A DNA stretch of 64,000 nucleotides, from assembly GCA_003609755.1 (NCBI GenBank), contig AP017991.1:3893001-3957000 (forward strand), in the 5' to 3' direction. Positions 1 through 64,000 of the stretch are shown piece by piece. Source of the stretch: Planktothrix agardhii NIES-204 (lineage in GTDB: Bacteria > Cyanobacteriota > Cyanobacteriia > Cyanobacteriales > Microcoleaceae). Both the position numbers and the translations under genes were made by a program. The stretch's first letter is position 1. Each line of letters opens with the position of its first letter. Below the pieces are notes generated by a model. It ran no database searches. It saw only the letters and a program-made list of their open reading frames with translations, and was not told the DNA's origin.

Positions 1-2
1 AA

Positions 3-314
3 GATTTAGCCAAATTTGTCAAACAATATTTGACCGAGGTAACTTTTGATGATTTTCAGTTTCCCTACGAAGTCCCAGATTTATTTGTATTTGTGGAAAA
101 ACAACCTCTGGCTATTAATCCTTTGAACTTGCATTTAGCCATTGCTAACTCCATTTTATCAGACCCAACCTATTTCTATTATCGTTCTTTGGCGGGGCGC
201 ACCAGTTTAGAATTTGAAGCTTTAAAATTATGTGAACTTTATCAAAAACATAATTCTGGTGCTTCTATCTATTATGAAGATGATCAACTCAGGATTTGTC
301 ATTTTGAACTCTGA
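3..314 (+). CDS. C-terminal part of an unrecognised protein (cut by window edge)
   Basis: The frame is open from the first bases of the window to a TGA at 312-314, so this is the 3' end of a longer gene. An internal TTG at 30 could start a 94-residue protein, but the upstream codons are also in frame and look coding. The visible part is a soluble, mixed alpha/beta sequence rich in Leu, Phe and Tyr, with no motif I can name. It converges with the spherulin-like gene on the other strand, and the two ends overlap by 16 bases. I do not recognise the family. Confidence 0.6.
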   Translation, partial: DLAKFVKQYLTEVTFDDFQFPYEVPDLFVFVEKQPLAINPLNLHLAIANSILSDPTYFYYRSLAGRTSLEFEALKLCELYQKHNSGASIYYEDDQLRICHFEL

Positions 315-1138
315 TTTTTTTGATTTAAGGATTGAATATAATTGACTTCTGCTTGCCAATAAGATGGTAGGCTATTCCATGGGTCTTTGTCTGGACTATC
401 GGGGCTATCATCTGTGATATAAATATATTGGATATTACGTTCTACGGCTTTGTCAATATGACTTTTCATCGTATCTACATCGGGTACGGTATGAATTAAA
501 CCGGAAAAACGTTTAGGATCATAATTATTGACATAGGGAGAAGGTTGATAGTTAGGCCATTCTTTAGAATAATTCTCGAAAATTATAGCAATATCTGCGG
601 CGGGTTTACTTAGATAACCTTCGTCTGGATGAGTTCCTTGATTCAGTACAACGGTATCTAAATTTGGTTTAGCTTTGGTATAGTTATATATCTCTTGATA
701 GTAGTCTAATTTATCCGCTCCACTCGCGGCTTCATCGAAAAAAATGCCCTGAAGATCGTAGTATTTACTATAAATATCAATATCGCTTTTGACTTCCTGA
801 ATATCACGCTTACCATAGTTAGTAGCAACATATCCTAAGATCGTAATATTATCTTGACGCAGATCCTTTAGACCCTTGACATAATCTTGATTGGGCGGAC
901 TTCCACCGGGGCCATTATTCGGATTAATAACTGCTGTAACGGGTACTTTTTGGGCTGCTTTGACAACTTCTGGCCAAAAATAAGTCTGGGAATTATACCA
1001 AGTTGGATAGGAATATAAGGGGATTAGCAGTTGCATTTGGGTCAGATGTTCGGGTTGTTTGGCTGAACAGACTGTTAATAAAGATGAAAACAAAAATATC
1101 ACAGTCAAGGTGCTAATTTTGGCGTTAAAATTAGGCAT
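299..1138 (-). CDS. Spherulation-specific family 4-like secreted protein
   Basis: 279 residues. A short basic N-terminus and a hydrophobic segment (about residues 10-25) form a signal peptide. A Cys follows it (LLTVCSAK), but Val just before the Cys is unusual for a lipobox, so lipoprotein status is uncertain. The rest matches the spherulin-4 family, a TIM-barrel glycoside-hydrolase-like fold: LLIPLYSYP near the start of the mature protein, VINPNNGPG, ILGYVATNYG, and an acidic GIFFDEAAS strand end where catalytic acids usually sit in such barrels. Action on an extracellular or cell-wall polysaccharide is inferred from the family; the substrate is unknown. It stands alone and ends in a convergent overlap with the preceding gene. 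Confidence 0.75.
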   Translation of the reverse strand: MPNFNAKISTLTVIFLFSSLLTVCSAKQPEHLTQMQLLIPLYSYPTWYNSQTYFWPEVVKAAQKVPVTAVINPNNGPGGSPPNQDYVKGLKDLRQDNITILGYVATNYGKRDIQEVKSDIDIYSKYYDLQGIFFDEAASGADKLDYYQEIYNYTKAKPNLDTVVLNQGTHPDEGYLSKPAADIAIIFENYSKEWPNYQPSPYVNNYDPKRFSGLIHTVPDVDTMKSHIDKAVERNIQYIYITDDSPDSPDKDPWNSLPSYWQAEVNYIQSLNQKNQSSK

Positions 1139-1335
1139 TGGGGGAGTAAATATTTGGACAAACTATTCTTCGACGCTCTCTAACCATGCTGTCATAATTG
1201 TAGCACAAGTTGGGTGAAACTTTCAACCCCATATCCCGCAGATTTTAATATTGCCTATTCTAAGATTGCCTGATTTGCGATATACTTTTAATTATATTCA
1301 GGGGATAGGTATAGCCAGCCCTATTGGGTTGAATC

Positions 1336-2505
1336 TTAAAAAAATGGGTTGGATTTATTGTTGTCAATATAAATTTTGCCATTGGGCATTGTTGCTCCTT
1401 TTAACTGTGCATCCCGTAGATTTGCTCCCTCTATATCCGCGCCCCTCAAGTTAGCTCCGCGTAAATTTGCTCCTTGTAAATAGGCATTTTTTAGGTGAGC
1501 TCCGCGTAAATTTGCTCCTCGTAAATCTGCTTTCGCCAAATTAGCTTCTTGCAAATTAGCCCGTTCTAAATACGCCCCTAATAAATTAGCTCGTTCTAAT
1601 TTTGCGCCTTTTAAATTGGCTTTTTGTAAATCCGTATCTTCTAAACTCGCTCCTTCTAATACCGCATCAATTAATTGAGCTTGCTTCAAGTTAGCTTGAT
1701 TCAGTTTAGCATAGCCTAACTTAGCTTTTTCTAAATTGGCTTTTTCTAAATTGGCTTTTTCTAATTGTGCCAACCATAACACAGCTTCTGATAAGTTTGC
1801 ATCTTTTAAATTAGCCCCATTTAGAATAGCATTTCCTAAATTAGCTTTGGTTAAATTAGCGGTTAATAAATTAGCCGATTCTAAATTAGCCGATTCTAAA
1901 TTGGCTTGACGTAAATCAGCCTGTATAAATATAGTATTATTGAGTTGAGCATTTTTTAAGTTAGCTTGCCATAAATTAACCTGTTGTAAATTGGCGTTAT
2001 TTAAGTTCGCTCCGATTAAATTAGCATATCCTAAATTAGCACTTGCTAGTTGACTCTCTCGTAAATCTGCCCCGGCTAAGTTGGCTCCCCGCAAATCAGA
2101 AAACCTTAAATTAGTATTATTCAAATCTGCGTTTTCTAAGTTAGCTTTCCACAAATAGGCTTCCCTTAAATTGGCTTTTTTTAAATTAGCTCCAGTTAAA
2201 TTACATTCCGAACATTTTTTGGTTTTTAATACAGTTTCCTGGGGATTTAGGGGTTGATTTTTGGAAGATGATGTTGTTGAACGAGATTGTTGTGCTTGTA
2301 AACGTTGGCTCAGGCGACTATTTTCTACCCAAATCCAAATCGTAATTAATGTGCTCAAAATCGCCACAACTGGAAAAATTATATTCGCAATCGTTTTCTT
2401 CGGTAATCGGGTTAAAGCCTTGGATTTTGTGCTGAAATCCGGTGATTCTAAACTGGATAAGGGATTGGGGGAATCAAAGTGTTCTTTTGAGTTTGGTTCT
2501 AGCAT
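1336..2505 (-). CDS. Membrane-anchored pentapeptide-repeat protein
   Basis: 389 residues. The first 38 residues are polar. A single transmembrane helix follows (IIFPVVAILSTLITIWIW, about residues 42-60), then a short coiled or linker stretch. From about residue 100 to 375 there is an almost unbroken run of A(N/D)Lxx pentapeptides (for example ANLRGANLRGA), which fold as a right-handed quadrilateral beta-helix. A CSEC pair just before the repeat is the only Cys cluster. The function of such proteins in cyanobacteria is mostly unknown; anchoring in the plasma or thylakoid membrane with the helix as a scaffold is inference. The DNA under the repeat is strongly biased to TTA/TTG-rich units, giving a visible 15-bp periodicity. 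Monocistronic, divergent from hypF. Confidence 0.85.
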   Translation of the reverse strand: MLEPNSKEHFDSPNPLSSLESPDFSTKSKALTRLPKKTIANIIFPVVAILSTLITIWIWVENSRLSQRLQAQQSRSTTSSSKNQPLNPQETVLKTKKCSECNLTGANLKKANLREAYLWKANLENADLNNTNLRFSDLRGANLAGADLRESQLASANLGYANLIGANLNNANLQQVNLWQANLKNAQLNNTIFIQADLRQANLESANLESANLLTANLTKANLGNAILNGANLKDANLSEAVLWLAQLEKANLEKANLEKAKLGYAKLNQANLKQAQLIDAVLEGASLEDTDLQKANLKGAKLERANLLGAYLERANLQEANLAKADLRGANLRGAHLKNAYLQGANLRGANLRGADIEGANLRDAQLKGATMPNGKIYIDNNKSNPFF

Positions 2506-2692
2506 TTTTCCTAATCATTCTACCCCTGCGGGTCTAGTAGATGACAATTATGTTGTACCTTTCATACCACAATTTTATACCGATGACGAGGGGGTTAAAT
2601 CTCCAAACCTAGATAAATTTTATCCTAAATTAATATAATTTGTGCAATCTCTTACCAATATAGCTATAATATAATAGTTCTGATTCTGAGCT

Positions 2693-3634
2693 ATGTCACC
2701 AGATTATTTCGATCTCAATTCCCAACAACATCGCCTCCAACTAACCATTCAAGGAACAGTCCAAGGCGTGGGGTTTCGTCCATTTATTTATCGCCTCGCA
2801 ATGGAATTAAACCTAACGGGATGGATTAATAATTCTGTGTCGGGGGTGTTGATTGAAGTAGAAGGATTGTGGGAAGTTTTAGAACAGTTTAAATATCGAA
2901 TTTTACAGGAAAAACCGCCTCAATCTGAAATTCAAACTTTAGACATCGTTTGGTTACCTCCGGTGGGTTATTCTGAATTTGAAATACGGGTTTCTGAATC
3001 TACAAACCATCCTCAAAAAATAGCAATTATTCTACCAGATTTATCAACTTGTTCTGATTGTTTACAAGATATTTTTGATCCTGAAAATCGTCGTTATCAA
3101 TACCCCTTTACTAATTGTACTAACTGTGGGCCGCGTTATTCGATTATTCGCGATTTACCCTATGACCGAAATCATACCACAATGGCAACATTTACAATGT
3201 GTTCCGATTGTCAAAATGAATATAGTCATCCTTTAAATCGTCGGTTTCACGCCCAACCTAATGCTTGTCCTGTTTGTGGGCCACAATTAGAATTATGGGA
3301 TAAAAACGGTAAGGTTATTGCTAGTTTAAATCAAGCTCTAAAACAGGCGGCGGATATTATTCGTTCGGGTCAAATATTAGCATTAAAAGGTTTAGGTGGA
3401 TTTCATTTAATTGTTGATGCTAGAAATGAAACCGCCGTGCATAATTTACGTCAACGCAAACGCCGTCCCGCAAAACCTTTGGCGGTGATGTATCCTAATT
3501 TAGAACAAGTAAAACAGGATTGTTTGGTTTCGGAATTAGAAGAAAAGTTATTATCTTCTCCTGCTGCTCCGATTGTTTTGTTACGTCGGATTTTTAATCA
3601 ATTAAAGTCTGACCCCCCCCACCCCCCTTGCTAA
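2693..3634 (+). CDS. hypF: HypF, N-terminal part (frameshifted)
   Basis: N-terminal 313 residues of the [NiFe]-hydrogenase maturation carbamoyltransferase, which makes the cyanide ligand of the active-site iron from carbamoyl phosphate. The acylphosphatase domain is clear (GTVQGVGFRPF, residues 21-31). Two zinc fingers follow, with Cys pairs at 120/123, 142/145, 170/173 and 192/195, then the start of the YrdC-like nucleotide-binding domain. The frame stops at 3632-3634 right after an 8-C tract inside a C/G-rich repeat. One extra C would join it to the next ORF and give one continuous protein of about 858 residues, longer than the usual 750-780 because of the repeat-encoded linker. It is either a real frameshift or a homopolymer sequencing error. 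Confidence 0.85.
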   Translation: MSPDYFDLNSQQHRLQLTIQGTVQGVGFRPFIYRLAMELNLTGWINNSVSGVLIEVEGLWEVLEQFKYRILQEKPPQSEIQTLDIVWLPPVGYSEFEIRVSESTNHPQKIAIILPDLSTCSDCLQDIFDPENRRYQYPFTNCTNCGPRYSIIRDLPYDRNHTTMATFTMCSDCQNEYSHPLNRRFHAQPNACPVCGPQLELWDKNGKVIASLNQALKQAADIIRSGQILALKGLGGFHLIVDARNETAVHNLRQRKRRPAKPLAVMYPNLEQVKQDCLVSELEEKLLSSPAAPIVLLRRIFNQLKSDPPHPPC

Positions 3635-3691
3635 GGGGGGGAGAAGAAAACCAAACATTTCCCCCCATTACTAAGGGGGGGCTAGGGGGGG
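3613..3691. repeat. C/G-rich inverted repeats inserted in hypF
   Basis: Two imperfect palindromes side by side: a C8-A-C6 tract facing a G6 tract across TTGCTAA (3613-3640), then C6/G7 arms around ATTACTAA (3661-3681) followed by GCTAG and another G7 tract. In the hypF frame they encode a Pro-rich then Lys-Gly-Gly-rich linker, which explains the extra length compared with normal HypF. A related C6/G4 hairpin lies further down in the same gene (4865-4892) and a perfect one sits before psbK. Confidence 0.75.
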
Positions 3692-5268
3692 TAACTTCCC
3701 CAGAAAATCCCTATTTAGGGGTCATGTTACCCTACACACCCATCCATCATTTATTATTAGCTCAATTGAACTTTCCTATCGTCGCAACCAGTGGCAATTT
3801 TGCAAATGAACCGATTTGTATTGATGAAGCGGAAGTGGTGACTCGTCTGAATACTATCGCGGATTTCTTCTTAGTTCATAACCGCCCGATTGTTAGACCG
3901 ATTGATGATTCGATTGTTAGAATTATTGCTAATCAAGAAATGGTGCTGCGTCGGGCGAGGGGTTACGCGCCGTTACCGATTTCCCTACCTGACTCTATAG
4001 GCGCAAACAGACCCCCATCATATCAAACTAACCTTAGTTTATCACAGTCTGGGGATTTGTCAATAGAAAAGCCAATAAAAATTTTAGCTTTGGGCGGACA
4101 TTTAAAGAGTACAATTGCGATAGCCTTCGGCTGGGCGGAGCCCATCGCATTTAATCAAAAAGCCTTCTTGAGTCAACATATTGGGGACTTAGAAAACCCC
4201 CTAGCTTTAGCAGCATTTCAAGAAGTGATTAATAGTCTGAGTAATATCTATGATTTTCAACCAAATATTATTGTTTGTGACGATCACCCCGACTATTATT
4301 CCACCCAATTTGCAGAAAATTTATCTCAACAAAATCAATATCCAATAGTCCGAGTTCAACATCATCTCGCCCACGTTTTTGCTGTCATTGCTGAACATAA
4401 TTTACCACCTCCCTTGCTGGGAATTGCTTGGGATGGAACCGGATATGGACTCGATGGAACAATTTGGGGAGGAGAGTTTTTTCAAGTTACAGAAACTATA
4501 ATTCAACGTATTGCTTCTTTTCGTCGGTTTCCCCTTCCGGGGGGAGATAAAGCGGTATCTGAACCTCGACGAATTGCTTTAGGATTATTATATGAATTAT
4601 TGGGAAATGATCTATTTAATTCGGGGATGAATTTAGAGTTTATGGAATCTTTCAAACCCCAGGAATTAAGAATTATGCAAACGATGTTAAACCGGAAATT
4701 AAATACTCCCTTAACTTCCAGTGTGGGAAGGTTATTTGATGGAGTGGCGGCTTTATTAGGAATTTGTCAAAGGGTGAGTTTTGAAGGAGGAGCGGCTATG
4801 GCTTTAGAATTTGCCATTGATAATTTAGAAACCGATGAATATTATCTGTTTGCATGGTTAGATACCCCCCAACTCCCCTTGGAAAAGGGGGATAATATTG
4901 GTAATATGAGTTATAATTGTAGGTATTATCTTAATTGGGAACTAATAATTAAAGGGATATTAGAGGATAAAATTAACGAAAAACCGATTAATTTAATTTC
5001 GGCTAAATTTCATAATAGTTTAGTGGAAGCGGTGGTAGAAATTAGTCAGAAATTAGGCGAAAAAACTATAACTTTAAGTGGGGGATGTTTTCAGAATAAA
5101 TATTTAATTGAACGCACAATATCTCGGCTTTGTCAAGAAGGATTTCAGGTTTATTGGTCACAAAAAAATCCTCCTAATGATGGAGGACTAGCCCTAGGAC
5201 AAGCTGCATTTTTAATTAATCATCAACGATTTGCGCCCAATCAGGGAAAGATGGGGGAAAGTAGTTGA
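3628..5268 (+). CDS. hypF: HypF, C-terminal part (frameshifted)
   Basis: Carries the rest of HypF. The first ~30 residues are read from the repeat. Then comes the remainder of the YrdC-like domain (PYTPIHHLLL, TSGNFANEPI, VLRRARGYAP), which makes carbamoyl-adenylate, and the Kae1-like domain that transfers the carbamoyl group to HypE. Visible Kae1 motifs are VQHHLAHVFA (metal-binding His residues), GIAWDGTGYGLDG and LSGGCFQN near the C-terminus. The apparent Met/Leu at 3628 is not a believable natural start: it lies in the other frame of the repeat and has no ribosome-binding site. Without correction of the frame the protein would be non-functional. No other hyp or hydrogenase gene is in the window. 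The end overlaps the next, convergent gene by 53 bases. Confidence 0.85.
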   Translation: MLRGGEENQTFPPITKGGLGGVTSPENPYLGVMLPYTPIHHLLLAQLNFPIVATSGNFANEPICIDEAEVVTRLNTIADFFLVHNRPIVRPIDDSIVRIIANQEMVLRRARGYAPLPISLPDSIGANRPPSYQTNLSLSQSGDLSIEKPIKILALGGHLKSTIAIAFGWAEPIAFNQKAFLSQHIGDLENPLALAAFQEVINSLSNIYDFQPNIIVCDDHPDYYSTQFAENLSQQNQYPIVRVQHHLAHVFAVIAEHNLPPPLLGIAWDGTGYGLDGTIWGGEFFQVTETIIQRIASFRRFPLPGGDKAVSEPRRIALGLLYELLGNDLFNSGMNLEFMESFKPQELRIMQTMLNRKLNTPLTSSVGRLFDGVAALLGICQRVSFEGGAAMALEFAIDNLETDEYYLFAWLDTPQLPLEKGDNIGNMSYNCRYYLNWELIIKGILEDKINEKPINLISAKFHNSLVEAVVEISQKLGEKTITLSGGCFQNKYLIERTISRLCQEGFQVYWSQKNPPNDGGLALGQAAFLINHQRFAPNQGKMGESS

Positions 5269-5779
5269 TTTCATAATTAGAATTTTCCCATTCTTGCACC
5301 CAAAGGGGAATTTTTCCGGGTTCAGGAGTACGAGCAAATTGTCTTTCCTTGACCTCAATGATCCGAAAAATTTGCTTGAGAGTATCTCCTTTATCCAAAG
5401 CATCACAAAGCAGATCATCGAGTTCAGGATCTACCCGTTTAACCCGGGTTTTTTCATCTTCGACCCACAATAGTTTTAAAGACTCTAAATTGCGGGGACT
5501 TAACTTACTTTTAAAATAGACTCGCTTCAGGGTAGCAACCGGGTCTAAACTGCGTTCAACGCGGCGAATTTGTTGTAAACGAAGGTAATGCCATTCTGCT
5601 AATCTTAAGCGTTCTTCAGGACTAATTAACTGTTTGCTAGTGGCGTGTCTCAACCCATATTTCGCTTGAGAACAGCCTAAATTTGCTAACAGATGAATTA
5701 ACTCTCGTTCTTTCGGTGTCGCCTGTCGTCGAACGATCGTATTAGTTGATACGCGACGTTTTTTGGTTTCTGTTTCCAT
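5216..5779 (-). CDS. Conserved hypothetical protein, basic and helical
   Basis: 187 residues, soluble, strongly charged. The N-terminus is basic (KKRRVSTNTIVRRQ). A mostly alpha-helical body rich in Arg, Leu and Glu follows, and the C-terminus is acidic/aromatic. No signal peptide, membrane segment or catalytic motif is visible. The central region (residues ~60-140) alternates short helices such as LRLAEWHYLRLQQIRRVERSL. I do not recognise a named family; it looks like a lineage-restricted cyanobacterial protein. Its stop lies inside the 3' end of hypF on the opposite strand. Confidence 0.65.
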   Translation of the reverse strand: METETKKRRVSTNTIVRRQATPKERELIHLLANLGCSQAKYGLRHATSKQLISPEERLRLAEWHYLRLQQIRRVERSLDPVATLKRVYFKSKLSPRNLESLKLLWVEDEKTRVKRVDPELDDLLCDALDKGDTLKQIFRIIEVKERQFARTPEPGKIPLWVQEWENSNYEINYFPPSFPDWAQIVDD

Positions 5780-6176
5780 TTGTCTACCAGCCCATTACAA
5801 GGGATAAAATTTCAACTCAACTCATACAGTCCTAGATGATTTTTGATGTGTAAGCACCATTTTCCGTGAATCAGGGGCTACAAGCATCCTCAGACTCACG
5901 GATGGGGTTGTAGACAAACGGTATGGACTTGATGACATTCAAACTCAATATGACATTCAAACTCAATGGGGTTAGGGTGTCAAGTCGAATGGGAATCTAT
6001 TATTTTCGTCCATAGACTATTACTATATTTAATCATAGCCCACCGGGTCAGGATTTTTTTACCCCTAGTTAATGCTTTGTGAAAGTTAATATCTAGGATG
6101 GAGGAAGAATTGATCCGGAATTTTATTATAATTAGGAATTTATGAAATAATAACTTCCAAGGTTGAGGATGCACTT
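5780..6176. other. Intergenic region with a short direct repeat
   Basis: Nearly 400 bases without a convincing gene between divergent transcription units. A 16-base direct repeat (GACATTCAAACTCAAT) occurs twice in tandem around 5934-5967. A 64-codon ORF on the minus strand here has no ribosome-binding site and no coding character. It probably holds the promoters of both flanking genes. Confidence 0.4.
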
Positions 6177-7292
6177 ATGCGGCTACAGGCTTTGGATGTA
6201 TTTCGGGGAATTGCGATCGCCAGTATGATATTAGTCAATAATCCGGGTAGTTGGAATTATGTCTATCCTTGGCTGGATCATGCGGAATGGAATGGCTGTA
6301 CTCCGACGGATTTAGTATTTCCCTTTTTTCTATTTATTGTCGGGGTAGCCATGGCTTTTTCTTTGTCTAAATATACCCAAGAATATCGAGCGCCAGAAAC
6401 AATTGTTCCTAAATCAATTTATCTACAAATTGCTCGACGGTCTGGGATATTATTTTTATTAGGATTACTCCTAAATGGATTCCCTTATTATAATCTCGCC
6501 GAAATTAGAATTATGGGGGTTTTACAACGGATTGGGGTAGCTTATTTTTTAGCTGCGATCGCAATTTTTTACCTCTCCAGAAAAGGATTATGGGCACTCT
6601 GTGGCGGGATTTTATTAGGCTATTATATTCTGATGCAATTCGTTCTTGTTCCGGGTTATGGAATCGGAAACCTCACCCCGGAAGGAAATTTTGCCGCCTA
6701 TATTGATCGCCTAATTTTAGGTCAAAAACATTTGTGGAAAGGAGGATTTTATGATCCCGAAGGACTCTTTAGTACCTTTCCCGCCGTGGTTACGGTTATA
6801 TTAGGTTATTTAACCGGAAATTGGATTAGAAAACAACCAATTAGAACTGATACCAGTGCCAGTTTAGTTGTATTTGGAATTAGTTGTTTTGTGATTGGTT
6901 ATTTATGGGCGGAATTGTTTCCCCTGAATAAATCCCTGTGGACAAGTTCCTTTGTAATAGTTACCGTGGGTTGGTCATTAATACTACTCGCATTCTGTTA
7001 TGAAACCATCGAAGTCCGAGGGTGGAAAAAATGGGGATTTCCCTTTAAAGTTATGGGATTAAACGCCCTAACAATATTTGTGGCTTCTGGTTTTGTCGGG
7101 AGAATTTTAAATTTAATTAAAATTGGCGATTCTCCCCAGGCCCCCAGCGCGAAAACTTGGCTGTATGAAACCCTATTCCAGTCGGGGTTCGGGGCGATGA
7201 ATGGATCTCTAGCCTTTGCGATCGCTACCCTAATATTTTGGTGGCTAGTATCCTATTTGATGTACCGTCAGGAATGGTTTGTGAAAGTTTGA
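6177..7292 (+). CDS. HGSNAT/DUF5009-type membrane acyltransferase-like protein
   Basis: 371 residues, about ten transmembrane helices. The N-terminal signature RLQALDVFRGIAIASMILVN and the first-loop motif DLVFPFFLFIVGVAM (residues ~43-58) mark the heparan-alpha-glucosaminide N-acetyltransferase-like (DUF5009/DUF1624) family. The fifth block GVLQRIGVAYF is also typical. Family members are predicted to move an acyl group across a membrane onto a sugar; the bacterial substrate is unknown. The ATG at 6177 is preceded by GAGGATGCACTT, a weak Shine-Dalgarno. clpP starts 50 bases downstream on the same strand, so co-transcription is possible. Confidence 0.8.
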   Translation: MRLQALDVFRGIAIASMILVNNPGSWNYVYPWLDHAEWNGCTPTDLVFPFFLFIVGVAMAFSLSKYTQEYRAPETIVPKSIYLQIARRSGILFLLGLLLNGFPYYNLAEIRIMGVLQRIGVAYFLAAIAIFYLSRKGLWALCGGILLGYYILMQFVLVPGYGIGNLTPEGNFAAYIDRLILGQKHLWKGGFYDPEGLFSTFPAVVTVILGYLTGNWIRKQPIRTDTSASLVVFGISCFVIGYLWAELFPLNKSLWTSSFVIVTVGWSLILLAFCYETIEVRGWKKWGFPFKVMGLNALTIFVASGFVGRILNLIKIGDSPQAPSAKTWLYETLFQSGFGAMNGSLAFAIATLIFWWLVSYLMYRQEWFVKV

Positions 7293-7342
7293 AACCCGAA
7301 ATCGCTACAATATCAAAGAATGACCATTAGCAGCAAAATGTT

Positions 7343-7945
7343 ATGATCCCAACCGTTATTGAACAATCGGGTCGTGGCGAAAGAGCCTTTGATATCTATT
7401 CTCGGCTATTACGCGATCGAATTATTTTCCTCGGACAACAGGTAACAGCCGATTTAGCTAACTTAATTGTGGCCCAGATGCTGTTCCTCGATGCTGAAGA
7501 CCCAGAAAAAGATATCTACCTCTACATCAACTCCCCAGGAGGTTCGGTGTCGGCGGGTTTAGGGATTTTTGACACCATGAACCACATCCGCCCCGATGTT
7601 TCCACTATTTGTCTGGGTTTAGCCGCTAGTATGGGGGCGTTTCTGTTGAGTGCGGGGGCCAAGGGTAAACGGATGAGTCTTCCCCATTCGCGGATTATGA
7701 TCCACCAACCGTTAGGGGGCGCCCAAGGACAGGCGACGGATATTGAGATTCAGGCCAGGGAAATTTTGTATATAAAAAAACGCCTGAATCAACATTTAGC
7801 CGACCACACGGGTCAGCCCCTATCCCGCATTGAAGACGACACAGAACGGGATTTCTTCATGTCGGCGGAAGAATCTATGCACTACGGTTTAATTGACCAA
7901 GTAATTAACCGTCGTCCCTCGGCGGCTAATCCGGTTGCGAGTTAA
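7343..7945 (+). CDS. clpP: ATP-dependent Clp protease proteolytic subunit
   Basis: 200 residues, the normal size for ClpP. The catalytic triad is intact: Ser96 in GLAASMGAF, His121 in [10 protein letters not shown] and Asp170 in ERDFF. The [12 protein letters not shown] strand that lines the substrate groove is conserved. It forms the double-ring serine peptidase that degrades proteins unfolded by ClpC/ClpX in the cytosol. Cyanobacteria have several clpP paralogs plus clpR. This one stands without a clpR or clpX neighbour, so which paralog it is cannot be told from the window. A short hairpin follows the stop. Confidence 0.95.
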
Positions 7946-7962
7946 TCAATTTTGAAGTTGTC

Positions 7963-7978
7963 CTCCCGTCTGGGAGGC
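7963..7978 (+). terminator. Hairpin after clpP
   Basis: CCTCCC-GTCT-GGGAGG, a six-base-pair G/C-rich stem 18 bases after the clpP stop, followed by CGCTTTAAATT. The T-run is poor, so it may act as a weak terminator or as a 3'-end stabiliser. Confidence 0.5.
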
Positions 7979-8047
7979 GCTTTAAATTGTTAGAATTTTT
8001 TAAAATAACGGATTCCCAAAAATCATTGATCCCAGGGAAAAATCCTA

Positions 8048-8716
8048 ATGATTCAACAACGACCATCCCAAACCCAAACCACGATTATTTATTCGGATAC
8101 TGACGGTCAACCAATGGCTGATAATACCCGACAATTTCAATGGATTGTTACCATCAAGGAAAATTTAGATCTATTATTTGCTGACAATTCTAATGTATTT
8201 GTAGCGGGGGATTTACTCTGGTATCCCATTGAAGGAAATAATACGATTCGTCGCGCCCCGGATGTTATGGTGGTTTTTGGTCGCCCCAAGGGTTATCGAG
8301 GTTCCTATCAACAATGGCAAGAAGATAATATCCCACCCCAAGTGGTATTTGAGATTCTTTCCCCTGGAAATACAATTAAAGAAATGGCGGCTAAACTGCA
8401 ATTTTATCAATGGTATGGTGTGGAGGAATATTATCTTTATGATCCTGAAAAAGTGGATTTTGCCGGGTGGCAAATAATGGATGGAAAATTAACAATTATT
8501 GAAGAAATTCAAGGTTGGGTAAGTCCCCGTTTAGGAGTTCGTTTTGAAATGGCTGAAGAATTACAAATTTTTACCCCCACGGCAGAACGGTTTTTAACCT
8601 TTGTAGAATTGGGGCAAAAATTACAACAGGAAAAGCGACGGGCTGAACAAGCAGAAGCTCGATTAAAAGCCTTAGAAGAACGGTTGAAAAGTTTAGGAGT
8701 TGATCCGAATCTTTGA
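8048..8716 (+). CDS. Uma2-family (DUF820) endonuclease-like protein
   Basis: 222 residues. The PD-(D/E)XK core is visible: RRAPDVMVVFG (the catalytic Asp), PQVVFEILSPGNT (the E-x-(L/V)-S-P motif), then an EEYYLYDPE strand. A basic coiled coil (LQQEKRRAEQAEARLKALEE) ends the protein. Uma2 proteins occur in dozens of copies in filamentous cyanobacteria, and their substrate is not known. Two more copies lie at 14.0 and 52.9 kb, all in different contexts and not close copies of each other. The start has no strong ribosome-binding site beyond AGGGAAAAATCCTA. Confidence 0.85.
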   Translation: MIQQRPSQTQTTIIYSDTDGQPMADNTRQFQWIVTIKENLDLLFADNSNVFVAGDLLWYPIEGNNTIRRAPDVMVVFGRPKGYRGSYQQWQEDNIPPQVVFEILSPGNTIKEMAAKLQFYQWYGVEEYYLYDPEKVDFAGWQIMDGKLTIIEEIQGWVSPRLGVRFEMAEELQIFTPTAERFLTFVELGQKLQQEKRRAEQAEARLKALEERLKSLGVDPNL

Positions 8717-8736
8717 ATCAGGACAAGGGGGAATGG

Positions 8737-10260
8737 CTACTGAACTAACCACAACCGATCTAAGTAATTAATCCGGGCGGAGGGACTCAAGGCGGTTAAG
8801 ACCTGTTCTCCGTAACTGCGATGTAAGACCCGACTATCAAATAGGGCTACAACCCCCTGACTATCCCGCACCGTAGCAACGGCCCGTTGGAGTTCACTTA
8901 ATGCTTGGGGTAATAAATAAAACCGAAACCAATCCAGATGTCGTTGTTTATAGTAGGCGACCTGTCCGGCAACTAAAGGATCTTCTAAAGAAGGAATAGG
9001 TAAGGTAGCGATCGCTAATAAATGGGGTGAAGGTAAACGGCCATGATGTTGTCGCCAAAACTCCCAACCCGTCACTAAAACAGCATTTTCCGGCAAATCC
9101 GTGGTTTCTACCCGTACCCGAGAACCAAATTCCGCCGCCATCGCTGTACTGACTTGGGCTTTTAACGGAACATCTCCAATTAATAAAACACTGAATCCTT
9201 GTACTGATAAGCTTATATATAAAATATTATAAAGCTCTTTAATCAAAGTCAATTGATACTGAGGAGTATTGGGTAAAGGAAAACCCGATGGGATATAAAG
9301 TTGGATCAGTTGGCTTTGTCGATCTGGGGTAAATTTCACCCCGGTAATTTCTCCGAGTCCCACCGCTTGGCGATAAATCGGAGCCTGTTTGTCTAAATCC
9401 AAAGCTCCTCCAATCAAAACCACGGGCTGTTGGGGCCAGATAGGGCCTAACTCCGATGCCACATCCACCGGGCCACAAAACAGAGAAAAGGTTCCCAATA
9501 TCCGATCCACCACGGCCCATTTTAACTGTCCAGGTCGTTGCCAACGTTGCCAAAACCCCTGCCATTCAGACAACTGGGGATCGATAACTCCATACAGTTG
9601 CTCAATCATTTCCTGTTCTGGATTGTCCAAAACATAGCATTGATAGGGATTAGGGGGATGTTGGAACAAAATCCGAGTTAGGTGTATCCGGGTATCTCGA
9701 ATGGTTTCCCCCTGTTCGGGTTGCTGTTCCATGAGATGATTCCAGTCCTGGGGATGCAAACTAACCGTTAGGGTTTGGCGTGTCCAGGTTTCCAAATCAT
9801 CGACCCCATCAATCACAGTCAGGACTTGCTGAGGAAAGTTGTGATCATCCCTGAAGCGACTGGATAACCAAGCTGAAGGTGTTGTTAATAAAACCCCGGA
9901 AAAGCTATCATCAGGCCAGGAATCCCCTCGGAGAATGGGTTTATTGGCAATTAGATCAGGATGGTTAAGGGTTTCTGGATTAATCCAGGGTTGTAAATTT
10001 AGTCGTTGGAGTTCGTCCAAAATCCCATCGGGCGCCACCACAATTACCGATTGATGCCAGACTAATAATGGTATCCAGTAACTCAACCGATAGGAATGAT
10101 GATCGTGGCTGGGGGGAATCCCCGTTTGAATTAAAGCATCCCGTCCCAAACGTAACGCCCTAGCCACTATGCGGGCCATCGTCAGATGATGGGGCCACAG
10201 GGCTTCGGTTTTGGACTTGAGCAGGTTTCGCAGTAAGTTATGGACTTCAACTTCTATCAA
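8737..10260 (-). CDS. DinG/XPD-like helicase homolog lacking Walker motifs
   Basis: 507 residues with the overall architecture of a DinG-type superfamily 2 helicase. The segment that should hold the P-loop reads PPSHDHHSYRLSYWIP: the downstream S-L-A-Y-L-I-P strand is kept but GxGKT/S is gone. The DEAH box is replaced by VIDGVDDLE. The C-terminal block resembles the DinG end (FYLLPQALSELQRAVATVRDSQGVVALFDSRV, then YGEQVLTAL), here with LQRAVATVRD where active members have a Q-x-x-G-R-x-x-R motif. It is therefore probably unable to hydrolyse ATP and may serve as a structural or DNA-binding subunit (inference). The frame is intact and codon use is normal, so it is a maintained gene, not a wreck. 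Confidence 0.7.
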   Translation of the reverse strand: MIEVEVHNLLRNLLKSKTEALWPHHLTMARIVARALRLGRDALIQTGIPPSHDHHSYRLSYWIPLLVWHQSVIVVAPDGILDELQRLNLQPWINPETLNHPDLIANKPILRGDSWPDDSFSGVLLTTPSAWLSSRFRDDHNFPQQVLTVIDGVDDLETWTRQTLTVSLHPQDWNHLMEQQPEQGETIRDTRIHLTRILFQHPPNPYQCYVLDNPEQEMIEQLYGVIDPQLSEWQGFWQRWQRPGQLKWAVVDRILGTFSLFCGPVDVASELGPIWPQQPVVLIGGALDLDKQAPIYRQAVGLGEITGVKFTPDRQSQLIQLYIPSGFPLPNTPQYQLTLIKELYNILYISLSVQGFSVLLIGDVPLKAQVSTAMAAEFGSRVRVETTDLPENAVLVTGWEFWRQHHGRLPSPHLLAIATLPIPSLEDPLVAGQVAYYKQRHLDWFRFYLLPQALSELQRAVATVRDSQGVVALFDSRVLHRSYGEQVLTALSPSARINYLDRLWLVQ

Positions 10261-10300
10261 ATTCGTTCAAAAATACAAACAGTAATGGTTAGATTCATCC

Positions 10301-10585
10301 TCAATTACTAAGATAATCAAAACTTTCGATAAAATCAATCACTTCTTTAAAATCGGGTAGATTAGATTGACGGGAATTGAGAGTTAAATCGGCATCGGTT
10401 TGACGACTAGATAGGTCATCAAATCGTTTACCAAAATTAGCATTATTATGAACCATTAAACTTTGTTGACTGCTATTTTTTAATAGGGTTTGAGTGGCGG
10501 ATTTAAAAAATATAGACCGAGAATCACTTTGACTTTCTTTAACTAAGAGTTTAAATTCATTCGCCTTAACAATAACTTGATTCAT
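10301..10585 (-). CDS. Small hypothetical protein
   Basis: 94 residues, polar and Ser/Gln/Asn-rich, with an acidic C-terminus (DFKEVIDFIESFDYLSN). No membrane segment or known motif. It lies 32 bases after the pentapeptide gene 10618-10992 on the same strand, and the two are probably co-transcribed. I cannot assign a function. Confidence 0.5.
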   Translation of the reverse strand: MNQVIVKANEFKLLVKESQSDSRSIFFKSATQTLLKNSSQQSLMVHNNANFGKRFDDLSSRQTDADLTLNSRQSNLPDFKEVIDFIESFDYLSN

Positions 10586-10617
10586 GGCAGTTAAAATTTG
10601 AATTTTTCGATTTTTTC

Positions 10618-10992
10618 CTAAATTTTCTTCTTAGATTCAAAATCCAACGGAGCATCCACAAAAATTTGCACCAAGGGAAGACTTTGATTAAAAAACTTTT
10701 TCAGGGTTTCGGGATTAAAATTTACAACATGAGTATGATCTCCATGGGGGCTTAAATCAATCCATTCACATTTAAGATCTTCGGCTTTTAAACTAAATCT
10801 ATGAACATTATAAAGTTTGGCTCCGGTTAAGGTAGCTCCCGATAAATCCGCCCCTACCCAGTCCGATTGAATTAAATTCGCTTTAATCCGGCTTAAATTA
10901 TTTTCATTCAGGTTAATTCCACTAAAATCCCTCTCCCCTTCTTGATATTTTTTAACAATTTGGTAGACTTTTACTAATTCACTTTCAATCAT
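10618..10992 (-). CDS. Pentapeptide-repeat protein, short and possibly C-terminally truncated
   Basis: 124 residues. The first 60 hold pentapeptide units (INLNENNLSRIKANLIQSDWVGADLSGATLTGAKL). A conserved region follows with HVVNFNPETLKKFF and LVQIFVDAPLDFES. As I recall the family, that last block is normally followed by another ~100-150 residues; here a Lys-rich tail KKKI and a stop end it at once. This suggests a truncation, but the piece may still be expressed since its start is preceded by a plausible AAGGATTACTATT leader. Function unknown. Confidence 0.65.
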   Translation of the reverse strand: MIESELVKVYQIVKKYQEGERDFSGINLNENNLSRIKANLIQSDWVGADLSGATLTGAKLYNVHRFSLKAEDLKCEWIDLSPHGDHTHVVNFNPETLKKFFNQSLPLVQIFVDAPLDFESKKKI

Positions 10993-11350
10993 AATAGTAA
11001 TCCTTTAACCCTAATTAAATGAATGATTATTGATTCTCTAGTTATGGCTTAAACACTGTTTAATTGCGGTTTCGATATCCATGCCTTCTAACTCTCCAAA
11101 TTAGTGAGGTTGATTATAGAAAATTATAACAAAATGGGGTAGAATTTATCTACCTATAAAAAGGGTGAAATTGCTCTAAGAATATTAGTTCAAACCTTAA
11201 ACAATCGTTTTTAAATTCCAGTTAATGCTGAATAGTTTAATCACCGATTAACCAGCTTTAACTAAACTTGACAAAAATATTCTAAAATTGAGCTTTAAGT
11301 GATAGATTCACTAACGCTTTTCCCTAATAATTTGAGTGGAGTCTTTATCT
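10993..11350. other. Intergenic region
   Basis: A+T-rich spacer of about 360 bases between divergent genes. A short minus-strand stretch near 11040-11100 can be read as MDIETAIKQCLSHN before a stop and may be a scrap of a lost gene. I see no RNA gene, strong hairpin or operator. Confidence 0.35.
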
Positions 11351-12247
11351 ATGAATATTGGTATTATTGGATTGGGTTTAATTGGCGGATCACTCGGTTT
11401 AGATTTATATAGTCATCGACAACAAACCCAAACCCAAATTCACAAATCTGACTCCGCGACATCTCCACCCCCATCCTATCGCATTCTGGGTATCAGTCTT
11501 AAACAAAAAACCTGCGAGGTTGCTGTTGAACGCGGGGTTGTGGATGAAGCTAGTGTGGATTTATCTTTGATGGGTCAAGCTGACGTTATTTTTATTTGTA
11601 CCCCTATTGCTGCGATCGCTCCCACCATTATAGAATTAATTCCCCATTTACAACCCCATACTATTTTAACCGATGTGGGTTCTGTGAAAAAACCAATTGT
11701 AGAAACTTGTTCCGCCCTATGGCCGAATTTTGTCGGGGGACATCCGATGGCGGGGAATACGGAAACCGGAATTAACGCAGCCCAACATGATTTATTCATT
11801 AATAAACCCTATGTAATTACACCGACTAGCAACACCCCCACCGAATCAATTAAAATTGTAGAATCAATTGTAAATTTATTACAAGCTAAAATCTACCATT
11901 GTCAACCAGAAGAACATGATCGGGCCGTAGCTTGGATTTCCCATTTACCTGTAATTATTAGTGGTAGTTTAATTGCGGCTTTAAGATTAGAAAATAATCC
12001 CGATGTTGATCTATTAGCCCACTATTTTGCTAGTTCAGGATTTAGGGATACCAGTCGGGTCGGGGGGGGAAATCCAGAATTAGGATTAATGATGGCAAAA
12101 TATAATCGGGAAGCCCTATTGCGATCGCTCAAATCCTACAAACAAACCCTAGATCAAATCACCAATTATATTGAACAAGAAGACTGGCAGACCCTAGACA
12201 AACAGTTAAATCAAAATCATTCAGATCGACTAAAATTCCACTTCTAA
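11351..12247 (+). CDS. tyrA: Prephenate/arogenate dehydrogenase (TyrA family)
   Basis: 298 residues from the ATG at 11351; a GTG five codons upstream is in frame but less likely. The N-terminal Rossmann motif is GLGLIGGSLG. DVIFICTPI, LTDVGSVKKP and FVGGHPMAGNTETG are the signature blocks of the family, the last carrying the catalytic His. A C-terminal helical dimerisation domain includes HDRAVAWISHLPVIISGSL. It performs the oxidative decarboxylation that makes tyrosine; cyanobacterial enzymes usually prefer L-arogenate and NADP+ (family knowledge). There is no ACT domain. Monocistronic. Confidence 0.92.
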   Translation: MNIGIIGLGLIGGSLGLDLYSHRQQTQTQIHKSDSATSPPPSYRILGISLKQKTCEVAVERGVVDEASVDLSLMGQADVIFICTPIAAIAPTIIELIPHLQPHTILTDVGSVKKPIVETCSALWPNFVGGHPMAGNTETGINAAQHDLFINKPYVITPTSNTPTESIKIVESIVNLLQAKIYHCQPEEHDRAVAWISHLPVIISGSLIAALRLENNPDVDLLAHYFASSGFRDTSRVGGGNPELGLMMAKYNREALLRSLKSYKQTLDQITNYIEQEDWQTLDKQLNQNHSDRLKFHF

Positions 12248-12250
12248 CCC

Positions 12251-12271
12251 GTAGTGAGTCCTTCAGGACTC
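12251..12271. repeat. Copy of a dispersed GTAGTGAGTCCT repeat
   Basis: GTAGTGAGTCCTTCAGGACTC contains the inverted repeat GAGTCCT-TC-AGGACTC. The same sequence occurs at 18320 and 20338. Here it directly follows the tyrA stop and could act as a transcription end. Confidence 0.7.
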
Positions 12272-12297
12272 TCTTATTATATTTATTATATTTTCCC

Positions 12298-12519
12298 TCA
12301 AAAACGATGATTAACAACTAAATCCCATAACCTTTGCGGTAACTGAATCAAATGGTCTAATAATTCCTGGGGCCCAATTCCAAATACCAGTTGTAAAATT
12401 AATACAATAACTGCGATCGCAATTGCTGTACTAACACTGGCTTTCAACACCTGAACTACCCAGGTAAACACTAACCAAGCCACCAATAGGGAAGCTAATA
12501 AAATAATTAATTCAACCAT
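12298..12519 (-). CDS. Small membrane protein, two helices
   Basis: 73 residues. Two hydrophobic helices (about residues 3-25 and 30-48) are followed by an amphipathic tail that starts GIGPQELLDHLIQLP. The pattern is conserved among cyanobacterial small inner-membrane proteins of unknown role. It is transcribed away from the cold-shock genes and stands alone. Confidence 0.65.
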   Translation of the reverse strand: MVELIILLASLLVAWLVFTWVVQVLKASVSTAIAIAVIVLILQLVFGIGPQELLDHLIQLPQRLWDLVVNHRF

Positions 12520-12836
12520 GATAAATTAAATTTGTAGAATAGGGAATTTGAGCATTTTGTTAAAGTATCCATATATAAAACTCTAATAGTTACCATTATA
12601 ATTGGCTAAATCACCGGTTATCTCCTTGGAAGCGAGAACAGTCAGAGTTGAGATTTGTTAAAGTATCCATTGTATAACCTCTGATTTTTAGGGTTTTAGT
12701 ATTAAGTTAGTGCAAAAACCAGGTTTCTTATTTTATTTCTCGGAATTTGATCCTTGAGTAAGCTAGACTATAATAGACATATCCAAAAATTTCAATCAAA
12801 CTCTTATAGAATAATGGTTTGAGGTTAATTTTATTT

Positions 12837-12852
12837 CCCTAGAGGTTAAAAC
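12837..12852 (+). promoter_or_regulatory. Leader/ribosome-binding site of the first csp gene
   Basis: CCCTAGAGGTTAAAAC directly precedes the ATG. The second csp gene carries the same box with a single change (at 13149). The central AGAGGT fits the anti-Shine-Dalgarno. Conservation of the whole 16-base block, while the rest of the spacer differs, suggests a shared translational control element or a recent duplication. Confidence 0.55.
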
Positions 12853-13062
12853 ATGGCTAAAATTAAAGGTCAGGTCAAATGGTTCAACGACTCAAAAGGC
12901 TTTGGTTTCATTACCCCCGATGATGGCTCTAAAGATATTTTTGTACACCACTCGGCTATTCAAAGCAATGGCTTTAAAACCCTAACTGAGGGCCAGAAAG
13001 TGGAATTTGAGATCCAACAGGGTCAAAAAGGCCCCTCCGCAATGAATGTGATCCTTTTATGA
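12853..13062 (+). CDS. Cold-shock domain protein 1
   Basis: 69 residues, a single cold-shock domain. RNP1 ([10 protein letters not shown], residues ~15-24) and RNP2 (DIFVHHSAI, ~28-36) are intact, and GQVKWFND is the first strand. It binds single-stranded nucleic acid and acts as an RNA chaperone in the cytoplasm. It is about 80% identical to the gene 103 bases downstream, so this is a tandem duplication. Many cyanobacteria use RRM proteins for this task and lack CspA-like proteins, so a pair is notable. Confidence 0.93.
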
Positions 13063-13148
13063 GATTTGATCACGATCTTTCTTCAGATAATTCCCTCCTG
13101 TAATCGCTCTATAAAATTGGCGATCGCATGGTTATTGTAATCATCATT

Positions 13149-13164
13149 CCCTAGAGGTCAAAAC
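13149..13164 (+). promoter_or_regulatory. Leader/ribosome-binding site of the second csp gene
   Basis: CCCTAGAGGTCAAAAC, one base different from the leader of the first csp gene, ends immediately before the ATG. Confidence 0.55.
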
Positions 13165-13374
13165 ATGGCTAAACTGACAGGTAAAGTCAAATGGTTCAAC
13201 GAGTCCAAAGGCTTTGGTTTCATCACTCCCTCTGATGGCTCGAAAGATGTTTTTGTACATTTCTCGGCTATTCAAAGCAATACTTTTAAAACTCTGGCTG
13301 AAAACCAGGAAGTAGCATTTGAGATCGAACAGGGTCAAAAAGGCCCCTCCGCAGTGAATGTGATTGTCTTATAA
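13165..13374 (+). CDS. Cold-shock domain protein 2
   Basis: 69 residues, paralog of the preceding gene with the same RNP1 ([10 protein letters not shown]) and RNP2 (DVFVHFSAI). The His of the HH pair in copy 1 is Phe here, and the C-terminal half has several changes ([14 protein letters not shown]), so the copies have begun to diverge. It is probably expressed from its own promoter or by read-through from copy 1. A HIP1-built hairpin ends the unit. Confidence 0.93.
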
Positions 13375-13411
13375 GACTTGATTACGGTCTCTCTTTAAAT
13401 AATTCCCTCGT

Positions 13412-13444
13412 GCGATCGCCGATTTTGTAAAGCGATCGCTTTTT
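13412..13444 (+). terminator. Terminator made of two HIP1 octamers
   Basis: Two GCGATCGC sites 12 bases apart can pair with each other, as each is its own reverse complement, and are followed by TTTTT. Placed 38 bases after the csp stop, this is a plausible Rho-independent terminator. Confidence 0.6.
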
Positions 13445-13448
13445 GATC

Positions 13449-13973
13449 ATGGCAGCTCCTGCAAACAGAAAGCAAGATAGTTTCCAAGCCTATTACACTA
13501 ATTGTCATCATATTACTTCCTATATGGTAGGACTTTTGGAATGTGATTCTAATTTGTCTGTGCTTGAACCTTGTGCGGGTGAGGGTGTATTTATTGACGA
13601 GTTATTTAAACAGGAATTAACTCCAGAAATTACCGCCTATGAGTTAAATATTGATTCTGTAAATAAGTTAAATTTTAAATACAATAAATTAACAAATATT
13701 GAGATTATACATCAAGATTTTATACTGGTAAACACCAACAAAAAATTCGATATTATAAAGTTATTAATAAGCAAAAAGCCAGATTTCAGAACTCCCAGTT
13801 TTATTTCCGTCAGGGAATCGCTGTACCAATGATATCATCTTCTGCAATTACGGGAGCATTGATTGATGGAAGATTATTTGATCAGTCTATGTCTAATTAT
13901 TATTAATGATCAAGATTTGCAAGAATTAAATCAATACTTTTATGAGGTATATGGTGCTAAAATATCTGAATAA
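13449..13973 (+). pseudogene. Remnant of an N6-adenine DNA methyltransferase
   Basis: The first ~100 codons encode the start of a class I methyltransferase. YYTNCHHITSYMV is followed by the SAM-binding motif I VLEPCAGEGVFIDEL, then ITAYELN and IIHQDFI. The catalytic (N/D)PPY motif and the whole target-recognition part are missing. After about 13770 the +1 frame reads QNSQFYFRQGIAVPMISSS and then AITGALIDGRLFDQS, which look like the far C-terminal part of an Eco57I/TaqI-type enzyme. A third frame gives LQELNQYFYEVYGAKISE before a TAA at 13971. So an internal deletion plus frameshifts destroyed the gene. No restriction partner remains nearby. Confidence 0.7.
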
Positions 13974-14026
13974 AAGCGATATATAGCATTTATCAGTGGT
14001 ATTTTTACTTTGACGAGGGCTAAGCA

Positions 14027-14644
14027 TCATTTACCTGCTTGAAAAATCTCTAAAGCTGTCAAATTTAAGTCTGGAAAAATCAGTGATTCAATGCGTTGAT
14101 TTTCTCGAAATTGGTGGAGTTGATACTCTCCTTCAACAAGCTGGTAGACGGAAATAGTAGGTCGTTTAGGATTTCCGATAAATCTTCTTCCTCCTAATCC
14201 TAAATAATCTATAATCCAGTATTCATAAATGCCCAAAATCTCGTATTCTTCTAGTTTTAAAGCATAATCATCACTCCAATTAGTTGAAACAACTTCAACC
14301 ACCAATGGTACAGAACTTCCTTGAGTAATAACCGATTCTTTTTCCCATCGAGGATTATCTATAACCCGTCCTTCATCAATTACAATCACATCAGGTTCAT
14401 ATCCAGACTGATCACGAGCAGATTTAATCACGCTTTCTTTAGGAATAAAATAAGGAAGTTTTAATCGTCTAATTTCAAAGTTAAGTTCAGCAATCAAAAA
14501 ACCTGCAACCCGTGAATGTTTACCTGTGGGTTTAGGCATTTCTACAATTTCTCCGTTGTGTAATTCGTAGTGATATTCCGATCTTTCTGGATACCCAGCG
14601 ATAAATTCATCAAATGTTACGGTTGTAGATATTGCTTGAATCAT
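14027..14644 (-). CDS. Uma2-family (DUF820) endonuclease-like protein
   Basis: 205 residues. The PD-(D/E)XK core reads YEPDVIVID, then PLVVEVVSTNW and YEYWIIDYLG. The N-terminal FDEFIAGYPE, YELHNGEIVEMPKPTGKHS block is the most typical Uma2 start. Intact and probably functional; the target is unknown. It lies downstream of a degraded methyltransferase on the opposite strand, in a gene-poor and damaged stretch. Confidence 0.88.
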   Translation of the reverse strand: MIQAISTTVTFDEFIAGYPERSEYHYELHNGEIVEMPKPTGKHSRVAGFLIAELNFEIRRLKLPYFIPKESVIKSARDQSGYEPDVIVIDEGRVIDNPRWEKESVITQGSSVPLVVEVVSTNWSDDYALKLEEYEILGIYEYWIIDYLGLGGRRFIGNPKRPTISVYQLVEGEYQLHQFRENQRIESLIFPDLNLTALEIFQAGK

Positions 14645-14735
14645 AAGCTATTTTTTATTAGGAATTATTAAGATTATAGCATTTTCTACACAAAATCATA
14701 CGGGTTTTTATCACAAATCATTTAGGATTACTGTA

Positions 14736-15920
14736 TCATTGTTTAGAATTAAGAATTAATCCTTGATAGACTTGAATCATTTGTTGAGCGATCGCATCCC
14801 AACTATAATAATTTAGAGCATAATTTTGAGCATTTAAACCTCGCAGTTGACGTTCTTGGGAATTTTTTAATGCGGTTTCAATTAAACTTGAAATTTCATC
14901 AATATTGCCATTTCCTACCCAACCTCCTTGGGCTTTTTCCACATCTTCCCAAATATAAATTCCCTTAGAAATTATTACCGGAGTTCCCACGGCCATCGCT
15001 TCGGCCACTGCAATTCCAAAATTTTCATAATAGGACGGTAAGACAAATAAATCAGCTATTTTTAATAAAGCTGTTTTGATTTCTCCAGTTGCAAACCCTG
15101 GGATAATAGTTTTTTCGCCTAAAGGAGATTGTTGAATTTGTTGTTTAATTTTAGCCTCATATTCGGGATCTTGGGGATTAGATCCTGCTAAAATAAATTG
15201 AAATTCTAATCCGGCTTTTAAGACTTTTTCTAAAGCGGGAATTAAAATATCGAGTCCTTTTTTGGGTTCAATTCGAGATAAAAATAAAATAATTGGAATA
15301 TTTGGCTTGATTTCTAAATGGGATAAAATTGCTTGGGGAGTTTGGGTTAATTCGGGTAAGGTGACGCCTAAAGGAATCACTAAATCGTTGGTTTTGACTC
15401 CAAATCGTTCAGATATTCTAGCTTCTTCTTGACTGGTAAAATGAATCGCTGCTGCCCCGGCAAGATTAGGGCGTTCTAATAATGCTGCATAGATTTTTTT
15501 TAACTGTTTTTTCTTGTTTAAATCGGCGGGGTCAAGGGTTCCTAACGGGCGTAAAATATAGGGTAATTTTTGATAACGGGCTACGGTTGCCGCCGCCGAA
15601 GTTACGGGAGAAAACAAGGCATGAATATGGGCTAAATCATATTCAGAGGCGTGTTTTTTTAGCCACTTTAATAAATCTAAAGAAAATTTATAACGACGAA
15701 AGGGAGAACAGGGAAAATAGCGAATTTGATAACCCTTTTCCTGTACGGGAATATCCAAAGGAACATCTAAGGGCGGTTGTCCCCGATCGCCATTAGAATT
15801 AGTGGTTAAAACCGTCACCTCAACTCCTAGTTTTCCTAACGCTGAAGATAGACCCCGGATCATTTGACTGGGGCCACCATATACTAAAGAAATTGAAGGA
15901 ACAATTTGCAAAATTTTCAT
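14736..15920 (-). CDS. GT4 family glycosyltransferase (group 1)
   Basis: 394 residues, GT-B fold. The N-terminal domain has the typical acceptor-side motif SLVYGGPSQMIRGLSSALGK. The C-terminal domain holds the nucleotide-sugar signature FLSRIEPKKGLDILI and the EX7E motif YENFGIAVAEAMAVGTPVI. It transfers a sugar from an NDP-sugar to a glycan or lipid on the cytoplasmic face, probably for exopolysaccharide or O-antigen (inference from the family). No other polysaccharide gene is adjacent; the MFS gene 72 bases upstream on the same strand could belong to the same unit. Confidence 0.88.
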   Translation of the reverse strand: MKILQIVPSISLVYGGPSQMIRGLSSALGKLGVEVTVLTTNSNGDRGQPPLDVPLDIPVQEKGYQIRYFPCSPFRRYKFSLDLLKWLKKHASEYDLAHIHALFSPVTSAAATVARYQKLPYILRPLGTLDPADLNKKKQLKKIYAALLERPNLAGAAAIHFTSQEEARISERFGVKTNDLVIPLGVTLPELTQTPQAILSHLEIKPNIPIILFLSRIEPKKGLDILIPALEKVLKAGLEFQFILAGSNPQDPEYEAKIKQQIQQSPLGEKTIIPGFATGEIKTALLKIADLFVLPSYYENFGIAVAEAMAVGTPVIISKGIYIWEDVEKAQGGWVGNGNIDEISSLIETALKNSQERQLRGLNAQNYALNYYSWDAIAQQMIQVYQGLILNSKQ

Positions 15921-15942
15921 AATTCAGTGCGCTGCGTGAATA

Positions 15943-15999
15943 TACAGTTTAACTGATAACTCTTAAACTGATAACTGATAACTGATAACTGTTAACTGA
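15943..15999. repeat. AACTGAT-type heptanucleotide tandem repeat
   Basis: Degenerate tandem copies of the heptamer (T)AACTGAT between the GT4 and MFS genes, running into the last codons of the MFS gene. This is the short tandemly repeated repetitive (STRR) type common in filamentous cyanobacteria. Confidence 0.75.
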
Positions 16000-17314
16000 T
16001 GACCGCGATCGCATCGGGAATTTCTTTTTCGACTCGACGTAAACGAGGCATTTGATAGGCAATTAAAGCGGCTACAATATTGAGGATACCAATTAACATA
16101 AATAATAACCCACTTCCTCGTCCCGCGCCGACTCCAATAATTTGACCGATACTATCTGCTAAAAGTCCACCGGGTTTCATCATGGGTTCTAATACTCGAT
16201 CGGCTAAGGGCCCAACGGTTAAATGGGATAGAATTAAAAGCGATCGCTCAACAACACTTTGTAAAGAAAATATCCGTCCTTGTAATTCAAAGGGGATTTT
16301 AGATTGCCAAATTGTATGGTTACTACTAACAATAAAGGGACGGGCAAATAAATAACCAAATCCTCCAATTCCAGCCAAGAAAACCGAAGGTCTAAACCCG
16401 CCTAAACAAAGACATAAACCCTGTAAACCGACTAACCATAAAATTGCTTTAATTCGGTTTTTAGGGCCGCCCCAAACACTGACAGCGAGGCTTCCGAGGA
16501 GCATTCCACAACCGCTAATTGATAAAATCAATCCTAATTCTTTACTGCTGGCAAAGGTTAAGACCACCGGCCAGAATAAAATAGCAAGCATTCCTTCTGT
16601 AAAGTAAGTTATTGCAAAAAAGCTTAATAATTTTTTTAAACCGGGACGGATGAGAATATAATTCCAGGCGGACAGATTTTCTTGCCAAAGTCGTTTAAAG
16701 TTTAGGGGTTGTTGTTGAGATTTTGAAGGTTCTACTTTAGGAAAACGTACAATTAATAAGGTAATTAACCCTAAAATAAAGGTTCCTGAATCAATAATTA
16801 AAATCGAACCAATGCCAATACTACTAACTAAAATTCCTGCAACAGTTGGGCCAGAAATTTTAGCGATCGCCCTAGAAACTTGTACCATGCCATTAGCACG
16901 ATTTAAGTCATTGCGGGGAACTAATTGGGGAATGGAGGCCATATAAGCGGGCCATTGGAAGGCGCCTGAGATGGAACTCACGCACACCGCAACGTAAATA
17001 TGCCAAACTTCTAAACGGTTGGAAAATACCAAACCCATTAAAATTAGCGTTCCGACCGCCGCAATAATATCATTAATAATCATCGCGCCGCGACGACTCG
17101 AACGGTCTACAATAGCCCCTGCGAGGGGGGAAATCAACAGGTTAGGAAGATGAATACAAACAGAAATCAGGGCAAACTGGGTAATGGAACCTGTGGTTTG
17201 ATACACCCAAACCCCCAAGGCAAATTCGGTTAAGCTGGAACCAAACATCGAAACAATTTGTCCCAACCAAACCAGCAAAAAAGTCGGCATACGTTCTTTG
17301 TCCCACAGTTTCAT
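15992..17314 (-). CDS. MFS transporter (macrolide-efflux-like)
   Basis: 440 residues with twelve predicted helices. WLGQIVSMFGSSLTEFALGVWVYQ and the loop motif SPLAGAIVDRSSRRG (motif A-like) are typical of the enterobactin-exporter/macrolide-efflux (MefA-like) subgroup of MFS permeases. It is probably a proton-driven exporter in the plasma membrane; the substrate is not predictable. The C-terminus is short and soluble (RLRRVEKEIPDAIAVIS) and its last codons are made of the STRR-type repeat. Confidence 0.87.
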   Translation of the reverse strand: MKLWDKERMPTFLLVWLGQIVSMFGSSLTEFALGVWVYQTTGSITQFALISVCIHLPNLLISPLAGAIVDRSSRRGAMIINDIIAAVGTLILMGLVFSNRLEVWHIYVAVCVSSISGAFQWPAYMASIPQLVPRNDLNRANGMVQVSRAIAKISGPTVAGILVSSIGIGSILIIDSGTFILGLITLLIVRFPKVEPSKSQQQPLNFKRLWQENLSAWNYILIRPGLKKLLSFFAITYFTEGMLAILFWPVVLTFASSKELGLILSISGCGMLLGSLAVSVWGGPKNRIKAILWLVGLQGLCLCLGGFRPSVFLAGIGGFGYLFARPFIVSSNHTIWQSKIPFELQGRIFSLQSVVERSLLILSHLTVGPLADRVLEPMMKPGGLLADSIGQIIGVGAGRGSGLLFMLIGILNIVAALIAYQMPRLRRVEKEIPDAIAVIS

Positions 17315-17514
17315 CAGTTATAGCTTGCCTATATTAAGTATTGTAAAGAGCATTTGTCAATCGAGGTCTTCGCCATGACTTGCTAATTCTGTTATCTTAA
17401 AATCCAATACGGTCTTTTTTGGTTAGTCTCAATTATTCAGAAATAGTCTGTACAAATTCAATATTAATCAAATTCATGGGTAAATTAAATATCATCTGCT
17501 ACCCCTATTTTTAA

Positions 17515-17732
17515 AGAAACAATTACTATCAAGGAGGATTCGGCCCAATTCAAGCAATTGAGGATTCAATTACCTTAGAAATTAAACCTCTAACAGTATT
17601 AATGGGACTTAAACAAATTTCAAGCCCAAACTATCTTTCTAAGTTGCGAATACGTCCTAATTTTCCAGGACTTACGCAAATTTGGGGATGTAACCCTAAA
17701 TGTAGGGGTAATTCTAATAATTTCTGGGATTA
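17515..17732 (+). pseudogene. Fragment of an AAA/ABC-type ATPase
   Basis: One frame reads GGFGPIQAIEDSITLEIKPL followed by TVLMG. This is the N-terminal block of SMC/OLD-like AAA ATPases, which normally runs straight into the P-loop GPNxxGKS. Here it changes at that point to LKQISSPNYLS and unrelated sequence. No start codon lies in a good position. It is a remnant of a larger gene, next to a hicAB pair. Confidence 0.5.
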
Positions 17733-17939
17733 AACTTCAACATATTCGGATATAGCCATAGGTTCAGGAATCGGTAAGCCTTCGATTTCTAACCCTTCCA
17801 GATGAAAAATAATCGCTTCTCTAATTTCGGTTTCGATTTCTTCTATGGTGTAACCCGTCGCCACACATCCGGGCAAATCTGGAACATAAGCAGAATAGTT
17901 CATAGCCGCTTTTTCAATAACAATTGCATAACGTTTCAT
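17730..17939 (-). CDS. hicB: HicB-type antitoxin
   Basis: 69 residues, single-domain HicB. RYAIVIEKAAMNYSAYVPDLPGC and ATGYTIEEIETEIREAI are the usual partial RNase-H-like strands and helix. No C-terminal DNA-binding domain is present, so it is the short form. It neutralises HicA by occlusion (family knowledge). It follows hicA by 20 bases on the same strand, and the order hicA-hicB is standard. Confidence 0.85.
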   Translation of the reverse strand: MKRYAIVIEKAAMNYSAYVPDLPGCVATGYTIEEIETEIREAIIFHLEGLEIEGLPIPEPMAISEYVEV

Positions 17940-17959
17940 GGGTTAATTTCTCCTAAAAT

Positions 17960-18148
17960 TTAAAGATTAATTTGAGCTTGTTTAATAATACTGTTTAATG
18001 TTCCTGGTGCTAAATCATCTGATAGTTTACCAGGAACCGTGACTAGACCAGACTTTAGAAGATGTTTAAATTGTCGGTGGCTTCCTCTAGTCCTTGCTAA
18101 ATACCAACCTTCTTCTTCTAATCGTTTAATAATATCTTTTACTTTCAT
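17960..18148 (-). CDS. hicA: HicA-type mRNA interferase toxin
   Basis: 62 residues with the dsRBD-like HicA fold. MKVKDIIKRLEEEGWYLARTRGSHRQFKH carries the catalytic His (GSHRQF), and VTVPGKLSDDLAPGTLNSIIKQA completes it. It cleaves mRNA in a ribosome-independent manner when free of HicB. Intact in all expected motifs. The pair is next to a gene fragment and several repeats, typical of a mobile TA locus. Confidence 0.88.
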   Translation of the reverse strand: MKVKDIIKRLEEEGWYLARTRGSHRQFKHLLKSGLVTVPGKLSDDLAPGTLNSIIKQAQINL

Positions 18149-18319
18149 CCTAGTGCCTTTTCTTTTAACAGTATATCATTTATATTTGCATCATTCAACC
18201 TAATTATTAAAATCAAACTAACTATTTTAATCGATCAAACCCGTAGGGGCGGGTTCGACAAAATCTGACAAATCCCACAAACAATCTTTGTAAACCCGCC
18301 CCACCCCACAGAAAAAATC

Positions 18320-18341
18320 GTAGTGAGTCCTTTAGGACTCA
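18320..18341. repeat. Copy of a dispersed GTAGTGAGTCCT repeat
   Basis: GTAGTGAGTCCTTTAGGACTCA, followed by AGGCGTGAACGCCT, a second small palindrome. Same family as the copies at 12251 and 20338. Confidence 0.7.
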
Positions 18342-18473
18342 GAGGCGTGAACGCCTCACCGCACATTCTAGTAATTTGTATCTTGAGATAATTTCAGCAA
18401 TTTGTTGATAGATTTGTTCATCAGTAAATTGGAAATTATTGGACATTAGTGGAAATTAAGAATAATGCTTCCG

Positions 18474-18538
18474 AGAAACCGGGTTTCTGCAATAACTTTT
18501 GCTACTAACAAAAAGCTCAATTAAGAAACCCGGTTTCT
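18474..18538. repeat. Paired palindrome element (AGAAACCGGGTTTCT)
   Basis: Two near-identical 15-base palindromes, AGAAACCGGGTTTCT and AGAAACCCGGTTTCT, start 50 bases apart. The same arrangement and spacing recurs at 44548 and 45493. It could be a small non-autonomous element or a structured RNA. Confidence 0.75.
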
Positions 18539-18629
18539 GAACCCCCTAACAGGTAACGAAATGCTCAAATAACGAAAATTGGGTCAAACAGAACCCCCAA
18601 AAACTCGACTTGATAAAGGGCTGAAATTG

Positions 18630-20222
18630 TTAGAGATTAAAGCTTACAGCTGTTCTTGATGCGAGAGAAGACCGACCCACCCTTGACGCGCGATAAGACC
18701 TCCACCCATCCGACAAAGGCCCTAACCAACAAACCATACCCCAGCCCACCACACACACCAAACCCAACAACCCGATAAACATATCAGTAAAATCAGGCCA
18801 TATTAAGCTAAACAAAAAACCAAAGGTCACCAAAACACCAAAACACACCCAAAAAGAGACAAAAACCCAGGCGCACGCACCGAGAAACCAGGCGAGCCAT
18901 GAAACAGGCGCACGCACGCCAACTACAACCGGGAGGTGGCCAACAGGAGCTTGCAAAGAAAAGGCCAGATCATCGTAGTCCATCCAACTGCTGTTCTTTC
19001 TCCATCCGACTCGATCGCCAAGCTTACATTCTGTCTCGTAGTCTACCTTACTTCCGGCTTCCAGCCAAATGTTCTTCTGGACACTGAAACCAAAGCGACC
19101 ACTACTGTATTTTACCCAAAGTTTGTCAATCGTGCGTAAATCTTCGCAGGGGAAATTATCAATTGAGTTTTTATCTAAGCATCCTTCCTTTGTTCTTCCT
19201 GCTACTTCTAACATTTTTTTAGCTGTTTCTTGGTCAGCTTCTTTCCACTTTCCAGATTTTAATAGTTGTTCTAATTGATCATAATTAACACCTTTAGCTG
19301 ACTTTAATGCAATATCATGCTGGGGTGTTTGTATAGATGTTGGTTTAACGGTTAATTGTAAAGCATCTAATACTTCTTGAGCCGTTTGAAAGCGTTTTTT
19401 CGTTCCCTGTTGCAGCAGTTTATCTAAAACTTGACCTAAGCGATCGCTCACTTTAACGGTTAAATAATCTCGCCACACCCAGTCACTTTCATTGACATCA
19501 AATAAATCAAACGGTTCAATATTGGTTAATAAATGAATACAAGTTACCCCTAAACTATATAAATCACTGGCAAAAGTCGGTTTTCCCATCGCTTGTTCAG
19601 GTGCAGTATATTGGGCTGAACCAATAACTGTTCCTGTTACCGCTAACGCCGTTATAGTGGCTGCTTTAGCTGCTCCAAAATCCACTAAAAATAATTTATT
19701 ATCGCTCTTTCTTCTAATAATATTTTCCGGTTTAATATCTCGATGAATTACCAGTTTTTGATGAATAAACGCTAAAACAGGCAATAAATCTACTAAAAGA
19801 TTAATGATTTTAGTTTCTGAAAATACCCCGGTTTTGGCTAATTCTTGAGCTAAATTTTGTCCTTCAATATATTCTTGAACTAAATATTGACGGTCATCTT
19901 GGATAAAATAGGCGAATAATTCAGGAATTTGTTGATGTTTGCCTAATTGTTCTAATTGTATAGCTTCTCGTTTAAACAGTTCCTCAGCTTTTTCTTGATT
20001 ATTCGTCCCTTGCGCTTGGGGAAAAAACTGTTTAATCACACAATAGGGTTGAGACAGTTTATATTCATCAACCGCTTGAAACGTTCTGCCAAACCCCCCT
20101 TGTTCTAATATTTTTAACGCACGATATCGTTCTTTTAATAGTAATTTAGAACCACATTTTTGACAAAAAATTGTGGTTTTGAGGTTGGGTTGGAGGCAAT
20201 CGGGGTTAAGACATTGACTCAT
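18630..20222 (-). CDS. Ser/Thr protein kinase with GUN4 and C-terminal membrane domain
   Basis: 530 residues. An N-terminal zinc ribbon (Cys4, Cys9, Cys20, Cys23) is followed by a Hanks-type kinase domain. The kinase has Lys64 in CVIKQF, the catalytic loop HRDIKPEN (160-167), DFG (181-183) and the APEQ activation segment. A GUN4 domain (about 305-425) begins GVNYDQLEQLLKSGKWKEAD and includes SGRFGFSVQ. GUN4 binds porphyrins and tunes Mg-chelatase. After GHLPVV the chain enters a Trp/Cys/Val-rich region with three or so membrane helices and a basic Arg/Ser tail. Kinase-GUN4 fusions are known in cyanobacteria; the membrane tail is less usual. It probably links tetrapyrrole status to phosphorylation at a membrane (inference). 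Confidence 0.88.
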   Translation of the reverse strand: MSQCLNPDCLQPNLKTTIFCQKCGSKLLLKERYRALKILEQGGFGRTFQAVDEYKLSQPYCVIKQFFPQAQGTNNQEKAEELFKREAIQLEQLGKHQQIPELFAYFIQDDRQYLVQEYIEGQNLAQELAKTGVFSETKIINLLVDLLPVLAFIHQKLVIHRDIKPENIIRRKSDNKLFLVDFGAAKAATITALAVTGTVIGSAQYTAPEQAMGKPTFASDLYSLGVTCIHLLTNIEPFDLFDVNESDWVWRDYLTVKVSDRLGQVLDKLLQQGTKKRFQTAQEVLDALQLTVKPTSIQTPQHDIALKSAKGVNYDQLEQLLKSGKWKEADQETAKKMLEVAGRTKEGCLDKNSIDNFPCEDLRTIDKLWVKYSSGRFGFSVQKNIWLEAGSKVDYETECKLGDRVGWRKNSSWMDYDDLAFSLQAPVGHLPVVVGVRAPVSWLAWFLGACAWVFVSFWVCFGVLVTFGFLFSLIWPDFTDMFIGLLGLVCVVGWGMVCWLGPLSDGWRSYRASRVGRSSLASRTAVSFNL

Positions 20223-20337
20223 GGTTAAGGACTGGGGTGAGGATGGGACGATGCAATTAATTCAATATTATCACAACTGAATTCTAATATTATCAAATAT
20301 TATTTTATTGGGATTTTAGCGATCGCTTTTTCCCCTC

Positions 20338-20379
20338 GTAGTGAGTCCTTCAGGACTCAGCCCTAAAGGGCTTACTACA
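20338..20379. repeat. Extended GTAGTGAGTCCT inverted repeat
   Basis: Starts GTAGTGAGTCCTTCAGGACT and continues with AGCCCTAAAGGGCT and ACTAC. The outer GTAGT/ACTAC arms enclose two perfect small hairpins, a cloverleaf-like layout. It is the longest of three copies and may show the full element. Confidence 0.7.
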
Positions 20380-20684
20380 ATTTATATCGGAAACTACAAC
20401 CTAAAATATACGGTTTGCCACAATACCAAAACCGATCGCAGTTCCTACAGTAGTAGATGTGAACAACAAAGGGCAGCCGTCCAAAGTTGAAGTCAAACCG
20501 TCCTAAACAAGTTCGGTAAACACACCTTCAAGGAATGGACAAACCGCCCGCAGTATAGAGATAAGCAATCGTATCTTAAAAACTGTATGGAAATTGGACT
20601 CGCCGAGTCCAGAAGTCGAATTAAAACGACTAACCTCAAACAGAATCTAACTTTTTTGTAGTAAATTGGAGAACACTAAAGAAT
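20380..20684. promoter_or_regulatory. dnaK upstream region
   Basis: About 300 bases before dnaK. It contains the palindrome GGACTCGCCGAGTCC (20594-20608), which could form a leader hairpin. I do not see a CIRCE operator. A weak Shine-Dalgarno (TTGGAGAA) lies 12 bases before the ATG. Confidence 0.4.
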
Positions 20685-22592
20685 ATGGGAAAAGTAGTAG
20701 GCATTGACTTAGGAACCACTAACTCTTGCGTCGCCGTGATGGAAGGGGGAAAACCCACCGTAATTGCTAATGCGGAAGGGTTACGCACCACACCTTCAGT
20801 GGTAGCTTTTGCTAAAAATGGTGACGAACTGGTGGGTCAAATTGCCAAACGTCAGTCGGTAATGAACCCCGAAAATACCTTTTATTCGGTTAAACGGTTT
20901 ATCGGACGCAAATCAGAAGAAGTTAACAACGAATCTAAAGAAGTTTCTTATAAGGTGCTGCGTGATAGCAGTGGTAATGTTAAATTAGATTCCCCCGCCC
21001 GCAATAAACAATTTGCCCCGGAAGAAATCTCCGCCAAAGTGTTGAGAAAACTGGTTGATGATGCCAGTAAATATTTAGGCGAAACCGTTAGAGAAGCTGT
21101 TATTACCGTTCCTGCTTATTTTAACGACTCCCAACGTCAAGCGACTAAAGACGCGGGTAAAATTGCCGGAATTGAAGTTAAACGGATTATTAACGAACCT
21201 ACCGCCGCTTCTTTGGCTTATGGTTTAGAACAAAAAAGTAACGAAACTATTTTAGTTTTTGACTTAGGGGGCGGTACTTTTGATGTCTCAATTTTAGAAG
21301 TCGGCGATGGGGTTTTTGAAGTATTATCAACCTCTGGAGATACTCACCTGGGAGGAGATGATTTTGATAAGAAAATTGTTGACTACCTAGCGGAAGAATT
21401 TCAAAGAAATGAGGGCGTTGACCTTCGCAAAGATAAACAAGCCCTGCAACGGTTAACCGAAGCCTCGGAAAAAGCTAAACAAGAACTGTCTAGCGTTACC
21501 CAAACCGAAATTAACCTGCCTTTTATTACGGCGACCCAAGATGGCCCGAAACATCTGGATATGACCTTAACCCGGGCAAAATTTGAGCAGTTATGTTCTG
21601 ATTTAATTGACCGTTGTTTGACGCCCGTTGAGAAGGCCATCACTGATTCTAAACTGAAGAAATCTGATATTGATGAAGTGGTGTTAGTCGGAGGTTCTAC
21701 CCGAATTCCTGCGATTCAAAAATTAGTTCGGGATGCCTTGGGTAAAGAACCAAACCAAACCGTTAACCCCGATGAAGTGGTGGCTTTAGGTGCTGCTATT
21801 CAAGCTGGGGTGTTATCAGGTGAAGTTAAAGACATTCTGCTGTTAGACGTCACTCCGTTGTCCTTGGGTGTGGAAACCCTCGGTGGGGTGATGACTAAAA
21901 TTATTCCGCGTAACACTACTATTCCTACTAAGAAATCGGAAGTGTTCTCAACGGCGGTGGATGGTCAAACTAACGTAGAAATCCATGTTCTCCAAGGGGA
22001 ACGGGAAATGTCGAACGATAACAAGAGTTTGGGAACTTTCCGCCTGGATGGTATTCCCCCCGCGCCCCGTGGTGTTCCTCAAATTGAGGTGATTTTTGAT
22101 ATCGACGCCAACGGGATTTTGAACGTTACCGCCAAGGATAAGGGGACTGGAAAAGAACAGTCTATCAGTATTACGGGCGCGTCTACCCTCCCCAATGACG
22201 AAGTACAACGGATGGTACGGGAAGCTGAACAAAATGCCGCCACCGACAAAGAACGTCGGGAACGCATTGAACGCAAAAACCAAGCCGATACCCTTTCCTA
22301 TCAAGCGGAAAAACAGCTTCAAGAGTTAGGTGATAAGGTTCCCGAAGCCGATAAAACCAAGATTGAAGGGATGGTGAAGGAATTGCGGGAAGCGATCGCC
22401 CAGGATGATGATGATAAAATTAAAACCCTAACTACGGATTTACAACAAGCGTTATTTGCGGTGGGTTCTAATATCTATCAACAAGCTGGTGGCGGTGTTC
22501 CTCCTGAAGACGGTGGCCCTGGTGCTGGCGGTTCCACCCCCCCAGGGGGCGGTGATGATGTGATTGATGCTGACTTCACCGAATCTAAATAA
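20685..22592 (+). CDS. dnaK: Chaperone protein DnaK (Hsp70)
   Basis: 635 residues, full length. The ATPase domain starts with [17 protein letters not shown] and contains [25 protein letters not shown] and [13 protein letters not shown]. The linker [13 protein letters not shown] is intact, and the substrate-binding domain and lid end in a Gly/Pro-rich tail before [12 protein letters not shown]. It folds and refolds proteins with DnaJ and GrpE in the cytosol. The length and sequence fit the housekeeping cyanobacterial DnaK2 type (by recall). Neither dnaJ nor grpE is adjacent. A hairpin with a T-run follows. Confidence 0.97.
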
Positions 22593-22618
22593 TTTCGTTG
22601 TTGTGCTTTAGCACCATC

Positions 22619-22656
22619 ATTCCTCCCTCCTTTATTTTAAGTAGGGGGGAATTTTT
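22619..22656 (+). terminator. dnaK terminator
   Basis: ATTCCTCCCTCC faces GGGGGGAATTTTT across a short A/T loop, 26 bases after the dnaK stop. The stem is G/C-rich with one or two mismatches and ends in a T-run. Confidence 0.6.
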
Positions 22657-22675
22657 ATTATAAAATACAAACAAA

Positions 22676-23176
22676 ATGAAATCTATAAAACCCTCAAATT
22701 CTGATCCTGAAAGAACTATTATTGTCCGCAGAATGCGAAGTCTGAGTACCCTTTTAGATAATGCTATTCGAGTTCCTGGTACATCAATTGGGTTGGGAAT
22801 TGATCCGATTTTAGGGTTAATTCCTGGGGGTGGGGATATATTAGGAGGAGTGTTATCTATTTATATTGTATTTGAGGCATTTAAGTTGGGTTTACCCAGG
22901 GAAACTTTAATTACAATGGTATCCAATATTGCCTTAGAAACTATTACGGGAACTGTCCCGGTATTTGGAGATATTTTTGATGTCGCTTGGAAAGCTAATG
23001 TTAAAAACGTTGAACTTTTAGAAGATTACGTTAATTCCCCTGAACTGGGGGAAAAAGCCGATCCTTGGTTTGTTTTTCTATTATTGGGGGGATTATTATT
23101 ATTAATTATATTAATTGCTATTGTCGGTATTGCCGTTTTAGCATTTATTTTTAATAGATTAAGTGCTATGTTTTAA
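22676..23176 (+). CDS. DUF4112 membrane protein
   Basis: 166 residues. The DUF4112 signature is present: LLDNAIRVPGTSIGLGIDPI followed by LGLIPGGGDILGG, then a long helix and VFGDIFDVAWKANVKN. A hydrophobic C-terminal helix (about 130-158) anchors it. Function unknown; the gene is common in cyanobacteria. It begins just after the dnaK terminator and may have its own promoter. Confidence 0.85.
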   Translation: MKSIKPSNSDPERTIIVRRMRSLSTLLDNAIRVPGTSIGLGIDPILGLIPGGGDILGGVLSIYIVFEAFKLGLPRETLITMVSNIALETITGTVPVFGDIFDVAWKANVKNVELLEDYVNSPELGEKADPWFVFLLLGGLLLLIILIAIVGIAVLAFIFNRLSAMF

Positions 23177-23264
23177 TGGTGGTAAAATTTATTCCCCCCT
23201 TTTTTTTAATAGTTTTTGGGGGGGATAAATTATTGGCAACTTCACAAATAATAGGTATTACAAT

Positions 23265-25250
23265 CTATTTAGGATTGCTGGATATATTCGGTTTTCTCAA
23301 CATTAGAGATTTAGGCTGAGATTTCGGCTGAACGCGATAAACTTTGAATTTGTTTAATGCAATACTAGCCGATTGTGCGACTGAAATCTGAGGATCTCGG
23401 AGTGCTTTCTGTAAAATCGGAATCACTTGATGAGAGGGTATTTTTCCTAATGCAATAATCGCTTCTTGACGAACACTTGGATCAATATCTTGACTTAATC
23501 GAGTTAAAAGAGGAATGCTTTGTTGGACTTCTCGACTTAATCGACCGGAAGCTGTAAGTTTCCCTAATGTTGAAGCAACAGCATAACGAACTTGAGGGTT
23601 AGAATGTTGTAAATATCCAGTTAATATGTTAGTAGATCCAAAATTTCCTGATGATCCAATTGCTGAAATTTGTTGAATCAATTCTTCTTCTGATGAAGTT
23701 TTGGTTGGAGGTAATGTGATATTTTCTGTTTGAATATTTGTCGTGGGTAATGTTATAATTTCCTCGACGGTAGGAGATGCTAAAACCGGAGATTCTTCTA
23801 CAATTTCTTCAATGGTAGGAGATGCTAAAATCGGAGATTCTTCTACAATTTCTTCAATGGTAGGAGATGCTAAAACCGGAGATTCTTCTACAATTTCTTC
23901 AATGGTAGGAGATGCTAAAACCGGAGATTCTTCTACAATTTCTTCAATGGTAGGAGATGCTAAAACCGGAGATTCTTCTACAATTTCTTCAATGGTAGGA
24001 GATGCTAAAACCGGAGATTCTTCTACAATTTCTTCAATGGTAGGAGATGCTAAAACCGGAGATTCTTCTACAATTTCTTCAATGGTAGGAGATGCTAAAA
24101 CCGGAGATTCTTCTACAATTTCTTCAATGGTAGGAGATGCTAAAACCGGAGATTCTTCTACAATTTCTTCAATGGTAGGAGATGCTAAAACCGGAGATTC
24201 TTCTACAATTTCTTCAATGGTAGGAGATGCTAAAACCGGAGATTCTTCTACAATTTCTTCAATGGTAGGAGATGCTAAAACCGGAGATTCTTCTACAATT
24301 TCTTCAATGGTAGGAGATGCTAAAACCGGAGATTCTTCTACAATTTCTTCAATGGTAGGAGATGCTAAAACCGGAGATTCTTCTACAATTTCTTCAATGG
24401 TAGGAGATGCTAAAACCGGAGATTCTTCTACAATTTCTTCAATGGTAGGAGATGCTAAAACCGGAGATTCTTCTACAATTTCTTCAATGGTAGGAGATGC
24501 TAAAACCGGAGATTCTTCTACAATTTCTTCAATGGTAGGAGATGCTAAAACCGGAGATTCTTCTACAATTTCTTCAATGGTAGGAGATGCTAAAACCGGA
24601 GATTCTTCTACAATTTCTTCAATGGTAGGAGATGCTAAAACCGGAGATTCTTCTACAATTTCTTCAATGGTAGGAGATGCTAAAATCGGAGATTCTTCTA
24701 CAATTTCTTCAATGGTAGGAGATGCTAAAATCGGAGATTCTGGTTGAATTTCAGATTCAACCGCTTGATTTGTAGAAAACTGACTCACCTGTGCTTGACT
24801 GGCTTCTAATTCAGAATTTACCTCCTCTAACATTGTTTGATACTGAATCAAAAAGTCATTGAGTTTTATAACTTCAGCTTCACTTTCTTGCAATTGTTCT
24901 GTCAGTTGTGCAACCTGAGTTTCAGATTCAAAAAGAGATTGATTCAGTTGTTGAACTTGAGTATCTTTCTCCTGTAACTGCACACTCATCTGTTCAAGTT
25001 GAGCTTGATATTGATTTTCCGATGTTTCTATTGCTTGCTGAAGTTGATTTTGATATTTTTGTTCTGACTCTTGAATAGTTTGTTGAGTCCGAATCAGATA
25101 TAATTTGTCTTGTTCCTCTCGTTGCTGACGATTGTTTTCCTCTATACTCTTTTTTTGATTGGAGATCTGTTTGTCAAACCACCAGTAGGCAAGTCCTACA
25201 CCTACCACGAATCCAATAATTAACGTAACCACTAAATTGCCGAAAGCCAT
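23265..25250 (-). CDS. Membrane-anchored coiled-coil HEAT protein with a 22-copy 15-residue repeat
   Basis: 661 residues in four parts. (1) An N-terminal transmembrane helix (LVVTLIIGFVVGVGLAYWWF). (2) A Gln/Glu-rich coiled coil, about residues 25-165. (3) About 330 residues of a 15-residue unit, ESPVLASPTIEEIVE, repeated 22 times with only Val/Ile changes. (4) HEAT/PBS-lyase-like repeats (NPQVRYAVASTLGKL, DPSVRQEAIIALGKI, DPQISVAQSASIALNKF). The acidic, Pro- and Ser-containing repeat probably acts as an extended spacer or a multivalent ligand holding the HEAT module away from the membrane (inference). DNA identity between units is very high, so the array is recent or homogenised and its length may vary between strains. 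Confidence 0.85.
   Translation of the reverse strand: MAFGNLVVTLIIGFVVGVGLAYWWFDKQISNQKKSIEENNRQQREEQDKLYLIRTQQTIQESEQKYQNQLQQAIETSENQYQAQLEQMSVQLQEKDTQVQQLNQSLFESETQVAQLTEQLQESEAEVIKLNDFLIQYQTMLEEVNSELEASQAQVSQFSTNQAVESEIQPESPILASPTIEEIVEESPILASPTIEEIVEESPVLASPTIEEIVEESPVLASPTIEEIVEESPVLASPTIEEIVEESPVLASPTIEEIVEESPVLASPTIEEIVEESPVLASPTIEEIVEESPVLASPTIEEIVEESPVLASPTIEEIVEESPVLASPTIEEIVEESPVLASPTIEEIVEESPVLASPTIEEIVEESPVLASPTIEEIVEESPVLASPTIEEIVEESPVLASPTIEEIVEESPVLASPTIEEIVEESPVLASPTIEEIVEESPVLASPTIEEIVEESPVLASPTIEEIVEESPILASPTIEEIVEESPVLASPTVEEIITLPTTNIQTENITLPPTKTSSEEELIQQISAIGSSGNFGSTNILTGYLQHSNPQVRYAVASTLGKLTASGRLSREVQQSIPLLTRLSQDIDPSVRQEAIIALGKIPSHQVIPILQKALRDPQISVAQSASIALNKFKVYRVQPKSQPKSLMLRKPNISSNPK
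23771..24741. repeat. 22 tandem copies of a 45-bp unit
   Basis: Successive TAGGAGATGC landmarks lie exactly 45 bases apart from 23771 to 24716, giving 22 copies. Most are identical; the outer copies carry a C-to-T change (AAAACCGG to AAAATCGG) and the first a different border. It keeps frame inside the coiled-coil/HEAT gene and also keeps the opposite strand open. Confidence 0.95.
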
Positions 25251-25856
25251 ACAATCACTCCTATTTTATCGAAACCTAACGTAGTTCTCTCACGATATGT
25301 ATTACAAATCTTAACTAAACAGAATAAATCCCAAAATATTAGTTTAGGATTTTATAGACTATAAGTTGCTTATTTTGAATCGTCAATCCAAATGTCAACT
25401 AAATCCATCACTGTTTGCGCTCACATCTTTGTCTGAAGACAAATACATTGGCTAGGATACTACTATACCCAAAAACAAGCAAGGTGATCCAAACTGCTAT
25501 TGATCAAAGACCAGTCCAGTCCCAATTCAAGAATTTGCCTTTCCCCTGAGTACCTGGCCAATAATTGTAGAATTTGTGTTCAGCCAATAACTTCAGTACC
25601 TCCCAACGGTGGGTTAAGTTAAAATTAAGGCTTTATAAATTAGTATCAAAAGCTACAGTTAACCGTTATCATGTTTTGATTTGTTGAAATGTACGGAATT
25701 CCTGCCCGTTCGCGGCGGGGAGGATGTCAAATTTCAAGTATAGTAGTGCACAGGAAACAGAGAACAGAAATAATGTACCATATAGGTTTCGGCACGATTC
25801 TATGTTCTGACCTTTCTGGTGACTACTAGAACTCTAAAAGATAGGGGCTAAAGGCT
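25251..25856. other. 600-base intergenic region between divergent genes
   Basis: No gene is visible. It contains GTATCAAAAGCTAC at 25643-25656, which fits GTA-N8-TAC (NtcA), but I do not see a well-placed -10 box. A short G/C-rich patch (CGTTCGCGGCGGGGAGG, about 25708) stands out from the A+T-rich surroundings. It presumably holds the promoter of the ATP-grasp operon. Confidence 0.4.
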
Positions 25857-27290
25857 GTGCAATTTCAATCTTACGATCCGGGTGAATTTTACGATGAACT
25901 GTTTGTGGCGAAAGGACAACCTCGTTCCTATGCAGCCCAGTTAATTGATCGAATTAATTCTTTATCCCCAGGGGATTTAGAAATTCGACAGGAAGCGGCT
26001 AAAACAGCAATGATGAAATTAGGAGCAACTTTTAACGTTTATAATGATAGTGAAGGAACAGAAAGAATATTACCCTTTGACTTAATTCCTAGAATTGTTT
26101 CTGCTTCAGAATGGTCTCATTTAGAAAGCGGATTGAAGCAACGTATTTATGTATTAAATCTATTTATTAATGATATTTATGGGGAACAAAAAATTGTTAA
26201 AGATGGAATTATTCCCGAAGAATTAATCCTGTCTTCTAAAGGATTTCTTAAACCCTGTATGGGGTTAAAACCTCCTAAAGGAATTTGGTGTCATATTACA
26301 GGTACAGATTTAGTTAGAGATCAAGAGGGAAAATGGTACGTTCTGGAAGATAATTTGCGCTGTCCATCGGGGGTTTCCTATGTTTTAGAAAATCGCCGGG
26401 TAATGAAAAGCACATTTCCCCAACTTTTTGCTAAATTAGGGATTCAACCCGTTGATGAATACCCTAGTCATTTATTAGATACCTTGCTCAATTTAGTGGG
26501 GGATCATATTACTAATCCGACGGTTGTTGTTTTAACTCCGGGGATGTACAATTCCGCCTACTTTGAACACTCATTTTTAGCCCAACAAATGGGGGTAGAA
26601 TTAGTCGAAGGACGGGATTTAGTGGTCAGTGATGGCTATGTGCAGATGCGAAACACTAAGGGTTTACAACGGGTGGATGTGATTTATCGCAGAATTGATG
26701 ATAATTTCATTGATCCGTTAGTTTTTAATCCTGAATCAATGTTAGGGGTTCCCGGGTTAACGGAAGTGTATCGAAATGGTCGGGTTGCTCTGGCGAATGC
26801 TTTGGGAACTGGAATTGCAGATGATAAAGTGATTTATGCTTATGTTCCCCAAATGACTCAATATTATTTAGGAGAAGAACAAATTTTATCCAATGTTCCG
26901 ACCTATTTATGTTGGGAACCTAAACAACTGAAATATGTGCTAGATAATCTCGATAAATTAGTCGTTAAAGCGGCGAATGAAGCGGGAGGATATGGGATGT
27001 TAATTGGAACCCAATCTACCGAAGCAGAACGTCAAGAATTTGCCCAAAAAATCAAGGCGAATCCCCGAAATTATATTGCACAACCAACATTATCTCTATC
27101 TCGCGTTCCAACCTTATTAGGAGATACTTTTGAAGGGTGTCACGTTGATTTAAGACCCTATATTTTATATGGTGAGGATATCTATGTTCATCCAGGGGGA
27201 TTAACCCGGGTGGCGATGAAAAAAGGGTCATTAGTTGTTAATTCTTCTCAAGGAGGAGGGACTAAGGATACTTGGGTTTTATGTGAATAA
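25857..27290 (+). CDS. Circularly permuted ATP-grasp protein (COG2308 type 2)
   Basis: 477 residues from a GTG start. The family blocks are clear: YDPGEFYDELFV and RSYAAQLIDRI at the N-terminus, VLEDNLRCPSGVSYVLENR, VVLTPGMYNSAYFEHSFLAQQMG, ELVEGRDLVV, and the ATP-grasp core VVKAANEAGGYGMLIG and GCHVDLRPYILYGEDIYVHPGG. Such proteins are predicted ligases that join an amino acid or peptide through an acyl-phosphate, but no substrate is established. The alpha-E gene follows 76 bases later, the usual partner. The combination has been linked by genome-context work to a peptide-modification pathway with transglutaminases; none is in this window. Confidence 0.9.
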   Translation: MQFQSYDPGEFYDELFVAKGQPRSYAAQLIDRINSLSPGDLEIRQEAAKTAMMKLGATFNVYNDSEGTERILPFDLIPRIVSASEWSHLESGLKQRIYVLNLFINDIYGEQKIVKDGIIPEELILSSKGFLKPCMGLKPPKGIWCHITGTDLVRDQEGKWYVLEDNLRCPSGVSYVLENRRVMKSTFPQLFAKLGIQPVDEYPSHLLDTLLNLVGDHITNPTVVVLTPGMYNSAYFEHSFLAQQMGVELVEGRDLVVSDGYVQMRNTKGLQRVDVIYRRIDDNFIDPLVFNPESMLGVPGLTEVYRNGRVALANALGTGIADDKVIYAYVPQMTQYYLGEEQILSNVPTYLCWEPKQLKYVLDNLDKLVVKAANEAGGYGMLIGTQSTEAERQEFAQKIKANPRNYIAQPTLSLSRVPTLLGDTFEGCHVDLRPYILYGEDIYVHPGGLTRVAMKKGSLVVNSSQGGGTKDTWVLCE

Positions 27291-27366
27291 ATCTGTGATC
27301 GGATTTCATGGATTTTTTGGGGGTGGCTTCATCTTATTAAACAGTAAACCATTAACAATTTTTAAT

Positions 27367-28356
27367 ATGTTAAGTCGTGTTGCAGATTCTATTTATTGGT
27401 TAAATCGTTATGTAGAACGGGCGGAAAATATTGCTCGTTTTATTGACGTTAATCAAAATTTATTATTAGATTCTCCTTCTGGTGTTCAACAACAGTGGAA
27501 ACCAATTATTGTCACAACGGGAGATTTAGAACTGTTTAAAGAACGTTATGGAGAGGCGACCGCAGAAAATGTGATCCGATTTTTGACCTTTGATAGTAAT
27601 TATCCCAGTTCTATTTTATCTTGTTTACGGGCTGCCCGGGAAAATGCTCGTTCCGTTCGAGAAATTATTTCCTCGGAAATGTGGGAACAGGTGAATGAAT
27701 TTTATATGATGGTTAGAGATGCGGCTTTGGGAGATAGTTCCTCTCAACTCTCCGACTTTTTCTATCAAGTGAAAATGCGCGGACACCTGTTTGCGGGGGT
27801 GATGGATGCTACGATGTCCCATAATGAAGGGTGGCATTTTGGCAATATGGGGAGATTATTAGAACGGGCGGATAAAACCTCTCGAATTTTAGATGTTAAG
27901 TATTATATTTTGTTACCTTCCGTACAGGATGTGGGAACAACTATTGATGAAATTCAGTGGATTGCATTGTTGAAATCTGCTAGTGCTTATGAAATGTATC
28001 GGAAACGCAAACAACACCGAATTACACCCTCTAGGGTGGTAGAATTTTTAATCTTGGATCGGGAGTTTCCCCGTTCAATTCAATATTGTTTGTTACAAGC
28101 GGAGCGATCACTTCAATGTATCACTGGAACTAGCCCCGGAACCTGGCAAAATCCTGCCGAACGGGAGTTAGGACGGTTACGTTCTGAACTCGATTATCTG
28201 ACGATTGAAGAAATTATGCAAACAGGAATTCATGAATTTTTAGATGATTTGCAACATCGGATGAATCATGTTGGTGAGCGAATTTATGAAGATTTTTTTG
28301 CTCTAAAACCAGTTGTTAGTCCCCTTTTATCGAGTCAAACTCAGGCTAGTTCATGA
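27367..28356 (+). CDS. Alpha-E domain protein (COG2307)
   Basis: 329 residues starting at ATG 27367. The family always begins MLSRVADSIYWLNRYVERAEN, so the in-frame upstream codons from 27235 are not used. All-alpha, with conserved charged positions (SCLRAARENARSVREIISSEMWEQ, FGNMGRLLERADKTSRILDVKYY). The role is unknown, but it is nearly always paired with the ATP-grasp protein and probably forms a complex with it. It is in the same operon. Confidence 0.9.
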   Translation: MLSRVADSIYWLNRYVERAENIARFIDVNQNLLLDSPSGVQQQWKPIIVTTGDLELFKERYGEATAENVIRFLTFDSNYPSSILSCLRAARENARSVREIISSEMWEQVNEFYMMVRDAALGDSSSQLSDFFYQVKMRGHLFAGVMDATMSHNEGWHFGNMGRLLERADKTSRILDVKYYILLPSVQDVGTTIDEIQWIALLKSASAYEMYRKRKQHRITPSRVVEFLILDREFPRSIQYCLLQAERSLQCITGTSPGTWQNPAERELGRLRSELDYLTIEEIMQTGIHEFLDDLQHRMNHVGERIYEDFFALKPVVSPLLSSQTQASS

Positions 28357-28691
28357 TCCATCCAGCCCCCAAGACTTTCAAACCTTCCGTTTCAATAGCC
28401 CATAATAACTTAGTAGCCGTTAACGGATTTTGGAGGATATCACAACCGCCAAGGCAGTTAGGACAAAGACGGATCTTGGAACCCAGACAGTGAAGTATTT
28501 TCTCCGGATGTTCCCTTCCCCCCTAGCCCCCCGTGCACGGGGGGCTAGGGGGGGCTGTTCCGGTGTTCCCTGCTATATCACCAAAATTGGGATTGAGCAG
28601 CAACTTTTAAAATTCGTCAGTTGCCATGACCGGGCGTGGTAAAATGTGTAAAAATTCGCCCAAATAATTTTTCCCAGAGGTATATTAATTC
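28357..28691. promoter_or_regulatory. psbK upstream region
   Basis: About 330 bases. It contains a 36-base G/C palindrome and, just before psbK, a likely leader with TTCCCAGAGGTATATTAATTC, where AGAGG is the ribosome-binding site. A 70-codon ORF through the palindrome has no coding features. Confidence 0.5.
28518..28553. repeat. Perfect 36-base C/G palindrome
   Basis: Two 18-base arms (C6-TAG-C6-GTG and its complement) meet at GTG|CAC without a loop. Same composition as the repeat inside hypF, but perfect. It could extrude as a cruciform or terminate transcription from the alpha-E gene. Confidence 0.85.
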
Positions 28692-28829
28692 ATGGAAGCA
28701 ACACTGCTGTTAGCAAAGCTACCCGAAGCTTACTCTATTTTTAGCCCGGTTGTTGACATTTTGCCCGTTATCCCCGTATTTTTCCTGTTGTTGGCTTTCG
28801 TTTGGCAAGCCTCTGTGGGATTCAAATAA
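28692..28829 (+). CDS. psbK: Photosystem II reaction centre protein K
   Basis: 45 codons. A short precursor leader precedes the mature, single-helix protein. [20 protein letters not shown] and [17 protein letters not shown] are the diagnostic PsbK sequence, with the invariant LPEAY. It is a low-molecular-weight subunit of PSII next to CP43 in the thylakoid membrane and helps plastoquinone binding and dimer stability. AGAGG 11 bases upstream supports this start. A strong stem-loop ends the unit. Confidence 0.95.
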
Positions 28830-28843
28830 GAAAACAAGTTTAA

Positions 28844-28910
28844 GCTATCAGCGTTGAGTTAGAAAATTTGGGGTTTGACTTTCCAATCTTTTTAACTCGA
28901 CGCTGATAGC
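28844..28910 (+). terminator. psbK terminator
   Basis: GCTATCAGCGTTGAGTTA pairs with TAACTCGACGCTGATAGC (17 of 18 pairs) across a 31-base loop, followed by ATTTT. It also lies downstream of the convergent GST gene, so it can work for both. Confidence 0.8.
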
Positions 28911-28925
28911 ATTTTCCCGTTAATA

Positions 28926-29483
28926 TTACTTGCTTCCACCAATTGTTTTTTGGAAAGCAGGTCTTTCGTTTAAACGTTGAATATATTCTAAAACCGCCGG
29001 ATAGGCGCTTAAATCCAACTTCAACATCAGGGGAATATAAGCCAAAATTGAACCTACCGCAATATCAGCTATGTTCAATTCATCACCCATTAAAAAGGGT
29101 TGTTGACTCAGAATTTTATTTAAAGGATTGAGTAAACGAGGAGTTTCTTTTTCCCGATTCGCTTCTATAAAAATCCCCGTTCCCAAGGTAGCATTACCAA
29201 ATAATACCCATTGTGTAATGATAGCTCGTTCTTCAGCAGAATTTGGTAATTTACCGTGTTTTTCAGCTAAATATAATAAAATTGCGCCGGACTCCCACAG
29301 TTGAAAATCATCTTCTACAATAGCTGGAACTTTACCAATCGGATTAATTGATAGAAATTCGGGTTGCAGGTGTTCTCCTGCCGCCATATCTAATAAAATA
29401 AACTCGTAGGCAACCCCAATTTCCTCTAAATACCATTGAACAATTGAAGCCCGACTACGAGCGCCACCATAAAGTTTTAACAT
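28926..29483 (-). CDS. Glutathione S-transferase family protein
   Basis: 185 residues. The thioredoxin-like N-terminal domain has MLKLYGGARSRASIVQWYLEE (Ser of the active-site region), NPIGKVPAI with the cis-Pro, and ESGAILLYLAEK, the glutathione gamma-glutamyl-binding ES motif. The C-terminal helical domain includes LNIADIAVGSILAYIP. Probably a cytosolic detoxification enzyme; the subclass is not determined. It is a little short (usual 195-220). Convergent with psbK. Confidence 0.9.
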   Translation of the reverse strand: MLKLYGGARSRASIVQWYLEEIGVAYEFILLDMAAGEHLQPEFLSINPIGKVPAIVEDDFQLWESGAILLYLAEKHGKLPNSAEERAIITQWVLFGNATLGTGIFIEANREKETPRLLNPLNKILSQQPFLMGDELNIADIAVGSILAYIPLMLKLDLSAYPAVLEYIQRLNERPAFQKTIGGSK

Positions 29484-29551
29484 GGATCTTTATCCTTTTT
29501 TAAGATGAGAACTTCCTCAAAAAGTTTATCATAAAATTAGAAGGAGAAAAC

Positions 29552-30392
29552 ATGATTAATATTCAGACCCAGGAAAAAAACCGTGTTTGATAATATCTGC
29601 AAATTTCTAGCGGAGAATTTTTCCGAGGATTTAGCCAGTTGGTTATTAGGTTTTCCGATTCAGTTAACACAACTGAGCCCAACCGAGTTATCCTTAGAAC
29701 CAATTCGCGCAGATTCCTTAATTTTACTCCAATCTGATGAGTTGGTATTGCATACGGAATTCCAAACTCAACCGGATGCGATCATGCCATTTCGGATGTT
29801 AGATTATCGAGTTAGGGTATATCGACGGTTTCCGCAAAAGTCAATGCGTCAGGTGGTGATTTATTTACAACCAACAAAATCTCCTTTAGTTCAACAAAAT
29901 ACCTTTAGATTAGAAAAAACCTCCCATGAATTTGAGGTCATTCGTCTTTGGGAACAGCCAACAGAGGAGTTTTTGAGAATTCCTGGGTTATTACCTTTTG
30001 CGGTATTAAGTCAGACTAATGATCCCGCCCTGGTCTTAACTCAAATCTCCCAAATAACTCAACAAATTGCAGATCAGCGAGTTCAAAGTAATTTAATGGC
30101 CGCATCTGCAATTCTCGCCGGATTAGTATTAGAACCCGAAGTCATTCAACGGATTATCAGGAGTGATATTATGCAAGAATCCACCATGTATCAAGAAATT
30201 TTACGACAAGGGAAAGAACAGGGTCGTGCTGAAGGTCTTAGCGAAGGTCGCGCTGAAGCCTTAAAACAAGTGGCAATTCTATTACTCAAAATGGGCATGA
30301 GTTTAGAACAAATTGCCGAAACAACACAATTAACTGTCGCGCAAATTCAAGAGTTACAACCAACCCAAGAACAGGACAATCAAAATAATTAA
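29552..30392 (+). CDS. Rpn/DUF4351-like PD-(D/E)XK nuclease family protein, start region frameshifted or GTG-started
   Basis: From GTG 29583 the protein has 269 residues. FDNICKFLAENFSEDLASWLLG begins it, RADSLILLQ-LHTEFQTQPD gives the PD-(D/E)XK core, MLDYRVRVYRRFP follows, and a Gln/Glu-rich tail (QGKEQGRAEGLSEGRAE) ends it. This is the Rpn (recombination-promoting nuclease)-related family, numerous in cyanobacteria. A good ribosome-binding site (AAGGAGAAAAC) lies before an ATG at 29552 whose frame runs 12 codons and stops after an A7 tract. Removing one A would join it to the main frame. So either the GTG is used, the A-tract slips, or a recent frameshift occurred. The annotated span starts at that ATG. 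Confidence 0.75.
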
Positions 30393-30469
30393 AAAAAATG
30401 GGAGGCAATTTCTTGAAAATCAAGCTAATATCAAGGGATTTTGCCCCCATTGAAATTTCTTAAATAGAA

Positions 30470-30988
30470 TTACAAAACTTGGTGAGTATAAGCGTGTTGT
30501 TTGACATTATCTTCCGTCCGAATCATTCGCTCGGAATTTAAAACCCGTTTTCGTTCTAAGGAGTAATTAAATTCTTTAAAACTTGTTCCTAAAGGAATAT
30601 GAAGTTTAGCTTGGGGTCGATTCTTGTAAGTGCGAGTTGCGGCGATCGCGCGATCGCTAAAATTCTCACAAAAATGGGCATCTGTTGTTAATTCTGCGGG
30701 AATTTTAGCCTCTGCGTTCATCAAAATAGAACCTAATGTCACCGCCAAAGCTACCTCATAAGAAGTCGGAACTCCTTTCAGAATTGCTTCTAAAGCCGCT
30801 GAGGGAATGGGTTCAACCACTTTCACTTGATGAACTTCCCCATCTTCTTTAACAAAACAGGTCGCTAAACCAATGACAACATAATCATCAGTCGAGAGAT
30901 CAGGGGCGTTAGGATAAGCTGTTGCAGTTGTCATAAAAATTAAAAGGTTCAGAATTCCAAGAATCATTCGCTGGTTGCATTGTACCAA
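30470..30988 (-). CDS. Conserved cyanobacterial hypothetical protein
   Basis: 172 residues; the start may instead be the internal ATG at 30934 (MTTATAYPNAPDLSTDDYVV), giving 154 residues. The body contains VIGLATCFVKEDGEVHQVKVVEPIPSAALEAI and EVALAVTLGSIL. No signal peptide in the shorter form, no catalytic motif. The family seems restricted to cyanobacteria, and its function is not known to me. Transcribed alone. Confidence 0.7.
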   Translation of the reverse strand: MVQCNQRMILGILNLLIFMTTATAYPNAPDLSTDDYVVIGLATCFVKEDGEVHQVKVVEPIPSAALEAILKGVPTSYEVALAVTLGSILMNAEAKIPAELTTDAHFCENFSDRAIAATRTYKNRPQAKLHIPLGTSFKEFNYSLERKRVLNSERMIRTEDNVKQHAYTHQVL

Positions 30989-31117
30989 GTTCCGATCTTC
31001 CCCACCTGACCCGAATTAAACCTTGAAAGTGTCTAAACCCTTACCTGACTTTAACAACAGGGATATTGTAAAACTCATCGACCTTTACATTTTGCTAAAA
31101 TATTTAACCAAACTTTA

Positions 31118-31573
31118 TCAAAATTCCTCTGGGGTTTTCCGTTGAACTTGAGCAATGGCCACCGTTACCGCCTGTCTGCTCTCAGGCGTTGATACTCGAT
31201 AAATTTGCTTAGAAACCAGTAAGGTTTTGACTCCGGCGGCTTCTAAGGCAGCGGCTTCGGCTACACTCATTGTTCCGACTACTATTCCCACCCCCGCAGA
31301 AGGGTTAGGAACCTCCACAGCCCGCAATACTTCTGAGGAGAAGGTGCGTAAGGGCCAATTTTTGGCTTGGCACAATTCCACTAACCCAGGTTCATTCCCT
31401 TTGATATCTAAAGTGGCAATCCCGATGATCGCATTTTCCCCTAAATTATACTGTTGTAAAACCTGCTGAATTGCCATTTCAATTAAAATTCTTGGGGTTA
31501 ACCGTCCACAACCGACACCGACCCATAACACCTTGGAAAACCACTGGCTTTCAGGAGTATCAAATCTTACCAT
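31118..31573 (-). CDS. CobE/CbiG C-terminal-like cobalamin biosynthesis protein
   Basis: 151 residues from MVRFDTPESQWFSKVL; longer in-frame starts up to 31642 begin with a non-conserved hydrophobic stretch. LWVGVGCGRLTPRILIEMAI, IIGIATLDIKGNEPGLVELC and SEVLRAVEVPNPSAGVG are the blocks of the CbiG C-terminal (CobE) domain, including the conserved V-x-N/T-P-S motif. In cobalamin synthesis CbiG opens the lactone ring of cobalt-precorrin-5A. The free-standing CobE domain has an uncertain role in the same pathway. No other cob gene is close. Confidence 0.8.
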   Translation of the reverse strand: MVRFDTPESQWFSKVLWVGVGCGRLTPRILIEMAIQQVLQQYNLGENAIIGIATLDIKGNEPGLVELCQAKNWPLRTFSSEVLRAVEVPNPSAGVGIVVGTMSVAEAAALEAAGVKTLLVSKQIYRVSTPESRQAVTVAIAQVQRKTPEEF

Positions 31574-31697
31574 TTTCTGCAATTGGGAAAAAATCATCGA
31601 GTAACAGTAATAGATTAAGATAGAGAAATTAATAATTGACAATTATCAATTATTAATTATCAATTATTATTTTAGGTAAAAAGGCGGAGCATCTATA

Positions 31698-32486
31698 ATG
31701 GATCATAGAACAGAATTATTATTAAAACTCGATATTCTTCAAGAATTTTATACAGAAGAAATCGAAACTATTAGCGAATATTTTTCGATTCATAAGTTCT
31801 TTGATTTACAAGTGATTATGCCCCAAACAGGTCGGGATTCATCCTTTGGGATTATTCTATCTGGGGAAGTCAGCATCAGTGATGACCAGATAGAAAATTC
31901 CAGTCGGACTAAAGGGGATATATTAGGGGAAATGGCATTTATTCATGGCTTGCGATCGGATTTTATTGCTGCTAGTGATGGGGCGATCGCGATTATGACC
32001 TTTGATGATATTGAAAAATTAAAACTCAAACAACCTTATTTAGCGGTTAAATTAGTTAATTTTGTCACCAGTAATCTGATTAATAATTTACGAAAAAATG
32101 ACAAAAAAGATAATACAGAAATCCTGGTATTATTAGCCGACGATCATTTATTTTCGGATTTAATTAATTTAATCAAGGATCATCTTCATATTATTAATAA
32201 CTTTTCCATTGTCACCTCGGAAAAATTAAAAATAGCCTTAATAGAAAGCACAAATTTAACCATTAGTCAAGTAATTGAACCCGAAAGTTTAATTTTAGGT
32301 GAAACCGCTATTGGTCATCAAATTTTGTTAGATCAAGTTAAAGCGATTATCTATTTACGAGATCCGGTAAAAGTCGAATCTAACCCCGCCTCTATTGAAG
32401 CCATATCGCGGTTATGTGACTTACAACAGGTTTTATTTGCGACTAATTTATTAACTGCAAATGCTATTTTTCAATATTTAGAATAA
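31698..32486 (+). CDS. Cyclic-nucleotide-binding domain fused to a methylglyoxal-synthase-like domain
   Basis: 262 residues. Residues 1-130 form a CRP-like cNMP-binding domain; the phosphate-binding cassette is recognisable as GDILGEMAFIHGLRSD (73-88). Residues 141-262 match methylglyoxal synthase: ILVLLADDH at the start, ILGETAIGHQILLDQVKAII in the middle, IYLRDPVKV, and ISRLCDLQQVLFATNLLTA. In MgsA the middle block reads GGDQQVG with the catalytic Asp; here that Asp is Glu202, while RDP is kept. So it may be a weak enzyme or a binding domain. No DNA-binding HTH is present. The fusion would tie a phosphate-ligand domain to a cyclic nucleotide signal (inference). The next gene starts 28 bases later. 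Confidence 0.7.
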   Translation: MDHRTELLLKLDILQEFYTEEIETISEYFSIHKFFDLQVIMPQTGRDSSFGIILSGEVSISDDQIENSSRTKGDILGEMAFIHGLRSDFIAASDGAIAIMTFDDIEKLKLKQPYLAVKLVNFVTSNLINNLRKNDKKDNTEILVLLADDHLFSDLINLIKDHLHIINNFSIVTSEKLKIALIESTNLTISQVIEPESLILGETAIGHQILLDQVKAIIYLRDPVKVESNPASIEAISRLCDLQQVLFATNLLTANAIFQYLE

Positions 32487-32513
32487 AACCCATAATACTC
32501 AGGAGATAATCCC

Positions 32514-33605
32514 ATGAATCAACGAGTTTTAATCCTAGGAGGTAGAGGACGAATTGGCAATAGTGTTGCCGAATATCTCGCCCAACATACCGCCGCCGAG
32601 ATTACCATTACTGGACGAAAATTGACGGGAAATATAGGAATTAATCCCCGATTTCAACAGTTAGAATTAGATTTAGCAGATCAGGATAAATTAGAAAATG
32701 CGATCGCCAATTCTGACTTAGTTATTCACTGTGCCGGGCCATTTCAATATCGAGATTTAGGAGTTTTAAAAACCTGTATTCAACATCACGTTAACTATAT
32801 TGATGTCAGTGATAATCGAGACTTTACCCGCCGGATTTTAGAGCATTCTGAAGCAGCTAAAAATGCCGGAGTCACCGCTATTATTAATACAGGTATTTTC
32901 CCCGGTATTTCTAATAGCATGGTGCGTCAAGGAGTGGAACAATTTGATCAAGTCGAAAAAATCCACCTAAGTTATGTGGTGGGAGGGTCTGGAGGGGCTG
33001 GAATTACCGTGATGAGAACTACTTTTTTAGGGCTACAATCTCCATTTCAAGTGTGGATAAACGGACAATGGCAAACGATTAAACCCTATAGCGAAAGGGA
33101 AACCATTGAATTTCCTTCCCCCTATGGAAAAACCGGAGTTTATTGGTTTGATATGCCAGAATGTTTCACCTTAGTAGACTCTTTTCCCGTTAAAACTGTG
33201 ATTACCAAATTTGGCACTATTCCCGATTTTTATAATTATTTAACCTGGAGTGTTGCCCATTGGTGGCCAGAAAGTTGGCTGAAAAATCCCGCCGTGATTG
33301 AGTTTTTATCCCAGGTAAGTTATCGGATGACCAATGTAACCGATCTTTGGAGTGGTATCGGGGTAGCAGTTCGTTCCTGTGTTACCGGAATTAAACAGGG
33401 AAAAACCGTTGATTTTTGTTCTACAATTGTTCATGAAAATACCGCTAAAATTGCCGGAATTGGCACCGGAACGATTGCGGAACTTTGCTTAAAGGGTAAA
33501 CTGCAAAAGCCCGGAGTTTGGCCCGTAGAACAAATACTTTCGACTCCATTATTTGAAGCCACTCTGAATCAACGTGGCGTTAATATTCAAACCAATTTTA
33601 GTTAG
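32514..33605 (+). CDS. Saccharopine dehydrogenase-like NAD(P)-binding protein
   Basis: 363 residues. N-terminal Rossmann domain with LILGGRGRIGNSVAEYL, then SDLVIHCAGPFQYRDLGVLKTC, NYIDVSDN and GIFPGISNSM, the typical order of the saccharopine-dehydrogenase/trans-acting-enoyl-reductase-like superfamily. The C-terminal part is hydrophobic but not clearly membrane-spanning. The substrate is unknown. GGAGAT lies 12 bases before the ATG. It probably shares an mRNA with the cNMP/methylglyoxal-synthase-like gene. Confidence 0.82.
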   Translation: MNQRVLILGGRGRIGNSVAEYLAQHTAAEITITGRKLTGNIGINPRFQQLELDLADQDKLENAIANSDLVIHCAGPFQYRDLGVLKTCIQHHVNYIDVSDNRDFTRRILEHSEAAKNAGVTAIINTGIFPGISNSMVRQGVEQFDQVEKIHLSYVVGGSGGAGITVMRTTFLGLQSPFQVWINGQWQTIKPYSERETIEFPSPYGKTGVYWFDMPECFTLVDSFPVKTVITKFGTIPDFYNYLTWSVAHWWPESWLKNPAVIEFLSQVSYRMTNVTDLWSGIGVAVRSCVTGIKQGKTVDFCSTIVHENTAKIAGIGTGTIAELCLKGKLQKPGVWPVEQILSTPLFEATLNQRGVNIQTNFS

Positions 33606-33617
33606 AAATTAAACAGA

Positions 33618-33884
33618 TTAGCGCAAAAATGGAGGGCGTTTACTATCCGTGTCGGTTTTATTTTTAGCCGACTCAGCCAGGAAACGTTTTAAGGCTTTTT
33701 CACGATTTTTCATAAACGCCCCCCAAAACCCGGGTTGAAACTCATCCATCGTTTTCGCTAAAGCCCAAACATCAATGGCCAGGATGTTGTACATTCGTTC
33801 ATCTTCGCACTTGAGGGTATTGATCTGTTCTAGGAGCTTGCGTTTTATACTAGAAATAGATTGATCTTCGTCGTTGGTGTTCAT
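33618..33884 (-). CDS. Small conserved cyanobacterial protein
   Basis: 88 residues, charged and helical, with DERMYNILAIDVWALAKTMDEFQPGFWGAFMKNREKAL as the recognisable middle. No known domain. Divergent from the DUF2854 gene, 74 bases apart, so the two may share a promoter region. Confidence 0.7.
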   Translation of the reverse strand: MNTNDEDQSISSIKRKLLEQINTLKCEDERMYNILAIDVWALAKTMDEFQPGFWGAFMKNREKALKRFLAESAKNKTDTDSKRPPFLR

Positions 33885-33958
33885 ATTGAACGTTTAATAA
33901 AAGGGCGTAGCAGTTTAGAATCAACACAGTGAGTTCTAGCAGAATACTTTTGATTAAT

Positions 33959-34507
33959 ATGTTACGTCAAACTTCTTTGGGCGCCCTAGGTTTAGTGGTG
34001 GGTGGAATCTTAACTGTAGTTGGTTTTGCCGCCTATTTTGCGGATAATGCCACCTTAAACTTAGCTGGATTTTTCTATGGAATTCCCGTATTGTTGGGAG
34101 GGTTAGCCCTGAAAGCGGCGGAACTCAAACCCATCCCATTTACTCAAGCCACCTCCTCTGAGGTCTTAGCCCGCCGAGAACAACAGGCTACAGACACCCA
34201 AAATCAAGTCCGCAAGGATGTCACCCGGTATCGCTATGGCCAAGAAGCCCATTTATCCGATGTCCTAGAACGTCTGGGACTTAGCCCTAACCGTGAAGAA
34301 CGTCCCCTCCTCCAAGGTGTTCGAGAAACCCTCATTAATGATTCCTATTCTTTGATTTTAGAGTTTGATTCTCCGTTTATGTCTTTGGAAAATTGGCAAA
34401 AAAAACAAGACAAAATTGCTAAATTTTTTGGCCCTAATTTACAAGTTGAAATTAGCCAACCCCGAGAAGAACAGATTGATGTTGCTTTAATTTCAGATAA
34501 AAGTTAG
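33959..34507 (+). CDS. DUF2854 membrane protein
   Basis: 182 residues from the ATG at 33959; a GTG 30 bases upstream is in frame but weaker. Two N-terminal transmembrane helices (LGALGLVVGGILTVVGFAAYF and LNLAGFFYGIPVLLGGLAL) precede a soluble domain with RYGQEAHLSDVLERLGL and YSLILEFDSPFMSLENW. DUF2854 is found in cyanobacteria and in plant plastids, so a thylakoid or envelope role is likely, but the function is not established to me. Confidence 0.85.
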   Translation: MLRQTSLGALGLVVGGILTVVGFAAYFADNATLNLAGFFYGIPVLLGGLALKAAELKPIPFTQATSSEVLARREQQATDTQNQVRKDVTRYRYGQEAHLSDVLERLGLSPNREERPLLQGVRETLINDSYSLILEFDSPFMSLENWQKKQDKIAKFFGPNLQVEISQPREEQIDVALISDKS

Positions 34508-34514
34508 TTTGGTT

Positions 34515-34607
34515 CTTCAGTAGATAGTATGCTGAAGTAATACAGAACCCCATAACCCTAGTTTTCAAGGTGCGCTGTCCCTCGACGACAGGGTTTTATG
34601 GTAGTTC
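34515..34607 (+). ncRNA. Candidate structured RNA or 3' UTR element
   Basis: Three pairings can be drawn. CTTCAG/CTGAAG (34515-34537). An outer helix GAAC...CCATAACCC with GGGTTTTATGG...GTTC (34545-34607). An inner hairpin CTGTC/GACAG (34575-34591). No ORF covers it. It follows the DUF2854 stop by a few bases and could be its 3' UTR, a leader of the next gene, or an independent small RNA. I do not match it to a known riboswitch class. Confidence 0.3.
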
Positions 34608-34658
34608 ACCTACTCCTATCTAGCTGGTATTATTTTATTATCCCGATATATTAACTAT

Positions 34659-35318
34659 ATGAAAGAGTCTATTTTATTGATAACAAAAGCCTTAAATTTA
34701 TATTTTAATCAAGGAGAAATTCCAAAATTTACTCCCAGTATTTATCTGGAAATAAATCAACTTCACCAAGCGATTGAATTGGGAATTAAAAATAACGAAC
34801 AAAAGATTTTAGACCTAGAAAATATTATTCTGTCTCGTCAGGAAGAATCCCTGCAAATTGTTCTGGAACGAGAAACCGCAGAAACCCATCTTCGCCAGTG
34901 TTTAAGTATAGCAAACCGTCACCATTTATCCCTATGTGTTGCTATAATTAACGTCGAAGACAGCCAGTTAACTGATGAAAACCCAGATTTTTTAGCAACT
35001 CCATCCTGCCAAATTATTAATTTAATGCAGGAATTAAAACAAATTTTGCGAGAAAGTGATTGGGTCGCCCAATGGAAAACGGATGAATTTCTATTAGCTA
35101 TTTTTTCGGAATTACCCGGAACAAAAATAGCACTCAACCGAATTTTAGATCGTTTAGTTAATCAAGAAGAATCCCTTGAAAATAATCCCTCTAATTCTTC
35201 TGTATATATTGGATATACAAAAGTTCAACCCAATGAACACTATCGCGCCTGCATTGAACGAATAAATCAAGCCCTACAACAAGCTAAAATGACAGGAGAA
35301 CGTTGTGTTTATTTTTAA
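34659..35318 (+). CDS. Degenerate GGDEF-like protein
   Basis: 219 residues. An N-terminal helical part (1-85) with a coiled-coil segment leads into a GGDEF-fold domain: LRQCLSIANRHHLSLCVAIINVED, LKQILRESDWVAQWKTDEFLLAIF and a C-terminal ERINQALQQAKMTGERCVYF helix. The active-site GGDEF is replaced by WKTDEF, so diguanylate cyclase activity is unlikely, though DEF is retained. It might bind c-di-GMP or GTP, or act as a scaffold. Monocistronic. Confidence 0.75.
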   Translation: MKESILLITKALNLYFNQGEIPKFTPSIYLEINQLHQAIELGIKNNEQKILDLENIILSRQEESLQIVLERETAETHLRQCLSIANRHHLSLCVAIINVEDSQLTDENPDFLATPSCQIINLMQELKQILRESDWVAQWKTDEFLLAIFSELPGTKIALNRILDRLVNQEESLENNPSNSSVYIGYTKVQPNEHYRACIERINQALQQAKMTGERCVYF

Positions 35319-35382
35319 GGAAATAGGGAATGGGTAATGAGTAATGGGTAATAGAAAAAGTTTACCTCCCCTGCTCCCCCTG

Positions 35383-35982
35383 TTAACTCTTAACTTCCGT
35401 CATTTCAATAACACGGTCATCTAAATCTTTCACTAAAAAATTTAACGGTCTTTCACTGCGAATTTTATGTTTTACCCCGCGCAATTGTACCTGCATTAAA
35501 ATTTGTTCTAAACAGTCTTTATCAAAACAAACATGACGTTCTTGATCTTTGGAACCATAACTAGCCCCGCTAATAATATGTAACTGAGTGTTTTTCATTA
35601 GTTGATACCATAATCCCTCCGTACCCTGCATTTTAGATGTTACAGTGTTCCCGACGGGGGCAGAAAGATACAGGGGATCAATTCCGGTCGCTCCTAAAGT
35701 TTGTTCATAGTTATAGTAATAATGTAAAGGCACATCTGCCACGGACAGTCCTAATAAACCCTCGTAAAAATCCCTGGCTACATTCAAATCAGAAACCATA
35801 ATTGTATGTACTTTCGGTGCGCTGGTGAGAAACATCCACATGGCCACGGCATAGGCTGCCAGTAGCATCACCATCACCCCCTGAGTCGAAAAAATCCCGT
35901 CAAAAACCGGAAATTCAGGGAAAAACGTACTTAACGGTAATGTATGAAATGAAAAATCAATTAAATTAATGGCTATTAACAT
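35383..35982 (-). CDS. Glyoxalase/VOC-family protein with N-terminal membrane segment
   Basis: 199 residues. A hydrophobic helix (about 35-54, GVMVMLLAAYAVAMWMFLTS) precedes a VOC fold: VHTIMVSDLNVARDFYEGLLGLSVADV, ERHVCFDKDCLEQILMQVQLRGV and a final LNFLVKDLDDRVIEMTEV. Metal-site residues are partly present (His at the first strand, Glu near the C-terminus). The substrate is unknown; it is conserved in cyanobacteria. Divergent from the gamma-glutamylcyclotransferase-like gene. Confidence 0.8.
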   Translation of the reverse strand: MLIAINLIDFSFHTLPLSTFFPEFPVFDGIFSTQGVMVMLLAAYAVAMWMFLTSAPKVHTIMVSDLNVARDFYEGLLGLSVADVPLHYYYNYEQTLGATGIDPLYLSAPVGNTVTSKMQGTEGLWYQLMKNTQLHIISGASYGSKDQERHVCFDKDCLEQILMQVQLRGVKHKIRSERPLNFLVKDLDDRVIEMTEVKS

Positions 35983-36134
35983 AAATAAATTCAGAAGTAG
36001 GAAATAAACTCAATTCAAACTAATCATCGCCTTCATCCAACGGTCAAGACGATCTGTTGATGATCATCTTAACAAAAAGTTTTGACAATTACTGTACAAT
36101 CATCTCTTTTTCTTACAGACATTGCAACTTAACT

Positions 36135-36542
36135 ATGACCAATCAGATTGATGTATTTGTCTATGGTACGCTCAAGCCAGGGGAATATAACTATCAACGC
36201 TATTGTCAGGGGCGAGTCCTAGCCCAGCGTCCGGCTTTAGCTGTGGGAACACTCTATGCTCTATCTTTAGGTTATCCAGGGATGGTAGCTGGGGATGGTA
36301 TGGTACAGGGGGTGATTTTATCCTTTGCAGACCCTAATATTTTTTTAGATTTAGATCAATTAGAAGATTACCAACCCCATCGCCCTGCTGAAGAAAACGA
36401 ATATCAGCGACAACAAATTTCTGTATTTGATCTCAACCATCAACCTTTAGGCTTAGTTTGGGTTTATTTGATGGATATTAAAACCGTTGAGTTTTATTCC
36501 GGGGTTTTAATTCCTGATGGGTGTTGGAAAAACCAAGATTAG
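36135..36542 (+). CDS. Gamma-glutamylcyclotransferase (AIG2-like) family protein
   Basis: 135 residues from ATG 36135; in-frame upstream codons from 36057 are not conserved in character. The BtrG/GGCT fold is marked by VFVYGTLKPGEYNYQRYC at the start, where YGTL forms the substrate loop, and by LEDYQPHRPAEENEYQRQQ, with the catalytic-position Glu in the DQLEDY segment. It may cyclise gamma-glutamyl amino acids to 5-oxoproline or have another amide substrate. Ends at a bidirectional terminator. Confidence 0.85.
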   Translation: MTNQIDVFVYGTLKPGEYNYQRYCQGRVLAQRPALAVGTLYALSLGYPGMVAGDGMVQGVILSFADPNIFLDLDQLEDYQPHRPAEENEYQRQQISVFDLNHQPLGLVWVYLMDIKTVEFYSGVLIPDGCWKNQD

Positions 36543-36548
36543 ACCTAA

Positions 36549-36596
36549 AATATAACCCCAAAAAACCTTATATTTTAAAGTCTCTGGGGTTATATT
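36549..36596. terminator. Bidirectional terminator
   Basis: AATATAACCCCA pairs perfectly with TGGGGTTATATT across an A/T-rich loop, with ATTTT beyond and AAAAT before it. It sits between two convergent stops and can serve both. Confidence 0.85.
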
Positions 36597-36599
36597 ATT

Positions 36600-37151
36600 T
36601 TAATTGATGGGTCTTGAAACTGCGGCTTTAGGAATCGGAATAATCGGTTGATCCACACTAATACTAACCGCATTCGGAGTAATAATTGGGATCAGAGGTT
36701 CATTTAAAGCAATTTGTAAGGGTTCCGAATTGTTCAGGGTTTCAGACTGGGCAAACATCGGAAAACGCCCGGAATTGCCTGAAATTGTACTAGAAAAAGT
36801 CATCACTAATAAAGCCGCGATCGCAGTTCCTCCCCAAGTTGCCATCCTCCGGGTTCTCTGATTTAACCGTTGGAAAACGCGGGCGGTTAGTTTTTGTACC
36901 GAAGTACCAGAAGCAGGAACAGGAGCGTTTTGCAAGCGAGAACGCAGTTGTAGTAATTGTAGAAAAGTTGCTTTAATCTTGGGATCAGTATCCAGCCACA
37001 ACTGAACTTGACGGCGCTCTGCAACCGTCGCTTCATTGTCCAGGTAGGCACTGAGTAATTGGATTTTAGGGTCAAGATCCGAGTGTTCCTCAGATAGATA
37101 TCCCCCGATGGTTGAGTAAGTTTGTGGTTCTGGCTCAAGATTATGCTTCAT
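36600..37151 (-). CDS. Probable anti-sigma factor for the upstream ECF sigma
   Basis: 183 residues from ATG 37151 (in-frame codons back to 37205 look non-coding). The N-terminal anti-sigma domain has LLSAYLDNEATVAERRQVQLWLDTDP, the anti-sigma-like helix pattern, without the Cys/His zinc motif. A single transmembrane helix follows (WGGTAIAALLVMTFSS, about 125-142), then a Pro/Asn-rich outer tail. It sits 112 bases downstream of the sigma gene in the same direction, the usual layout, so it probably holds that sigma at the membrane. Confidence 0.82.
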   Translation of the reverse strand: MKHNLEPEPQTYSTIGGYLSEEHSDLDPKIQLLSAYLDNEATVAERRQVQLWLDTDPKIKATFLQLLQLRSRLQNAPVPASGTSVQKLTARVFQRLNQRTRRMATWGGTAIAALLVMTFSSTISGNSGRFPMFAQSETLNNSEPLQIALNEPLIPIITPNAVSISVDQPIIPIPKAAVSRPIN

Positions 37152-37263
37152 CCGAACACCCCCGTTCACCAAATATGAAATCAGACATGAGAAATTGGGG
37201 TTCAACCTATAGAACTATTATATCCCTATTAACAGGAATTTCACCCGCTCGCCTGCACAGATT

Positions 37264-37920
37264 TTAGGGATTGAGATACACTTGCAGATCGGTTTGTAAG
37301 CGTTGACGGGCTCTGGCGATTCTCGATTTTACCGTTCCCAGGGAAACCCCGGTAATTTCGGCGATTTCTTCATAAGCTAATCCTTCAATTTCCCGCAAAA
37401 CAATCGTGGTGCGGAATGCTTCGGGTAAATCGGCGATCGCTTCATGAAGATGACTATAAAATTCACGGGTTGCCATATCTTCATCGGGGCCAGGGCCATC
37501 GGAGGCAATTTCCCAATCCATTTCCCCATCTTCTATATTGCGAGGGGCATCTAAAGATAAGGGGGGTTTGACCCGTTTGCGCTTGCGGAGTTCATCGTAG
37601 AACAAATTAGTAGCAATTCGACTTAACCAACCCCGAAATTTGACGGGTTCCTGTAGACGCTTAATATTACGATAGACCCGAATCCAGATTTCTTGGGCGA
37701 GGTCAGCCCGATCCTGCCAGTCTGGGGCCAGGTGATAGAGAATCTTATCAACATGGGACTGATACCGACGCAGCAGTTCTGTAAAGGCTGCTTTATCTGG
37801 ACAGACTCCCTCTTGACACCGCAGGACTAAATCGGTATTGGGGAGTTGCTCAAGGGGTAGTTGCTCCAGGGGGATAGAGACGCCTGCCTTAGACCAGGAG
37901 ATAGGGATAGATTGACTCAT
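37264..37920 (-). CDS. sigG: ECF RNA polymerase sigma factor (SigG type)
   Basis: 218 residues. Region 2 contains RADLAQEIWIRVYRNIKRLQEP and FRGWLSRIATNLFYDELRKRKR (DNA melting and -10 recognition). Region 4 has LPEAFRTTIVLREIEGLAYEEIAEITGVSLGTVKSRIARAR, the -35-binding HTH. The 45-residue N-terminal extension and the pairing with a membrane anti-sigma fit the cyanobacterial SigG group, which in model strains controls an envelope-stress regulon and is hard to delete (family knowledge). The gene symbol rests on this resemblance. Confidence 0.85.
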   Translation of the reverse strand: MSQSIPISWSKAGVSIPLEQLPLEQLPNTDLVLRCQEGVCPDKAAFTELLRRYQSHVDKILYHLAPDWQDRADLAQEIWIRVYRNIKRLQEPVKFRGWLSRIATNLFYDELRKRKRVKPPLSLDAPRNIEDGEMDWEIASDGPGPDEDMATREFYSHLHEAIADLPEAFRTTIVLREIEGLAYEEIAEITGVSLGTVKSRIARARQRLQTDLQVYLNP

Positions 37921-38221
37921 GGGTGGAACTTGGTTGATGAAAGATTCCGTTAGTTGATGACGCGACCCGGATTGATAGTGTTCCTGGGTTCAAACTGATT
38001 AGTTATGATACCAGGACTAGAGATGAGTTTTTTCACCTAACGGGTGTTTTTCCCTAATGTTAGTGGAAGTTCTGCCCTTTGTCATGAAAAATTTCTCATC
38101 AAATTCGGATCATCGTTGTATGAAAGGATACATTTGCTCGGATTAACTTTCGGGAAAATTGGAAATCAGAAAAAGGACGGGTCGATAAAATTTATCTGTG
38201 GGAATCTGATCTTCATCTTTT
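37921..38221. promoter_or_regulatory. Region upstream of the sigma factor
   Basis: About 300 bases between the sigma gene and the end of the STAND gene. TTGATGA and GTTATGATACC near 37934-38010 may belong to a promoter read leftwards, but I cannot define it. It marks the border between core genes and the accessory island. Confidence 0.3.
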
Positions 38222-39586
38222 TTATATGACCAAATACTGCTTAATTAGAGGTGATAACCAGAAACTATCCTCAATTTTGTCTACTAAACAACGCCGTTGT
38301 AAAGATTGTAAGACATTAACTAATTCTAAGTTTAAATTGGGTTGTTTGTCTATTAATTTTGACAGTTTTAGGGGTTGAGTTTCCTTAGCCAGTATGGACA
38401 ATATTTGTTTTTCTCTATCGGACAGGCGATCCCACTGTTGCCGTAAAATATCTTTAACATCTTCGGGTAATAAGATGATATCATTTTGTAATAAATCAGT
38501 AACATTGACTCCTGATTCTTGAATCAGAGTTGCGACACTTTTTAACCATAAAGGGTTGCCTTGGTAACGGTGAATAAGTATTGAGTAGTCGATTTCTGCT
38601 AACCCGTAATCTCTGAGTATTTCCCCTGCGGCTGCGATATCTAAACCATTGATTTGTAAGGTACGAATAGGATTATTTTGGCTTTCGATTTGAGAGATTT
38701 CTCTGGGTTGTTCCCAACCGATTAAAAGAAAGCAACTTTGATGGGATAATTTTTCTATCTGTTTAAAAAAATGGCGATATTCTTCATATTCTGGTTTATA
38801 CTTTCCTGCCAATTCGCCACTACTGAAAAGATTGTGAACATCATCTAATATGATTAAACAGCGATGCTTTTGTAAATATTTAATTAGGGATAAGGGTTTC
38901 GGTTTAGTTGTAGGGGAGTCTAGTTTTTCTGACTGGGAGAAAAGCTGAATTAGTTCCTGTTGAAATTCGTCTAGGGTGTGGGATAAGTTTATAGTGCGCC
39001 AAATTATGTAATCAAATTGATTTTTTATTTGTTGTACGATTTGTACTGCTAGGGATGTTTTCCCAATACCACTAATACCCGTAATAGCAATCAGGCGACA
39101 TTGTTCTTGTAAAATCCAGGTGGTCAGGGTTTCTAGTTCGGGAGTGCGATCGGAAAAAGCACCCAAATCAGGCATCTCGCTTAAATCTTGATGTGGAGTT
39201 TGAGGTTGTTTTGTGTTAGGTGTTTCTTGATTTGGTGGGGGTGAGTTTGGGATATTTGGTGGGTGTCTGGATTGTCCACAGGTGTTAAAACTACTAATTG
39301 CTACGTTTTCAAAATTAGAGACATTTTCAAATATAAACCTTCCCATTACCGATCTAACATTCGATTTACTTACTTCTTCCCCTAATTCTTCTGAAAGTAT
39401 TTGCCATAATTGTGAACCAACTTGCCTAACATAATTTTCGTTACAGTGAATCTCCTCGGCAATTTTGATATATTTATCACCTTGCATGGTTCCTTGCAGA
39501 ATTGCCTCTTGTAAGTTATCGAGGTGCTGCCCCGTCTTGGCAAACACCATCTCGTCAGCCATTTTCAACACTTCCTTAAGATTCAT
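38222..39586 (-). CDS. STAND (NB-ARC-like) ATPase with VMAP-type N-terminal HTH
   Basis: 454 residues. Residues 1-85 match the HTH domain found at the N-terminus of cyanobacterial vWA-MoxR-associated and NB-ARC proteins (MVFAKTGQHLDNLQEAILQG, YIKIAEEIHCNENYVRQVGSQLWQ). A Pro/Asn linker follows, then the NB-ARC ATPase: P-loop GISGIGKT (170-177), Walker B CLIILDDVHN (243-252), the sensor region FLLIGWEQPRE, and GNPLWLK as the GLPL-equivalent. A winged-helix region closes it. Larger relatives carry WD40 or TPR sensor repeats; here the chain ends after the ARC part, so the sensor is either missing or supplied by a partner. Divergent from the dynamin cluster; a regulatory or defence role is inferred. 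Confidence 0.82.
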   Translation of the reverse strand: MNLKEVLKMADEMVFAKTGQHLDNLQEAILQGTMQGDKYIKIAEEIHCNENYVRQVGSQLWQILSEELGEEVSKSNVRSVMGRFIFENVSNFENVAISSFNTCGQSRHPPNIPNSPPPNQETPNTKQPQTPHQDLSEMPDLGAFSDRTPELETLTTWILQEQCRLIAITGISGIGKTSLAVQIVQQIKNQFDYIIWRTINLSHTLDEFQQELIQLFSQSEKLDSPTTKPKPLSLIKYLQKHRCLIILDDVHNLFSSGELAGKYKPEYEEYRHFFKQIEKLSHQSCFLLIGWEQPREISQIESQNNPIRTLQINGLDIAAAGEILRDYGLAEIDYSILIHRYQGNPLWLKSVATLIQESGVNVTDLLQNDIILLPEDVKDILRQQWDRLSDREKQILSILAKETQPLKLSKLIDKQPNLNLELVNVLQSLQRRCLVDKIEDSFWLSPLIKQYLVI

Positions 39587-39790
39587 GCAGCATCCTGAAT
39601 GTATGGATTTTACATATTATACCTAACATTTCCTAACATTGTATAGCATTTTCTAACATTTTTCGCACAAGGCGACTTGGAGTAGCTAACAAAATGACTA
39701 ACAAAATCGAACATTTTTTAGTTGGCAAAACTTTTATTTATAAGGAAAATGGTAACAGACAGAAGTAAGTTTTAGCCATTGGAGAGGAGT
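39587..39790. promoter_or_regulatory. Divergent promoter region with direct repeats
   Basis: Shared by the STAND gene (left) and the dynamin cluster (right). CCTAACATT occurs at 39622 and 39632 and TCTAACATT at 39652. GCTAACAAAAT and ACTAACAAAAT follow at about 39685 and 39696. The repeats sit where the HTH of the STAND protein could bind as an autoregulator (inference). Confidence 0.5.
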
Positions 39791-39940
39791 ATGGATGGAA
39801 TTTTAAAGTTTTTGGGAGTTATGGTAGTTGGCGCAATAGTTTTGGCTCTCTTGGCAGGATTAGGGCCATTTGGGGCAATTATTGCATTCCTTATAGTAGG
39901 TGCCGCCGTTGTGGGAAAAGGCAAAAATGACAAAAAATGA
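39791..39940 (+). CDS. 49-residue small membrane protein, first gene of the dynamin cluster
   Basis: Preceded by a very good ribosome-binding site (GGAGAGGAGT). After MDGILKF the chain is hydrophobic and Gly/Ala-rich (LGVMVVGAIVLALLAGLG, PFGAIIAFLIVGAAVVG), forming two short transmembrane helices or a hairpin, and ends in the basic tail KGKNDKK. No family is recognised. The GTPase gene begins 49 bases downstream, so co-expression is likely. A small membrane effector or anchor for the dynamins is inferred from the context. Confidence 0.65.
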   Translation: MDGILKFLGVMVVGAIVLALLAGLGPFGAIIAFLIVGAAVVGKGKNDKK

Positions 39941-39989
39941 CAAATTCTGGTGATATTGATAGAGGGAATTTTGGAAAAGGAGGAAAGAC

Positions 39990-41495
39990 TTGACTGATTT
40001 TACAAGCCTTTCAGACATTAAAGATTCATTAATCAGGGCCTTAGAGACTCTTCCTGAAGAGACGATTCTTCTGGCTGACGAGGCAGGTTCGACCTTTGCA
40101 AAAGCTAATCTTGTCGAAAATGTCCAGCAAGACATTGAGCGATTAGAAAGTTTTTGGGAGTTTCTTCACGATTATCGCAATACAAAAGTTATTGCATTAG
40201 TTGGAATGGTTAATGCAGGCAAATCTGCTCTTGGAAATCACCTTCTAAATCTTGGAGAATCTGGTGTTTTTCAAGAAGCATCTATTCGTGAAACCTCACA
40301 AGCTCAGGAAGCCAAAATTGATGAAGAGACAGTGATTATTGACTTGCCTGGTTTAGGTTCTGTTCTTTGCGAAGAAGATGACACAATAGTTAAAGGCATC
40401 ATCCGTCGAGCCAATCTTTTACTACTTGTATTTGATGTTAGCTATCCGATTCCGAGACATTTTTACGAGTTTCTGAAAAGCAACGAGGTACTCAAAAGCA
40501 AAGCATTACAACGGATTGTTATTGTCATCAACAAAATAGACTGCTTATCTGATTTACCTGAAAAATTTAAACAGAAGCAGATTCAGAGCTATATCAACTT
40601 TCTGAGTCATGGTAATGAAAAGATGGAATTTGAAGGAATTGCTAGACTTTTCGACTATGAGATTCCGATTGTCTCATTCTCAGTAGCCGAGGCAAGAAGA
40701 TATTCAAATAGCGATCGAGAGCGCCAATTAAGGCAAGTGATTTACGAATCTCTTGAAGTTAACTCTAACAGTGCTATCAATCGTGCTGAAGTTGAATTGG
40801 TTGAAGTTGCAAGTAAATATTCAATTGTAATTGCCAGTTACATCGCACTACGAAAACGTGAAGAAAAACTGGGCGAACAAATGACATATAAAATTCAAAC
40901 AGTAATCGGACAAATAAATGAATCCATTAATAGAGAAGTGGATACCTTATCTAACCGTATTGGAAAAATTAGAGGATCTTGTCTTCAAGAGATGCGGAAT
41001 TATCAAACTACGGGTGATGAGCGTTTTTGGCAAGGTGATAATTTTAGATGGAAGAAGAATAAGTCTATGCAATGCCGAGATAGATATCAGGATGAAATAG
41101 TCTCTGAATTTCAGATATTTGTTAGTAACTTGCGAAGTAATATTTTAATTGTTGCAAGAAATTTAGTTGGAAGCTTTCAAATTAGCGAACCTAGTAGTGA
41201 CTCGATTATATCGAATTTGAAAAATTCTATATACGAAATTTGGGATGCTTTTGATGATTATTGGTTTTTGGATAAAGATAGAGATACATTTGACCGAAGC
41301 ATTGAACAATCCGATCAATATTTTAATAATGCTGCAAATGAAATTGATAACTGGCTTACTCAATTCCAAAAAAATATTTCGGAAAATATCTTTACAAATT
41401 TGACAAAAATTAACATCGTTGAAGAATATTATTTTTACAAAAATTATGCGGATTCCCTAGAATCTTTTTATGAGGTTTTAACCTCTATTGATTGA
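39990..41495 (+). CDS. Dynamin-like/Era-like large GTPase 1
   Basis: 501 residues from a TTG start supported by GGAGGAAAG. The GTPase domain is complete: G1 GMVNAGKS (72-79), G2 Thr102 in RETSQ, G3 DLPG (118-121), G4 NKID (181-184). The rest is long helical sequence without a clear transmembrane paddle, with segments such as EEKLGEQMTYKIQTVIGQIN that could form a dynamin-like stalk. Base composition and codon use do not stand out from the neighbours. GTPase 2 follows 53 bases downstream. Paired bacterial dynamins usually work as heteromers, one providing the membrane insertion (family knowledge); here gene 2 has the hydrophobic part. Confidence 0.8.
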   Translation: MTDFTSLSDIKDSLIRALETLPEETILLADEAGSTFAKANLVENVQQDIERLESFWEFLHDYRNTKVIALVGMVNAGKSALGNHLLNLGESGVFQEASIRETSQAQEAKIDEETVIIDLPGLGSVLCEEDDTIVKGIIRRANLLLLVFDVSYPIPRHFYEFLKSNEVLKSKALQRIVIVINKIDCLSDLPEKFKQKQIQSYINFLSHGNEKMEFEGIARLFDYEIPIVSFSVAEARRYSNSDRERQLRQVIYESLEVNSNSAINRAEVELVEVASKYSIVIASYIALRKREEKLGEQMTYKIQTVIGQINESINREVDTLSNRIGKIRGSCLQEMRNYQTTGDERFWQGDNFRWKKNKSMQCRDRYQDEIVSEFQIFVSNLRSNILIVARNLVGSFQISEPSSDSIISNLKNSIYEIWDAFDDYWFLDKDRDTFDRSIEQSDQYFNNAANEIDNWLTQFQKNISENIFTNLTKINIVEEYYFYKNYADSLESFYEVLTSID

Positions 41496-41548
41496 ATCAG
41501 GTCTATTTTTTTAAAAATGTACATATTCGAGTAACACAGGAGAAAAAA

Positions 41549-43483
41549 ATGACACAACAACCAGCTTACAAAACCTTCCGCGTTAGCATCAATGCAAATA
41601 CTCTGCTTGATGATTTTGCTCCGGTTTTAATCGAGGATATCTCCAAAAAATTTCAACCCATCTTCCAGTTGAAAGAAAGTTATTGCGAGCAAATGTTACA
41701 GCATTGCAACAAGCTTCAGACCTTCTCTGAGTTTACTGCCCTTGCTACGAGACTTCGTGAGTACATTCGAGAAGTGAAAGATGATTTCAAAGATTGTGAA
41801 GAGAATGTCAACTATTTCACATTGGTATTCATGGGAGCCGTAAGTGCTGGTAAAACATCAATGATCTGCGATTTTCTTAATGTTAATCCCGATCAACTTA
41901 ATCAATGGCTTCGCTCCAGCAGTAACTTTCAACCGACAGAAGACGCTGTAATTATTGCAGGCGAAGTTGCAACCACAAATGTATATGAATTCTTGGTTGA
42001 ATCTAGCCACATTCGACTGGTTGACATTCCAGGGACAGGGGGTGTTGTTCACGACAACACTACAATTGCTCCTTTTATTAACAAGGCTGATTGCCTGATT
42101 TTTCTATCCAATGCTCAGTCCGATCTCACCCGTGATGATTATGACTTTGTTGTGCGGCATATAGTTGGACTAAAAGATGCTAGTGAGTTAACTCCGGAAA
42201 CTGCTTCTAACAAAAAAGCCCTGATTGTTGTTAACAAGTGGAATACAGTAATTCAGAATATCCCAAAAATAGATAATCAGCAAAAGGAATGGGAGAAAAA
42301 AAAGAAGTGGATTCTTTGGGGAGGTAAAACTTTCGGTGGATTAAGTAACCTATTCAAGCGAACCCTAACAATTGTTCCGGCTACTACAACCCAAAGGATT
42401 TTTGATGAAGAAACAGGAAGCTATGAACGTTACGGAAAAATTGAGCTTACCGAAGTGATAGATGCTCTGAAAAGTATCCTTATGGAAGAGGGCATTCAAA
42501 TCAAGTTAGATCGTCCTAAAATAATTCTCAAACGCTCTCTAACTAATACAACAGAGGTTCTGAAAAATGAACGCACCAAGCGATCTGTTGATGAATTGGT
42601 TGCTGATTTAGAGAAATTAGGAATCAAAGTTTCTGTCAATTCTAACTCGATAATGACACTTTTAGGCTCTCGATTAGAAAGCCTAAAAAATCGTCTAAAA
42701 CGCGACTTGTATTCTCAAATCAAAGATGGACTTGACGGATGGAAGCCTAGTGTCTCTGTCAAGGATCGAATTAAGGGTTTGTGGCCGAAAGAGTGGTGGG
42801 GATCTGAAAAGTTCGGTGCTAAAGCTGTTCAGGAAGAATTGAGAGATCGTTGGAAAACAGAGGTCGAAGATTTATTGCGTGAAAGTATTAAGCCTAAAGA
42901 TATTAAGCGCACAATCAATGATGAAGCTGATTCGATCAGCAAGCTGCTAGAAGCAACCTTTAAATCACAATTGGCTGAACTTCAGCAGCAAGCGGTAAGG
43001 GAACGGCTGTCAAAGGGGGTATCTCTTGAATCGTTTGATGGCACTAATCTCAATTTGACTGGTTCTGGTCAAGCACTTGAGACTGCAATTAATAGAGCAG
43101 TATCTGAGGTTCAATACAGCATTGTGGACGATATTATTGGCATCTTTACTTTTGATGCAATTATAGCTTCCTTACTAGGTATTATTCTTAATCCTTTAGG
43201 AAGTGCTGTCTTCTTTGCTATTCGACGCTGGATGAGTGGTCAAGCAGAAGAAAAAAAGGCTAAACAAGAGATTGAGGAACAAATTTTGCGTATAGCTGAT
43301 GAGGCATCTGCTGAGTTGCAAGAACAAGTTGCTGACAAACTTCGGGATTCTGTTCAAAAGTCGGTCGATAGTATTGCTCAAGTAATTCGACGTGAAGGTG
43401 AAAGTTTAAGTAAGCTGCTTCAAGCCCTTGATGGTGCGATAACAACCGTAACTGAAATTCGGGAGCGTTTAGAAGATATCTAG
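41549..43483 (+). CDS. Dynamin-like GTPase 2 with membrane-insertion segment
   Basis: 644 residues from ATG 41549, which has the leader AGGAGAAAAAA; the in-frame TTG 57 bases upstream lacks one. G1 GAVSAGKT (96-103), Thr142/Thr143 as possible G2, G3 DIPG (159-162). G4 reads NKWN (229-232), with Asn where the guanine-specifying Asp normally is. A long helical stalk follows, and near residues 525-560 a hydrophobic segment (IIASLLGIILNPLGSAVFFA) could insert in a membrane like the paddle of bacterial dynamins. A C-terminal coiled coil returns to the GTPase side (LREQ/LRDSVQKSVDSI). It probably remodels or seals membrane together with GTPase 1; a phage-defence role is inference. Confidence 0.82.
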   Translation: MTQQPAYKTFRVSINANTLLDDFAPVLIEDISKKFQPIFQLKESYCEQMLQHCNKLQTFSEFTALATRLREYIREVKDDFKDCEENVNYFTLVFMGAVSAGKTSMICDFLNVNPDQLNQWLRSSSNFQPTEDAVIIAGEVATTNVYEFLVESSHIRLVDIPGTGGVVHDNTTIAPFINKADCLIFLSNAQSDLTRDDYDFVVRHIVGLKDASELTPETASNKKALIVVNKWNTVIQNIPKIDNQQKEWEKKKKWILWGGKTFGGLSNLFKRTLTIVPATTTQRIFDEETGSYERYGKIELTEVIDALKSILMEEGIQIKLDRPKIILKRSLTNTTEVLKNERTKRSVDELVADLEKLGIKVSVNSNSIMTLLGSRLESLKNRLKRDLYSQIKDGLDGWKPSVSVKDRIKGLWPKEWWGSEKFGAKAVQEELRDRWKTEVEDLLRESIKPKDIKRTINDEADSISKLLEATFKSQLAELQQQAVRERLSKGVSLESFDGTNLNLTGSGQALETAINRAVSEVQYSIVDDIIGIFTFDAIIASLLGIILNPLGSAVFFAIRRWMSGQAEEKKAKQEIEEQILRIADEASAELQEQVADKLRDSVQKSVDSIAQVIRREGESLSKLLQALDGAITTVTEIRERLEDI

Positions 43484-43692
43484 TTCGATCGCAACTCTCC
43501 CGTAAGTTAGCTTTCCAGACTCAACCTAACATTCATCGGCGTTTAATGTAACTTTGGTGAAGAGCAATCGCACCCCTACCTAAAAAAAGCGATCGCCTTT
43601 CTTATTCTTTTCGCTCGGAGCGATCGCCTTTTCTTGTTTCTGAGAGTGCGATCGCCCCTCCTCACCAAAAGAAAGCGCGATCGCTCTTTTTA
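43484..43692. other. HIP1-rich spacer
   Basis: About 200 bases with at least five GCGATCGC or near-HIP1 sites, including a unit bounded by two of them at 43648-43684. No gene. Confidence 0.6.
43648..43684. repeat. HIP1-bounded repeat, copy 1
   Basis: GCGATCGC, then CCCTCC-x-CAAAAGAAAGC, then GCGATCGC. The same short unit recurs at 45601 and 47139. The spacer has five extra bases here. Confidence 0.65.
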
Positions 43693-44061
43693 TCAACTTC
43701 TAAAAACTTCCACTTTTTCCGACATATCCAATCCTTCTTTAACTAAATTATCAGGAGTAGGATTCCGATTTATAAATTCATCTAGGAGTTCAAAAAACTT
43801 ATCAAGTGCTTTACTTTCATCCTCAGAATAAAAAAGAATTATATTAGCCCAAGATTGGCTAGTCTGCACATTGAATCTTTTTCTTATCCACTCAGGAAAC
43901 TGCATAAAATCGCGATCTTGTTTCGTTGGCTGTTCTCCTAACTCATATTTAGCAACGCTGTAACCCGACAAAAAAGCCTGAAGACAAATAATAGAGTGTC
44001 GTCCCAAGTACATTGAAGGAGCCTTCTTAATTTTCTCAATCAGCCTATATAAATCGTGCAT
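43693..44061 (-). CDS. Small protein, candidate immunity partner
   Basis: 122 residues, soluble. It starts MHDLYRLIEKIKKAPSMYLG and continues HSIICLQAFLSGYSVAKYEL. The I-x-x-(R/A)-P-x-M-Y-(L/I)-G block is a pattern I associate with small proteins found next to polymorphic toxins. The C-terminus is acidic (FFELLDEF, EGLDMSEKVEVF). It follows the papain-fold protein by 42 bases in the same direction, which is the toxin-then-immunity order. The assignment rests on context. Confidence 0.6.
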   Translation of the reverse strand: MHDLYRLIEKIKKAPSMYLGRHSIICLQAFLSGYSVAKYELGEQPTKQDRDFMQFPEWIRKRFNVQTSQSWANIILFYSEDESKALDKFFELLDEFINRNPTPDNLVKEGLDMSEKVEVFRS

Positions 44062-44103
44062 TTTTCACCTCAATATTTTTCAAATAATTGTAAGCTGTTC
44101 GGC

Positions 44104-44487
44104 TCAAAATTCCTCTTCTATAATCTGAAAACTTCCCATCCCTAGTTCCAGAGTAGGAGAGGTTAAATTTTGCAGCCATTCCTGCCGATTCACGCCACTA
44201 TGGTCTATGTTATCAAAAATAATTTCCTCTCTATCAATTGTAATTGATATTCCTTCATGGTATCCAGTGGTAGAAATTTGCTGCTGTCGTCGTAAATCAT
44301 AAATAACTGCCCAAGGTAAGTCTTGCCTACCTAAATCTAGCTTTATCTTCTTACCATTTAGGTTTCTAGCTATTAAAAACTCTTTGATAGCCTGACTGCA
44401 ATCAATACATTGAAAAACTCCATAACGACTGGCAATTTTAGCGATTTGTTGACGAATATCATCTAAATTACTCGGATCTAAACTCAA
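44104..44487 (-). CDS. Papain-fold toxin-like protein
   Basis: 127 residues. FQCIDCSQAIKEFLIARN supplies the nucleophile-type Cys (27 or 30) at the head of a helix, YHEGISITI the His (77), and EIIFDNID an Asp/Asn after a strand: the order and spacing of a papain-like Cys-His-Asp site, as in the 'papain fold toxin' families at the ends of polymorphic toxins. Here the domain stands alone, with no secretion or delivery domain. It may be an orphan toxin tip, or a domesticated hydrolase or deamidase. Confidence 0.6.
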   Translation of the reverse strand: MSLDPSNLDDIRQQIAKIASRYGVFQCIDCSQAIKEFLIARNLNGKKIKLDLGRQDLPWAVIYDLRRQQQISTTGYHEGISITIDREEIIFDNIDHSGVNRQEWLQNLTSPTLELGMGSFQIIEEEF

Positions 44488-44547
44488 ACTGCAAAACTCT
44501 CCTCCTATCTTTATCTAAAAGTAAAGTATAGCATCACCCCTTGCTTC

Positions 44548-44612
44548 AGAAACCGGGTTTCTCAGAGAACTAAAGCATCCCAGCCAAGATTTTATTCAGA
44601 AACCCGGTTTCT
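44548..44612. repeat. Paired palindrome element (AGAAACCGGGTTTCT)
   Basis: Two 15-base palindromes 50 bases apart around a spacer with AAAGCATCCCAGCCAAGAT. Followed by CGCGATCGCC. The copy at 45493 is homologous along its whole length, spacer included. Confidence 0.8.
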
Positions 44613-44663
44613 CACTCCACGCGATCGCCCATAAAATTATTTAACCTCCTCTCATCGGTTAGA

Positions 44664-45107
44664 TTACGATCGCTCCGTCTCTGGCATTTCTCCATCAACA
44701 ACTACCAACCCCACACCGCAGCGAATTGCCGCTTCCGCCAAGTGGCTATCCAGTGTTGCGATCGGCAATTCCAATCTTAATGCTAACTCTAAATAAGCTG
44801 CATCATAAGCAGCTAAACCTTCTTGTCTTCCTAGTACCAGAGTTGACGACAGTGCGTTGCTATCCGTAGCTTCATCAACCTGAATTAAAAGTGATTGTAA
44901 CAAAGTAATAGCCATCTCAGATTGCTCAGTCGTCATGCGATTGCGTCGCTCGGCAACCAGGAGAGTATTAGCAACTTCTAGCGACCAAATTCCTGGTACA
45001 AACGCTTCGCAATCCGGCATCATCGCGAGTATAGCATTAGCATAATCGTTATCTTCATCCACTAAGCACCAACTGATTGCTACAGAACAATCCAATATAA
45101 ACTGCAT
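44664..45107 (-). CDS. vapC: PIN-domain toxin (VapC-like ribonuclease)
   Basis: 147 residues. The four acidic PIN residues are in place: Asp6 (FILDCSVAISW), Glu44 (WSLEVANTL), Asp102 (AYDAAYLELAL) and Asp120 (IATLDSHLA). It is a metal-dependent RNase that cleaves tRNA or rRNA when released from its antitoxin (family knowledge). Its ATG shares one base with the stop of the upstream antitoxin gene (TAATG), so translation is coupled. The pair lies within the accessory island. Confidence 0.88.
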   Translation of the reverse strand: MQFILDCSVAISWCLVDEDNDYANAILAMMPDCEAFVPGIWSLEVANTLLVAERRNRMTTEQSEMAITLLQSLLIQVDEATDSNALSSTLVLGRQEGLAAYDAAYLELALRLELPIATLDSHLAEAAIRCGVGLVVVDGEMPETERS

Positions 45108-45379
45108 TAGAACCTGCGCCCTTCTTCTATCATTTCGCGGATTGAGCTTTTATCCAAGGCAATTTCTTGCCGTAGTTGTCGCATTCTACCAATTGCTGTT
45201 TGAATTGATTTTTTAGTAGTCAGTTGTCCCCAAGCGTTATACTTCGGTTTAACTTCCTCCGATGGTAGAGGCTGCACAACTACCACCACTTCCACAGAAG
45301 TATCTTTAAACTCATCGGGCATTTGGAGAAGCAATATGCCATCGGTTCCAATATGCGATCGCAGTTTCATTGTTTCCAT
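45107..45379 (-). CDS. Antitoxin of the PIN-domain toxin
   Basis: 90 residues. MKLRSHIGTDGILLLQMPDEFKDTSVEVVVVVQP looks like a small beta-rich DNA-binding head. The C-terminal helix (RQEIALDKSSIREMIEEGRRF) is typical of the toxin-wrapping tail of VapB-like antitoxins that end with an EGRRF box. It is upstream of vapC with a one-base overlap. No close named family is claimed. Confidence 0.82.
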   Translation of the reverse strand: METMKLRSHIGTDGILLLQMPDEFKDTSVEVVVVVQPLPSEEVKPKYNAWGQLTTKKSIQTAIGRMRQLRQEIALDKSSIREMIEEGRRF

Positions 45380-45492
45380 GTCAGACTCCAGAAACTTCGA
45401 GCAATTCTAGTTTACCTCAAAGCTGTTCACCTTTACCAGTATCTTGACCGATAGTATAGGTGCTATTGAATGGGGAAGGCGATCGCAACTTA

Positions 45493-45557
45493 AGAAACCG
45501 GGTTTCTCAGATAACTCAAGCATCGCCGCCGAGATTTTGTTCAGAGACCCGGTTTCT
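45493..45557. repeat. Paired palindrome element (AGAAACCGGGTTTCT)
   Basis: AGAAACCGGGTTTCT and AGAGACCCGGTTTCT, 50 bases apart, with the spacer CAAGCATCGCCGCCGAGAT shared with the element at 44548. Confidence 0.8.
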
Positions 45558-45600
45558 CACCCCCACGCGATCGCCACACCATCGCCCACCAAAACTCATC

Positions 45601-45632
45601 GCGATCGCCCCTCCAAAAGAAAGCGCGATCGC
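45601..45632. repeat. HIP1-bounded repeat, copy 2
   Basis: GCGATCGC-CCCTCCAAAAGAAAGC-GCGATCGC. Identical to the copy at 47139 apart from one base in the last octamer. Confidence 0.7.
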
Positions 45633-45688
45633 CGTTAAAACACAATTTTAAAGGTTAAAATAAATATATATACTCTTAAACAAGCGAT

Positions 45689-45949
45689 ATGCCTCTCAGT
45701 GAACTTTTACCCACAGTTAATCAATTATCTCATCAAGATAAACTGCGACTCATTCACTTTCTCCTACTTGCAGTTGCCAAGGAACAAGGATGCAGCCTAG
45801 AACCTGCTGAAGATACTAATTCAGAAAATATACTTTTGAATCAACTAGCATCAACGAGTGCAGTTGTATGGTCTCCACAGGCAGATCAGGAATCAATTCA
45901 AGCATTATCAGAACTTCTAGCTACCGCTCAACAATCAGCCCATGCTTAA
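45689..45949 (+). CDS. Small partner of retropepsin-like protein 1
   Basis: 86 residues, acidic and helical: MPLSELLPTVNQLSHQDKLRLIHFLLL, then an Asp/Glu/Ser-rich linker and a terminal ALSELLATAQQSAHA helix. It resembles short antitoxin-like or adaptor proteins that begin with a similar 'L-x-H-x-(D/E)-K-(L/F)-x-L' helix in cyanobacteria. It overlaps the protease gene by eight bases, so the two are translated together. Confidence 0.7.
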   Translation: MPLSELLPTVNQLSHQDKLRLIHFLLLAVAKEQGCSLEPAEDTNSENILLNQLASTSAVVWSPQADQESIQALSELLATAQQSAHA

Positions 45950-46370
45950 TAGTCAGCGATTTCCATTTATAGAGCGAATTGATACCCTTGGGCGATCAAG
46001 TATCATGCCATATTTGCCAATCACTCTCTCCAACGGCAGCAACTCCGTAGAAGTGATGGCATTATTAGATACTGGTGCAAGTGTTAATGTTCTCCCATAT
46101 CAGATTGGTCTACAACTAGAGGCAATATGGGAACAGCAAACCGTTCCTATTCAATTGAGTGGGAATTTGGCCCATAGTGAGGCGCGGGGATTGGTGCTTT
46201 CGGGTACAGTTGCTCAGTTTTCGTCGCTCTTGCTGGCATTCGCTTGGACTCGTTCGACAGATGCACCTGTAATCCTTGGACACCTCAACTTTTTCTCGGA
46301 GTTTAATGTCTGTTTTTTTCGTCACGAATTAGCTTTTGAGCTTTACCCAAGGGAAAAAGGAATTGTTTAA
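45942..46370 (+). CDS. Retropepsin-like aspartic protease 1
   Basis: 142 residues. The single catalytic motif LLDTGASVNVLP (Asp43) is followed by the flap region, and VILGHLNFFSEF is the typical closing I-(L/I)-G-x-x-x-(F/L) block. Such proteins would dimerise to form one active site, as retroviral proteases do (family knowledge). No reverse transcriptase or gag-like gene is present. The protein is cytosolic by sequence; its target is unknown. It is co-translated with the small protein upstream, so the pair looks like a functional unit. Confidence 0.8.
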   Translation: MLNSQRFPFIERIDTLGRSSIMPYLPITLSNGSNSVEVMALLDTGASVNVLPYQIGLQLEAIWEQQTVPIQLSGNLAHSEARGLVLSGTVAQFSSLLLAFAWTRSTDAPVILGHLNFFSEFNVCFFRHELAFELYPREKGIV

Positions 46371-46501
46371 GCAATATGCGATCGCGCTTTCTTGTTTCTG
46401 ATGAGCGATCACCTAAAATGAAAGAGCGATCGCAGCACCAAAACCAACCGCGATCAATATCTGCGGTATAATATTCAGTGTAGCGATCGCAAGGCGAGAC
46501 T

Positions 46502-46774
46502 ATGCAAACCATCCTTTTAAGCCGAGAAGAAGTGGCACGACGCGCCCGACAATTGTATGAGAGCAGCATCCGTCAACAAGTTGAGATAGACAAAAACATC
46601 GGCAAGATGGTGATCATCGACTTTGAATCAGGAGACTACGAAGTAGATGAAACTGGGTTAAAATCAGCCCGAAAACTCAGTGAAAAACATCCAAATGCTC
46701 GTCTATTTGGTATTCGTATTGGATACAATGTAGCTGTATCATTCGGTGGAATTATGGAGCGTGTTTACAGGTGA
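46502..46774 (+). CDS. Small partner of retropepsin-like protein 2
   Basis: 90 residues: SREEVARRARQLYESSIRQQVE, then IGKMVIIDFESGDYEVDETGLKSA and IRIGYNVAVSFGG. Two short strands and helices, unlike the first partner. Its TGA overlaps the GTG of the protease (GTGA), so the pair is translationally coupled. I recognise this small protein only as a common neighbour of such proteases in cyanobacteria. Confidence 0.72.
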   Translation: MQTILLSREEVARRARQLYESSIRQQVEIDKNIGKMVIIDFESGDYEVDETGLKSARKLSEKHPNARLFGIRIGYNVAVSFGGIMERVYR

Positions 46775-47136
46775 TTTCCGGCATTGTAACTGATAGACAC
46801 GCAACCATCACCCTGACATTTCTGCTTTTCAACGGCTCAACTATACCGATTGAATTTGTCATCGATACAGGATTCACTGGACATCTTTGCTTGCCCCCAG
46901 AAGCCGTTTCATTATTGAGGCTACCTTTCATATTCGATCTCCCGGCAAACTTAGCAGACAACAGTGAGATTTTACTCCCAGTCCATGAAGCGGTTGTCAT
47001 TTGGAACGGGGAAGAGACGGAAGTTCATGTAATTGCTACACCGAAGACGACCCTTACTTGGAACTGCCCTACTAAACGATAGGGAACTTGTCATTCAGTT
47101 TACAGAAGGTGGGTTAGTAACAATCGATGATTTGTA
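46771..47136 (+). pseudogene. Retropepsin-like (clan AA) protease 2, frameshifted
   Basis: The first 90 codons are intact with the active-site motif FVIDTGFTGHLCLP (Asp32) and LADNSEILLPVHEAVVIWNGEE. After VIAT the frame reads TKR-type sequence and stops at 47082. In the next frame the DNA reads EDDPYLELP, and then in the third frame LLNDRELVIQFTEGGLVTIDDL to a stop at 47136, exactly the expected C-terminus. Two single-base losses, near 47041 and 47070, would explain this. The catalytic part is complete but the C-terminal third is lost. Confidence 0.7.
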
Positions 47137-47138
47137 GT

Positions 47139-47170
47139 GCGATCGCCCCTCCAAAAGAAAGCGCGATCAC
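47139..47170. repeat. HIP1-bounded repeat, copy 3
   Basis: GCGATCGC-CCCTCCAAAAGAAAGC-GCGATCAC, immediately after the stop of the broken protease. Confidence 0.7.
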
Positions 47171-47186
47171 AAATGCCTTGAAGATT

Positions 47187-47220
47187 AAAAACCCGATAAC
47201 TTTCACGAAATCGGGTTTTT
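47187..47220. terminator. Bidirectional terminator between the protease remnant and gyrB
   Basis: AAAAACCCGAT pairs with ATCGGGTTTTT around a 12-base loop. The A- and T-runs on both sides let it work in either direction; gyrB (minus strand) ends 30 bases to the right. Confidence 0.88.
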
Positions 47221-47249
47221 AGGGCATACCTCAAGTAATCGCAAACCCC

Positions 47250-50200
47250 TTAGATGTCTAAATCCGTCAAATTTAAGCGGGGGGCGTGGGTTTCGATGAA
47301 CTCCCGACGGGGGGCAACGCGATCGCCCATTAATATGGTAAAAATCCGATCTGCCTCGGCGGCATCTTCCACTTCCACCCGTTTAATCATTCGAGTTTCT
47401 GGGTTCATAGTGGTTGTCCAAAGTTGTTCGGGCATCATTTCCCCTAACCCTTTAAACCGTTGAATATTGTAGTTAGCATTGGCGGGTAAACTTCTCAAAT
47501 GCTCCTGTAATTCCTGTTCATTGTAACAGTATTGATGGTTCCGTCCCCGTTCCACTTTGTACAGGGGAGGACAGGCAATATAAATATAGCCTTGATCGAC
47601 TAATTCCCGTTGATAACGATAGAAAAAGGTGAGTAATAAAGTCCGAATGTGGGCGCCATCAACGTCCGCGTCGGTGTTATGACAGCAGAGTCCTCCAGTA
47701 CCACAAACAAAGTTTTCATCCCCATCAACGGAGAAGTCATAAACATACTCTCCAACTAATTCAATCTCCTCTGCCTTGATAACTTTTAATCCCATTAAAT
47801 CTTCACTAATGGGTAAATAATCCATCGGTTTTTGAGTCGGAAGTTGTAAATAGGTTTTGAGTTTTTCTGCTCCTAAATGACGTTGCCAAATTAAACGACA
47901 ACTTTCGAGTTGTTGTTTCCCACAAAGGGTAAGAGTATGGTAGGGATAACGGGTTTGAATTGGGGCTGTGTGATTCAATTGAGGTTGATGTTCACTGGTA
48001 CTGGCAATTAATCCCAATTGTCCGAATAAATAGAGTAATCCATTCTTAATTGAATTGGAGTTAGTTGTCCAAGAAATATTCGCCTCACTGGTTGTACCAT
48101 CCCCTAAGAAATACCCCTCTAAAAAGGCAAGTTGTAAAGGTTCAGTCACCGAGAAAACCAGATCGGGAATTTGTTTTTCATGGGATTTTTTTCCTAATCC
48201 CCATGCTTGTAACAGTCGGGCAGCGGCTACACTATGAAAGTAGAGTTTAATGCCCTGACTTTCGGGATCATTATAGCGGCGTGGGGTTTCCCCAAATACC
48301 TCTTGAATAGCTGTAATTAACTCAGGAATAAATCGCTCATCTTTTGTGCCTAAATTCAGACTGACTTGATGTTTTGATAGGGTTCCTTCCGCTACATACC
48401 AACCCAAAAACCACATTAATTCTGAAGTAATAGGTAAATAGCGATCGAATGCTTTATTCTGGTGCGCTTGAGGAACAATTTTTAGGTTATCCCCTAATTG
48501 AATTAACTCGCTTGGTGTGAAATATTCAAAGGGTTTGTAATTACTAACTTCTCGCCAACGGGAGTTTTTACTGCTGTCATCTTGAGTCAGGAGTTGATCA
48601 ATTTTAGAGGGAAGGGTTTGGTAAACAATATTTTCGTTACCTCCAATTGTCTCTAAATAATCCAAGAAATTAGACAAAATTGGGCGATTAATTCCCCGTT
48701 CCCAGTGACTAATAGTAATCGGTTGTTTGACTCCAATGGCAGTGGCTAATTGTTTTTGAGTCATGCCTAATGCTTGACGTTGGGCAATTAATTTTTGCCA
48801 TCCTTGAGCATCTAATTCAACCCGGGTTTCACTGAATAATTCCGGTTTTTCAACCTTAGCTAAAATCCGGCGACTGGCAATTTTACGAACATCTTCTCCT
48901 TGTAAATATAAGGATTGAGTCACACCCGCTTCATAGAAAATTCGGAGTAAATCAATCCGGGTTTGGGGTTCAGTTGAACGGGGTAAACGACGACTGGCAA
49001 CTAACCAATCTCCGGGTTTAATTTCATTGCCTTTTTTGAGTTTAACTTCCCCGTTTTCATAAACAAAAACACTATGGGAAGATGTGACTTTAATCTGACG
49101 ATTATAGCGAGTCGTCAGTTGATACATGGGTTCTTCATGACCGTGACGAATTACGGCTTTAATCGGACGAAAACGGGTGGCATGGGTTACGGGATCAAAG
49201 GCAACCACTTGATAGCGTTCTGGGGTACGTTTCCCCTCGATACACTCATCAATAAACTTACCAATTTCTACAAATTCCGTTTTCCCGGTATCTTCCATTA
49301 CTAACGTTGGTTCATCACCCGCAACGCTCATAATTATGACTTTATGATAACGCAACCCGGTAGCATCAAATTCTTCTCCCTTAATTCCTAATCCTAATGC
49401 TGTAATTAAGGATTGAATTTCATTATTTTTGTAGATTTTGGCATCATCCGTTTTCTCAATATTCAGGATTTTTCCGCGTAAAGGAAGAATGGCTTGGGTA
49501 CGGCGATCGCGTCCTTGTTTGGCGCTATTATGCACAAATATACCCGCCGATAATGCGAAGTTATGGCTATGGGGAACTTCAATATCATAAACATCATGCC
49601 GTTCTTCTAACCATTCGATAGAAATTACCCGATGGTTATAGTTACGAATAGCAGTTCGGGTGGCAACTTCATCCCCTTCAAAATAGCGATCGCAAAAGGT
49701 TTTAAAGGTCTGATCTTTTTGCGGTTTAAGAGAGTTTGCTGACGGGTTATATATCTGATAGAGTGATGCTAGGGTTCGGGCATAATCGCTTTGATATTGA
49801 GATTCTAAGCGGTCTTGATCTTCCCGTTGTTTTAATTGATAGTTATTGGCTAATACATGGGTATCAATCCATTGATCAGAACCGGGATTCCAAACCTTTT
49901 GATTTCCCTTTAATTCCCCATTATTTTCCGCAGGGGAAAGTTGATAATGAAACGGCATTAAGGAATCTTCTGGGGTTAATTCTGCTGCTGCTTTATAGGT
50001 GCGATCGCGCAACATAAACGGATGATCGGGAGTACAAATCAGGGTTTCTCCATTATCTAAAGTTAATTGCACGACTTGGGCATTTTGTTTCGTAAGTCGA
50101 GCATGAATTACTCGCTCAATCCCTATATTTCCACTATTATTAATAGTATAGCAAAAATGCTCTTTCCCTTGATTTTGTTCTTCAACAATTTCTTGAAATG

Positions 50201-51563
50201 TTTTCTCTGAACCATCGGCTAACCGAATCAAAGTAGAACCCAAAAAACAGCCTCCGGCACTATCGCCTTCGACTAAGAAAATCTCTGATTCATGGGGATC
50301 TCGGGTACTACAGTCCGCTAATTTACCGGGTAAAGGTGAGGATTCTAAGACCGATTTTCGACGAACTAAATCCCGGGCTCGACGAGCGGCTTCTGCGGCT
50401 TTAAAGGCTTGGATGGCTTTCTCAATTATCGCATCGGCAATTCCTGGATTAAATTCTAAATACTCGGTTAAAGCTTCCCCCACCAAGGAGTCAACAATTC
50501 CCCGAACCTCTGGATTTCCTAATCGGGTTTTGGTTTGTCCTTCAAATTCAGGATCGGGAACTTTCGCGGAAATAACGGCGGTCAGACCTTCCCTAATATT
50601 TTCCCCGCCTAAATTTGCTTCTCCTTCTTTAAGTTTATTCCGTTTACGGGCGATCGCATTTAAAGTCCGAGTCAAAACGGTTTTTAACCCTTCCAAATGG
50701 GTTCCACCATCGATAGTTCTAATATTATTAGCAAAGCCTAAAACCGTATCACTATAGGCATCGGTACACCACTGCAAAGCGACTTCTATTTGAACATTAC
50801 TCCGTTCTCCACAAGTATAAATAATATCTTCATGGAGGGGTTGTTTATCATTGTTCATGTAGGCGATATACTCCCGAATTCCGCCTTCATAACAGTAGGT
50901 TTCTATCCTGGGATTTTCACGATTTAAGAGTTCTAAACGACTATCGGTGAGGGTGATTTTGACTCCCGCATTCAAATAGGCGAGTTCCCGTAAACGGGAA
51001 GCAATGGTATCACAATCAAACTCAATTCCGGTGGTAAAAATTGACGTATCAGGTAAAAAGGAAACGGAGGTTCCGGTGCGGGCTTCTTTGATCGGTTTTG
51101 AGGTGAGTTCCGTGGCGGGAGTCCCCCGTTCAAAGCGTTGGGAATATTCTTTTCTATCCCGAAAAACCGTAACTTCTAACCATTCTGATAAGGCGTTAAC
51201 AACGGAAACCCCGACCCCATGTAAACCCCCAGAAACCTTATAACCGCCACCGCCAAATTTACCTCCGGCGTGCAGAACTGTTAACACCGTTTCTAAAGCG
51301 GACTTTCCGGTTTTAGAATGGGTATCGACGGGGATACCGCGACCATCATCGGTGACGGTGACGGAACCATTGGCGTTGAAGTCGATTTCGATGTGGGTGC
51401 AATAGCCAGCCAGCGCTTCATCGATCGCATTGTCTACAACCTCGTATACTAAATGGTGGAGTCCTCTTGGCCCTGTGGAACCAATGTACATTCCAGGGCG
51501 TTTGCGAACGGCTTCCAAACCTTCAAGGACTTGAATTTGGTCGGCGCTGTAATTGCTGGTCAT
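47250..51563 (-). CDS. gyrB: DNA gyrase subunit B precursor with two inteins
   Basis: 1437 residues as translated; removal of two inteins (241 and 551 residues) leaves 645, the normal size of cyanobacterial GyrB. The GHKL ATPase is intact ([35 protein letters not shown]). The Toprim domain would be EGDSAGG|SAKQGRD and [21 protein letters not shown] after splicing. So both inteins interrupt the two most conserved Toprim motifs, the acidic metal-binding sites. The mature enzyme introduces negative supercoils with GyrA. Splicing must occur for function, and both junctions keep the needed residues. Divergent from miaA. The start ATG at 51563 is favoured by alignment to the usual N-terminus. Confidence 0.95.
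47676..49328 (-). mobile_element. Intein 2 of GyrB, LAGLIDADG type with embedded HTH
   Basis: Residues 746-1296 (551 aa) of the precursor. Ser at +1 of the intein ([11 protein letters not shown]), the block-B-like VTSSHSVFV, and the C-terminal [12 protein letters not shown] before Thr+1 of [10 protein letters not shown]. The endonuclease has both dodecapeptide blocks: [14 protein letters not shown] (1050-1063) and [15 protein letters not shown] (1145-1159). Between the splicing block and the endonuclease lies a helix-turn-helix of XRE type (about 921-972: [19 protein letters not shown], then [11 protein letters not shown]). The insert is in the Toprim DxD motif. The large size and intact acidic residues suggest an active homing endonuclease. 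Confidence 0.9.
49527..50249 (-). mobile_element. Intein 1 of GyrB, endonuclease apparently lost
   Basis: Residues 439-679 (241 aa). Cys+1 ([13 protein letters not shown]), block [14 protein letters not shown], block F-like [17 protein letters not shown] and the end GIFVHN before Ser+1 of SAKQGRD. The insertion site GDSAGG is the same one used by the known GyrB intein of Synechocystis. The middle 100 residues are polar and hold [22 protein letters not shown] but no LAGLIDADG or HNH catalytic motif, so the endonuclease seems lost or reduced. All splicing residues are present. Confidence 0.9.
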
Positions 51564-51746
51564 TTGATCACGACTCCAGTATTGGTTGAGTAAAAACGTC
51601 CCTTATGGCGTTCTTACATTAAAATGATAAAACTTTCAAAAATTGTAGCACAAATAGGTTGGAGAGGATCGTAGGGCATTCTCAAATGAAATTTGGACAG
51701 GGTTGATATATTCGGTTATCCGTGATGGGCGCAAGGAGAAGGAAAG
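51564..51746. promoter_or_regulatory. Divergent gyrB-miaA promoter region
   Basis: About 180 bases between the two start codons. AAGGAGAAGGAAAG before miaA is a good ribosome-binding site. No clear operator. Confidence 0.4.
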
Positions 51747-52670
51747 TTGACTATTTGTACAATACCACAGTCACCCCAGTTAATTGTCATCTGTGGTGCG
51801 ACGGCTACGGGGAAATCGGGTTTGGCAATCCAGTTAGCGGAGCGTTTGGGGTCTGTGGTTTTGAGTGCGGACTCTCGTTTGGTCTATCGAGGGTTTGATA
51901 TTGGGACGGCGAAACCAACACTTGAAGAACGTCGGGGGATTCCCCATTATTTGATTGATATTTGTGAACCAACCCAGACTTTAACTGTAGCAGATTATCA
52001 GGATCAAGCGCAGGAATTGATTATGAATTCTGATGTTTCTGATCCTATATTATTAGTTGGTGGCACGGGTTTATATATTAAATCTATTGTGCGGGGGATG
52101 AAAATTCCGCGAGTTGCTCCTAATTCAGAATTGCGATCGCAACTTGAAGGTTTAGGTCAAGTGCAATGTTATCAAATGTTAAAACAAATTGATCCGATGG
52201 CAGCGCAGAAAATTCATGCTAATGATCAGGTTAGAACTTTACGAGCTTTAGAAGTTTATTATATTACAGGTCGTCCGATTTCTGAACAACAAGGAGAAAA
52301 TCCTCCGAATTATCCAATTTTACAAATCGGTTTAAATTGTGAACCAGAAGCATTAATTCATCGGATTCAAAAACGGACTGAAGACATGATCGAACGAGGA
52401 TTTGTGCAGGAAGTAGAAAATTTATGTCAAAAATATGGAACTAAGTTATCGTTATTAGAAACTTTAGGATATCAGGAAATAAAACAATATTTAGCTGGGG
52501 ATATTTCTTTAAAAACAGCCAAGGAATTAATCTTATTACATACCCGACAATTTGCCAAACGACAAAGAACTTGGTTTCGGGCTGTTTCTGAAATTCAATG
52601 GTTTGATGCCGATAGTTCTAATTTATTAGATCAGGTTTGGCAAGCTATAGCAATCCTAAATAGGTTGTAA
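51747..52670 (+). CDS. miaA: tRNA dimethylallyltransferase
   Basis: 307 residues from a TTG start. P-loop GATATGKS (17-24), then SADSRLVYRGFDIGTAKP, the substrate-binding Asp/Ser motif, GTGLYIKSIVRG and TRQFAKRQRTWFR, the tRNA-binding Arg/Lys block. It adds dimethylallyl to A37 of tRNAs reading UNN codons. MiaB acts next but is not here. RBS AAGGAGAAGGAAAG is 3-10 bases upstream. Monocistronic, divergent from gyrB. Confidence 0.95.
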   Translation: MTICTIPQSPQLIVICGATATGKSGLAIQLAERLGSVVLSADSRLVYRGFDIGTAKPTLEERRGIPHYLIDICEPTQTLTVADYQDQAQELIMNSDVSDPILLVGGTGLYIKSIVRGMKIPRVAPNSELRSQLEGLGQVQCYQMLKQIDPMAAQKIHANDQVRTLRALEVYYITGRPISEQQGENPPNYPILQIGLNCEPEALIHRIQKRTEDMIERGFVQEVENLCQKYGTKLSLLETLGYQEIKQYLAGDISLKTAKELILLHTRQFAKRQRTWFRAVSEIQWFDADSSNLLDQVWQAIAILNRL

Positions 52671-52863
52671 TATTGCCTCCTTGCTGTGCCTAGATTTCAG
52701 GCTCATTTATCCCTACAAATCAAAATTAACTCATAATTCATAAACTGAGTTTCTAACTATTATTAAATTTAGAAACCTGGTTAATTATAAAATTGATTAA
52801 AAACTTGACAATCATCAAAATATCAATTAAAATATTAATATATAGCTTAACTTCTCAAGAACA

Positions 52864-53571
52864 ATGGCAACCTCAATCGCCAGTTTTAAAATAACCTGGG
52901 AACCCCTTCCCGATGATTTTATTTTACCGGATGACCCTGTGGATAATATTAATCAACCTGCTTTAGCTGCCGCTTTAACAGATAGTTTACAAAATGCGGG
53001 AAAACTCCCTCCTAATAGTTTAACCCCAACAAATTATGGAATTTGTGCCACCGTCAATGACAAAATAGTAATTAAAGCACCAGATTGGGCATTTATTCCA
53101 GAAATTCGAGTTCCCAGAACCGATATTCAACGCAGTTATACCCCGCAATTACAAGGAGATATTCCGCTTTTAGTTGTAGAATTTATGTCTGATACTGAAG
53201 GAGGAGAATATTCAATCAAATCAACCTATCCTCCGGGGAAATGGTTTTTCTATCAAACGATTTTAAGAGTCAAGTATTATGTTATTTTTGAACCCCAGCA
53301 GGGCATTTTAGAAGTCTACTGTTTAAATGAAAAGGGAGAATATCAGTTACAAACCGCTAATCCTGATAACCGTTATTTTATCCCCGAAATCAACTTATAT
53401 TTAGGGGTTTGGCAGGGAAACCGGGAAAACAGAACCGGATATTGGTTGCGGTGGTGGGATGAAAGCGAAAACCTATTATTATGGGGATTTGAATTAGCAG
53501 AAATTCAACATCAACGGGCGGAAAAATTAGCTGCACAATTACGAGCAGCAGGTATTGAACCGGAAGTTTAA
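52864..53571 (+). CDS. Uma2-family (DUF820) endonuclease-like protein
   Basis: 235 residues. The core is VKAPDWAFIPEIR-like (IKAPDWAFI), IPLLVVEFMSDTEGGEYS and KYYVIFEPQQG. It has a longer N-terminus than the other two copies (FKITWEPLPDDFILPDDPVDNINQPALAA), which places it in the second Uma2 subgroup common in cyanobacteria. C-terminal coiled coil EIQHQRAEKLAAQLRAAG. Function unknown. Confidence 0.85.
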   Translation: MATSIASFKITWEPLPDDFILPDDPVDNINQPALAAALTDSLQNAGKLPPNSLTPTNYGICATVNDKIVIKAPDWAFIPEIRVPRTDIQRSYTPQLQGDIPLLVVEFMSDTEGGEYSIKSTYPPGKWFFYQTILRVKYYVIFEPQQGILEVYCLNEKGEYQLQTANPDNRYFIPEINLYLGVWQGNRENRTGYWLRWWDESENLLLWGFELAEIQHQRAEKLAAQLRAAGIEPEV

Positions 53572-53603
53572 TTTAACCGAATTGCTTGGAGGAAATTGAT
53601 CGG

Positions 53604-54554
53604 ATGTCTGAATATTATCCCAGAAATATGATCGGTTATGGTCGCCACACCCCCGATCCGAAATGGCCGAATCAAGCCCGAATTGCGGTACAATTTGTAA
53701 TTAATTATGAAGAAGGTGGCGAGAATTGTATTCTACATGGAGATCAAACTTCTGAAGCATTTTTATCAGAAATTATTGGGGCTGAACCATTTCACGGACT
53801 ACGCCATTTAAACATGGAATCAATTTATGAATATGGCAGCAGATCGGGTTTTTGGCGGCTCCATCGGCTGTTTACACAACGTCATATCCCCGTGACCGTT
53901 TATGGGGTTGCCATGGCTTTAGAACGCAACCCAGAAGCCGTTGCAGCTATGTTAGAAGCGGATTGGGAAATCGCTAGTCACGGTTATCGCTGGATTGATT
54001 ATAAATATTTTAATCAAGAAATGGAGCGAGAACATTTAGAAAAAGCGATCGCTATTCATACAAAAATTACCGGAAATCACCCCTTCGGTTGGTATACGGG
54101 ACGTACCAGTCCCCACACCCGCAAATTAGTCGTAGAAGCAGGAGGATTTTTGTATGATTCTGATAGTTATGCTGATGATTTACCCTATTGGATTTATGAT
54201 TATGGTAAACCCCATTTAGTGATTCCCTACACCCTTGATAATAATGATATGCGATTTGCAACAAATCAAGGTTTTAACTGTGGGGAACAGTTTTTCACCT
54301 ATTTAAAAGATGCTTTTGATATGTTATATACTGAAGGAGAAACCGCACCGAAAATGATGAGTATTGGGTTACATTGTCGTTTAGTGGGTAGACCCGGACG
54401 GGCGGCTGCACTCGCTCGCTTTTTAGATTATATTCAAAATTATGATCGGGTTTGGATCTGTCGTCGGGTTGATATTGCTAACCATTGGTATGAGTATAAT
54501 AGACCTATTATTATTAATCGGTCGTTGATAATTAATAATCCGACGAATTCTTAA
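53604..54554 (+). CDS. puuE: PuuE-type allantoinase / polysaccharide deacetylase
   Basis: 316 residues from ATG 53604, with GGAGG 12 bases upstream. RNMIGYGRHTPDPKWPNQARIAVQF and NYEEGGENCILHGD open it. EYGSRSGFWRLHRLF, WEIASHGYRWIDY (the metal-binding H-x-x-x-D/E region) and GWYTGRTSPHTRKLVVE are the PuuE blocks of carbohydrate esterase family 4. PuuE is an unusual, metal-independent allantoinase in some bacteria (family knowledge). Other purine-degradation genes are absent here, so a role on allantoin is probable but not proven. TTG at 53586 is in frame but unlikely. Confidence 0.8.
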   Translation: MSEYYPRNMIGYGRHTPDPKWPNQARIAVQFVINYEEGGENCILHGDQTSEAFLSEIIGAEPFHGLRHLNMESIYEYGSRSGFWRLHRLFTQRHIPVTVYGVAMALERNPEAVAAMLEADWEIASHGYRWIDYKYFNQEMEREHLEKAIAIHTKITGNHPFGWYTGRTSPHTRKLVVEAGGFLYDSDSYADDLPYWIYDYGKPHLVIPYTLDNNDMRFATNQGFNCGEQFFTYLKDAFDMLYTEGETAPKMMSIGLHCRLVGRPGRAAALARFLDYIQNYDRVWICRRVDIANHWYEYNRPIIINRSLIINNPTNS

Positions 54555-54561
54555 CATTGGA

Positions 54562-54720
54562 TTAATCAAAGTAATCGAAAGCGGAATTCTCCAAAGGATG
54601 AATCACAAATTCCGTATGCGATCGCTCAACTTCCCGATAACTCACATAATGATAGGTACGCTCCGTGATCCATTCACCCACACAATGATCAAAAAATTCC
54701 TGGAATTGTCCAATCGACAT
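54562..54720 (-). CDS. Short CpeS/CpcS-like ORF, probably truncated bilin lyase
   Basis: 52 codons with a good ribosome-binding site (AGAGGAGT). MSIGQFQEFFDHCVGEWITE and RTYHYVSYREVERSHTEFVI match the N-terminal strand-helix of CpeS/CpcS phycobiliprotein lyases, which are about 170-200 residues. The reading stops at FDYFD, and the DNA beyond is the end of puuE, so the remaining two-thirds are missing. It is either a decayed lyase or a small remnant still expressed. Confidence 0.55.
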   Translation of the reverse strand: MSIGQFQEFFDHCVGEWITERTYHYVSYREVERSHTEFVIHPLENSAFDYFD

Positions 54721-54829
54721 AATTAATATCACTCCTCTTAAATCATCTTTGCAACAGTTTTTAACATTTTTTAGTAAAAATCCCTAATAATTCTAAAATT
54801 TAATAAATTATCCTGCTTGATGAACTCCT

Positions 54830-55440
54830 GTGATTGACCCGGAATGTTTAGCCTATAGTGTTGGCCATGCAGGGGAAGGTGTATGTCTGTTGGTGAGAAT
54901 TGGATCTCATCGCATTCTACTCGATTGTGGTATTCAGGACATTTCACCCCTATTAACATCCTCAGATCAACCTCCAGCCGACTTAGTTCTATGTTCCCAT
55001 GCCCATGCGGATCATGCTCAAGGTTTACTCGCCTTCCATCAGGCTTTTCCTGAAATTCCCATTTATGGGAGTCAAGTCACAACCCAACTATTAGCCCTCA
55101 ACTGGCCAGACTGGGAACCCGATCCCAATATACCCCTGTGTCAGCCCTTACCCTGGGATTCTCCCATCCAACTCCAACCCGGACTCAGTGTTACCTTGTT
55201 TCCGGCGGGTCATTTACCCGGGGCGTCAGTAATTTTGATCAATTATGTAACACCCGAACGCAACTACGGGAATTCTTGAGTCAAGGAAGCGATCGCCCCA
55301 TTCCCAGGGATCTTGATTGTTGTGGAAACTGCCAATACTATCGCGGACAACGCTGTTGGAATCAATCATCCGCCCTCTACGGCTTCAAAGTAACTTCCGA
55401 TGGTTACTGCCCAATGTTTGAATCCATCGAAAGGATTTAA
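54830..55440 (+). pseudogene. MBL-fold metallohydrolase with internal deletion
   Basis: A GTG-started first part of 149 codons holds the metallo-beta-lactamase motif LCSHAHADHAQG and GHLPGASVILINY, then shifts and stops. The +1 frame continues NTRTQLREFLSQGSDRPIP and DLDCCGNCQYYRGQRCWNQS with a Cys-rich end, the usual C-terminus of a longer (~550 residue) MBL/RNase-J-like cyanobacterial protein. The middle, about 1 kb, is missing at about 55245-55265. The active-site metal ligands beyond the first motifs are lost. Confidence 0.68.
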
Positions 55441-55486
55441 TCGGTTAAATTAAGTTTAAAATAGATTAAGTTCTTAAATATTTCCC

Positions 55487-56023
55487 ATGAAAAAATCAGT
55501 CTTGTCTATCGGTCAAATTCCCGGTTTTTCTATATTGTTAACAGCGATTATATTTGTTAGCAGTCTATTAGGATTAGTGCCTTCAGCTTTGGCTGCTCAT
55601 ACTTCTGTATCTCCAATCATAGCTAGTCTATTTTCGTTTTCAGGAAATCGACCCACAAACCTCGGCATTAAACAAGGAAAATTTGCCCCCTGTCCAACCT
55701 CTCCCAATTGTGTTTCCAGTCAAAGCCTAGATGCCCAACATCAAATTGAACCTTTCACCTATAAAGATACACCTAAAAAAGCCTTTGAAAATCTTAAAAT
55801 CATTATTGCAAATACTCAAAATGCCGAAATTATTACAGCCGAAGCCAATTATATTTACGCCGAATTTACTTCAGATTTAATGGGATTTGTGGATGATGTA
55901 GAATTTTATTTGGATGAAAAAAATAGTTTAATTCAAGTACGTTCTGCCTCTCGTTTAGGAGAATCCGATCTAGGAGTAAATCGGAAACGGATTGAAACCA
56001 TTCGAGCAAAATGGAATCTTTAA
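55487..56023 (+). CDS. DUF1499 protein with signal peptide
   Basis: 178 residues. A signal sequence (IPGFSILLTAIIFVSSLLGLVPSALAA, cleavage after ALAA) leads into LGIKQGKFAPCPTSPNCVSSQ, the DUF1499 hallmark with two Cys residues, then YIYAEFTSDLMGFVDDVEFYLDE and VRSASRLGESDLGVNRKRIE. It is a secreted or thylakoid-lumen protein of unknown function, conserved in cyanobacteria and plants. A hairpin follows the stop. Confidence 0.85.
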   Translation: MKKSVLSIGQIPGFSILLTAIIFVSSLLGLVPSALAAHTSVSPIIASLFSFSGNRPTNLGIKQGKFAPCPTSPNCVSSQSLDAQHQIEPFTYKDTPKKAFENLKIIIANTQNAEIITAEANYIYAEFTSDLMGFVDDVEFYLDEKNSLIQVRSASRLGESDLGVNRKRIETIRAKWNL

Positions 56024-56032
56024 CACATTGCG

Positions 56033-56076
56033 TTAGCGAGTGCCTTGCGTGATTCTGCGCTTCAGGCACTCGCTAA
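56033..56076 (+). terminator. Hairpin after the DUF1499 gene
   Basis: TTAGCGAGTGCCT pairs with AGGCACTCGCTAA across an 18-base loop. No T-run follows, so it may be a 3'-stabiliser or repeat rather than a classical terminator. Confidence 0.6.
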
Positions 56077-56133
56077 TCTTAGCATCTTGTTTCCTATTCT
56101 AGCAGAATGTGGGTTGAAATCAATTTCAATAAT

Positions 56134-56164
56134 AAAATCTCCCACAAAACTTGTAGGAGATTTT
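56134..56164 (-). terminator. psbD terminator
   Basis: AAAATCTCCxAC pairs with GTxGGAGATTTT around AAAACTT, 51 bases downstream of the psbD stop in minus-strand sense, with a T-run. Confidence 0.82.
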
Positions 56165-56214
56165 AAAATTAATCAGATGTTTTTAAGAATGTCCTGAATA
56201 ATTAGAATCTCTAA

Positions 56215-57279
56215 TTACAGAGCATTACCACGAGGTAGAACTTCTTCAGGGAAAATAAAGTTTTCGTGGGGTTGATCCGCAGGAGCCATCCAAGCCCGCA
56301 GACCTTCATTTAACAGAATGTTCTTAGTATAGAACGTTTCAAATTCAGGATCTTCGGCCGCCCGTAACTCTTGGGAAACAAAATCATAAGCCCGTAGGTT
56401 CAGAGCTAAACCAACAATGCCGATAGAACTCATCCACAGACCCGTGACCGGCACGAATAACATGAAAAAGTGTAACCAACGTTTGTTAGAAAAAGCAATC
56501 CCGAAAATTTGTGACCAAAAACGGTTGGCGGTCACCATCGAATAGGTTTCTTCAGCTTGAGTCGGTTCAAAAGCCCGGAAAGTATTGGCTGTATCTCCAT
56601 CTTCAAACAGAGTATTTTCCACCGTCGCTCCGTGAATAGCGCACAATAGCGCACCACCCAAAATTCCCGCCACTCCCATCATGTGGAAGGGGTTCAGCGT
56701 CCAGTTATGGAAGCCTTGTAGGAACAGAATAAACCGGAAGATTCCGGCTACCCCAAAGCTAGGGCCAAAAAACCAACTAGACTGACCCAAGGGGTACATC
56801 AGAAATACACTGACAAATACCGCAATTGGGCCAGTAAAGGCGATCGCATTATAGGGACGAATGCCGACTAAACGAGCAATTTCCAACTGACGCAGACAAA
56901 AGCCGATCAGCGCGAAAGCACCGTGCAGAGCCACAAAAGCCCATAAACCGCCCAGTTGACACCAACGGGTGAAGTCCCACTGAGCTTCCGGCCCCCAGAG
57001 GAACAGTAAGGAATGTCCTAAACTGTTAGCGGGACTACTGACGGCGGCTGTTATAAAGTTGCAGCCTTCTAAATAAGAGCTTGCTAAACCGTGGGTGTAC
57101 CAGGAAGTTACAAAGGTTGTTCCGGTTAACCAGCCACCGAGGGCTAGATAAGCGCAGGGGAACAATAGAACTCCTGACCAACCCACGAAGACAAAGCGAT
57201 CGCGTTTGAGCCAGTCGTCGAGGACGTCAAAGACGCCTCTTTCAACCTGCGGCCTTTCGACTGCAATAGTCATGGACAA
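56215..57279 (-). CDS. psbD: Photosystem II D2 protein (stand-alone copy)
   Basis: 354 residues with [11 protein letters not shown] as N-terminus; the usual Met may be at 57273 (MTIAVERP). Five helices and the cofactor sites are all present: [56 protein letters not shown] (chlorophyll and quinone/iron His), [18 protein letters not shown]. It binds QA and the active-branch chlorophylls with D1 in PSII. The gene is not followed by psbC; the region after the terminator belongs to the DUF1499 gene on the other strand. This is a psbD2-like extra copy, of the type induced by high light in other cyanobacteria (family knowledge). Confidence 0.96.
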
Positions 57280-57475
57280 AATCTCCGAATATATAATGAC
57301 AAGTTGTAAAGGGATTAGGACTCATGTTAAGCGTCTCTCATCTGCTATAGCAGAATCTGAGAATTTTATGAGTACCGTTAATGTTTCTTTACGTCTGTTC
57401 AAATTATAGAGGTAAATCTTCAGTTGAGCAACTCCCCCGCCACGGAAATTTAAAAAAATTTGTCCAAAAACTAAA
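57280..57475. promoter_or_regulatory. psbD upstream region
   Basis: About 200 bases with the psbD leader (minus strand). ATATATAATGAC near 57289 could be part of a -10 region. No clear consensus -35. Confidence 0.35.
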
Positions 57476-57506
57476 AACCCCGTTTCCGCTCACCAGAAAC
57501 AGGGTT
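57476..57506 (-). terminator. gatC terminator
   Basis: On the minus strand AACCCTGTTTC-TGGTGAGCG-GAAACGGGGTT is followed by TTTAG and T-rich sequence. It lies 160 bases after gatC, beyond the STRR repeat. Confidence 0.7.
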
Positions 57507-57525
57507 GTTATTTTTGATATAGCGG

Positions 57526-57563
57526 GTAATGGGTAATGGGTAATGGGTAATGGGTAATGGGTG
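57526..57563. repeat. GGGTAAT heptanucleotide tandem repeat
   Basis: Five tandem GGGTAAT units in the gatC 3' region. Same repeat type as at 59934 and, in a short form, at about 35330. Confidence 0.85.
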
Positions 57564-57666
57564 GAAAAAGACTTATAAGTACCTAAACAAAATTAATTAC
57601 ACATTCTCTACCCAGATCCGGCGTTCCCTGTTCCCTACTATAACTTCAGGCAGTTTGGGCTGATGG

Positions 57667-57960
57667 TTAATTTTCCGACATAATTTTGGGGACTTTGAAA
57701 TAGTCTCCTTCTTGTTCCGGGGCGTTGGCTAGAATATCATCTCTTTGGGGATAGGATTCTAACTGATCAGGTCGAGTAATATTACTCAACTCAATTGCCC
57801 GGGTCATCGGAGCCACCTGGGATGTATCCAGTTCATTTAATTGCTCAAAATAATCTAAAATTTCACCCAGTTGAGTCGTAAATTGTTGTTCTTCTTCTGG
57901 AGTTAGCTCCAGTCGAGCCAAAAAAGCAACTTTAGAGACTTGTTCACGATCAATAGTCAT
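57667..57960 (-). CDS. gatC: Glutamyl-tRNA(Gln) amidotransferase subunit C
   Basis: 97 residues. [22 protein letters not shown] and [22 protein letters not shown]-like TRPDQL and FKVPKIM are the family blocks. It stabilises GatAB, which makes Gln-tRNA(Gln) from Glu-tRNA(Gln), needed as cyanobacteria lack GlnRS. 53 bases separate it from ycf3 on the same strand, so they may be co-transcribed. gatA and gatB are elsewhere. Confidence 0.95.
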
Positions 57961-58013
57961 ATTTAATCGGGCTTTAGGTAGGTTAGCAAAGAAAAAATTA
58001 AAAGCAAAATCAA

Positions 58014-58535
58014 TTAGAAATAGATATCAATTTTGCTTCTTCCGGTAACTTTTAACCAGTTCTGGGCTTCAATATAGTTATTCGGGGCTAAACGAATTGC
58101 CCTAACCCAATATTCTGCGGCCTGCCGAAATTCTTGTTCTGCGGTGTCTTCATCTCCCGCTTCCTTAGCCTTTTCCCCCTGATAATGGTAAATCACCGCA
58201 ATATTATTCAAAGCCTGGGGCATTCGGGGATTTAGCTCAATCGCTTGTTGGTAATATTTTAATGCTTCCTCATGTTCTCCATTGCTGGCACGAATTAAGC
58301 CCATATTATAAAGAATAAAACTGCGATCATAGGGATCTTCCTCTAAGGTTAAGGCTTCTTGGTAATTTTCTAAAGCCTCTGCATATTCTCCGTCCGCCTG
58401 GGCTGACATTCCATCCCGATAATAGGCAAATGCTTCCTTGGCTTTTTTATCAGTGGGCAGCATCTTCAGGATCATATCTGCCATAACCGTAAAGCTTTTA
58501 TCAATAAAGTTATCGTTACGTTGTGATCTGGGCAT
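58014..58535 (-). CDS. ycf3: Photosystem I assembly protein Ycf3
   Basis: 173 residues. [22 protein letters not shown] is the conserved N-terminus. Three TPRs follow: [56 protein letters not shown] and [14 protein letters not shown]-type. It is a chaperone for PSI assembly on the thylakoid, interacting with PsaA/PsaD (family knowledge). Full length. Confidence 0.95.
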
Positions 58536-58706
58536 AAAATTTTAATCTCTAAAGTTCAAGGCTGGAAACTCCATCATTTTAGGGAAGTTCCTGAACAGCC
58601 CATCGCCTAATCTTACCTTATTGACACCATCAGTCTATCTTCCAAGTCACCCAAGTCTATATCGAATCAGTAACGGTCAAGGGTAAGGGTCAACCGTTAA
58701 CCTAAA

Positions 58707-59531
58707 CTAATGCAAGGTTGCGTCAGCTTTGTTAAAAACGGGATAGGATTTGCGGATTTTGTGGGTAACGGGAGTTGCCAATACCATAATCTTCTCCATT
58801 AACCAGGGGGCAAAACGGTTGCACCAAACGGCCAAATGGCTTTGCCATCCCACTAAAATTTCCGAGGTATCCTTATCGAGTCCCGCCACTAATACCTTAG
58901 CGACCTGTTCGGGGGTCATGGGGACTACCCAACGGAATAATTGCAAGTTCCGGGTCATGTCCGTATCCGTTAAGGTGGGTAATAGGGCCATAACCCGAAT
59001 ATTATGGGCGGCTAATTCTTGGCGGAGGGCTTCTGTAAACCCCAAAATTGCGAATTTAGTCGCCGAATAGGTGGACATCGTAGGGGCAGCAATTTTGCCC
59101 ATCAAACTCGATACATTAATAATAGTCCCCGATTTGCGGGTGGCCATCCGTCGAGCGATAACATGGGTAATGGTATACAACCCGATTAAATTCAAGGAGA
59201 TTTCCTCCTGAACATCTGGGAGTTTGGATTCTAAAAACGGCTTTTGGTGGGCAACACCAGCACAATTAACCAGAATTTCAATTGGCCCGTGGGAACGCCA
59301 AGCCTGGGCGATCGCAATATGGACTTGAACAGATTGGGTTAAGTCCAGGGCTAAGGTGATCACCTCCACACCCATTGGTTTTATTTCTGTGGCCAATTCC
59401 GCTAACTTTTGACGATCGCGTGCCACTAGAATCAGACGTTTAACCCCATTTTTGGCAAATTCTACGGCAATTGCCCGGCCAATTCCACGAGAAGCCCCAG
59501 TAATTAGGGCTGTTTTTCCTTGAATTTTCAT
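58707..59531 (-). CDS. Short-chain dehydrogenase/reductase
   Basis: 274 residues, classical SDR. The TGASRGIGRAIA nucleotide site, NCAG, the catalytic Ser in INVSSLMGKIA, and YSATK (Tyr-x-x-x-Lys). The C-terminal extension (WCNRFAPWLMEKIMVLATP) suggests a membrane-associated member such as those acting on lipids or retinoids. Substrate unknown. RBS AGGAGG-like (CAGGAGGTTTTTGTA on the minus strand) is clear. Confidence 0.88.
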   Translation of the reverse strand: MKIQGKTALITGASRGIGRAIAVEFAKNGVKRLILVARDRQKLAELATEIKPMGVEVITLALDLTQSVQVHIAIAQAWRSHGPIEILVNCAGVAHQKPFLESKLPDVQEEISLNLIGLYTITHVIARRMATRKSGTIINVSSLMGKIAAPTMSTYSATKFAILGFTEALRQELAAHNIRVMALLPTLTDTDMTRNLQLFRWVVPMTPEQVAKVLVAGLDKDTSEILVGWQSHLAVWCNRFAPWLMEKIMVLATPVTHKIRKSYPVFNKADATLH

Positions 59532-60101
59532 TACAAAAACCTCCTGTTGAGGAGGAATTCGGTGCGGCGGGGCGGGGTTCTCCCACCCATTTGAGTCGGG
59601 ATTTTTTCATCCCAAGCGACCCTGACATCCTTTTAGGCGCACCGATATTCCTCTATGCAGCGTGTAAAAAATCTGGGAATGCTAGAAATTTGGTGTCATG
59701 ATTGTAGAGATTACTAATGGGTCATGATTAGACAACAGACCAGGCTATCTTCTTTCCTTAATTCCTGGTTAACAGAGCAAGATTGATTTCAAGCATGGCT
59801 CACCTGTCTCCTCAATACGAGCGTTCATGGAAAGACCCTCTATGCACAGATTAGCAAGTTAATCAACAAGTTGCAACATTTTTTAATAAGTTTTTCGTAA
59901 TATTTCTTAATAATAGGGAACAGGGAACAGGTAATGGGTTATGGGTAATCGGTTATGGGTTATGGGTTATGGGTTTTGGGTAATGGGTTATGGGTTTTGG
60001 GTAATAGTTGGCGTCCCCTGCTCCCTGTTCCCTATTCCTGATAAACTATTTCCATCAATCCAACGTCTATATTAAAAGCTGTCCTATTTTTGCGGTTGAC
60101 C
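59532..60101. other. 570-base intergenic region
   Basis: Contains two inverted patches (CCGGTGCGGCGG around 59562 and the minus-strand ORF there, not believable as a gene) and a long STRR array at 59934-60010. No RNA gene recognised. Confidence 0.45.
59934..60011. repeat. GGGTTAT/GGGTAAT heptanucleotide tandem repeat
   Basis: About eleven tandem heptamers of the form GGGTTAT, GGGTAAT or GGGTTTT, degenerate. STRR type. Confidence 0.85.
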
Positions 60102-62759
60102 ATGCCATTGTCTGACACTCCAGAGAAAACTGTCCTTGATTTACACGAAGAAGCAAGTCGCCATATTGCCCAACAGCAGTTTGATGAAGCAGTTGCTGTG
60201 TGTGAACAGGCGTTAAAATTGCAACCTCGTTTTCTTCCCACTTACAGTACCTTGGGGTTAGCTAAACAATTGCAAGGGAAACTTGATGAAGCCAAATTTT
60301 GGTACACAAAAGCCCTAAATCTCAAACCCGATTGGGCGGAAGTTCATGCGAATTTAGGAACAGTTTATGTTCAACAACAACAATGGCGGGATGCTCTACA
60401 ATCATATCAAACTGCCCTACATTTTAAACCCAATCAAGCCATAATTTATCAGAGTTTATATACTGTTTTCATTAATCTGAATCAACCGGAAGAAGCCACA
60501 AATGCTTGGTATCAAGCCTTAATTTTAGAACCTCAGTCCGTCGCCCCTCAAGATTATATTGATTTTGGGAAAACCTTAATTGAAAAAGGCAAATTAGAGC
60601 CAGCAATTGAATTGTATAGAAAGGGGGTAGAAATTTATCCTAGTTTACCCCAATCCCATTATGGATTAGCAGAGGCATTAAGTCGGAAACAACAGTGGGA
60701 AGAAGCGATCGCAGCCTATAATCAAGCTATTATTCTGAATCCTAATAGTAATCTATTTTATCAAGGGTTAGCCGATGCTTTAGTTCAACAAAAGAATTAT
60801 GAACAAGCGATCGCGAATTATCAAAAAGCCATTGAACTCAGCCCGGATTTTTCTTGGACATATCATCAACTGGGAAATGCTTTATCTGAACAAGAAAGAT
60901 GGGAAGAAGCCACCGTTGCTTATTATCAAGGAATCGGTTTAAATCCTAAGTTTTTTGGTTCCTATTATAAGTTAGGAGAAATTTGTTCTAAGACCGGAAA
61001 ACATGAAGAAGCAATTAATTGGTATCGTCAAGCTCTTGAGATTAATCCCGATAGTTTTTGGTTACATTTTACCTTGGGAAATGCTCTCTGTGAAACCCAG
61101 GAGTTTGATGAGGCTTTAACAGAATATTATCAAGCGATTGAATTTGAACCGAATACGGATTGGTTATATCCCCCCTTGGGAAAAGTATTGATTGCTCAAC
61201 AACGCTGGGATCAAGCTATTAAAGTTTATTGTAAAGCAGTTGAACTGAATTCAAATAATCTTTGGTTGTTAGATCAATTAGCAGAAACCTTAATTGAACA
61301 GCAAGAAATTGAAACTGCTATTTCTGTTTATCAGGAATGTCTAAAAATCAATCCTAAAGCGGATATTGTACATTACAATCTGGGCAATTTATATAAATCT
61401 CAAAGTCAATGGGAAGAAGCGATCGCATCCTATCAAAATGCTATTAATATTAATCCTAAAATCGCTGAATATTATGCGGGATTAGGAGAAATTTGGTTAA
61501 AAAAACAAGAACTAGATCTGGCAATGTCCTACTTGATGGACGCTTTAAAAATGAAGCCCGATTTAATTTCTGCTTATGAAAATATTGCTGAAATTCTACA
61601 ACATCAAGGCAGAAATGAAGAAGCTGTAAAGTGTTTTAATTATAAGGATTTGCCCCCGTCACTTTTAGAACAATATTGTTTTGTTAATCCCGAACAATTG
61701 ATCACCTCAGACTTTAGTTCTAATGTCACCTATATTCCTGTTTATCCGGGTAGTGAAATTTCCCTGAATCCTTCTAAAACCGTGGCTCAATTTCATCCTG
61801 GTTTTATCTTTAGTCAAGCGACAACTCGGAATGCGTTTATTGTCAAATTAGATCAAGGTAGAGTCTGGGGAGATTCGGCGACCAGTGCGGTGATCACAGC
61901 CCATAATGAATTACTGACTGATATTTCCACCGGATCTGCTGAATTGGTTTTATCCTCCCGTAAATTACCTCCAATTCATCATATTAATGGAACCGTTGCA
62001 TTTTTATCGGTACGCTGGGGGGGGGCATTTTTTCATTGGATGTATGATGTTTTACCTGGAATTCACTTGATGGAAAAAAGTGGTATAGATTTGAATAGTA
62101 TTGATTATTTTGTGTTTAATAATTACGATTTTTCCTATCAGAAAGAAACCTTAGAACTTTTGGGAATACCTGAACATAAAATCATTAGAAGTATTGATAA
62201 ACCTTATATTCAAGCGAAGAAACTGATTGTCCCCGCTCCTAATTTGTTCCAAAATGATACGACAACTCCTGAATGGATTTGTAACTTTATAAAACAAAAA
62301 TTACTCCCAGAAACAGCAAAAAATAAAACTGCAAATCGTCACATTTATATCAATCGGAAAAATGCAATTTCTCGGAATGTGGTTAATCAAGATGAGTTGA
62401 TGAAACAGTTAGAATCCCTGAACTTTGAGAGTGTTGTTTTAGAATCCTTAACGATTTCTGAACAAGCTGAATTAATGGCGAGTGCCTCGGTGGTTTTAGC
62501 CCCCCATGGAGCAGGATTATCCAATATTGTTTTCTGTCAACCTGGAACCAAAATTATCGAATTATTTGCTCCTACTTATGTTCCACCTTGCTATCGAATT
62601 ATTAGTAATATTTGTGGGCTGGAACATTACTATTTAATTGGGGAACTGGTAGAGAATACAATGGACGAAGATCTGACCCATTCGGGATTGTTGAATATGC
62701 GAATTAATATTGATGATTTAATGAGTTTATTGGAATTAGCAGAAATTACAGTAACTTAA
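60102..62759 (+). CDS. TPR protein with C-terminal GT61 (DUF563) glycosyltransferase
   Basis: 885 residues from ATG 60102 (TTG at 60090 is in frame). Residues ~15-520 are about 14 TPR units (for example WEEAIAAYNQAIILNPNSN and YEQAIANYQKAIELSPDFS). The C-terminal third is a GT61 domain: FHPGFIFSQATTRNAF, RVWGDSATSAVITAHNELLTD, RWGGAFFHWMYDVLPGIHLM, NRKNAISRNVVNQDEL and the nearly invariant LAPHGAGLSNIVFCQPG. It likely glycosylates a protein held by the TPR array, or takes part in polysaccharide synthesis (inference). The stop overlaps the convergent GT2 gene by 14 bases. Confidence 0.88.
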   Translation: MPLSDTPEKTVLDLHEEASRHIAQQQFDEAVAVCEQALKLQPRFLPTYSTLGLAKQLQGKLDEAKFWYTKALNLKPDWAEVHANLGTVYVQQQQWRDALQSYQTALHFKPNQAIIYQSLYTVFINLNQPEEATNAWYQALILEPQSVAPQDYIDFGKTLIEKGKLEPAIELYRKGVEIYPSLPQSHYGLAEALSRKQQWEEAIAAYNQAIILNPNSNLFYQGLADALVQQKNYEQAIANYQKAIELSPDFSWTYHQLGNALSEQERWEEATVAYYQGIGLNPKFFGSYYKLGEICSKTGKHEEAINWYRQALEINPDSFWLHFTLGNALCETQEFDEALTEYYQAIEFEPNTDWLYPPLGKVLIAQQRWDQAIKVYCKAVELNSNNLWLLDQLAETLIEQQEIETAISVYQECLKINPKADIVHYNLGNLYKSQSQWEEAIASYQNAININPKIAEYYAGLGEIWLKKQELDLAMSYLMDALKMKPDLISAYENIAEILQHQGRNEEAVKCFNYKDLPPSLLEQYCFVNPEQLITSDFSSNVTYIPVYPGSEISLNPSKTVAQFHPGFIFSQATTRNAFIVKLDQGRVWGDSATSAVITAHNELLTDISTGSAELVLSSRKLPPIHHINGTVAFLSVRWGGAFFHWMYDVLPGIHLMEKSGIDLNSIDYFVFNNYDFSYQKETLELLGIPEHKIIRSIDKPYIQAKKLIVPAPNLFQNDTTTPEWICNFIKQKLLPETAKNKTANRHIYINRKNAISRNVVNQDELMKQLESLNFESVVLESLTISEQAELMASASVVLAPHGAGLSNIVFCQPGTKIIELFAPTYVPPCYRIISNICGLEHYYLIGELVENTMDEDLTHSGLLNMRINIDDLMSLLELAEITVT

Positions 62760-63780
62760 TTCCCCCTTCTAAAGATTGAGAACGTTTTTCTATAGTTTGT
62801 TCTAAAACCCAAAGGGTTAAATTTTGCCATTCGGTTAAATTACAAAGTTGATTCACCTCTAAAGACTGTCCTAAACTATCAGAATAATGCACAAAACTTT
62901 CTGTCCAATTTATTAGGGTTTCCACCAACAAAAATGGCGTATATTGCCAAGATTTTCGTAAATATTCTACCATTTCAACAGGAAAACCTGTATAATATAA
63001 ATACCAGGAACTCCAAACTAAGGTACTGTAACGTACCCAATTTTCTATTAACCGAATTTCTAGGGGAATATTAGGAAGATTAAAAAATTTATCCAAAACA
63101 TAATTAATTGATTTCGCTTGAGAAACTCCATCCCGCATGGTATTTCGGTCATGTTGACGGTAACAAACTGTTGGTTGATGTAACCAAGCGGATTCACACC
63201 CTAATAATACCATTCTTAAGATTAAATCGACGTCTTCCGCGTGGGCTAACCCGGGTTCAAATCCTTCTATTTTTAATAACCATTCTCGACGAAACATTAA
63301 GGTTCCCATCGTCCCCAAGGGTTTCCAACGCAACCAATTTTCTAAATTCAATTCTGGAACATAATCCCAAGGCGTCGCATCCATGATAGTTTTTCCTTGT
63401 TGGTTCACTCGACGCCATCCACTTTGAACCAGTCCTAGTCGCGGTTTTGCTTGAAAAACTGCGAGTTGGGTTGCTAATTTATTGGGAAGAAAGATATCAT
63501 CTGCATCCAGAAACACAATAAACTCCCCCCGCGCCAATTTTAACCCATGATTTCGGGCGACAGAAACCCCTTGATTTTCTTGATAAACATAGTGAATATA
63601 GTTAGAATAGGGTTGTAAAACTTGACGGGTATTGTCTTGGGAACCGTCATCAATAATAATAATTTCGTCAGCAGGATATGTTTGATTAATAACACTTTCG
63701 ACGGCTTGCTCAACATAGCGATCGCAGTTGTATGCTGGAATAATTACACTAATTTGGGGAGTTTCTGAAATATTGGACAT
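62746..63780 (-). CDS. GT2 family glycosyltransferase
   Basis: 344 residues, GT-A fold. ISVIIPAYNCDRYVEQAVES, IIIDDGSQDNT, YQENQGVSVARNHGLKLARGEFIVFLDADD (the DXD metal site) and HAEDVDLILRM (catalytic-side ED). It uses an NDP-sugar donor, probably to extend a glycan in the cytoplasm. The C-terminal 100 residues are Trp/Tyr-rich and may be membrane-associated. Convergent with the TPR-GT61 gene; both are probably related to surface glycan synthesis. Confidence 0.9.
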   Translation of the reverse strand: MSNISETPQISVIIPAYNCDRYVEQAVESVINQTYPADEIIIIDDGSQDNTRQVLQPYSNYIHYVYQENQGVSVARNHGLKLARGEFIVFLDADDIFLPNKLATQLAVFQAKPRLGLVQSGWRRVNQQGKTIMDATPWDYVPELNLENWLRWKPLGTMGTLMFRREWLLKIEGFEPGLAHAEDVDLILRMVLLGCESAWLHQPTVCYRQHDRNTMRDGVSQAKSINYVLDKFFNLPNIPLEIRLIENWVRYSTLVWSSWYLYYTGFPVEMVEYLRKSWQYTPFLLVETLINWTESFVHYSDSLGQSLEVNQLCNLTEWQNLTLWVLEQTIEKRSQSLEGGIKLL

Positions 63781-63906
63781 AGATTTTATTGGTGAACTGT
63801 ATTAACTGTTAAACCAATTACGAATTAATAAATCGTAATTAATAATTCGTAATTCGTAATTATCAACTATAATACCTGAAAACGTTATTAATAATCGGTG
63901 CTAATT
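63781..63906. repeat. AATTCGTAATT-type repeat
   Basis: Imperfect direct and inverted copies of TTACGAATTA/TAATTCGTAA (about 63817-63862). A related ATTATCAATTATTAATT patch is at 31634-31672. No gene. Confidence 0.55.
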
Positions 63907-64000
63907 GTGAAAAACACTGTTTCTGTTAAAAAAAATCAAAATATTCCCTGGTTTGAACAGTTGATGGTCATGGTTGCGACGCTGAACTACGGGTTGGTTT
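63907..64000 (+). CDS. N-terminus of an unrecognised protein (cut by window edge)
   Basis: A GTG-started open frame runs to the window end. VKNTVSVKKNQNIPWFEQL followed by MVMVATLNYGLV looks like a basic cytosolic N-terminus leading into a transmembrane helix. Only 31 codons are visible; family unknown. Confidence 0.5.
   Translation, partial: MKNTVSVKKNQNIPWFEQLMVMVATLNYGLV

What the first reader, a model, noticed from the sequence alone, without database searches (positions are those of the whole stretch)
38222..43483. Divergent STAND ATPase / small membrane protein / dynamin-pair cluster
A VMAP-type HTH + NB-ARC ATPase without sensor repeats faces three co-oriented genes: a 49-residue two-helix membrane protein with a strong ribosome-binding site, then two dynamin-like GTPases, the second with a membrane-insertion segment. 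Paired bacterial dynamins occur in LeoA/LeoBC-type (Eleos) defence, and STAND ATPases act as infection sensors, but I do not know this four-part combination. The small protein is easily missed by gene callers. The location in an island with toxin-type genes supports a defence role. What is seen: gene order, motifs and spacing. Function is inference.
Basis: partly seen in the sequence, partly recalled or inferred. Interest (0 to 1): 0.8.

Follow-up and report, generated by a model that had tools for sequence, protein, structure and literature searches.

The report
NLR-like switch with interchangeable payload genes
In this cyanobacterium a gene related to immune-receptor ATPases faces, across a promoter with its own repeated DNA motif, a pair of dynamin-like GTPases; in relatives the same switch faces quite different genes, so the GTPase pair looks like one interchangeable payload rather than part of a fixed four-gene system.

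Summary
The GTPases are an obligate pair: 8 of 388 genomes of the order carry GTPase 1 and all 8 have GTPase 2 beside it; they are remote LeoA/LeoBC (Eleos) relatives. The 49-aa membrane protein was found in only one other genome, a Tychonema, which also has the divergent STAND gene. The new point is the STAND gene. It belongs to a large cyanobacterial family (13 matches in this genome); 23 of 24 copies examined face a divergent gene, against 65 of 181 control genes. In three relatives the STAND sits at the same place: its ATPase half is 90-98% identical, while its N-terminal head (57-76%), promoter and payload differ. The promoter holds 10-bp-spaced repeats beside the STAND -10 box; such repeats mark the family (z 13-18; controls 3.6) and recur in an independent set for the closest heads (z 7.7), not for distant ones. 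Best reading: a STAND transcription switch, AfsR/MalT-like in logic, controlling exchangeable, possibly defensive payloads. DNA binding, induction and anti-phage action are inferred, not shown.

The parts
38222..39586 (-). STAND gene: N-terminal head (about residues 1-100), linker, NB-ARC ATPase, C-terminal winged-helix-like part; no sensor repeats
   Evidence: ORF; NB-ARC; profile similar to plant NLR NB-ARC structures and, at 387-459, weakly to a winged-helix regulator
39616..39621 (-). Putative -10 box (TATAAT) of the STAND promoter, with a weak -35 (TATACA) at 39645-39640
   Evidence: Consensus scan (2 promoter-like sites found, 0.9 expected in shuffles, so weak)
39622..39659 (.). Proximal repeats, four 8-bp copies spaced exactly 10 bp (39622, 39632, 39642, 39652): CCTAACAT, CCTAACAT, TATAGCAT, TCTAACAT on the + strand
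   Evidence: Sequence; doublet found once in the window and in 0 of 100 shuffles; family-wide period-10 signal
39685..39714 (.). Distal repeat-like words (CTAACA, CTAACA, GAACAT) just before the putative payload -35
   Evidence: Sequence; own operator enriched in the payload-side half in this locus (rank 1 of 16)
39722..39750 (+). Putative payload promoter TTGGCA-17-GAAAAT
   Evidence: Consensus scan (weak)
39791..39940 (+). 49-aa hydrophobic, glycine-rich small membrane protein
39990..41495 (+). GTPase 1, LeoA-like, TTG start
41549..43483 (+). GTPase 2, LeoBC-like, with conserved hydrophobic stretch about residues 525-561

Best explanation
The STAND protein is a local transcription switch and the divergent genes are its exchangeable payload. 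Its N-terminal head would read the 10-bp-spaced repeats beside its own -10 box and the similar words near the payload promoter. In the ADP state both promoters stay low; when an unknown inducer (an infection or membrane signal would fit) opens the NB-ARC module, ATP binding and oligomerisation along the repeats turn on the payload. Here the payload is a small membrane protein plus a LeoA/LeoBC-like dynamin pair that would assemble on the membrane and seal, tether or deform it. Recombination inside the STAND gene (between about codons 50 and 200, differing between relatives) replaces head, promoter and payload while the ATPase half stays. Shown here: the family, the divergent layout, the repeats, exchange at one locus in three relatives, near-identical payloads beside unlike STANDs, and GTPase pairing. 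Inferred: DNA binding, sign of regulation, inducer, membrane action, defence.
For: Same-place exchange: window 36000-39586 aligns to three relatives at 87-96% and the alignment stops at the STAND start, where the payloads differ. Segment identities against the same-species allele: head 57%, ATPase 97%, C-terminus 98%; synonymous divergence shows the same step. Payloads 93-97% identical beside 68% STANDs (window and Tychonema) and 94-98% beside 66% STANDs (methylase pair). Divergent neighbour 23 of 24 against 65 of 181 controls. Period-10 repeats: z 18.5 (41 upstreams), 13.1 (24 non-redundant), controls 3.6; independent closest heads z 7.7, with 20 divergent, 7 same and 1 none of 28. Repeat sequence follows head sequence with ATPase distance held fixed (partial Mantel 0.54, n 30; 0.42, n 16). 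The doublet occurs exactly once in this genome. [quoted passage not shown]
Against: Linkage control: nearby non-operator DNA also follows the head (r 0.28-0.29, against 0.32 for the operator stretch by the same measure), so the head-repeat link may be mere proximity. Own-operator words in the payload-side half rank first in only 5 of 16 loci and 12th or lower in 5 of 16. The two other-family dynamin loci (L051, L052) have the divergent STAND but no clear repeat. Distant heads show no repeats (z -0.1) and no excess of divergence (7 of 15). The window's own head has no HTH match, and structure models were too poor to use. 5 of the 9 complete pair loci showed no such STAND in the stretch fetched. 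No expression or phage data.
Confidence: 0.55

Rival explanations
1. The STAND is an NLR-like sensor that acts on the payload proteins directly, as a scaffold or activator; the shared promoter region only balances expression of the two sides.
For: NB-ARC closest to plant NLRs; STAND proteins are described as sensors assembling into signalling platforms (abstract starts in listing); the payloads are proteins that could be held inactive.
Against: Unrelated payloads face one conserved ATPase half, which suits DNA-level control better than protein-level contact; the part exchanged with the payload is the end next to the promoter, with family-wide repeats.
Confidence: 0.25
2. The payloads serve competition, allelopathy or envelope stress rather than phage defence; the dynamin pair then works in membrane repair or vesicle release.
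For: Some payloads are radical SAM, VOMI, CHAP-SH3 or FG-GAP proteins; LeoA and LeoB knock-outs reduce vesicle release in E. coli (PMC4159319, passages).
Against: Others are a patatin and an N6-methylase with a specificity-like subunit; the plasmid relative lies on a plasmid with TIR and multiubiquitin/ThiF genes; DynA protects against phage (PMC8844932, abstract).
Confidence: 0.35
3. The association of STAND and payload has no function: the region is a recombination hot spot and the STAND start is only where exchanges happen to end.
For: Head and intergenic DNA are linked and exchanged together; the island has toxin-antitoxin-type genes that also move.
Against: Divergent layout far above controls and repeats of constant period but changing sequence are not expected from hitch-hiking.
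Confidence: 0.15

Closest known systems
AfsR / MalT-type STAND transcription activators
   Same: NTPase switch coupled to a DNA-binding domain; for AfsR, direct repeats about one helical turn apart next to the -10 element (PMC10936776, passages; MalT from listing only)
   Different: Here the DNA-binding head is a different, N-terminal, sigma-r4-like domain at best; no TPR sensor; many paralogues, each with its own repeats and a divergent, exchangeable payload
Eleos (LeoA + LeoBC) and E. coli leoABC
   Same: Adjacent pair of dynamin-like GTPases matching the LeoA and LeoBC models
   Different: LeoA-like gene comes first, whereas leoBC lies upstream of leoA in E. coli; neither GTPase has LeoC's N-terminal anchor by eye; a STAND and separate membrane proteins accompany some loci. 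Eleos itself is recalled; its original paper was not seen
VMAP and iSTAND ternary conflict systems
   Same: NTPase-controlled systems with variable effectors, frequent in multicellular cyanobacteria (PMC7159879, passages)
   Different: Those centre on MoxR-vWA pairs and protein-level release of effectors; 'dynamin' has 0 occurrences in that main text
Campylobacter Cj-DLP1/2 pair
   Same: Two unlike dynamin-like proteins from adjacent genes, reported as a membrane-tethering hetero-oligomer (PMC6104087, passages)
   Different: No switch gene reported in the passages seen; no direct sequence comparison made here

Membership tests
Eleos (LeoA + LeoBC) | Homologues of both LeoA and LeoBC | tested here: met
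   PADLOC: LeoA matched by 9 of 9 GTPase 1, LeoBC by 9 of 9 GTPase 2; window E 1.3e-11 and 3e-18, matches partial
Eleos (LeoA + LeoBC) | Genes adjacent | tested here: met
   GTPase 2 directly after GTPase 1 in 8 of 8 genomes and on the plasmid
Eleos (LeoA + LeoBC) | Gene order leoBC before leoA, as in E. coli | tested here: not met
   LeoA-like gene is first in 9 of 9 complete loci; E. coli order from PMC4159319 passages. Whether order defines Eleos is not known to me, so I call it Eleos-like, not a member
Eleos (LeoA + LeoBC) | Protects against phage | not testable with these tools
   No experiment possible
STAND (NB-ARC) ATPases | NB-ARC P-loop module | tested here: met
   NB-ARC in 27 of 27 family members scanned
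STAND transcription activators (AfsR/MalT type) | DNA-binding domain joined to the NTPase | tested here: inconclusive
   Sub-threshold sigma-70 region 4 hits in 8 of 9 N-termini, none in the window's own; models too poor
STAND transcription activators (AfsR/MalT type) | Direct repeats near the promoter -10 element | tested here: met
   not clear in L051/L052
STAND transcription activators (AfsR/MalT type) | ATP-dependent binding and activation | not testable with these tools
   Needs biochemistry
VMAP ternary system | Adjacent MoxR ATPase and vWA genes | tested here: not met
   No MoxR or vWA family among the 3 flanking genes scanned or the 5 further window genes; not every ORF of the window was scanned

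The most novel reading that the evidence does not exclude
Cyanobacteria keep a family of NLR-like transcription switches, each with its own repeat operator, in which the DNA-reading head, operator and payload are exchanged as one block by recombination while the sensing ATPase half stays. Genomes hold several to many of them, forming a recombinable arsenal of inducible payloads; Eleos-like dynamin pairs are one option.
Probability: 0.4. Interest if true: 0.85.

Novelty: new variant of a known kind. Interest (0 to 1): 0.7.

Why it matters
If right, candidate effectors can be found by looking opposite each such STAND gene, and the repeats give a direct, testable handle on how an NLR-like protein in bacteria is wired to transcription. 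It would also explain why the dynamin pair is so patchy (8 of 388 genomes of the order) and offer a natural case of exchange of head, operator and output around a constant switch.

Tried and rejected
Strict four-gene system: rejected by distribution. Phage origin: GTPase 2 had no match in 50,697 phage records; four viral-contig scans (GTPase 2 alone, STAND alignment, GTPase 1 alignment, GTPase 2 alignment) confirmed no relative. The one genome-contig scan used two weak patterns and confirmed only Tychonema, so rarity rests on the genome search samples. Rfam: nothing at 36000-46000. tRNA: none in the window. Structure prediction from single sequences: STAND mean pLDDT 42, N-terminus 52; both set aside and no fold search run.

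Results against the reading: before sorting by head similarity, the independent set gave 32 divergent, 23 same and 3 none of 58, and z 1.6 for forms over 300 aa against 8.1 for short head-only forms; the signal holds for the closest heads only. The linkage control means that head-repeat co-variation is not proof of recognition.

Rows dropped or doubled: L033 (truncated STAND) was left out of the repeat tests. The 41 upstreams count one Tychonema locus twice (L008, L031, with an offset), and L031 is one of the 24 non-redundant; both were removed for (39 left). 9 of those 39 lacked a clear triple repeat and were left out of the Mantel test (30 used, 16 non-redundant). 2 of 60 new loci were unusable, and those 60 are the capped best loci of longer match lists. 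The 24 loci include close relatives (L051/L052, L064/L065, L061/L062) and the controls come from the same loci, so the Fisher p of 9e-9 is too optimistic; with a 70-aa limit the count is 21 of 24 against 70 of 184. Pfam was run on 20 proteins of these loci, not on every payload gene; 9 of the 20 had no match at E 0.01.
Full report
What is there. The window lies in a 5.08-Mb genome in 5 contigs. Its family also holds Tychonema sp. LEGE 06208, which NCBI places in Microcoleaceae; a Planktothrix-like genus is my guess from recall. The four ORFs are confirmed. The STAND has 454 residues with an NB-ARC domain and no repeat family found; its family profile best matches plant NLR NB-ARC structures. 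Both GTPases keep nucleotide-binding motifs across 9 aligned homologues.

Distribution of the payload. GTPase 2 was found in 2 of 291 class genomes (the second is a broken fragment) and in 2 of 61 family genomes. A two-sequence profile of GTPase 1 matched 8 of 388 genomes of the order, in six families, and GTPase 2 was adjacent in all 8. A Methylomagnum plasmid carries the same ordered pair at 33-37% identity, the only match of each among 72,556 plasmid records; a TIR gene lies downstream and multiubiquitin/ThiF genes on the same plasmid. The 49-aa protein was found in 2 of 60 family genomes, exactly the two with the pair, and at none of the other 7 complete pair loci.

Company of the pair. 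A divergent STAND of this family is present at 4 of 9 complete loci: window, Tychonema and two genomes of one further genus. In the last two, proteins of 170 and 283 aa with hydrophobic N-termini (by eye) stand before the pair. At the other 5 loci no such STAND was found in the stretches fetched; one has a divergent 167-aa protein that does not match the head profile, one a transposase-like gene upstream (by eye), and the Methylomagnum plasmid has a 428-aa protein downstream with only a weak match to the STAND profile (E 2.6e-5). PADLOC LeoA and LeoBC match 9 of 9 each, over parts of the models and in reverse of the E. coli gene order.

The STAND family and its exchanged partner. The own-genome search gave 13 matches at E 1e-10, and all 11 genomes searched had matches. 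I read 20 further loci with flanks (neighbours). In three relatives the STAND sits at the same place, beside the same sigma-factor gene; the alignment covers the flank and the STAND and ends at its start. Opposite it are, in the same species, an N6-methylase and a specificity-like subunit (the latter just below Pfam's cut-off); in another, a radical SAM gene with two unscanned genes after two tiny ORFs; in the third, a 115-aa protein with no Pfam match. Paralogues face glycine-rich hydrophobic proteins (by eye), a VOMI, a CHAP-SH3, a DUF3825 and FG-GAP proteins; one has a patatin as second gene. With one rule for STANDs and controls, 23 of 24 STANDs have a divergent neighbour against 65 of 181 other genes of the same loci (ORFs of 100 aa or more), or 21 of 24 against 70 of 184 (70 aa or more).

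Where the exchange cuts. Against the same-species allele, identity is 57% in residues 1-95, 76% in 96-140, 97% in 141-340 and 98% in 341-454; in the other two relatives the head is 76% and 58%, the ATPase 95% and 94%, the C-terminus 91% and 90%. Synonymous divergence steps likewise in the same-species allele (not computable in codons 1-50, 1.0 in 51-100, 0.22 in 101-140, 0.00-0.11 after), which points to recombination rather than selection on the head alone; the main step is near codon 50 in the second relative and near 200 in the third. The 250 bp upstream are only 52-58% identical in these three. Payloads are nearly identical between genera where STANDs are not: dynamins 93-97% against 68%, methylase pair 94-98% against 66%. 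The Tychonema STAND is frameshifted near codon 57, decay or draft error.

The repeats. Four copies of an 8-bp word spaced exactly 10 bp end beside the STAND TATAAT; similar words, spaced 12 and 10, stand before the putative payload -35. The promoter calls themselves are weak (2 found, 0.9 expected). The doublet occurs once in the window with 0 in 100 shuffles and once exactly in the genome; two-mismatch matches (2) do not exceed the reversed-pattern control (2). Across the family the word changes but the period stays: lag-10 z 18.5 for 41 upstreams, 13.1 for 24 non-redundant, 3.6 for 172 control upstreams. In an independent set from two other families (58 usable of 60 loci), the 28 with the closest heads gave z 7.7 (22 non-redundant) with 20 divergent, 7 same, 1 none; the middle class z 2.1, with 9, 4, 2 of 15; the most distant z -0.1, with 7 and 8 of 15. 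Head-family matches were found in 37 of 40 and 27 of 39 genomes there.

Does the head read the repeats? Repeat distance follows head distance (Mantel r 0.74, n 30; 0.48, n 16 non-redundant) and still does with ATPase distance fixed (0.54, 0.42), while ATPase distance adds nothing with the head fixed (0.07, -0.01). A control weakens this: by a k-mer measure, nearby non-operator DNA follows the head about as well (0.28-0.29) as the operator stretch does (0.32), so linkage can explain much of it. Own-operator words are enriched in the payload-side half overall (permutation p 0.0095), ranking first in 5 of 16 loci but 12th or lower in 5 of 16. Pfam gives sub-threshold sigma-70 region 4 hits within residues 21-62 in 8 of 9 N-termini, not in the window's own.

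Mechanism. In AfsR, a STAND, the DNA-binding domain engages direct repeats overlapping the -35 element and ATP binding relieves inhibition (PMC10936776, passages); MalT is the other model (listing); BldC shows head-to-tail binding on direct repeats (abstract). I take the cyanobacterial STAND to work in this way. Where it sits relative to its own -10 box suggests autorepression, and the distal words suggest activation of the payload; both are inference. For the payload, leoABC and Cj-DLP work suggests hetero-oligomers on membranes (passages), and DynA delays lysis after phage infection (abstract). The 49-aa protein could be a separate membrane anchor for the pair or a small pore; this is a guess.

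Novelty. Eight searches of an open-access library and passages of PMC7159879, PMC8195603 and PMC10907252 showed no description of this arrangement; most subscription papers are not covered, and the original Eleos paper is recalled, not seen. I rate it a new variant of a known kind: STAND transcription control joined to exchangeable conflict-type payloads. On re-check I corrected the ATPase-half identity to 90-98% and added the weak Methylomagnum match; the odds did not need to change.

Noticed in passing
window 47250-51563 (-): GyrB gene of 1437 aa with intein splicing and LAGLIDADG domains.
   Followed up: no
window 44104-44487 (-): Papain-fold toxin 2 domain protein (Tox-PL-2, E 5.5e-29) beside a 122-aa gene without a clear family; the 122-aa region lies elsewhere in the same-species relative.
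   Followed up: partly
L008 10396-11771: Tychonema STAND frameshifted near codon 57 while its payload genes are intact.
   Followed up: partly
L053 14833-19130 (-): Second pair of dynamin-like genes (681 and 693 aa, Dynamin_N E 8.6e-27 and 2.1e-30) a few kb from the LeoA/LeoBC-like pair.
   Followed up: no
L005 / L040 (NZ_AP019788.1): Methylomagnum plasmid with the GTPase pair, a TIR gene, and a multiubiquitin-ThiF-DUF6527 gene run.
   Followed up: no
L006 (G247): Broken copy of the pair: GTPase 2 in pieces in different frames with an in-frame stop, then transposase-like ORFs.
   Followed up: partly
L111, L117, L136, L084 and others: Short head-only proteins (about 160-175 aa) of the same family, also with strong 10-bp repeats (12 non-redundant, z 8.1); they could compete with or replace the STANDs.
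   Followed up: no
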